This document shows, one piece after another, positions 1 to 23,734 of a stretch of DNA of 23,734 nucleotides (its first letter is position 1; every line of letters begins with the position of its first letter). A program made the position numbers and the translations under genes. Origin of the DNA: a virus. The DNA is taken from positions 1 to 23,734 of the IMG/VR virus record IMGVR_UViG_3300005294_000074. One strand, 5' to 3'. The notes beneath the pieces were generated by a model. The model searched no databases, was not told where the DNA came from, and was given only the letters and a program-made list of their open reading frames with translations.

Positions 1-849
1 TACTCGAAACCCGCAGGCTCCGCGATGGCCGCCGCCACCGTATTTCACGGCAATCAGCGACAGGTCGTGGTGCTCCTTGCCTGTTACATGGTAGAGCGAC
101 ACGCGCCATTGTTTGCCGTCGTAGTTAAATCCGAAGCAAGCGTCGTGCTCTGGCGTGAGGCCCGCTGTGAACAGGTGCGAATTGTAGCGGGCGGCGTTGC
201 AGGCGAGGAAGCGCAAGCCCTCGAAGCTGATGGTGAAGCCGCTCGACTTTATGATGGACTCGTTCTCCCGCGTCTTCGCGTATTGAAGCGCCTCGCCCGC
301 CGCCAGCAACTCAAGCACAAGCATGTCGTCTTGAGCGTCCGCACCGTCGCCAAGCAAGTGCGCCCATGTGTCTGGTGTGAGTTCCCGGCTGCGTAAGCCA
401 TGCTGGAACAGTTCGGCGTTCGGGTCGCGCTTGTCCCAAATGTCGTACTCGCCAGCGAGGCGAACACTTAAAGGCTCGCTGACAAGGCGCTGCTGGTATT
501 CGTCCTTCGACGGGAGCCCGTCAGCAATGCCCTCTGCGGTTGGCGGACGAGCAAACCACTGCCACGCCAATCGGCACGCGGCTACGCCGTCGATGCGATA
601 GCCCGCAACCGTCGCGGGATACTTCTCCATCGCGCTCTTGTGATGGTCGATCCACACAAGACGCGGGTGCTCCATAAGCCCGTCCACGGAGATGTCGAGC
701 ATGAACAGCTCGGCGTCGAGCGGCACCTCGGGCAGCGGGTCGCCGTAGTCCCACCCGATCAGCGTTGCGTCGGGCAGGAACTTGCGGGCGATCTCGCGGC
801 AAAAGATACCGTCGAAGTCGGCGCGATGGTAGATAACGATGGCGCTCAT
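1..849 (-). CDS. DHH/DHHA1 family phosphoesterase (3' end cut by window edge)
   Basis: The reading frame is open from the ATG at 849 to the left edge, giving 283 residues without a stop. An HRADFDG motif lies at residues 8-14, an aspartate in FMLDIS at 49-54, the DHH signature in WIDHHK at 66-71, and a glycine-rich GGGGHRGACGF segment near the end, which is the DHHA1 hallmark. Families with this order (nanoRNase/oligoribonuclease, RecJ-like) use metal-binding Asp and His residues to cleave phosphodiester bonds in short nucleic acids or nucleotides. The start overlaps the upstream stop as ATGA. It is the last gene seen of the leftward recombination run, so a role in DNA or nanoRNA end-processing is plausible, but the substrate is inferred only. 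Little can be missing, since the DHHA1 motif is usually near the C-terminus. Confidence 0.88.
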   Translation of the reverse strand, partial: MSAIVIYHRADFDGIFCREIARKFLPDATLIGWDYGDPLPEVPLDAELFMLDISVDGLMEHPRLVWIDHHKSAMEKYPATVAGYRIDGVAACRLAWQWFARPPTAEGIADGLPSKDEYQQRLVSEPLSVRLAGEYDIWDKRDPNAELFQHGLRSRELTPDTWAHLLGDGADAQDDMLVLELLAAGEALQYAKTRENESIIKSSGFTISFEGLRFLACNAARYNSHLFTAGLTPEHDACFGFNYDGKQWRVSLYHVTGKEHHDLSLIAVKYGGGGHRGACGFRV

Positions 850-1070
850 GCGGCGGTCGCTGTCGTGTTCGTGTTGGTGGGCGGTGCGGCGACGACGCGC
901 TTGGAGCGGCTGGGGCGCTTGGGCAGCGTGCCCAGTTGCTTGCGCAGGTCGCGCAGGAGACGCAGCTCGCCACCGAGGCGCTCTGCCTCGGCGACGGCGC
1001 GTGCCACTTCCAGTTCGAGCTTCTGCTCCTTGTCGGCGAGCAGGCGGTCGGTTCGACTTTGGCGTGGCAT
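846..1070 (-). CDS. small charged coiled-coil protein, unknown function
   Basis: This gene encodes 74 residues. Residues about 8-50 are rich in Glu, Arg, Leu and Ala in a heptad-like pattern (KEQKLELEVARAVAEAERL), suggesting one long helix or coiled coil. The tail is basic and then Thr/Asn/Ala-rich. It ends in an ATGA overlap with the DHH phosphoesterase and begins three bases after the stop of the 1074-1523 gene, so it belongs to the leftward operon. I recognise no family. The overlap and packing support it being a real gene. Confidence 0.7.
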   Translation of the reverse strand: MPRQSRTDRLLADKEQKLELEVARAVAEAERLGGELRLLRDLRKQLGTLPKRPSRSKRVVAAPPTNTNTTATAA

Positions 1071-1073
1071 AGG

Positions 1074-1523
1074 TCAGCGTGGGATGCGGTTAAACGCCTT
1101 GGCGTCGCAGAAGCCCTTCTTGACGACGAACTCGACCAAGAGCGGCTTGCCCTTGAGGCCGGGCCACCCGCCCTGCGCGTCGATGGCTGCGACGACGTTC
1201 TCCTTCGTGTTGCGTTCGAGGCCGAGCACGGCGATGGCCAGTTCGCGTAGCTGCGCTCGCGCTTCGTCTTCGCGCCCTTCCCACACGTTGATGCTGACGG
1301 CGGTCGGGAAGCCCGCTTGGACTTCGTCGCCGTCAGTTGTGCGTGCCGGTTCTTCCAACGTCAAATTGACGATGGTCTTGGACAGCGGCCCTTTGGCCAC
1401 TTCGCCGTTGTCGCTGCTCCGGTCGATGTCACGCACGTCGCCGAGCTGGCAACGCTTGATGCCGCTGGCGAGTGTGCGCTGAAGCGGCGTCGTTCCGTAG
1501 TCTTTGTTCGCTAATAGGCCCAT
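1074..1523 (-). CDS. possible phage single-stranded-DNA-binding-like protein
   Basis: The encoded protein has 149 residues. I chose the ATG at 1523 over a longer frame because AGGA precedes it about nine bases upstream and the extension is Thr/Arg/Pro-rich and unlike protein. The N-terminus begins MGLLANKDYGTTPL. The body contains predicted strands (KTIVNLTLEEPAR, AVSINVW, PLLVEFVVKKG), and a helix at about residues 85-105 is followed by a GGWPGLKGKP loop. Phage genes in this place, next to a Sak4-type annealase and a PD-(D/E)XK exonuclease, are often SSB-like OB-fold proteins. That assignment is by position and general make-up only, not by a recognised signature. Confidence 0.75.
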   Translation of the reverse strand: MGLLANKDYGTTPLQRTLASGIKRCQLGDVRDIDRSSDNGEVAKGPLSKTIVNLTLEEPARTTDGDEVQAGFPTAVSINVWEGREDEARAQLRELAIAVLGLERNTKENVVAAIDAQGGWPGLKGKPLLVEFVVKKGFCDAKAFNRIPR

Positions 1524-1551
1524 AACTGTGTGTCCTGTGGTTGTGCGCCGG

Positions 1552-1776
1552 TCAGGGCGCGGTTGAAGCGGGCGCGGGTGCGTCCGCTGTTGGTTGTGCT
1601 CGCTGGCGCAGCATAGCGTCAGCGTAAGAGTAGGCGCGTTTAGCCTCGTCGTCGAAGCTGGGCGCAAAAGGCGGGCTCGCCAGCAGCCCCGTCAACGCGG
1701 CGGCGGCGAACTGGTCGCGCAAGGCAGCGTGCTCGCGGACGAACTGCTCGTACTGTTGCTGTGCCTGCTCGGTCAT
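1552..1776 (-). CDS. conserved small phage-type protein, unknown function
   Basis: This 74-residue protein starts with a Gln/Glu-rich helix (MTEQAQQQYEQF). A segment LRDQFAAAALTGLLAS follows, then FDDEAKRAYSYADAMLRQR. This pattern of 'region that may hold a short hydrophobic helix, then A-x-x-AYxxADAMLxxR' is common in short uncharacterised proteins of phages and prophages. The start forms an ATGA overlap with the stop of the Sak4-like gene, so the two are probably co-translated. A 28-base gap separates it from the next gene, one of only three junctions without overlap in this operon. Confidence 0.8.
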   Translation of the reverse strand: MTEQAQQQYEQFVREHAALRDQFAAAALTGLLASPPFAPSFDDEAKRAYSYADAMLRQRAQPTADAPAPASTAP

Positions 1777-2651
1777 GCGCCCTCCTTCGGCGTCGCGGGC
1801 GCGTCGGGCAGCGTCGGCAGATACACCTGCGCCCAGTCGTAGATTGTCTCGTCGCCTTGTTTACGGCCAAGCGTGAGTTCCTTGCCGCGTAAATGTCGGC
1901 AGTAGGAGCCGCACACAGTCGTCTCGCTCGTGCGGAAGTTGAGCATCAGCGAGCCGTCAACTTTGCGATACATGAAGCCGATGCTGGACGATTCGCCGCA
2001 CACGAGCTTGCGCAGCGACCCGGTCAGGTCAAGATCGTTCGGGATAACGTCGCCGGCGATCTTGGGCGTCGTCGCGTGCAGCGCAAGTTTGTCTCTCATA
2101 TGGCACACAAGAACTGCGTGCGGGGCGCACCGCTGCATGGCCCACATTGTCCGGTGCATCTCCTCGCGCACCCAGTTCCAGCCTGGGCTGCCCATGTTGC
2201 CTTGGCCGGGCAGGTCGGTGATGCGCGTGAGCTTGTCCCCTGCGTAAGCATCGCTGCGCCCAATGAGCGTGCTCTTGAACGCTTTAAGAGCCTGCTCAAA
2301 CACCCAGTTCTCGACGATGCCGAGATGGTCGAACGCGATGTAGTCGGCGCTCGGCGTGCCCGCTTTGCGCAGTTCAAATAGCTGGTCGAGCGTGCTGTAA
2401 AAGGCTTCGCTGTAGGTCACGCCTTTGCCGAACTTGCCCGCGTCGGTGAGTGCGTGGATGTCGATGAAGCGGCCGGGCAGATGGTCGCCGCCGCCACGCT
2501 GGCACATGACGACGAGCGGGTCCGCGCCGTTCGCCGACTTGGGCAGTTGCGTGCAGGACTCGGTCTTGCCCACCTTCGGCCCGCCGTAGATCGTCAGCGT
2601 TTGCGGGTTGCGCGTCAGCGCCGCGCGAGGCTCTGGGGAGATGTCGCTCAT
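1773..2651 (-). CDS. Sak4-like AAA ATPase (phage nucleotide-binding / single-strand annealing protein)
   Basis: The encoded protein has 292 residues. A P-loop GGPKVGKT lies at residues 23-30 directly after a short strand (TLTIY). A Walker-B-like DYIAFD is at 103-108, and a MCQRGGGD-type loop follows strand 2. This layout matches the AAA_24/Sak4 group of RecA-like phage proteins, which promote single-strand annealing together with an SSB and a partner exonuclease. The reading frame continues upstream to 3098, but the extension reads antisense-like across two other genes. The ATG at 2651 has AAGG seven bases upstream and an ATGA overlap with the small membrane protein. The exonuclease at 3147-4085 and the possible SSB-like protein at 1074-1523 complete a recombination cassette. 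Confidence 0.88.
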   Translation of the reverse strand: MSDISPEPRAALTRNPQTLTIYGGPKVGKTESCTQLPKSANGADPLVVMCQRGGGDHLPGRFIDIHALTDAGKFGKGVTYSEAFYSTLDQLFELRKAGTPSADYIAFDHLGIVENWVFEQALKAFKSTLIGRSDAYAGDKLTRITDLPGQGNMGSPGWNWVREEMHRTMWAMQRCAPHAVLVCHMRDKLALHATTPKIAGDVIPNDLDLTGSLRKLVCGESSSIGFMYRKVDGSLMLNFRTSETTVCGSYCRHLRGKELTLGRKQGDETIYDWAQVYLPTLPDAPATPKEGA

Positions 2652-2827
2652 TGCTTCGCCTTGTGGTAGTAAGTAGCTGGGCCGCCGGGATAACACGTCT
2701 CCTCGTAGCCGTTCTCCATCATCGCCACGATGCGTCGGTTCCAACTTACCACGCAGACGATGACAACGAGCGACCCGCACACAATCGCGAGTGCGCCAAG
2801 GAACCAAGGCCAGTCTTCGCGTCTCAT
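2648..2827 (-). CDS. small single-span membrane protein
   Basis: This gene encodes 59 residues. It starts MRREDWPW, followed by a strongly hydrophobic helix at about residues 9-28 (FLGALAIVCGSLVVIVCVV). A basic pair, RR, and a polar tail with one Cys and several Tyr come after it. Positive-inside logic with the RR after the helix suggests the tail faces the cytoplasm. A strong Shine-Dalgarno (AGGAGG) sits upstream, and both ends overlap their neighbours as ATGA, which strongly supports the gene despite its size. The role is unknown. Its place between the exonuclease and the Sak4-like protein does not tell its job. Confidence 0.8.
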   Translation of the reverse strand: MRREDWPWFLGALAIVCGSLVVIVCVVSWNRRIVAMMENGYEETCYPGGPATYYHKAKQ

Positions 2828-3150
2828 ACCGCGCCCTCCTGTTTGCGTTGCTCTGCGGCAACGCGGTCGTCGAGGCGCTCGCGCACGTCGCAGCGGAGCA
2901 GTGCCTGGTCGCAGCGCTGCACGAACAGCGCGAAGTTGCTGATGCCCTCAGCGCGCAGCACATCGTTGCAGGTAAAGCGGCCGTTGACGAAGCCTGCTCG
3001 GGCTTCGCGCAGGCACGCAGCGAGTTCGTCGCGCTGCCGTTCCAGTTCGAGTATGCACCTGTGGTGCGCTGCGACAAGCCGCTCGACGGCTTCGTCAACG
3101 GTCTGCGATGGGCACAGGTCCGGGTCGGTTGTGGGTGCGGGTGTGTTCAT
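2824..3150 (-). CDS. hypothetical protein with central coiled coil
   Basis: The encoded protein has 108 residues. After a Pro/Thr/Asp-rich start, residues about 18-52 form a likely helix (VDEAVERLVAAHHRC, ELERQRDELAACLREAR). A second part contains GISNFALFVQRCDQALLRCDVRERLDDRVA, rich in Arg/Asp and with three Cys in total in this half. No known family is recognised. Both ends overlap neighbours as ATGA (upstream: exonuclease gene; downstream: membrane protein gene). Being directly after the exonuclease may link it to recombination, but this is only positional. Confidence 0.75.
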   Translation of the reverse strand: MNTPAPTTDPDLCPSQTVDEAVERLVAAHHRCILELERQRDELAACLREARAGFVNGRFTCNDVLRAEGISNFALFVQRCDQALLRCDVRERLDDRVAAEQRKQEGAV

Positions 3151-4085
3151 GGTTCTCCATTCGTGTTGCGCTCCGGTATGCGGTCGCGTTCCTTGCCCGC
3201 ATCAGCAGGCTCAAATTCGTCCGTGGACAGCTTCAGGGCGCGGTCGGCGAGCGGTAGCTGACATACCGGCAGGAAGTCGCATGTGCCCCATACGCCGCGG
3301 CACGCACCGTTTACATGGGAAGCCAGCGGCCAGTCGTCCAAGTCCTGCGGGTCGCGTTCGAGGATGCCACGCACCTTGCGCAGCGTGTGCCGCTGCCATT
3401 GATCGAGCCTGTCCGCTGGAAAAAGGATGGCGTCGTCAGGCGGAAATTCGTAGCTCGTCCCGCTCTTGCTGGGCTTGCGCATGATGATGCGGCCGAGGTA
3501 GGCACCGTGAACCGGCAGGCCCGTCGCGATAGTGTAGCTGCGGCAATAGCCCATGAGCGCACCGCTGTTCTTGCTCGCCTCGTACTCCGCCTGCTCGTTG
3601 CGGCTCGCGCTTTTCCAGTCTACCAGGTAGCGCATCCCGTCCGGGTTCACCGCCACCAAGTCCCTTCGCACCTCCCATCGCACAAGCACGGTTTGGCCCG
3701 ACAACGGGCCGAGGCGTGGCTCCACGAAGCCAAGCTCGACCGTGGCCTGGGCTTCGCACTCCTCAACCTTCCACGAGGCGAACAGCGCACCGCGCTCGAC
3801 ACGCCAGTGGGCGAGCGCATCGCGCACAAAGCCCGCTTGGCGGTAGTCGTCCGGGGGTGTTGGGTCGGCGGCGAACACCGCATCTATGGCGGCATCCTGC
3901 TCGGCAACGCTCTTGCCCTTGAAGAAGGCGGCAATGCCGTCGTGCAGGGCTGCGCCCGCAATTCGTCCGGGCATAGTACGTACCGCGCGCCGCCCAAGCA
4001 CCTTGGTAATCCAGTAGGCGTAGTTGCAGCGGTCGTCCAGCGACAGCGAGTTGTTGCTGATGGTAATGGTGCGCTGCGTTGTCAC
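3147..4085 (-). CDS. PD-(D/E)XK superfamily exonuclease, Cas4/AddB-like with probable Fe-S cluster
   Basis: This 312-residue protein starts at a GTG at 4085 with GAGGAG nine bases upstream and a GTGA overlap. The longer frame to 4217 is rejected because it overlaps the next gene out of phase. Core motifs are GAALHDGI (45-51 region, His48), a conserved Asp at 142 (RRDLVAV), and VDWKSAS at 155-161, giving the D-x-K pair of the nuclease centre. Cys20 near the N-terminus and Cys262, 269 and 275 near the C-terminus match the four-cysteine iron-sulphur layout of Cas4 and AddB nucleases. Such enzymes resect DNA ends. With the Sak4-like ATPase two genes downstream, it probably makes the single strands that are then annealed. 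Confidence 0.87.
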   Translation of the reverse strand: MTTQRTITISNNSLSLDDRCNYAYWITKVLGRRAVRTMPGRIAGAALHDGIAAFFKGKSVAEQDAAIDAVFAADPTPPDDYRQAGFVRDALAHWRVERGALFASWKVEECEAQATVELGFVEPRLGPLSGQTVLVRWEVRRDLVAVNPDGMRYLVDWKSASRNEQAEYEASKNSGALMGYCRSYTIATGLPVHGAYLGRIIMRKPSKSGTSYEFPPDDAILFPADRLDQWQRHTLRKVRGILERDPQDLDDWPLASHVNGACRGVWGTCDFLPVCQLPLADRALKLSTDEFEPADAGKERDRIPERNTNGEP

Positions 4086-4333
4086 GCGACCACGCTCCTC
4101 TCTCCGTTGCGCTGCGCCCGCTCGTTCTCGACGAGTGCGGCGATGGCTGCCGCGGCGATACCGATGCTCGCCATCTCGTTCCGCCTCTCGTCCGCCTGAC
4201 ACTGGAGCAAGCTGCACAGCGCGGCGACAAGCTGCTCACCGTGCAGGCTCTGCGGGCACTCTGCCACGATGTGTCGGACGGCCTGCTGCGCCTGCAAGAT
4301 GCCGAGGCGCTCGATGTCGTTGAGGGGTTTCAT
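4082..4333 (-). CDS. hypothetical protein, helical
   Basis: The 83 residues appear mainly helical: MKPLNDIERLGILQAQQAVRH, then an amphipathic stretch with Cys residues (LVAALCSLLQCQADERR). After that comes an Ala/Ile-rich segment (GIAAAAIAALVENERAQR). It carries an ATGA overlap upstream and a GTGA overlap downstream into the exonuclease, whose translation it could control through coupling. No family is recognised. Confidence 0.72.
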   Translation of the reverse strand: MKPLNDIERLGILQAQQAVRHIVAECPQSLHGEQLVAALCSLLQCQADERRNEMASIGIAAAAIAALVENERAQRNGERSVVA

Positions 4334-4560
4334 GCGACCCTCCAGCAGCGGACGCCGCCGGACTCGGTGCGCCGCGTTATCTTGATGCCTACCGACTTAG
4401 CCGCGTAGCTCTGCTGCCCCGCCAAAGCACTTATGTGAACGCCGGGCACAAGCACGGAATCGCCCACCCGCATACGGCGAAACAGCTTGATCCAGTACCC
4501 CTTGCCGTTTGTGCCCGGCGGCACAGGCACACCCTTCTCAATGCGCAGTTCGTTGCTCAT
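4330..4560 (-). CDS. conserved small phage/plasmid protein (EKGVPxPP...GVRxWR type)
   Basis: This protein of 76 residues starts at the ATG at 4560. It contains IEKGVPVPPGTNGKG near the N-terminus and LFRRMRVGDSVLVPG in the middle. The C-terminal half has a lysine/arginine-rich stretch (AAKSVGIKITRRTESGGVRCWRV). This order, with 'kmxxGDSfxVP' followed by a basic A-x-x-x-G-x-K-x-x-x-R segment and a final WRV, is widespread in short phage and plasmid proteins of unknown function. The basic end could contact nucleic acid, which is inference. It overlaps both neighbours as ATGA. Confidence 0.82.
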   Translation of the reverse strand: MSNELRIEKGVPVPPGTNGKGYWIKLFRRMRVGDSVLVPGVHISALAGQQSYAAKSVGIKITRRTESGGVRCWRVA

Positions 4561-4745
4561 GCGAGTGGCTCCGCAGCTTGGCTCAGCACCCGCTGAATCT
4601 CCTCGTCGCCGACCACGAGGCCGTGCTCGCGGGCGAGCGCCGCCCGGGCAAGCTCGAACAACGTCGCCGATGAGGCGCACGGGAAGGCGCGCTCGGCGTT
4701 GTGAACGGCGCGGTCGATCAGGGTGGTGCGGTCGCGTAGCGTCAT
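4557..4745 (-). CDS. hypothetical small protein
   Basis: There are 62 residues, predicted mostly helical (MTLRDRTTLIDRAVHNAERAF, then ATLFELARAALAREHG and DEEIQRVLSQAAEPLA). The start overlaps the stop of the 4742-5161 gene and its stop overlaps the next start, both as ATGA. The acidic/basic balance and absence of membrane segments point to a cytoplasmic protein. No family is recognised. Confidence 0.72.
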   Translation of the reverse strand: MTLRDRTTLIDRAVHNAERAFPCASSATLFELARAALAREHGLVVGDEEIQRVLSQAAEPLA

Positions 4746-5161
4746 GGCGTGGCCTCCTCAAAGCGCTCCGCGATGCGACGGCGCTCAAGCTCGTCGGCTT
4801 CGCGGTCCATCCATGCGGCGACGGCTTGTTGGCTTTGGTAGTGCCCTACGTCGTGGTCGTGGCAAAACTCCAGCCGGGCAAAGTCGTCGTCCTCCATCCC
4901 GTGGGCTCGCAAGGCACCGATAACACTGCGTATGTCGAGCCCCGTTTGTGCGCAACGCTGGGCGTTTATCGACCACGACCCGAGGCAACGCTCGTCACTC
5001 AGCCGCACGCGCAAAGCAACGCCGTCCATATCGAGCAAGGTCTGCGCTAACTGCCCACAGTTGCAGGCTTCGGCACTGTTCCAGCGGTAGTCCACGCCAG
5101 ATTGGCGCAGCTTGTGCGCCGTCTCGCGCAGCCCGCGTATCAGTGTTTTCGTCGGTTTCAT
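4742..5161 (-). CDS. conserved protein with CNCGxLAQ motif, unknown function
   Basis: This 139-residue protein starts at the ATG at 5161, which gives the ATGA overlap. The longer frame to 5230 is not needed. A basic N-terminal helix (LIRGLRETAHKLRQ) is followed by YRWNSAEACNCGQLAQTLL, and residues further on include several Cys/His (LEFCHDHDVGHY) and a charged C-terminal helix (DREADELERRRIAERFEEA). The 'W-x-x-x-x-x-CNCG-x-LAQ' pattern resembles a widespread uncharacterised bacterial and phage family. The Cys/His content could bind a metal. Function unknown. Confidence 0.76.
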   Translation of the reverse strand: MKPTKTLIRGLRETAHKLRQSGVDYRWNSAEACNCGQLAQTLLDMDGVALRVRLSDERCLGSWSINAQRCAQTGLDIRSVIGALRAHGMEDDDFARLEFCHDHDVGHYQSQQAVAAWMDREADELERRRIAERFEEATP

Positions 5162-5343
5162 GGCAGGTCCACGGTGTTGAGGACGGTTTCGCCCGGCAAC
5201 GGCTTGGCCTTGGTCAGGGCGCTCTCGCAACTGCCCCGCACCGTGTCCATGCGCACGTAGTATTCGGCCTGCTTGTTGCCGTTCACGCGCTTATGGGCGT
5301 TGCTCAGCTTCGTTGGTGAACCGTAGAATATGGCTGCTTTCAT
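5158..5343 (-). CDS. hypothetical small protein
   Basis: This gene encodes 61 residues, MKAAIFYGSPTKLSNAHKRV and onward, with a predicted strand at the start and a basic middle containing KQAEYYVRMDT. The ATG at 5343 overlaps the preceding stop as ATGA, and its own stop overlaps the next start. A much longer frame reaching 5787 reads against the neighbouring gene and is not credible. No family is recognised. Confidence 0.7.
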   Translation of the reverse strand: MKAAIFYGSPTKLSNAHKRVNGNKQAEYYVRMDTVRGSCESALTKAKPLPGETVLNTVDLP

Positions 5344-5741
5344 GCGTCGTCCGGGTTGGGTTGGTATGCTGCGTGGGCGGCGAGCGCTGCCTTGACATTG
5401 CCCAGCAACGGCTCGCGCAGGTTGAAGTTCGTCAGCGCATAGCGCAGGTAGTCCGGGTCGGTGCGTGCGATGTGCGCGATGCTCTCGCCTGCGTGCTTCT
5501 TCGTGAACGGCCACAGCGGGCCATCGCTGCCCGGTTTGGGTGCACCCGCAGGCGTGACCAGCGACGCTGGCATTGTCATCGCCGGCCCGTTCGGCGCCGT
5601 CCCCAAGGCCTGCCCAACGTCCTCGGCGTCCAGGCGCATCTTCCTGAACCAGACGAAGGCGTCGAGCGCTTCGAGGTCGGTGGTCGCCGGGTCGGTCAGG
5701 CGCTTGAACAGCTCGGCGAGCTTGCTCCGGGTGTCGTTCAT
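5340..5741 (-). CDS. protein with ExoX-like C-terminal domain
   Basis: The 133-residue protein has an N-terminal helical part (SKLAELFKRLTDP, EALDAFVWFRKMRL) and a Pro/Ala-rich linker at about 50-75. The C-terminal part contains WPFTKKHAGESIAHIARTD, then PDYLRYALTNFNLREPL. The latter matches the 'fGkhkGk-x-i-x-x-i-x-x-x-DPdYLrW' pattern of the small domain found at the C-terminus of exodeoxyribonuclease X and in short stand-alone phage proteins. The exonuclease catalytic domain itself is absent, so this is not a nuclease. It may be a nucleic-acid or partner-binding module. Both ends have ATGA overlaps. Confidence 0.8.
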   Translation of the reverse strand: MNDTRSKLAELFKRLTDPATTDLEALDAFVWFRKMRLDAEDVGQALGTAPNGPAMTMPASLVTPAGAPKPGSDGPLWPFTKKHAGESIAHIARTDPDYLRYALTNFNLREPLLGNVKAALAAHAAYQPNPDDA

Positions 5742-5920
5742 GGCACGCTCCTTTCCTGCGTGAGCGACCGCTTCGATTCCGCCTCATAAAACGCGCGACG
5801 CGCCGCGAGAAAGCCGTCCCACGATTCCTGCGTGATTATGCGACCGCAGCCGAACCAGTCAGGCGCTTGCTTGCGTCGGCGGTGCGTCTCCAGCTTGGCG
5901 CGGGTGTCGGTGGTGCTCAT
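5738..5920 (-). CDS. hypothetical small protein
   Basis: This gene encodes 60 residues. I take the ATG at 5920 rather than the in-frame TTG two codons earlier, because the AAGGAGGAGG Shine-Dalgarno then lies at normal spacing and the start forms an ATGA overlap. The protein is basic at first (TRAKLETHRRRKQAPDWFG) with aromatic residues in the middle (SWDGFLAARRAFYEAE). No known family. Confidence 0.72.
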   Translation of the reverse strand: MSTTDTRAKLETHRRRKQAPDWFGCGRIITQESWDGFLAARRAFYEAESKRSLTQERSVP

Positions 5921-6090
5921 GGCCAATCCTCCTCCTTGAGGTCCCTGCTGGGCGGCTCGCGCCGTGCGGCTGCGCGGGCGTCTATCTCGCGCAGGATGGC
6001 TTCAGCCTCGTCCACAGAGCCAGCAGCGCCCACAAAGTCGGCGGCGCGAATCGTCGCCGCCATCATCGCTATCAGTTCGCGCTCGCTCAT
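5917..6090 (-). CDS. hypothetical small acidic protein
   Basis: The encoded protein has 57 residues: MSERELIAMMAATIRAADF, a second helix SVDEAEAILREIDARAAARR, and an acidic end DLKEEDWP. AGGAG lies six bases before the ATG, and the stop overlaps the next start as ATGA. One base separates it from the upstream gene. It is short, but the strong ribosome site and fit in the operon support it. Confidence 0.72.
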   Translation of the reverse strand: MSERELIAMMAATIRAADFVGAAGSVDEAEAILREIDARAAARREPPSRDLKEEDWP

Positions 6091-6091
6091 A

Positions 6092-6265
6092 TCACGCTCC
6101 TGGGTATTTGTCCGCGTTTACGTCAATCGAGCTTTGCATCACGTCGATCTCGTCCTTGAGCGCTTCCAGCTCGTCCACGGTTTCGCGTGGACTTAGGCGG
6201 GTGTCGCCAAACAGTTTTCGGATCGCGCCGAGTGCGTCCTCGCGCAGTTGCTCAGTGGTTTTCAT
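6092..6265 (-). CDS. hypothetical small helical protein
   Basis: This gene encodes 57 residues: MKTTEQLREDALGAIRKLFG, then an acidic helix VDELEALKDEIDVMQSSID. AAGGAGG stands seven bases before the ATG, and the start overlaps the preceding stop as ATGA. The charged helix looks like a short coiled coil. No family recognised. Confidence 0.73.
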   Translation of the reverse strand: MKTTEQLREDALGAIRKLFGDTRLSPRETVDELEALKDEIDVMQSSIDVNADKYPGA

Positions 6266-6621
6266 CGCTTTGCCTCCTTCGTCTCGGTTTCATTGGTTGC
6301 GTAAACCCAGTGCCCGCCAATAGATTGCCGCCTGAGCGCAATTACGAGCCAGCGTACAGCTTCGGCTTCCGGCGAATCTACACGCCACAGTTTGAGTTGC
6401 TCGTCTTCGATCAACTGAATTGCTTGCGCCCACGTTTCGGCCTTCGCTTGTTGCACCGCTTCTTGCAAATTGGAAGCAGTGGCAATGAGCTTGGCGCATT
6501 CCTCGTCGCGCACATTGCAGGCCACGGTCAGCTCGCGCCCTTCTTCCTTGTCGCGGACGTGAATGTCAATTTGCCCGCCGTTCTGCACCGCATACCAGTC
6601 TCGCATCAAGTGCGCTTTCAT
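6262..6621 (-). CDS. hypothetical protein
   Basis: The 119-residue protein has an alternating strand/turn N-terminus (WYAVQNGGQIDIHVRDKEEG, ELTVACNVRDEEC) and then helices (LQEAVQQAKAETWAQAIQLI). A final part, AVRWLVIALRRQSIGGHWVY, is followed by a charged tail. It looks like a compact alpha/beta cytoplasmic protein. It is second in the leftward operon, directly after the helix-turn-helix gene with an ATGA overlap. I do not recognise a family. Confidence 0.75.
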   Translation of the reverse strand: MKAHLMRDWYAVQNGGQIDIHVRDKEEGRELTVACNVRDEECAKLIATASNLQEAVQQAKAETWAQAIQLIEDEQLKLWRVDSPEAEAVRWLVIALRRQSIGGHWVYATNETETKEAKR

Positions 6622-6839
6622 CGTCGTCCTCCCTTGTGCTCGAACAGCGCCTCATACGGCAGCTTCGTCACCTCGACGATGCGCGCCACGGCGTTGCCCG
6701 GCAGTTGATTGTTGCCGTCCAGCCAGTCGCGCACCGTCATGTAGGGCACGCCCCAGTGCTTCACCGCCGCGTTGAGCGAACCGTGAATCGTGATGAGTGC
6801 CATGAACTTCTTGCTTGGGCGCAGCCGGACGTTTCCCAT
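6618..6839 (-). CDS. Cro/CI-like helix-turn-helix regulator
   Basis: This 73-residue protein starts at the ATG at 6839. The segment FMALITIHGSLNAAVKHWG then VPYMTVRDWLDGNNQLPG is the classic shape of a Cro/CI-type helix-turn-helix: a scaffold helix, 'GSLNAAVKHW', a turn at GVP and a recognition helix TVRDWL. ARIVEVTKLPYEALF closes the domain. The ATG at 6801-6803 is a possible shorter start, but it would remove part of helix 1. No Shine-Dalgarno precedes the ATG at 6839, and a -10-like TAAACT lies only 14 bases upstream, so the message may have almost no leader, as for lambda cI. It heads the leftward operon and faces the 7067 gene, so it probably controls both directions. Confidence 0.82.
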   Translation of the reverse strand: MGNVRLRPSKKFMALITIHGSLNAAVKHWGVPYMTVRDWLDGNNQLPGNAVARIVEVTKLPYEALFEHKGGRR

Positions 6840-6981
6840 AGTTACCGTGCGCAAGTTTACGGTATGCGTGAATCGCGTCAACACTTTTGTGCGCGTCGCG
6901 TGCGATTGTCCGCAAGTTACGGGGTGCGTGAAAGTTGCCATGCGATTTGTGGTTGACGCTGGGCGCAGTTGGCGCACAATT
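6836..6981. promoter_or_regulatory. divergent promoter and operator region between the leftward operon and the AAA ATPase gene
   Basis: Leftward: TTGACG (6876-6881 on the minus strand), a 16-bp gap, TAAACT (6854-6859), then the start at 6839. Rightward: TTGACG (6953-6958), a 16-bp gap, CACAAT (6975-6980). A direct repeat beginning CGCAAGTT lies at 6850-6873 and 6911-6934, differing by one inserted base and two changes over about 23 bases. The first copy overlaps the leftward -10 element, as expected for an operator. Matches were found by eye, and the transcription starts are inferred. Confidence 0.6.
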
Positions 6982-7066
6982 CCGCGCGAACAGTCAAACA
7001 AAAGGGCGTCGGTGCGTTTGCTCTTGTCCGAGCGGGGCACCGGCGCCCAATCACCAACGGTAACTT

Positions 7067-8119
7067 ATGGAAAACACTACGGTCCCCTCCGCAGAGACGC
7101 AAGCAAACCCGTCAAGCAGCGCCACGAATTCGCCCAAGGCGTTGCACAACACGCCCGTTATACCTGGAGCGCAGTTCATGGCAACGCCGATACCCAAGCC
7201 CGTCGAACTCATCGGTGGCATTGTCGATCAGGCCAGCAAGCTCGCCATCGGCGGCGGCTCGAAGGCGCACAAGAGCTGGATATTCGCCGACCTCGCCCTG
7301 TCCATTGCCACGGGCACGGACTGGCTATGTTTCAAGACTGGCCCGGAACCGCAGCGCGTGCTCTACCTCAACTTCGAGATACCGGCCTACCACTTCCAGC
7401 GCCGGCTTGAGGCGGTCGCCGCGGCTAAGGGCATCACCGTGCCCGACGCGCTCGGCGTCTGGAACCTCCGCGGCTGCGGCATCGCCGTGGACAAGATCGA
7501 GTACGACCTGTCCCAGGCACTCAAGGCGTTCAACGCCGCCATGTTCATCACCGACCCACTCTACAAGCTGCTCGGGGACACTGACGAGAACTCCGCCAGC
7601 GAGATGGCGAAGCTGTTCAATTCGCTCGAAGCCATTGCCGTCAAGGCCAACGCAACGGCCGCCTACGCTGGCCACTTCTCGAAGGGCAACCAAGCAATGA
7701 AGCAGGCCATCGACCGGATCAGCGGCTCCGGGGTCCACGGTCGCGACCCCGACGCCATCATTAACTTTACGCCGCACAAGGAGACTGACGCCTACACCGT
7801 TGACGTTATCCTGCGCTATAACCCGCCAGTTGCGCCGTTTGTCGTGCGCTGGAAGTACCCGCTCATGGAACTGGCCCCGGACCTCGACCCCAAGACGCTA
7901 CGGGCCGGCGCCGCACGCAGGCAGTACTCCGCCAAGGAGTTAATCAACATCCTGCGGTTGCGTGGCACGATTGCGTCACGGAAGGAGTTCTGGGTCCTGG
8001 CCCACGACCGGCTCAACATGAGCGAGAGCACATTCAAGAAGCTGCTAAAGATGCTGGACACCGACCCGCAGGTGCGCCACGACGAGCCCGAAGTGTGGGC
8101 GTTCGTCGAGGCGAATTGA
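7067..8119 (+). CDS. RepA-like AAA ATPase / helicase-type replication protein (AAA_25 group)
   Basis: This gene encodes 350 residues. After an Asn/Ser-rich tail, a RecA-like domain begins at about residue 45. The P-loop GGGSKAHKS (62-70) is the variant form, with AHKS in place of GKS, seen in this phage/plasmid group. AMFITDP (158-164) is the Walker-B strand. GHFSKGN (202-208) and DRISGSGVHGRDPDA (216-230) match the sensor and arginine-finger region of the RepA/AAA_25 family, hexameric DNA helicases or primosomal ATPases. A C-terminal segment (about 285-345) contains YSAKELINILR and STFKKLLKMLD and looks like a small winged helix. The start is the ATG at 7067, with no Shine-Dalgarno in front. 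Its likely role is in phage DNA replication; the exact activity is unproven. Confidence 0.85.
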   Translation: MENTTVPSAETQANPSSSATNSPKALHNTPVIPGAQFMATPIPKPVELIGGIVDQASKLAIGGGSKAHKSWIFADLALSIATGTDWLCFKTGPEPQRVLYLNFEIPAYHFQRRLEAVAAAKGITVPDALGVWNLRGCGIAVDKIEYDLSQALKAFNAAMFITDPLYKLLGDTDENSASEMAKLFNSLEAIAVKANATAAYAGHFSKGNQAMKQAIDRISGSGVHGRDPDAIINFTPHKETDAYTVDVILRYNPPVAPFVVRWKYPLMELAPDLDPKTLRAGAARRQYSAKELINILRLRGTIASRKEFWVLAHDRLNMSESTFKKLLKMLDTDPQVRHDEPEVWAFVEAN

Positions 8120-8165
8120 GCGCGTCCACAAGCACGGCGCACGGTGGCAAAAGCGTCGGATGGCT

Positions 8166-8486
8166 TTACACTGTGCGCGGTGCCGCACGCCCGGTTTTTG
8201 CCCTATAAAGGAGATAACCACACGGTGGGGTACTCCGTCCCCCCCCGCTCGCATACAGCACCACCCGCTCGCGGGAGCCGTAGCTTCGGGGCATCGGGGA
8301 CTTAAAGCGCGAACTGCGATGCGCTCGCCCACGCTCCCAGCACCCCGCACAAACCGTGTCGCCGCTCAGCACCACGTAGCCGCACCCGGCGCAGTCCATG
8401 AGCACCATCGAGCGCAGCACGGGTAGGCGCGTCGCCGCGTTCCACGTAGAACGCTGCCGCTCGGTCGCTGGAAGCTGAGTCTTCAT
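8166..8486 (-). CDS. small zinc-ribbon-like protein (uncertain boundaries)
   Basis: This is a 106-residue reading frame. The central part, MDCAGCGYVVLSGDTVCAGC, has two CxxC pairs about 13 residues apart, the mark of a small zinc ribbon. It is followed by a basic segment (WERGRAHRSSRFKS). The last 40 residues are Arg/Gly/Ser-rich and less protein-like, so the frame may not be fully used. No Shine-Dalgarno is visible, but its ATG at 8486 overlaps the stop of a short frame just upstream (8483-8671) as ATGA. It is the only leftward gene in this part of the rightward block. Confidence 0.45.
   Translation of the reverse strand: MKTQLPATERQRSTWNAATRLPVLRSMVLMDCAGCGYVVLSGDTVCAGCWERGRAHRSSRFKSPMPRSYGSRERVVLYASGGGRSTPPCGYLLYRAKTGRAAPRTV
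8173..8199 (+). terminator. weak candidate terminator after the ATPase gene
   Basis: A stem GTGCG (8173-8177) and CGCAC (8184-8188) with a six-base loop is followed, after GCCCGG, by five T residues at 8195-8199. The short stem and the gap before the T-run make it a weak candidate. The same stretch holds an 11-base segment complementary to the leaders of two downstream genes. Confidence 0.3.
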
Positions 8487-8546
8487 TCACGGCGCAAGGG
8501 TAGCACGTAGCGAACGACGCTCAAGGCGGGAAAACGCCCTATAAGC

Positions 8547-8576
8547 CATCCTGGAGCATCCTGGGGCATTCTGGGG
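8547..8576. repeat. three tandem imperfect 10-bp repeats
   Basis: CATCCTGGAG, CATCCTGGGG and CATTCTGGGG follow each other without gaps (8547-8556, 8557-8566, 8567-8576). They lie in the non-coding part between the ATPase gene and the rightward promoter at 8621, about 30 bases before the 21-bp palindrome. They may be binding sites or iterons, but could also be chance or slippage. Confidence 0.6.
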
Positions 8577-8605
8577 AGCCGTTGAACCGTCGCCACCGCG
8601 CACAC

Positions 8606-8626
8606 TGTCAACGATGCCAGTTGACA
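8606..8626. promoter_or_regulatory. 21-bp palindrome, copy 1 (candidate operator)
   Basis: TGTCAAC, seven bases, then GTTGACA gives a perfect inverted repeat of seven bases per arm. The right arm contains the TTGACA -35 element of the promoter at 8621-8649. An identical pair of arms with the same 7-base spacing occurs at 10506-10526. It sits upstream of the small-gene cluster. A repressor bound here would block RNA polymerase; the binding protein is not known. Confidence 0.65.
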
Positions 8627-8649
8627 AGGTGCCGGGGTGCGTGTATTGT
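8621..8649 (+). promoter_or_regulatory. sigma70-type promoter for the accessory genes
   Basis: TTGACA (8621-8626) is followed by exactly 17 bases and TATTGT (8644-8649), a near-consensus housekeeping promoter. Transcription would start near 8656, giving a leader of about 200 bases to the ATG at 8855. The TTGACA lies in the right arm of a palindrome, so the promoter is probably regulated. Confidence 0.7.
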
Positions 8650-8822
8650 GCCCGTGCGATGCGAGATACATTGCACAACTACAACAGCAACAGGGGGCTG
8701 GCCAGCTTGTTCACGGCCTGCGCACGCGCTCAACGCGGTACAAGGCTTGCCTCAAGCCATGCCTCCACCAACTTTGCCGCCGCTCTGCGCCGTCGCTGCC
8801 CATCTTGGCCAGCTATCTCCGG

Positions 8823-8857
8823 CGCGGGGCGTGCGGCTCTCAAGGACAAACACAATG
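8823..8857 (+). repeat. duplicated leader, copy 1
   Basis: The 15 bases CGCGGGGCGTGCGGC (8823-8837) occur identically at 9435-9449. Each is followed by 17 bases containing AAGGA and ending in CACA before the ATG (8855 and 9467). It is therefore a repeated translation-start region, not just a repeated ribosome site. Confidence 0.7.
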
Positions 8858-9409
8858 AGCACAAGAGCAATCATCGCCCGCGCCACAAAGAGCGGCTTTA
8901 AGGGCGTCTATCACCACTGGGACGGCTACCCGCAGGAACTCGGCGCCAGCCTGTTCGCGCTATACAATGGGCACTTTGCCAAGGACTTGGCGCGTATGCT
9001 GCGCTACCTGATTGACGAGCACCCGGCAGGATGGTCAACGATCAACGGCGCTGACTTCACACAGCCGCCTGGATTTGAGGAGAATGGCTTCCACACCACA
9101 GGCCCAAACTGCTACTGCCACGGCGGACGGCACGAGAAGGGCAGCAAACTCACGCACAAAACCGCCAGCGGTTGCGGCTGTGAGTGGGCTTATGTGTTCA
9201 GTGCGCCCGGTCGCGTGGCCACGCTTGAGGTTTATTCCGCCTATCACCGCGACGGCAACAAGGCTATTGGCATGTTTGGCATGGGCGATCCGAAAGCCCA
9301 ATGGCGACGGTGCGGCACAATCCAGCTTGCCGGCCCCGGTGCGCCTGACTGGGAAGCCATTGCCGAAGCAGGCACTGAAACGCAACGTCCCGTTGTCAAC
9401 TTCGCTTAA
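8855..9409 (+). CDS. conserved phage protein of the WDGYP type, unknown function
   Basis: This 184-residue protein has an N-terminus beginning MSTRAIIARA, with GVYHHWDGYPQELGASLFALY at residues about 18-37. It continues with LARMLRYLIDEHPAG and a Cys/His part including NCYCHGGRH and GCGCEWAYVF. The 'MSTRS-x-I...HWDGYP-x-x-x-G' layout is common in phage and plasmid proteins without a known function. The Cys/His-rich middle may hold a metal ion. The ATG at 8855 has AAGGA eight bases upstream. It would be the first gene of the transcript from 8621-8649. The leader just before it is repeated before the 9467 gene. Confidence 0.82.
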   Translation: MSTRAIIARATKSGFKGVYHHWDGYPQELGASLFALYNGHFAKDLARMLRYLIDEHPAGWSTINGADFTQPPGFEENGFHTTGPNCYCHGGRHEKGSKLTHKTASGCGCEWAYVFSAPGRVATLEVYSAYHRDGNKAIGMFGMGDPKAQWRRCGTIQLAGPGAPDWEAIAEAGTETQRPVVNFA

Positions 9410-9434
9410 CCCTCAATCCAAGCCGCCTTCCCTT

Positions 9435-9469
9435 CGCGGGGCGTGCGGCGCTGTAAGGAGCACACAATG
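9435..9469 (+). repeat. duplicated leader, copy 2
   Basis: This is the second copy of the leader found before the 8855 gene, with the same 15-base core and the same 17-base distance to the ATG. The downstream proteins are unrelated, so only the leader was duplicated or is conserved. Confidence 0.7.
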
Positions 9470-9637
9470 AACGCACAACCACAGACGCTAACGCTGCCTT
9501 TTACCACGCTGCGCTTGACCAACAAGCACCGCGAGCAGGGCGGCCAATGGTTCTACACTGACCGGAACCTCGCATACGCCCGCTCGCTGCTCGCCGACAT
9601 ACAACGAGAGGAACCCGGCCTTGACTGGCACCTTTGA
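9467..9637 (+). CDS. hypothetical small protein
   Basis: The encoded protein has 56 residues. TLPFTTLRLTNKHREQGGQW is followed by FYTDRNLAYARSLLADI and a short polar end. TAAGGAG precedes the ATG at 9467. It looks like a small alpha/beta protein. It lies 57 bases after the WDGYP gene, with the duplicated leader in between. No family is recognised. Confidence 0.72.
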   Translation: MNAQPQTLTLPFTTLRLTNKHREQGGQWFYTDRNLAYARSLLADIQREEPGLDWHL

Positions 9638-9740
9638 ATGCCGCGGCACCGTCGCTGACTGGCACCGATGGCAGGACGCCGCCCCGCTTGGCGTGCCCGG
9701 CACGCCGACCGCAACCGCAACCCCCAACCGCGCCCGCTGA
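9621..9740 (+). CDS. possible 39-residue protein starting at TTG
   Basis: From a TTG at 9621, preceded by GAGAGGAA at fair distance, the frame reads MTGTFECRGTVADWHRWQDA followed by a Pro/Thr-rich end, closing at 9740. It overlaps the 9467 gene by 17 bases and fills the gap to 9754. The first half looks like protein, but the rare start and small size keep this tentative. Confidence 0.33.
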   Translation: MTGTFECRGTVADWHRWQDAAPLGVPGTPTATATPNRAR

Positions 9741-9753
9741 GGCGCTTTCGACA

Positions 9754-10014
9754 ATGAACACAAACCCCAACTGCGACAACGACAAGTGCGCCTCGCCGCA
9801 TGGCGAAGTCCGCGTGCTGCCCACTGGCGGCGACGGAAACGCTATTCTGTGCCGCGCCTGCTTCGAGCACGAGTTACGTTTCCGACGCGCCCGCAACCCC
9901 GAGCTGGGGCCTGACTGCCGCTTTGCCTTGCCTTCCTGGGACTCGCTCGCCGTCTATGCGCCCGCCCGCCTTGGCGCGTCCAACGCGCCGGCCACGAGCG
10001 CCGATGACCGCTGA
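9754..10014 (+). CDS. Cys-rich conserved phage-type protein
   Basis: This 86-residue protein starts at the ATG at 9754; a longer frame from a TTG at 9634 has a low-complexity Pro/Arg start. It has NCDNDKCASPHGEVRVLPTG, then GGDGNAILCRACFEHELRF and a tail with ELGPDC and LPSWDSLAVY. The CxxxxC and CxxC pairs suggest one zinc site. The combination 'GEVR-LPTGGDGN-ILCRACF...RN-EL...LP-W' is familiar from short phage proteins without a known role. The ribosome site is weak (GAGG at long spacing). It overlaps the next gene by 11 bases. Confidence 0.75.
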   Translation: MNTNPNCDNDKCASPHGEVRVLPTGGDGNAILCRACFEHELRFRRARNPELGPDCRFALPSWDSLAVYAPARLGASNAPATSADDR

Positions 10015-10180
10015 ACCGCTCTGGCCTGCCGTTCTCGCTTGGCTCCTGCTCTTGGCTTGGGCCACGCTCGCCATTCGCGTCGATTGCGCCGCCCTTGGCG
10101 TCGTTATCCTGCTTTACGTCGCTGGCAGCGTGCCTCTTTGCCTCCAGGACCGCCGCCTCGACCGCAAACACCGCCCTTGA
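10004..10180 (+). CDS. small membrane protein with two spans
   Basis: This gene encodes 58 residues. Hydrophobic stretches are AVLAWLLLLAWATLAI (about 9-24) and ALGVVILLYVAGSVPLCL (about 30-47), joined by RVDC, with a basic end (QDRRLDRKH). This suggests a hairpin in the inner membrane with the C-terminus inside. The start overlaps the preceding gene by 11 bases. Phages use such small membrane proteins for lysis or host-envelope effects, but nothing here shows which. Confidence 0.7.
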   Translation: MTAEPLWPAVLAWLLLLAWATLAIRVDCAALGVVILLYVAGSVPLCLQDRRLDRKHRP

Positions 10181-10212
10181 CCGCCCGCCATCTCTCAGCG
10201 TAGCTTCGCGCC

Positions 10213-10524
10213 ATGCTGCCGCCGTTTGACGCATGTTCGGCCGCCGTTGCAGGCCAAGTCTCAGGCCAACGCCGTCGCGCTCGCCCGCCTCGTAAATCCG
10301 CAACCGGCCAAGCCCTTGAACTCCAGTCCGTTGCCCTCCGCGATGGCACTGCCGATTCTACCCCCGTTCACGTTCGCGCCGCTCTCATGCGTGCTTGGGT
10401 CGATCTCCAGGAGATTGTCATGGCGCTGCGGGGAGTTGGCAAGCCAAAGCCGGTAGAAGCAAAGAACTCGAACGGCGCGAAGCGAGCGAGAGAGAGCGCG
10501 TCACCTGTCAACGGGGCGAGTTGA
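10213..10524 (+). CDS. hypothetical protein, uncertain
   Basis: The frame gives 103 residues. The first 35 are Arg/Pro-rich. The middle is more protein-like (GQALELQSVALRDGTAD, HVRAALMRAWVDLQEIVMAL), and the end RGVGKPKPVEAKN is basic. No Shine-Dalgarno precedes the ATG at 10213; an internal ATG at 10387 is an alternative start. The stop codon lies inside the second 21-bp palindrome. The gene could be real or a decayed remnant. Confidence 0.45.
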   Translation: MLPPFDACSAAVAGQVSGQRRRARPPRKSATGQALELQSVALRDGTADSTPVHVRAALMRAWVDLQEIVMALRGVGKPKPVEAKNSNGAKRARESASPVNGAS

Positions 10525-10526
10525 CA
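10506..10526. promoter_or_regulatory. 21-bp palindrome, copy 2 (candidate operator)
   Basis: TGTCAAC, seven bases and GTTGACA have the same arms and spacing as at 8606-8626, although the seven central bases differ. The right arm again contains TTGACA, but no good -10 element lies 16-18 bases further on. It stands about 90 bases before the HNH gene. Both copies are followed within 20 bases by GGTGCGTG. Confidence 0.65.
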
Positions 10527-10561
10527 ACGGTGCGTGAGTGTGCGACGCGGGACGGTTCCGG

Positions 10562-10612
10562 CACACTCTCCGGCGTATGCGCATTGACACACTCTCAGGC
10601 GTGTGTTACGTG
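10562..10612 (+). promoter_or_regulatory. candidate promoter with a direct repeat before the HNH gene
   Basis: TTGACA (10584-10589) is followed by 17 bases and TACGTG (10607-10612), a poor -10 match, with the ATG of the HNH gene six bases later at 10619. If used, the transcript would start at or near the start codon. Two 15-base copies of CACACTCTC-N-GGCGT lie at 10562-10576 and 10588-10602, around the -35 element, and an inverted GAGTGTG lies upstream at about 10536. Confidence 0.45.
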
Positions 10613-10618
10613 TAGCGC

Positions 10619-11086
10619 ATGGCCTACAAATGCGGCACCTGCGGCTGGGAGGGCGAAGTCGTCGGACGGCAACGTTGCATGGCGTGTAATCGCAACCGCA
10701 CTCGGCAATGGCGCAAGGACAATCCCGACAAGCGCAAGGCGCAAAAGGCCCGCTGGCTGTCGCGTCGCATTATGCGCCAGCCGGATTACCTCGTGAAGCG
10801 TCGCCGCGAGAAAGCGGCCCGCAATCCCGCTACGGTTCGCGCTGCGTGGCAGCGCCGCATCGCGTGGCTGGCTCAAGGCACCGCAACGCAAAAAGATTTA
10901 CACGACGCCTACGCGCTATCCAACGGACGGTGCGTTTACTGCGGGCGTCGCGTGAAATGTCGGTTCAACCACAAAGACCCGCGTGGCTTCGATCATATCG
11001 TGCCACGCATCAAAGGAGGAAAACATGAACGCGGAAACATTGTCGTCGCTTGTCGGCGATGCAACGAAATCAAGTCCGGTGAGTGA
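10619..11086 (+). CDS. HNH endonuclease with N-terminal zinc finger
   Basis: This 155-residue protein has CGTCGWEGE...CMAC (residues about 5-22) as a first zinc site. A long basic helix region (RTRQWRKDNPDKRKAQKARW, about 27-75) follows and probably holds DNA. The C-terminal HNH domain has NGRCVYCGRRV, GFDHIVPRIKGG (with the DH pair), then NIVVACRRCNEIKSG, the usual His-Asn-His metal finger with its own Cys pairs. Such enzymes are free-standing homing nucleases or take part in phage packaging and host-DNA attack. The place far from packaging genes suggests a mobile or accessory role. No Shine-Dalgarno is visible before the ATG. Its last 62 bases overlap the next gene. Confidence 0.88.
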   Translation: MAYKCGTCGWEGEVVGRQRCMACNRNRTRQWRKDNPDKRKAQKARWLSRRIMRQPDYLVKRRREKAARNPATVRAAWQRRIAWLAQGTATQKDLHDAYALSNGRCVYCGRRVKCRFNHKDPRGFDHIVPRIKGGKHERGNIVVACRRCNEIKSGE

Positions 11087-11294
11087 CGCCCGTGCGCCCG
11101 CACTCGCCGCCGAGTGCGAACGGCTGCGCGCCGCGCTGCAGGCCATCGACAACATTGCGCACGACACGCCCTGCATGTCGTTGCAGGCATCGCACGAGTT
11201 TGAGCGCAACTCGGCCGCCGAAGCTCATCGCGTGGCCAGCAACCATGTCCTACTTGCCATTCGCCGCGAGGCGCGCGCCGCACTCAACCAGTAA
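11025..11294 (+). CDS. hypothetical helical protein overlapping the HNH gene
   Basis: The encoded protein has 89 residues: MNAETLSSLVGDATK, then a likely helix LAAECERLRAALQAIDNIA and a C-terminal helix (VLLAIRREARAALNQ). A near-perfect Shine-Dalgarno (AAAGGAGGAAAAC) precedes the ATG at 11025. It lies inside the HNH coding region, which overlaps this gene by 62 bases in another frame. The helix with 'ECERLRAALQAI' is a common coiled-coil segment in small phage proteins. No function is known. Confidence 0.78.
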   Translation: MNAETLSSLVGDATKSSPVSDARAPALAAECERLRAALQAIDNIAHDTPCMSLQASHEFERNSAAEAHRVASNHVLLAIRREARAALNQ

Positions 11295-11299
11295 CGCCC

Positions 11300-11440
11300 A
11301 TGCAAGACCGCATCACCTACGAAGCACGCGCCGCAGTCGGCGTTCTTGCCATGCTCGGCCTCGGCCTGCTCATGCTCGCTGCCGGCCTCGTGGTCAGCAT
11401 CGCGCCGTTCTACATCGCGGACCTGCTCGGCCTGCTATGA
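11300..11440 (+). CDS. small single-span membrane protein
   Basis: The frame encodes 46 residues. After a polar start (MQDRITYEAR) a long hydrophobic stretch runs to the end (VGVLAMLGLGLLMLAAGLVV, then IAPFYIADLLGLL). It could be one or two spans. The stop overlaps the next start as ATGA, and the start is five bases after the previous stop. No Shine-Dalgarno is evident, so it may depend on coupling. Confidence 0.65.
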   Translation: MQDRITYEARAAVGVLAMLGLGLLMLAAGLVVSIAPFYIADLLGLL

Positions 11441-11595
11441 TCGTCCTGCTCACACTCGCCGCCGTTCTGTTCGGTGGCATGTCCGCGTTCTGGTTGCTCG
11501 TCGCTATTGTGGTCTGGCTCGCTTCGACCGCAGTTCGCATCGAGGACACGATCCGCACCTTCCGACACAACTGGCGCAATCGCCCGCGCCGCTAA
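11437..11595 (+). CDS. small membrane protein with basic tail
   Basis: This gene encodes 52 residues. Hydrophobic residues 1-31 (MIVLLTLAAVLFGGMSAFW, LLVAIVVWLASTAV) suggest one or two spans, followed by RIEDTIRTFRHNWRNRPRR, a strongly basic cytoplasmic end. It is coupled to the preceding membrane protein by an ATGA overlap and is the last gene before the terminator. The pair of tiny membrane proteins could act on the envelope (for example in lysis), but there is no direct evidence. Confidence 0.68.
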   Translation: MIVLLTLAAVLFGGMSAFWLLVAIVVWLASTAVRIEDTIRTFRHNWRNRPRR

Positions 11596-11615
11596 CCTGC
11601 CCGCCCACACCGCAC

Positions 11616-11646
11616 GGCCGCCCTGCTCACGCTCGGCGGCCTTTTT
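11616..11646 (+). terminator. rho-independent terminator
   Basis: GGCCGCC (11616-11622) and GGCGGCC (11635-11641) form a perfect seven-pair GC stem with a 12-base loop, directly followed by TTTTT (11642-11646). It ends the rightward block 21 bases after the last stop. On the other strand no T-run follows, so it acts in one direction only. Confidence 0.85.
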
Positions 11647-11826
11647 GCTGCGCCGCCCTGGTGCCCAGGCCACGAACAAAGCATGCTTTCAGGACCCGCG
11701 CGCGCCGACCGTCCCCACACCCTGCCACCCGGCACCCCGCCCACGCTCGCGTGACTCCCTGTGTGAAAGCGGCAGTTTACGCGAAGTGGGCGTGTGGGCT
11801 ACGGGAAGGGCGGAAGTGGGCGAGAG
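11647..11826. other. convergent intergenic spacer
   Basis: This spacer lies between the end of the rightward block and the end of the leftward block 11827-14165. I see no gene. It contains a perfect 12-base palindrome AAAGCATGCTTT at 11678-11689. No convincing leftward terminator is visible. Confidence 0.6.
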
Positions 11827-12081
11827 CTAGTTGCGCTCGTCGGGTGAGTGTTTGCGGGCGAGGGCTTCGAGTTGGGCGGCGAGGGTGGGGTCGGAGAAGG
11901 TGGCGACGAGATCGCGGATAAGACCTTCGTCATCGCGGATGATGGAGGGGTCGTCGATGAGGTGACGGCGGGGATCGTTGGCGAGCATGGAATCGGCGTA
12001 AGCGGAGCGGAGCTTGGTGGTACGGGGGTCGTCACCGAGACGGCGGAAGGCTTCTTCGACGCATTGGCGGAAGGTTCTCAT
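11827..12081 (-). CDS. hypothetical protein
   Basis: The encoded protein has 84 residues: MRTFRQCVEEAFRRLGDDPR, then LRSAYADSMLANDPRRHLID and a C-terminal helical part (LIRDLVATFSDPTLAAQLEAL). It looks helical and soluble. The start at 12081 overlaps the previous stop as ATGA; a longer frame to 12168 is Arg/Pro-rich and rejected. It is the last gene of the leftward accessory block. No family is recognised. Confidence 0.72.
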   Translation of the reverse strand: MRTFRQCVEEAFRRLGDDPRTTKLRSAYADSMLANDPRRHLIDDPSIIRDDEGLIRDLVATFSDPTLAAQLEALARKHSPDERN

Positions 12082-12530
12082 GGCAGTGGTGTGCCCGGAA
12101 CGTCGGCGGACGTTCGAGACGGAGCGGGCGCGGTGAGGTCGAGGGCGAGGACGTCCTCGTTCGCGCACCAGTCGAGGCAGGCGGCGAGGGGTGCATGGGC
12201 GGCAGTGGCGACGTTACGGATGCGTGCGAGTGCGGAGCGGGCGTCGGAGAGCTGGGACCGGAGCGCAGCGTGCTCCGAAGCGAGGCGGTCACGTTCGGCG
12301 AGGGCACGGTCACGGGCATGGGCGGCAGCACGCATGGCGGGCAGGAGATGGTCGATGTCGGAGCGTGCTTCGAGGAGCTGAGCCCGCAGTGCCTCGCACT
12401 GCGAACAGCGCTGTGCGACGGGCGGGCCGGAGTCCGGCTGGACTCCGGGCAGTGCGCTTCGGGTGAGCGGCGTATCGCAGACGGTGCCGTGAGTGGCCCA
12501 AGGTTTGCCGCAGTGCAGGCAGTAGCTCAC
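12078..12530 (-). CDS. zinc-knuckle plus coiled-coil protein
   Basis: This 150-residue protein starts at a GTG at 12530, with GGAGG five bases upstream and a GTGA overlap. The ATG at 12557 is less likely. The N-terminus SYCLHCGKPWATHGTVC gives a CxxC plus a third Cys. A second pair, CSQC, opens a long coiled coil (EALRAQLLEARSDIDHLL and HARDRALAERDRLASEH). The end is Ala/Thr/Pro-rich. Its layout resembles the protein at 12933-13532, which also starts with CxxCGKP and continues into a coiled coil. The function is unknown; a scaffold or nucleic-acid binding role is only a guess. Confidence 0.75.
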   Translation of the reverse strand: MSYCLHCGKPWATHGTVCDTPLTRSALPGVQPDSGPPVAQRCSQCEALRAQLLEARSDIDHLLPAMRAAAHARDRALAERDRLASEHAALRSQLSDARSALARIRNVATAAHAPLAACLDWCANEDVLALDLTAPAPSRTSADVPGTPLP

Positions 12531-12697
12531 GGTCGCCTCCGCTGACGGCGCTGCCATGCAGTACCGGCCTTGAACGCAGACAGCAAATGGACGTGGCGAT
12601 TCGGGTAGCTGGAAGCGCTGTCGGTCGCTAGACCGAACTGTTTCTCAAACGCCTTTCGCATGGCGACGGAGCGGGTGGGCTTGCGGGGGGTGGTCAT
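12527..12697 (-). CDS. small basic protein
   Basis: This gene encodes 56 residues. The start MTTPRKPTRSVAMRKAFEKQ is basic, the middle SYPNRHVHLLSAFKAGTAW is mixed, and the end RQRRQRRRP is strongly basic. Such a composition suits nucleic-acid binding. It has ATGA and GTGA overlaps at the two ends. No family is recognised. Confidence 0.68.
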   Translation of the reverse strand: MTTPRKPTRSVAMRKAFEKQFGLATDSASSYPNRHVHLLSAFKAGTAWQRRQRRRP

Positions 12698-12936
12698 GGC
12701 GCGAACAGGGTGTCGTAGAGCCAGCGACGGAGAGAGCGGCGTGGAGGCTTCGGAGGTGCGAGTCGCCATTCTCGCAACTCGTGACCGCAGTGGTCGGACC
12801 AGCGCACGGCAAGTTCGCAGAAGGTCTTCCAGCGTCGGCAGTGGTCGAAGCTCTCGCCAGATACTGTGTTTGCCTTGCGATGAACGCAGGTGTGGCATGA
12901 GCGCACCGGCGAGTTGAGGTAGGTTTGTTGGCTCAC
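12694..12936 (-). CDS. small Cys-rich protein
   Basis: This 80-residue protein starts at a GTG at 12936 behind AAGGAGGAGG, in a GTGA overlap; the ATG-like frame to 13023 reads through the neighbour and is rejected. Cys pairs CHTC, then single Cys in FDHC, FCEL and HCGHEL give six in total, spaced like a small treble-clef or ribbon. The C-terminal PKPPRRSLRRWL is basic. Small Cys proteins like this are frequent in phage accessory blocks; the role is unknown. Confidence 0.74.
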   Translation of the reverse strand: MSQQTYLNSPVRSCHTCVHRKANTVSGESFDHCRRWKTFCELAVRWSDHCGHELREWRLAPPKPPRRSLRRWLYDTLFAP

Positions 12937-13532
12937 GCCTCCTCCTTCTGCGTCGGCGCAAGGGCGGCGCGGGCGACGGTGCAACCGGGCTGGTCCAGAC
13001 AAACGTGCGCGGAAGTGGAGCACCAGCAGAGGTCGGTGCCGGAATCGCGTTGGGTTGGCGTGCCGAGGAACCGGAGTGCCTTCGCGAGACGGTCCCGCTC
13101 GGCGGTTAGGCGGGCGATGTCGTTTGTTAGAGCTGTCAGGCAGTCCGTTCGACGGTCGCAGAACGATTGCAAACTGCGGTATTGGTGGTTGACCTGTTCG
13201 AGTTCTGCCCGCAACGCATCCCGCTCCTGCGCGAGTGCGGCAGCGTGTTGTTCACACGCAGCACGGATGATGTCCTCCTCCTCAACCCAAGGGACACGCG
13301 ATTGGTCATCAATCCGGCGTGCGGCCACGACCCACGGCGTCTCCGGCGCGTCGGTCTGCACTGGCATATCGAATCCAATGCACACGTAGTCCTTCGACGG
13401 CGCGTCGGCAGGCTCAGCGTGCAAAGCAGAGCAATACAGCTCGCCGGGCTGTGACCGGGGCTTGCCGCAGATGTGGCACGGCGCGTCGGCAGGCGGGGTG
13501 GGCGCGTGCTCCGGGTCAGCGTTCGTGTTCAT
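12933..13532 (-). CDS. Cys/coiled-coil protein related in layout to the 12078 protein
   Basis: The encoded protein has 199 residues. A Pro-rich start leads to CHICGKPRSQPGELYC (about 19-34), then DYVCIGFDMPVQ and WVVAARRIDDQ. A long coiled coil covers about residues 88-155 (AALAQERDALRAELEQVNHQ, LTNDIARLTAERDRLAKAL). The C-terminus adds CWCSTSAHVCLDQPGC. The CxxCGKP opening followed by a coiled coil repeats the plan of the 12078 gene, which suggests an old duplication. It has ATGA and GTGA overlaps at its ends. Function unknown. Confidence 0.75.
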   Translation of the reverse strand: MNTNADPEHAPTPPADAPCHICGKPRSQPGELYCSALHAEPADAPSKDYVCIGFDMPVQTDAPETPWVVAARRIDDQSRVPWVEEEDIIRAACEQHAAALAQERDALRAELEQVNHQYRSLQSFCDRRTDCLTALTNDIARLTAERDRLAKALRFLGTPTQRDSGTDLCWCSTSAHVCLDQPGCTVARAALAPTQKEEA

Positions 13533-13798
13533 GGTCGTGGGGCGGGTGGGTCGGAGCGGTTCGTCGCCGCCTTGTGTAGCGCTGTTCGGTAACGCTCCAT
13601 TTTCTTATCCGTCCAAGGGTGCGCGCCCAGCTCCATCTTCGACAGGTACTGCACAGACTTCCCGTAAGCTCGCGCCAAAGCCCGTAGCGACACCTTCGCA
13701 GCTTCTCGTTCTCGGCGCATCATCGCTCCCGTCCAGCGTGGGTCGTAATGGTAGCCGCGTCCCCCGCACTTCGGGCATACTGTTGAGTCATCGATCAT
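13529..13798 (-). CDS. zinc-ribbon plus XRE-type helix-turn-helix protein
   Basis: This 89-residue protein starts at the ATG at 13798; the frame to 13927 is a shadow of the GIY-YIG gene. DSTVCPKCGGRGYHYDPRW gives a zinc-knuckle-like start. MMRREREAAKVSLRALARA then YGKSVQYLSKMELGAHPWT is a clear XRE/Cro-like helix-turn-helix (scaffold helix, 'SLRALARAYG', recognition helix 'SVQYLSKMELG'). It ends in a charged helix. It probably regulates promoters. The 21-bp palindromes or the inverted repeats at 14175-14257 are possible targets, but no link can be shown. Confidence 0.83.
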   Translation of the reverse strand: MIDDSTVCPKCGGRGYHYDPRWTGAMMRREREAAKVSLRALARAYGKSVQYLSKMELGAHPWTDKKMERYRTALHKAATNRSDPPAPRP

Positions 13799-14165
13799 TC
13801 GGTTTTCCTCGTGCCAGCAACTCGCGCATGGCCGCAGTCGATTCCTTCGTCCAGTACTTCGGCCCCTTCCATGCGAAAGCGGATCGCGCTTCGGCGGTGC
13901 TGTAGCTGACTGTGGCGCTGGGCGCAACGTTCAATTGGCACATACCATACCGCTTGTACAGAACCTGCAACCACGTCTCGCGCCGCTTTGCGTCCCACGA
14001 GTGTTTCGCGACCGCTAGCGGGACAAATATGAGGTGCTTGCGGAAGTGCTTCAACACCGGGTTTTGGTAGCGGTGCCACCTTACGCGCACAGGTAAAGAT
14101 GCGGAGCAGCCCACGTAAACGATGTTGGCGCGATTGTACAAGCCGATGCCGTAGATGGTGTGCAT
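13788..14165 (-). CDS. GIY-YIG-like nuclease domain protein
   Basis: This gene encodes 125 residues. TIYGIGLYNRANIVYVGCSA is a variant of the GIY and YIG strands (here IYG and YVG), followed by LPVRVRWHRYQ with the Arg and His expected after YIG. The later part (LIFVPLAVAKHSWDAKRRE) resembles the third strand and helix of the fold. Many such single-domain proteins are mobile or recombination nucleases. The GIY part is degenerate, so activity is uncertain. I use the ATG at 14165; an in-frame GTG at 14243 would add 26 basic residues. It is the first gene of the leftward accessory block and overlaps the next gene by 11 bases. Confidence 0.72.
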   Translation of the reverse strand: MHTIYGIGLYNRANIVYVGCSASLPVRVRWHRYQNPVLKHFRKHLIFVPLAVAKHSWDAKRRETWLQVLYKRYGMCQLNVAPSATVSYSTAEARSAFAWKGPKYWTKESTAAMRELLARGKPNDR

Positions 14166-14174
14166 AAGAAGAAT

Positions 14175-14257
14175 CGTCCGTCGCTTGTGAAATCCTGCCG
14201 TGAGGCGAGAGGGCTTGCGCCCACGACGGACGAAAATCGACACCGGCTGGATTTCAC
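14175..14257. promoter_or_regulatory. interleaved inverted repeats in the divergent intergenic region
   Basis: CGTCCGTCG (14175-14183) matches CGACGGACG (14224-14232), and GTGAAATCC (14187-14195) matches GGATTTCAC (14249-14257). Each is a perfect nine-base inverted pair. Their order is A, B, A', B', so they cannot form nested hairpins but could form a pseudoknot or act as separate operator half-sites. The GTG alternative start of the GIY-YIG gene falls inside this span. Confidence 0.6.
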
Positions 14258-14303
14258 GATCCGACTCTGCGGCACGCCCGCTCGAAAGTCAAGCACAGCG
14301 AGC

Positions 14304-14332
14304 TTGCGCCACCGCCCGCACGCGCCTACGCT
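14304..14332 (+). promoter_or_regulatory. candidate promoter of the tail-fibre block
   Basis: TTGCGC (14304-14309), 17 bases and TACGCT (14327-14332) stand six bases before the ATG at 14339. The spacing implies transcription starting at the ATG itself. The region 14166-14338 holds no other gene. Confidence 0.4.
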
Positions 14333-14338
14333 CGCCGC

Positions 14339-14602
14339 ATGAATCCGGGCTTTGTCCTTGACGGCACCGTGCTGGAGGCGCGAAACATCCCGCGCATACG
14401 CGCCAAGCTCGGCATCGCAGACGGTGGCGGTCTGCCCGCGGGCGGCACAACCGGCCAATCGCTGACCAAAACGAGCAACGCCGACTTCGACGTTGATTGG
14501 ACGACCATCAGCGGCGGCGGTGCCGGGCTGACCAACCTCGACGGCGGGCACTCCAACACAGTGTACGGAGGCACGACGGGCGTTGACGGAGGAGGCGCCT
14601 GA
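14339..14602 (+). CDS. short tail-fibre-like structural protein
   Basis: The encoded protein has 87 residues. GGGLPAGGTTGQSLTKTSNA followed by DFDVDWTTI is a stretch frequent in phage tail fibres and fibre collars, a glycine turn and a strand pair in trimeric fibre proteins. The end GLTNLDGGHSNTVYGGTTG is also fibre-like, with Gly/Asn/Thr turns. It overlaps the long fibre gene (stop TGA and start ATG share the A-less TGATG) and likely sits next to that fibre in the virion. No Shine-Dalgarno lies before its ATG. Confidence 0.78.
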   Translation: MNPGFVLDGTVLEARNIPRIRAKLGIADGGGLPAGGTTGQSLTKTSNADFDVDWTTISGGGAGLTNLDGGHSNTVYGGTTGVDGGGA

Positions 14603-16764
14603 TGGCGGTCAATATCCAGATGCGGCGTGACACTGCCGCGAACTGGGCCGCGGTCAACCCGCTTCTTGCCGAGGGCGAGTGGGCGCTGGAACTGGACACG
14701 CTCAAGGCGAAGGTGGGCGACGGCATCACGCTCTACAACGCGCTGCCGTACTGGGTCGAGCCCGCTGCGGCGACGAGCGCCCAGCCCACGTCGGCGCAAT
14801 TCAGCGCCCTGTCCGCGAAGGTGGAGGTCGTCAGCAACGCCGTCAGCGTCGTGTCGCAGGCGCTCTCGATCGAGACGGCGGCCCGCGTCGCCGCTGACAA
14901 CACCATCTCCAACGCCGCCAGCAATGCGATGAGCGTTGCGAACGCCGCGTCCAACGCAGCCTCCATAGTCAGTCAGGCCCTGAGCGTCGAGACTGCCGCC
15001 CGCGTCCTCGCCGTGAACACAGTGTCCACTGCTGCGTCCAATGCGCTCTCCGTAGCCAATGCAGCCAGCAACGCGGCGTCCATCGTATCGGCAGCCGTGG
15101 ACGTGGTGTCGAACGCATTGTCCGCAGAAGTAGTCGCACGCACCGCCGCTGACAATGCCGTTTCGGCGCAAGCCGCCAGCGCCATCAACGTCGTGAGCGC
15201 GTTCGTCGCGAACGTCTCGGTGAAGTCCGTAGGCGGCACCTCCGTCAAGGGCTTGCAGAGCGTGGTCAACGCGCTCTCGAACCGGCTGTCAGCAGCCGGC
15301 ACGGGCAGCGTCACGAGCGCCGAAGTGCAGGCTGTATCGGCGCAGGCCGCTTCGGCCATCAACGTAGTCTCGGCGCGTGTCGTCAGCGTGTCTGCGGAGC
15401 TGGTGTCGCTTGTCCAGATTGCGAGTGCAGCGGCGACCTCGGCCGACGCGCACGCCAATACGGTGTCAGCCCGCGTAGTGAGCGTTAGCGCGGAATTGGC
15501 GAGCCTCGTGCAGATAGCGAGTGCCGCCGCCACCTCTGCCGATGCCCATGCCAACGCCGCTTCTGCTGCAGCAACCAGCGCCGATGCCCACGCGAACACT
15601 GTCAGCGCGCGTGTCGTGTCCGTGAGCGCTGAGCTTGCGTCGCTCGTCCAGATCGCATCGGCAGCGGCAACGTCCGCAGACGCACATGCGAACACCGCAT
15701 CAGCCGCCGCGACATCCGTGAACGCTCGCGTCACATCGGTCAACGCCTTCATCTCTGGCATCTCGGCTCGCTCCGTTGGCGGCGTCTCTACGCACGGTTT
15801 GCAGAGCGTCGTGGACGCGCTGTCCAACCGCATCTCCGCAGGTGGCAGCGGCGGAAGCGTGACCAGCGCCGAGGTTCAAGCCGTCAGCGCCCAAGCTGCA
15901 TCCGCCATCAACGTCGTCAGCGCACGCGTCGTCAGCGTGAGCGCGGAATTGGCCAGCCTCGTCCAGATTGCCTCTCTCGCCGCGACCAGTGCGGACGCCC
16001 ATGCCAACGCGGCTTCAGGTGCCGCCACCAGCGTGCTCAACTTCGTGCAGGGCGTCTCCGTCAAATCTGTCGGCGGCACCTCGGTGAAGGGGCTGCAAAG
16101 CGTCGTCAACGCTTTGTCCAACCGCATCAGCGCCGTCGTTGCCGGAGCGGCCAGCGTCACCAGCGCCGAACTCGCCTCCGTCGATGCCCGCGTGAACAGC
16201 GTCAACACCTTCTTGAGCGGCATCTCAGCCCGCTCCGTCGGCGACATATCCACGCACGGCGTTCAGAGCGTTGTGAACGCGCTCTCTGCCCAGATCGCTG
16301 CGCTCCGGGGTGAACAGCGCGTCCTAGCCGCCACCTTCACCTGCTCCATCCTGAGCGCCATCGGCGGCTTGAGCCTGTCCGTCGTGGCCAACGGCGTTTA
16401 CGAGATACGGGCGAAGTTCATGGTCAGCGCCACCACCGGCCAACCCTACTTCATGCGCTGGAGTGCGCCCGTCATGTCGAACTGCGGCGGGTTCTGGCTT
16501 GGCGCGCTCTCCGTCGGCGTCGGCGGTTCGGTTGCCGCCATCACGGCCAAGATGGTGTTCGCGAACTTCGACCAGACGCAGAACAACAACACGGCGTTCA
16601 CCTGCACGCGCGGCGCAACCTTCAACATCATGCCGGTGCAGATGGAGGGCGTCTTCGTCGTGGGCGGTGCTGGCGGCCAGTTCGTCTTCAAGGTCGGCAC
16701 AGCCACCGGGCAGCTCGTCGCGGTCTTCCCCGGCTCCTTCAGCCGCGCAATCAGGCTCGCGTGA
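14602..16764 (+). CDS. receptor-binding tail fibre with repetitive Ser/Ala shaft
   Basis: This gene encodes 720 residues. Residues 1-52 contain IQMRRDTAANWAAVNPLL and KVGDGITLYNALPYW, the short N-terminal domain found in many tail fibres (as in Mtd), which attaches the fibre. Residues 60-570 form a long Ala/Ser/Val-rich shaft with four copies of VVSVSAEL-x-SLVQIAS plus AATSADAHA (about 260, 292, 338, 444). It also has four copies of SVGG-x-S-x-x-GLQSVV-x-AL (about 209, 391, 489, 545). Residues 570-720 are strand-rich with Cys and aromatic residues (TFTCSILSAIGG, YFMRWSAPV) and are the likely receptor head. GGAGGAGG precedes the ATG. The fibre is probably a trimer. Confidence 0.9.
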   Translation: MAVNIQMRRDTAANWAAVNPLLAEGEWALELDTLKAKVGDGITLYNALPYWVEPAAATSAQPTSAQFSALSAKVEVVSNAVSVVSQALSIETAARVAADNTISNAASNAMSVANAASNAASIVSQALSVETAARVLAVNTVSTAASNALSVANAASNAASIVSAAVDVVSNALSAEVVARTAADNAVSAQAASAINVVSAFVANVSVKSVGGTSVKGLQSVVNALSNRLSAAGTGSVTSAEVQAVSAQAASAINVVSARVVSVSAELVSLVQIASAAATSADAHANTVSARVVSVSAELASLVQIASAAATSADAHANAASAAATSADAHANTVSARVVSVSAELASLVQIASAAATSADAHANTASAAATSVNARVTSVNAFISGISARSVGGVSTHGLQSVVDALSNRISAGGSGGSVTSAEVQAVSAQAASAINVVSARVVSVSAELASLVQIASLAATSADAHANAASGAATSVLNFVQGVSVKSVGGTSVKGLQSVVNALSNRISAVVAGAASVTSAELASVDARVNSVNTFLSGISARSVGDISTHGVQSVVNALSAQIAALRGEQRVLAATFTCSILSAIGGLSLSVVANGVYEIRAKFMVSATTGQPYFMRWSAPVMSNCGGFWLGALSVGVGGSVAAITAKMVFANFDQTQNNNTAFTCTRGATFNIMPVQMEGVFVVGGAGGQFVFKVGTATGQLVAVFPGSFSRAIRLA
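15370..16000 (+). repeat. fibre shaft protein repeats, divergent at DNA level
   Basis: Four protein copies of VVSVSAELxSLVQIAS are encoded with clearly different synonymous codons: serine is TCG in some places and AGC or AGT in others, alanine GCG, GCC and GCA are mixed, and leucine is TTG or CTT/CTC. The protein repeats are therefore almost identical while the DNA is not. Confidence 0.7.
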
Positions 16765-18122
16765 ACAAGGCGCTGGACATCACCAAGCCGCAGAAGGTCA
16801 GCTACTGCATCCCGGAGTGGCTCAAGATCGAGCAAATCAAGGTCGCCATCGCGAGCGTCAAAGGCCGCATCGAGCCGTGCCACGACTTGCGCCAGGAACC
16901 CATCGCCGTCGTCGGCTTTGGCCCGAGCCTTGCCGACACCTGGGAGAAGGTGCGCGACTTCAAGCGGGTCATCACCTGTTCTGGTGCGCACCGCTTCCTC
17001 ATCGAACGCGGCATCGTCCCGACGTGGCACATCGACGTTGACCCGCGCGCCTACAAGGCCGACCTCATCGGGCCGCCGCACCCGTCCGTCGAGTATCTCA
17101 TGGCCTCGACGTGCAGCCCGCGCATGTGGGAGCACCTCGCCGGGTTCAACGTCAAGCTCTGGCACATCTTCGACAGCTCCGACGACGCCATCCGCATTCT
17201 GCCCCGGGGCGAGTGGCACGTCACCGGCGGTTGCGACGTTGGCCTGCGCGCCATCACCATCGCCCGCTTCCTTGGCTTTACCGACCTGCACATCTTCGGC
17301 ATCGACGGCTCATCGCCCACCCAGGACAAGCGCCACGCCGCCGACCATCCGAACAAGGTGAAGCCGACCTTCACCGTCGATTACGAGGGCCGCACCTTCA
17401 ACACGACGCCGCCCATGCTCGAATGCGCCCGCGGCTTGTGGCACGAACTGGACCAGCTCAAGGACGTGCGACCGACATTCTACGGCGACGGCCTCATCCA
17501 GCACATGTCCAAGTTCTACAAGCGCCACGACGACGGCAAACCCTGCTCCATCGCCTTCGTAGCCGGACCGCTCATCAGCGACGAATACCGTGAACTGAAC
17601 CGGCGCCTGCATCGCGACAACCTCGGCTACGGCGTCGGCGGCGGTGCCCATGCCAAGGTCGTGCAGAAGCTGGTCGCCGCGAACAAGCTCACCTCCGTCC
17701 TCGACTACGGCGCGGGCAAACAATACCTCGCCAAGGCGCTGCCCTTCCCCATCTGGTCGTACGACCCGGCCATCCCCGAGATCAGCGAACTGCCCCGCGC
17801 CGCCGACCTCGTCGTATGCACCGACGTGCTTGAGCACATCGAGCCTGAGCGCCTGAACGCCGTCCTGACCGACCTGCGCCGATGCGTGCTCAAGCTGGGA
17901 TACTTCGTCATCCACACCGGCCCGGCCGCCAAGCACCTCGCCGACGGGCGCAACACGCACCTCATCCAGCGCGGCGAAGAATGGTGGCGCAAGGAACTGG
18001 GCAAGCATTTCCTGTTGACCGCCGACGCCATCGTGCGCAAGCCTCCGCTCATTCATGTCATCGTCGCCCCATTGCCAGCGCCAAAGCCCGCACCGGCCCA
18101 GGAACTCGTCGCCTTGACGTGA
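16761..18122 (+). CDS. DUF115-like / class I methyltransferase fusion protein
   Basis: The encoded protein has 453 residues. The first half (about 45-185) has AVVGFGPSLADT, RVITCSGAHRFLIERG, TWHIDVDPR and LHIFGIDGS, the pattern of the DUF115 (6-hydroxymethylpterin-kinase-like) superfamily. The family also includes proteins linked to sugar-modified surfaces such as flagella. The second half has TSVLDYGAGKQYL (311-323), SYDPAIPE and VVCTDVLEHIEPERL (351-365), the SAM-binding and acidic motifs of a Rossmann methyltransferase. The start is a GTG at 16761 in a GTGA overlap with the fibre gene, and it overlaps the glycosyltransferase in the same way. This suggests sugar and methyl modification of virion or host glycans. 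The acceptor is unknown. Confidence 0.82.
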   Translation: MNKALDITKPQKVSYCIPEWLKIEQIKVAIASVKGRIEPCHDLRQEPIAVVGFGPSLADTWEKVRDFKRVITCSGAHRFLIERGIVPTWHIDVDPRAYKADLIGPPHPSVEYLMASTCSPRMWEHLAGFNVKLWHIFDSSDDAIRILPRGEWHVTGGCDVGLRAITIARFLGFTDLHIFGIDGSSPTQDKRHAADHPNKVKPTFTVDYEGRTFNTTPPMLECARGLWHELDQLKDVRPTFYGDGLIQHMSKFYKRHDDGKPCSIAFVAGPLISDEYRELNRRLHRDNLGYGVGGGAHAKVVQKLVAANKLTSVLDYGAGKQYLAKALPFPIWSYDPAIPEISELPRAADLVVCTDVLEHIEPERLNAVLTDLRRCVLKLGYFVIHTGPAAKHLADGRNTHLIQRGEEWWRKELGKHFLLTADAIVRKPPLIHVIVAPLPAPKPAPAQELVALT

Positions 18123-18865
18123 GTGCGCCCCTGTCCATCTACCTCGGCTACGACCCGCGCGAGCACGCCGCTTACGAGGTCGCCGACTTCTCCATACGCA
18201 GGCGCGCCTCCGTGCCCGTGCTCATCACGCCGCTCGTCCTGTCGCAGCTCGGCCACCTGCTCACGCGCCCCGTCGAACGGCGCGACGGCCAGCTCTACTG
18301 CCCCATCTCGCAGGCGGCCATGTCCACCGAGTTCGCCATCTCGCGTTTCTGCGTCCCATTCCTGCAACGCACTGGCTGGGCGCTGTTCGCCGATTGCGAC
18401 GTGCTCTGCCTCGCTGACATCGCGGAGCTGTTCGCACTCGCCGACCCGCGCTACGCCGTGCAGGTCGTTAAGCACGCGCCCATGACCGCGACCGGCACCA
18501 AGATGGACGGCCAGCTGCAGACCGCTTACCCGCGCAAGAACTGGTCATCGGTAATGCTGTTCAACGTCGGCCACCCCGCACACGCCCGCCTCACCCTCGA
18601 CGCGCTCAACACATGGCCCGGACGCGACCTGCACGCCTTCCGCTGGCTCAAGGACGAGGAAATCGGCGAACTGCCGCAGACGTGGAACTGGCTCGTTGGC
18701 GTTTCAGGACGAGATAAGCTCAGCCCAATTGTGCCCACCATTAAGCTGCTACACTTCACGCTCGGCGGCCCGTGGTTCCCTGAGTGGATTGGTGGCCCGT
18801 GCGACGAGCTGTGGATTCGCGAACGCTGCTCCTTTACACACTCGACTGCGGCACGTCCGCAATAA
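18119..18865 (+). CDS. glycosyltransferase (GT-A fold, DxD motif)
   Basis: This 248-residue protein starts at a GTG at 18119 in a GTGA overlap. SIYLGYDPREHAAYEVADFS is followed by AAMSTEFAISRFCVPFLQR, then LFADCDVLCLADI with the DCD metal/nucleotide-sugar motif at 92-94. YPRKNWSSVMLFNVGHPAH, FRWLKDEEIGELPQTWNWL and LHFTLGGPWF follow. This is the full order of a known phage and bacterial GT8-like/GT-A group. It would transfer a sugar from a nucleotide donor to a protein or glycan. Its partner is probably the fusion protein upstream. Its 3' end runs 32 bases into the convergent gene at 18834. Confidence 0.87.
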   Translation: MSAPLSIYLGYDPREHAAYEVADFSIRRRASVPVLITPLVLSQLGHLLTRPVERRDGQLYCPISQAAMSTEFAISRFCVPFLQRTGWALFADCDVLCLADIAELFALADPRYAVQVVKHAPMTATGTKMDGQLQTAYPRKNWSSVMLFNVGHPAHARLTLDALNTWPGRDLHAFRWLKDEEIGELPQTWNWLVGVSGRDKLSPIVPTIKLLHFTLGGPWFPEWIGGPCDELWIRERCSFTHSTAARPQ

Positions 18866-19073
18866 CCTGCGCCCTGCTGTCCGGGTGATCCGGTGCTCGC
18901 AGGCCCGCCGCCACGCACACTTTCTCGAACGCTTCGTTGTAGCCCCCGCGTGGCGCAACCCTCGCAATCGCCGCCTGTATCGGAATGCCGTCCAGCGTGC
19001 CGTCCCACATGCGGCAGAGCACGCCGTCAACGGTGATCCAGTCCTCCGTCGCTGTAACTCTTATGGTGAGCAT
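18834..19073 (-). CDS. conserved small phage protein, unknown function
   Basis: This gene encodes 79 residues. LTIRVTATEDWITVDGVLCR and MWDGTLDGIPIQAAIARVAP are typical of a short phage protein with strands first, and NEAFEKVCVAAGLRAPDHP follows. AGGGGGC lies four to five bases before the ATG at 19073. Its stop lies inside the coding region of the convergent glycosyltransferase. It is the last gene of the portal block. Confidence 0.75.
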   Translation of the reverse strand: MLTIRVTATEDWITVDGVLCRMWDGTLDGIPIQAAIARVAPRGGYNEAFEKVCVAAGLRAPDHPDSRAQVIADVPQSSV

Positions 19074-19159
19074 GGTGCCCCCTGTTCTACGCGAACGACT
19101 GATACGGTGCAAGCACCCTTGACAGCGCCCGCGCCTTGCGCCACGCTGCCCGCGTTCAT
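19061..19159 (-). CDS. possible 32-residue protein
   Basis: AAAGGAG stands seven bases before the ATG at 19159; the frame reads MNAGSVAQGAGAVKGACTVS and a short end, stopping at 19061. It overlaps the 18834 gene by 13 bases, which fits coupling. The strong ribosome site is the only solid support. No family is recognised. Confidence 0.5.
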   Translation of the reverse strand: MNAGSVAQGAGAVKGACTVSVVRVEQGAPCSP

Positions 19160-19173
19160 TGTTGTCTCCTTTG

Positions 19174-19207
19174 GGCGTCTCGCTTGCGTGAGGCGCCTTT
19201 CCCTTTT
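19174..19207 (+). terminator. hairpin terminator for the rightward tail-fibre block
   Basis: A ten-pair stem, 19174-19183 with 19188-19197 (two G-T pairs), and a four-base loop TTGC is followed on the plus strand by TTTCCCTTTT. It lies about 300 bases beyond the last rightward gene, after the portal stop on the other strand. Leftward it is not followed by T and may instead be a stabilising or processing hairpin. Confidence 0.55.
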
Positions 19208-21527
19208 AGTCGCCGCTCGACTTCTTGGGCGTTGCCGCAGCCTTCTTCTTCGCCGCCGCTGCCTCCGCGTCCGCCTTCTTCTCGATGGCCCGCACCTCGG
19301 CCGCGCTCCGGGCGTGCTCGGCACCCGCCTCCACCGTGCCCTCCATGCCCTTGACGAACAGGTCGGCGCGCGTCTTCTCGACTTCGTGCGCCTGCTTCTG
19401 GCGGAACGCGGCGTCCTTCTGCTGGAGCTTCTGCGCGTCCGCGACCTGCTTGGCCTGCACCTTCGCCTGCGTCGTCATCGCAATGGCCTGCACCTTCGCC
19501 ATCGTCTCCGGGTCTTGGTGCCCGTTCTGTTGCGCTGCCGCCTCTTGCTGCCGCTGCGCCATCGCCTTGACCTCGTTCATCAGCTTGCCCAGCACGTCGG
19601 AGTACTGCTTGACGCGCTGCTTCTCGCTCTCGTCCTGCTCAAGCAACGCGATGTGCTGCGCCACGTACTGGTTCGCATTGAGTAGCCCGAGCACGTCCTG
19701 CGGTGTGCCGACCCCGCCGCTCCCCATAATCTGCTGCACCTTCATCGCCATCATGCGCAGCAGCGTCTCGATGACTTCGCGGTGCGAGTCGCCTTCCTTC
19801 ACCGGCATCGGCACGCCCGTCATCAGCGTGCCCCATGCGAGTGCCGCGTCGAACACCGTGTCCGTGATCTTGTTCGGCTTGATGGGCGCAAGCTGCGTCG
19901 CCATGCCCGCGTCGTCCGTAAGCGCGAGCACATAATTGTGCAGCACCCGCTGCTGTGCGCTCGGCTCCATGAACTGCCGCGCGCCCATGAGCTTCTCGCT
20001 GGTCGCGATCTCAAGCTGCTTGCTGCCGCCACCCAGCACCTGCTCGGAGTGTATCTCCCAGCGCTCAACGTCCATGAACTTGTCCGGCACGCCCTTCTCG
20101 CGGCACCGGCGCTGGAACTCTTTCGCGTCCTTGTTGCGGCTCTTGCGGTCGCACAGCCGCCGGCAAATCTCGCGGTACTCGAACTCCGCCTGCGTGTACG
20201 CGTTGCTGAGCAGCGAACTGAGCAGCGCACTGGTCTGCGCCAACAGCGCCTGCACCTCGAACTTCGTGCGTTCCTTCTCCGTGCCGCTGTCGATGTCCTG
20301 CGTGTAGCTGCTCGCGCTCTCTCCCATGTGCTGCCGCAACTGCGCCATCAGCATCTGGCTGAGCTGCGGGTCGAACTGGTAGCGTTCCTCGCGCTTCACA
20401 AATCCGATGCCCTCGGGCAGCAGCCCGTAGCGCAGTCCGAAGTGTATCTTGTCCACCGCCGCTCGGTCCGCCGGGTCCTGCACGCGCAACAGCAGCATCA
20501 TGTCCTCGAACACCTTTCCCACGAAGCGGCACAGCGTCATGTCCTGCACCTGGCACAAGTCGAATAGCAGCCACGCGAGCGAGCGCACCGAGTGGTACAT
20601 ATAAGGCGGCTTCACGTTGCCGTCGCCGAACTGCACGTGCAGCAGCTTGTCGAGCTTGTCCGCCACCGGCTTCTTGCTGTCGTACACGAAGTCCACTGGC
20701 TCGTTCGTCGTCCCATACGTCGCCGTCCAGTTCTCGTCGGGCACAATTTGCAGGTGCCACTCGCTCGTCTTGTCGTCCCGCGAGTAGAAGTCCCACAGCC
20801 ATATCTTCGGCACCGCGTCGCTCTGCCAGTAGGTCGCGTCCTGCTTGAACAGTTCCGCCGCCTTCTCCGGCGCGTTCTGCCAGTCCCACATCGGCTCGCT
20901 CACCGTCTTGTCTTTGATCGACGCGAGCATCTTTCGAACGACGCCCAGCTTCCAGCCGGGGTCCACGTTCTTGCCCTTCGCCAGCGTCTTGCTGTACAGC
21001 TCCCAGTAGCTCATGCCGCGTCGTCTCGCGAAGTGGCTCATGTCCAGCCGCACCTCCGTGTCCGTCGGGATGAGCAGGTCCTCAATCGCGACGAAGTACG
21101 GGCACCAATCGTCGTCGAACGGCGTCCACATCTTCGCACCCACGCCCGTTAGCATCACGCCGCCGCCGGTCTGCCGCACCTGATGATAGTAGTCGCGGCT
21201 GCGCTTGAGCGGCCTGTTCGCCTCCTTCGTGATAGTAGTCGCCCAGTCCATGCCGCGGTCCACCGGCGCGTCCTCAAGGCTCACATGAAAGTAGCGCGCC
21301 GTCTTCAGCATCGCGTTGCACCATTGCCGGTTCGCCTGCGCGAGCAGGTTCGTGCCGCTCTTGGTATTGAAGCTCACGTCCAGCTTGTTCTCCGCCATCT
21401 GCGCGGCGCTGAACGGGGGTTCCCCATTCATTTGACGCTGGATGAGCGCACGGTTTGGAGAGCGCAACTCGTCCGCACGCTTCAAGTCCTGCACGATGTC
21501 CAGCACGCGTTGCGGCGTCGCACTCAT
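19206..21527 (-). CDS. phage portal protein
   Basis: The encoded protein has 773 residues. The N-terminal half has the portal features: DIVQDLKRADELR, ANRQWCNAMLKTARYF, WATTITKEANRPLKRSRD, then PYFVAIEDLLIPTD, and LLFDLCQVQDMTLCRFVGK. Middle parts (EYREICRRLCDRKSRNKD, VERWEIHSEQ) form the stem and wing. The last 140 residues are a long Gln/Ala/Lys coiled coil (QRQQEAAAQQNGHQDPETMA) like the crown or barrel region of large portals. The length is close to P22-type portals (about 725). Portals form the twelve-part ring through which DNA enters the capsid. The ATG overlaps the upstream stop as ATGA. Confidence 0.84.
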   Translation of the reverse strand: MSATPQRVLDIVQDLKRADELRSPNRALIQRQMNGEPPFSAAQMAENKLDVSFNTKSGTNLLAQANRQWCNAMLKTARYFHVSLEDAPVDRGMDWATTITKEANRPLKRSRDYYHQVRQTGGGVMLTGVGAKMWTPFDDDWCPYFVAIEDLLIPTDTEVRLDMSHFARRRGMSYWELYSKTLAKGKNVDPGWKLGVVRKMLASIKDKTVSEPMWDWQNAPEKAAELFKQDATYWQSDAVPKIWLWDFYSRDDKTSEWHLQIVPDENWTATYGTTNEPVDFVYDSKKPVADKLDKLLHVQFGDGNVKPPYMYHSVRSLAWLLFDLCQVQDMTLCRFVGKVFEDMMLLLRVQDPADRAAVDKIHFGLRYGLLPEGIGFVKREERYQFDPQLSQMLMAQLRQHMGESASSYTQDIDSGTEKERTKFEVQALLAQTSALLSSLLSNAYTQAEFEYREICRRLCDRKSRNKDAKEFQRRCREKGVPDKFMDVERWEIHSEQVLGGGSKQLEIATSEKLMGARQFMEPSAQQRVLHNYVLALTDDAGMATQLAPIKPNKITDTVFDAALAWGTLMTGVPMPVKEGDSHREVIETLLRMMAMKVQQIMGSGGVGTPQDVLGLLNANQYVAQHIALLEQDESEKQRVKQYSDVLGKLMNEVKAMAQRQQEAAAQQNGHQDPETMAKVQAIAMTTQAKVQAKQVADAQKLQQKDAAFRQKQAHEVEKTRADLFVKGMEGTVEAGAEHARSAAEVRAIEKKADAEAAAAKKKAAATPKKSSGD

Positions 21528-22471
21528 GCGGTCGCAAGCTCAGCTTGCTTTGCGGGCTTCTTCTTTACCGGCGCACCGGGCGCTTCGATGAGCCCCGCTT
21601 CCAGCGCCTTCTCCAGCACGTACTGGCTCGCTCCGGTCGGCTTCAGCGACTCCGTCACCAGCGCCTTCGCGTGCTCCAGCCGCAGCCGCCACATGGGCAG
21701 GAAGCCCGCCACGTCCTTGACCCGGTGGAACAGCACGGCGTCCTTGCGCACGAAGTCCGGCGTCACGGCGTTGGGCGGGTCGGCCTCCGTTCGCGCCGCG
21801 ACGAACACCGGCGGCTCCGCATAGGACAAACCCCAGTGATTGTGTATCAGGGGCGTGTTGTGCGCCCGCGCTACCAGCGTGTCCGCGAACACCATGTCGA
21901 ACGCGCGCACGTTCTGCTGCCACTGCGCCGTCCCGACCTTCGCGGGCTTCGCCATGCCCTTGAACTTCGCGTCCTCCCAGCGCGTCGCGAGCAGCCCGAA
22001 CAAGTCCTGCGGATAAACAGCCACGCCCGCGAGGTAGCGGTTCGGCAGCCCTTCGATGGCTCGTTCGGCATCCAATACGCATCCCATCAACGGGCGTGGA
22101 CACTTGCGATACGCCTCGCCCAGGTCGTTGAGCCAGCTCGCCCGCAGCGGCACCGCGTCGCTCTCCAGCCATAGCCACGGCAGCTTGTAGCCCGACTCCA
22201 CCTGCCGCGCCACGGCACGGAACATGAGGTTGGTCGCGAGCGGCCAGCCCACCGCGCCGGTCTGCACCACCATGCCCTTAACGCTGTGGAAGTCGCCGCG
22301 CACCAGCGCGAGCAACTCCTTCACGCGCTCCGTCGGCACGCCCGCGTCTGCCGCGATGAGCAGCGAGTGCTCGTCCACGTTTCCAAGCTCCTTCACCCAG
22401 CGCAGCAGCGTCTCGGCGCGGTCAACGTCGCCAGCGTGGCAGGGTAGCGTTACGAGTATGGGTGTGGTCAT
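21524..22471 (-). CDS. glycosyltransferase-like phage protein
   Basis: This 315-residue protein starts at the ATG at 22471, which gives an ATGA overlap with the HNH gene; the frame to 22558 is not needed. ILVTLPCHAGDVDRAETLL opens a nucleotide-sugar-like fold. LPWLWLESDAVPLRASWL (97-114) places an ESD acidic motif where GT-A enzymes have DxD. Later YLAGVAVYPQDLFGLL, IHNHWGLSYAEPPVF and VLFHRVKDV give the rest of a familiar but uncharacterised phage family. The C-terminal PVKKKPAKQAELATA is basic. It lies next to the portal, so the modified target may be a capsid or tail protein. The assignment is by motifs. Confidence 0.72.
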   Translation of the reverse strand: MTTPILVTLPCHAGDVDRAETLLRWVKELGNVDEHSLLIAADAGVPTERVKELLALVRGDFHSVKGMVVQTGAVGWPLATNLMFRAVARQVESGYKLPWLWLESDAVPLRASWLNDLGEAYRKCPRPLMGCVLDAERAIEGLPNRYLAGVAVYPQDLFGLLATRWEDAKFKGMAKPAKVGTAQWQQNVRAFDMVFADTLVARAHNTPLIHNHWGLSYAEPPVFVAARTEADPPNAVTPDFVRKDAVLFHRVKDVAGFLPMWRLRLEHAKALVTESLKPTGASQYVLEKALEAGLIEAPGAPVKKKPAKQAELATA

Positions 22472-23115
22472 AGGGGCAGTACTTGTTGGCCGAGGCGTTG
22501 CCACTCGGCGATGGTTTTGTTTTGCTTCGTGTTGTTGCAAGTCGGGCAGGTGGCGCACAGGTTTTCAACGGCGTGCAGGCCACCTCTGGCAAGCGGGACG
22601 ATGTGGTCGAAGTGGCAACCCTTTGTCGGCGTCAGCTTCTCGCAATAGTAGCAGCGAATCTCCTTCTTCGCCTTCACTTGCCGTATGAACTCCTTGATGC
22701 CCGCCAAGTTGATGGACGCGCCTTTCTTTAGAGCGCGGCGGCGGTGCCACTTGAGCCGGTTTTCCTCGGTCGTTCGCGCTGCGTTGTACTTGCGGAAGTA
22801 GGCGAGTCGGGCTTCCCGCGTCTTTTCGTTGATTGCCTTGACGCGAGCTTTGAACGCCGGTGTGTCTTTCACGCGTTGGTAGTAGGCCGTGTTCCTTTCC
22901 GGGTGCGCCTTCGAGTAGGCTTTGAAGTAGGCCAACCGCTTCACGCGAGCGGCTTGTGATGCCGGGCCAGCTTTGCCCAAGCGAAACAGCCGACGCTGCT
23001 CCTTAGTCCTTTCCAAGTAGGCCCTGAGCGTTTCGGGATGCTTCAGCGTGGAGCGCTTCACGGCTAGGCGGCGTCGCTCGCGGTACTCTTTGAGGGCTTC
23101 GGGATCAGTGGCCAT
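22468..23115 (-). CDS. HNH endonuclease with long basic N-terminus
   Basis: This gene encodes 215 residues. Residues 1-130 are rich in Arg, Lys, Ala and Tyr with repeated patterns such as RLAYFKAYSKAHPERN and RLAYFRKYNAARTTEE, likely DNA-binding helices. The HNH finger is at the end: IRCYYCEKLTPTKGCHFDHI, then VPLARGGLHAVENLCATC and PTCNNTKQNKT. HNH genes between structural genes are frequently free-standing homing nucleases, though some aid packaging. The start overlaps the upstream gene by 11 bases and the stop overlaps the next start as ATGA. Confidence 0.87.
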   Translation of the reverse strand: MATDPEALKEYRERRRLAVKRSTLKHPETLRAYLERTKEQRRLFRLGKAGPASQAARVKRLAYFKAYSKAHPERNTAYYQRVKDTPAFKARVKAINEKTREARLAYFRKYNAARTTEENRLKWHRRRALKKGASINLAGIKEFIRQVKAKKEIRCYYCEKLTPTKGCHFDHIVPLARGGLHAVENLCATCPTCNNTKQNKTIAEWQRLGQQVLPL

Positions 23116-23734
23116 TGGAGGTAGCGTTGAGTTCGGTTTTTAGCCAGCACCACTCAGGCAGCGCATTCAGCACTTCCTGCGATGTGCGTTCCGCGAGTAT
23201 GTCGCGCTTGAGCCATATTTTCAAAGGAATTACGCAGTCACACTCGCTGCAAACGCCGAGCTTGTCCTCGTTCTCGACGCGGAGCTTGCGCTCCTCTTTG
23301 ACGTGCATTTGTTCGGCGACGGCACGGACGATGTCACTGGTGAGCTTGAGCCAGCGATGCCCAAGTTTGTTGCGGTCGCAGTCGAGGCAGACGTTCGCGC
23401 GAGCCTGCGCAATGGGGATGGCAACAGCTTCTGCGCCCGTGCCCAACCATTCAACCAGCGTTCTAACGCCGCCCGCAAGATTTGCACTTTTTGACCGCTG
23501 TGAGAGCGCTGCTCGTGGGCTTTTTTTTTCCGCGATGCACCACGCCGGGTCGTCGTGCAGCCGCACACAGGTCTGCTCCTCAATCTCGTGGACGACTTCC
23601 TTGGCCGTCGCGTTCGGCAACCCATTGCCCGCGCGGAAGTCCGCGATCTGCGTCGCGAGTTCCCACAGCAGGCCCATGCTGGCCCACTTCTTGGTCGAGC
23701 CATCGGGGAGCGTCTGCTGCAACCGCCAACCGCC
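23105..23734 (-). CDS. Cys-rich conserved phage protein (5' end cut by window edge)
   Basis: The frame is open to the right edge; 205 residues follow the first possible TTG at 23722, preceded in frame by GGWR. GGW and SMGLLWELATQIADFRAGNG with NGLPNATAKEVVHEIEEQTC fit a conserved N-terminal part of phage proteins near portal and terminase genes. The C-terminal half has NVCLDCDRN and GVCSECDCVIPLKIW then LPEWCWLKTE, two CxxC pairs and a third Cys pair that probably hold zinc. The position upstream of the portal block suggests a morphogenesis role. A run of nine A lies in the coding strand at 23521-23529. The function is unknown. Confidence 0.75.
   Translation of the reverse strand, partial: GGWRLQQTLPDGSTKKWASMGLLWELATQIADFRAGNGLPNATAKEVVHEIEEQTCVRLHDDPAWCIAEKKSPRAALSQRSKSANLAGGVRTLVEWLGTGAEAVAIPIAQARANVCLDCDRNKLGHRWLKLTSDIVRAVAEQMHVKEERKLRVENEDKLGVCSECDCVIPLKIWLKRDILAERTSQEVLNALPEWCWLKTELNATSNGH

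Follow-up and report, generated by a model that had tools for sequence, protein, structure and literature searches.

A 21-bp palindrome, TGTCAAC-N7-GTTGACA, carried twice by the phage DNA analysed here, is probably an operator whose repressor would cover the –35 hexamer of successive early operons. We also lean towards the view that these operons are headed by the operator–promoter together with a pseudoknotted leader, which would represent a new cis-acting class of phage RNA that governs translation or shields the 5′ ends of early messages. The analysed stretch (hereafter the window) comprises 23,734 bases, a virus record representing a fragment of an uncultivated phage, in which Sak4-like and exonuclease genes (left) are followed by an AAA_25 gene, small early genes, and structural genes (right). 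The features surrounding the palindromes are:

7067–8119: AAA_25 gene, primase/helicase-type
8606–8626, + strand: putative operator copy 1, TGTCAAC-GATGCCA-GTTGACA, exact, with exact or near copies at promoters of three relatives (G016, G017, and G018)
8621–8649, + strand: copy 1 promoter, with –35 TTGACA (8621–8626) in the right arm, a 17-bp spacer, and –10 TATTGT (8644–8649)
8855–9409, + strand: first gene of the copy 1 operon, with a PHROG 1987 N-terminus, function not assigned
10213–10524, + strand: gene of a conserved 103-aa protein, preceding copy 2 and serving as syntenic anchor in relatives
10506–10526, + strand: putative operator copy 2, TGTCAAC-GGGGCGA-GTTGACA, exact, at the same place as G016 site CGTCCACGAACGCAGTTGACA
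10521–10548, + strand: probably decayed copy 2 promoter, with TTGACA, a 16-bp spacer ending in GTG, and CGACGC (vs. TAGGCT in G016)
10619–11086, + strand: HNH endonuclease gene, downstream of copy 2

Both palindromes reported in an earlier note on this DNA were present without a single mismatch and as perfect dyads, and no further site with up to three mismatches was found in the window. The description given there needed refinement on three points. The central seven bases are indeed not identical, but GATGCCA and GGGGCGA agree at 4/7 positions (G..GC.A); copy 1 lies in a real gap before a gene group, whereas copy 2 lies over the last codons and TGA stop of the 103-aa gene; and GGTGCGTG does follow both copies, but at unequal distances (9 vs. 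2 bases). This last sequence occurs eight times in the window (vs. 2.4 expected), and at copy 1 it forms the promoter spacer ahead of the –10. The claim that the right arm of copy 1 lies within a near-consensus promoter held, with TTGACA-17-TATTGT being the top match between positions 6000 and 14600; transcription would be expected to start near 8656. Since a repeated palindrome with 7-bp arms (any arm, spacer of 0–14) also arose in 32 of 300 shuffles (about 11%), the pair alone constitutes modest evidence. With 200 permuted-arm controls in the window (up to two mismatches), a mean of 0.04 and a maximum of one site were obtained, against the two exact sites observed.

Relatives were collected with two proteins as queries: the portal-like protein (773 aa) yielded 15 relatives, and the 103-aa protein encoded next to copy 2 yielded three more, i.e., G016 (59.7 kb), G017 (49.8 kb), and G018 (18.0 kb). 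Genome G010 (56.7 kb, or about 57 kb) is syntenic with the left half of the window. The AAA_25 protein retrieved no relatives among viral contigs, and the AAA protein of G016 retrieved G016 and G017 only. In 84,980 genomes of bacteria and archaea, neither the portal-like nor the 103-aa protein had kin, and a search of 50,697 phage records with the former was equally without matches.

The element occurs five times in G016 and four times each in G017 and G018, always in the early region and always with its right arm as the –35 of a sigma-70-type promoter that has a –10; the window has two copies, one of them with a –10. The G016 sites lie at 15530, 16759, 17581, 19993, and 23684, with TGTCAACTAAACCGCTTGACA, CGTCAACCAACGCACTTGACA, TGTCAACGCCAATAGTTGACA, and CGTCCACGAACGCAGTTGACA grouped within 4.5 kb of the early region and the fifth, TGTAAAGCGCGGCACTTGACA, situated ahead of the operon of an HTH_31 protein. 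The –10 hexamers of the relatives, 16–18 bp downstream, are TATGGT, TATCTT, TATATT, TAGGCT, and TAGAGT. Placement is syntenic as well: in G016 and G017 the element both follows the 103-aa gene and precedes the first small-gene operon, in G018 it follows the 103-aa gene, and at the place equivalent to copy 1 G017 has the same TTGACA-17-TATTGT. Exact sites occur in both the window lineage and the G016/G018 lineage (G018 having an exact site with a different core), as do near sites, all in the early region. Many copies in coding regions were not found, nor was a lack of conservation in relatives: the element is conserved at corresponding places. Because G016, G017, and G018 are closely related in this region, these genomes count as two independent lineages rather than four.

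The spacing of the arms is likewise fixed. Among the 75 TTGACA hexamers in the four motif-bearing genomes, 17 had a TGTCAA arm (up to one mismatch) at a gap of 9, orthologous sites entering this count more than once, while for each of the remaining gaps between 0 and 21 the arm accompanied at most 6 of the 75. Permuted-arm controls averaged 0.04–0.20 sites per genome, compared with observed counts of 2, 4, 2, and 2 for the motif-bearing genomes; G010, G009, G003, and G001 had no site. In a weight-matrix scan, element sites scored above 20, and the best score in the element-free genomes was 16.4 (G003). The sequence, position, recurrence, and fixed arm spacing of the element are therein direct observations. 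When the core bases common to both copies were added to the pattern, an IMG/VR scan gave one match, in L003, a contig without evident relation; with the bare pattern, the matches listed were mostly single chance matches, though one of those listed, L132, corresponds to relative G016. An unrelated phage contig (L154, 1671–2262) carries four TGTCAA(C/T)CAAATT(A/G)(A/G)TTGACA copies, in two pairs 29 bp apart.

The repeats ahead of gene groups, their overlap with the –35, and their conservation in relatives support the proposal of the earlier note that this is a repressor- or activator-type site. In the mechanism that we favour, the right half of the palindrome would double as the –35 of a host sigma-70-type promoter, and the left half would be extra sequence that puts the dyad centre near –40. 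A dimeric DNA-binding protein on both arms would then cover the –35 and exclude RNA polymerase, and copy 1 would in this way control the operon from 8855. Because the same operator–promoter heads successive operons, one such protein would switch the early operons together. That a protein binds here, that it represses rather than activates, and which protein it is are matters that we infer.

A position of the dyad centre at about –40 is also the classical place of a class II activator, so that the same DNA element might act with opposite sign by aiding polymerase, the more so as several –10 hexamers are imperfect. We nevertheless regard activation as unlikely: the right arm contains a perfect TTGACA for which a bound protein would compete, and the promoters look strong unaided. 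Repression is the simpler reading, since a protein on both arms would cover a perfect –35.

As TGTCAA is the reverse complement of TTGACA, the palindrome could also consist of the back-to-back –35 hexamers of divergent promoters, free of any regulator. One site conforms to this arrangement: G016 16759 (L285 16680) has a –10 on both sides (TATCGT leftward) and a gene on each side, including a leftward one. However, at 7/8 sites no leftward –10 (at least four matches) was present, such that the left arm provides no second promoter there, and the gap is strictly constant at 9, a constraint that independent promoters would not require. This explanation is accordingly quite improbable, and the divergent pair at G016 16759 shares one operator that could shut two promoters at once.

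Similarly improbable, and slightly more so, is a chance repeat, or a pair of recombination sites bounding a cassette. The shuffle frequency mentioned above fits the former, and the two sites do flank a small-gene cluster; but relatives have four to five copies of the element, at promoters and with an unchanging gap, which largely refutes both. Recombination is further disfavoured because the cores differ, so that the sites would not be expected to undergo crossing over. Least credible of all is an RNA hairpin formed by the palindrome in a transcript (for processing, termination, or attenuation): a 7-bp stem with a 7-base loop is possible and copy 2 lies at a gene end, but the transcript belonging to the element would be expected to begin downstream of it, there is no T run behind it, and the arm changes seen in relatives (CGTCAAC..CTTGACA and CGTCCAC..GTTGACA) break the dyad without compensation while retaining TTGACA, which points to DNA binding plus a –35 rather than an RNA stem.

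A repressor operator of this kind most likely represents an ordinary, already-known type of phage switch. Lambda-type repressor/operator regulons similarly have a dyad over early promoters of several operons and probably a small HTH reader; here, in contrast, the arms and the core are 7 bp each and there is one operator per promoter without a tripartite array. The stoperators of cluster A mycobacteriophages are also a repeated site in a phage genome, and their consensus, too, includes a –35 in reverse-complement form (TGTCAAG). These L5-type sites are asymmetric, bind a monomeric repressor, occur genome-wide, and stop elongation (PMC9283540), whereas the present element is a dyad with 2–5 copies in the early region, all at promoters in relatives. 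We rejected a stoperator on account of the perfect dyad in both window copies and the restriction to the early region. Bacterial BirA boxes (e.g., TTGTcAACC-N14-GGTTgACAA) have nearly the same arms as TGTCAAC/GTTGACA, but N14–15 between longer arms, and belong to biotin genes (PMC545781). A BirA box was rejected as well, given the N7 between 7-bp arms at phage operons and adjoining genes that are not biotin genes.

The two window copies differ in state. In G016, G017, and G018, the site downstream of the 103-aa gene constitutes a promoter (TTGACA-16-TAGGCT or TAGTCT), whereas at copy 2 no –10 was found 15–19 bp from the –35. In an ungapped alignment, copy 2 and G016 were identical at 27 of 50 positions, with the arms, the –35, and the GTG spacer end kept, and G016 has a leader and an HTH_Tnp_1 gene at the place of the HNH gene. 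Copy 2 is thus probably the orthologue of this G016 site, its –10 having been lost and its operator remaining, and on these alignments the simplest inference would be that HNH insertion or later decay broke the promoter. The proposal that the two sites coordinate an accessory cluster and the HNH gene was not borne out, as copy 2 has neither a usable –10 nor a leader, which leaves any control of the HNH gene conjectural. The interval separating copy 2 from this gene contains, at 10562–10605, two near-tandem copies of CACACTCTC-(A/C)GGCGTRTG, the second of which has a dyad CACAC-N8-GTGTG.

For the protein that would bind the operator, the earlier note had named two helix-turn-helix candidates in the window, which come out differently:

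6618–6839, – strand: small repressor-like HTH protein (PHROG 3037) whose gene diverges from the AAA gene; the candidate that we disfavour
13529–13798, – strand: HTH_31/XRE protein carrying a CxxC motif; the candidate that we favour
14264–14292, – strand: promoter of the minus-strand cluster that includes 13529–13798, TTGACT-17-CAGAGT, palindrome left arm absent

The protein at 13529–13798 is our tentative first choice, on the circumstantial grounds of co-occurrence and of its own promoter. Its homologues are found in G016, G017, and G018 and not in G010, G009, G003, and G001, and in the former three the promoter of the homologue itself carries the element (TGTAAAGCGCGGCACTTGACA); the promoter of the corresponding window cluster is without the left arm. 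The recognition helices of the window and G016 proteins (GKSVQYLSK vs. GKSATHVSN) differ at the usual contact positions, and in other phages with relatives of this protein the motif was absent. Next in probability would be another phage protein, the one at 6618–6839 included, and a host protein seems the least probable source. The protein at 6618–6839 itself is disfavoured: its homologues in G010 and G016 have nearly identical recognition helices (PTILYRFLSKKD and PTILYRFMSKKD; that of the window differs), yet only G016 has the element. Between this gene and the AAA gene divergent from it, a direct repeat GCAAGTT(T)ACGG(TA/GG)TGCGTGA (6851–6871 and 6912–6931) was observed, and these may be operators of the protein at 6618–6839.

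The operon promoters of G010 are without the element. Instead, another 12-mer, TGACGCTACGCT, has precisely two occurrences in the 56.7 kb of this genome, at the two promoters syntenic with the window copies:

G010 32240 and 34173 (L036 about 12240 and 14174), – strand: TGACGCTACGCT sites

In G010, the promoter places thus appear to have been kept and the operator replaced, in keeping with a scenario in which repressor specificity differs from phage to phage.

Behind the early promoters (in the window and in L163, L036, L043, and L038) the leaders share a recurring A–B–hairpin–A′–B′ layout with a fixed geometry. Counted from the start of the –35, A lies at about 41 nt and B at about 72–74 nt, followed by the hairpin, A′ at about 110–112 nt, B′ at about 128 nt, and the start codon. 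Strand A is complementary to A′ and strand B to B′, and the predicted fold is therefore interlocking and pseudoknot-like. The window contains:

8656–8854, + strand: copy 1 leader, with A 8696–8705, B 8773–8783, A′ 8805–8814, B′ 8831–8837, AAGGA, and ATG
9410–9467, + strand: incomplete repeat of the copy 1 leader's 3′ half, GCGGGGCGTGCGGC..CT..AAGGA..ACACAATG, before the next gene
14174–14257, – strand: second leader, with A GTGAAATCC/GGATTTCAC, B TCGTCCGTCGT/GCGACGGACGA, hairpin GGGC-GCAA-GCCC, and ATG at 14165

Across 11 leaders from five genomes, the strands of each leader paired better with each other than with exchanged ones (permutation p ≤ 5e-5 for A and for B), the test windows having been set from the first leaders seen and three G003 leaders having been examined only once the geometry was known. 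The pair counts were made without the MAFFT leader alignment, in which A′ was misplaced. The A helices vary widely in sequence (GUCAACCUG/CAGGUUGAC, GUGAAAACUG/UAGUUUUCAC, and GUGAUAGU/ACUAUCAC), and so do the B helices (e.g., GCCGCGCG/CGCGCGGC and, in G003, the 17-bp GGUUCUGUUUAUCUCGU/ACGAGAUAGGCAGAGCC). A promoter-anchored scan at –37 kcal/mol or lower returned 11 hits in 334 kb of family DNA (several of them orthologues), as compared to one in 1.0 Mb of shuffled family DNA and seven in 2.0 Mb of unrelated viral DNA. A free pseudoknot search before start codons in GC-rich DNA gave no more matches than shuffles, so the argument for the leader draws exclusively on covariation, fixed geometry, and the promoters.

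The copy 1 leader is the weaker member, as its A is nearly self-complementary and its loop 1 is longer; a nested fold is stable for it too (z –2.7). The leader at 14174–14257 was found by the promoter-anchored scan and heads the cluster with the HTH gene 13529–13798. It ends in pyrimidines without a Shine–Dalgarno sequence, as do those at G016 16774 and G016 20008, and the occurrence of several such leaders suggests a role in translation. The leader of the AAA gene (7001–7066) has a 12-bp stem, GGGCGTCGGTGC/GCACCGGCGCCC, ahead of the ATG, unlike the pseudoknot leaders.

The fold appears to match no described RNA family, and Rfam gave no match for the leaders at E up to 5–10. The order of strands is that of HDV-like ribozymes, including phage theta ribozymes (PMC10879173), with A, B, hairpin, A′, and B′ corresponding to P1, P2, P3, P1′, and P2′, but the leaders sit directly before start codons. 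We rejected such a ribozyme given the missing Rfam match and an A′–B′ linker in the G003 52429 leader that, at 1–2 nt, is too short to accommodate P1.1/P4 and the catalytic strand.

Of the two elements, novelty lies more with the knotted leader RNA; if confirmed, it would be an undescribed structured RNA that serves several operons of one virus. For this phage family, which has no cultured member in the phage collection searched, the operator, its candidate repressor, and the orthologous promoters are now amenable to testing with reporters.
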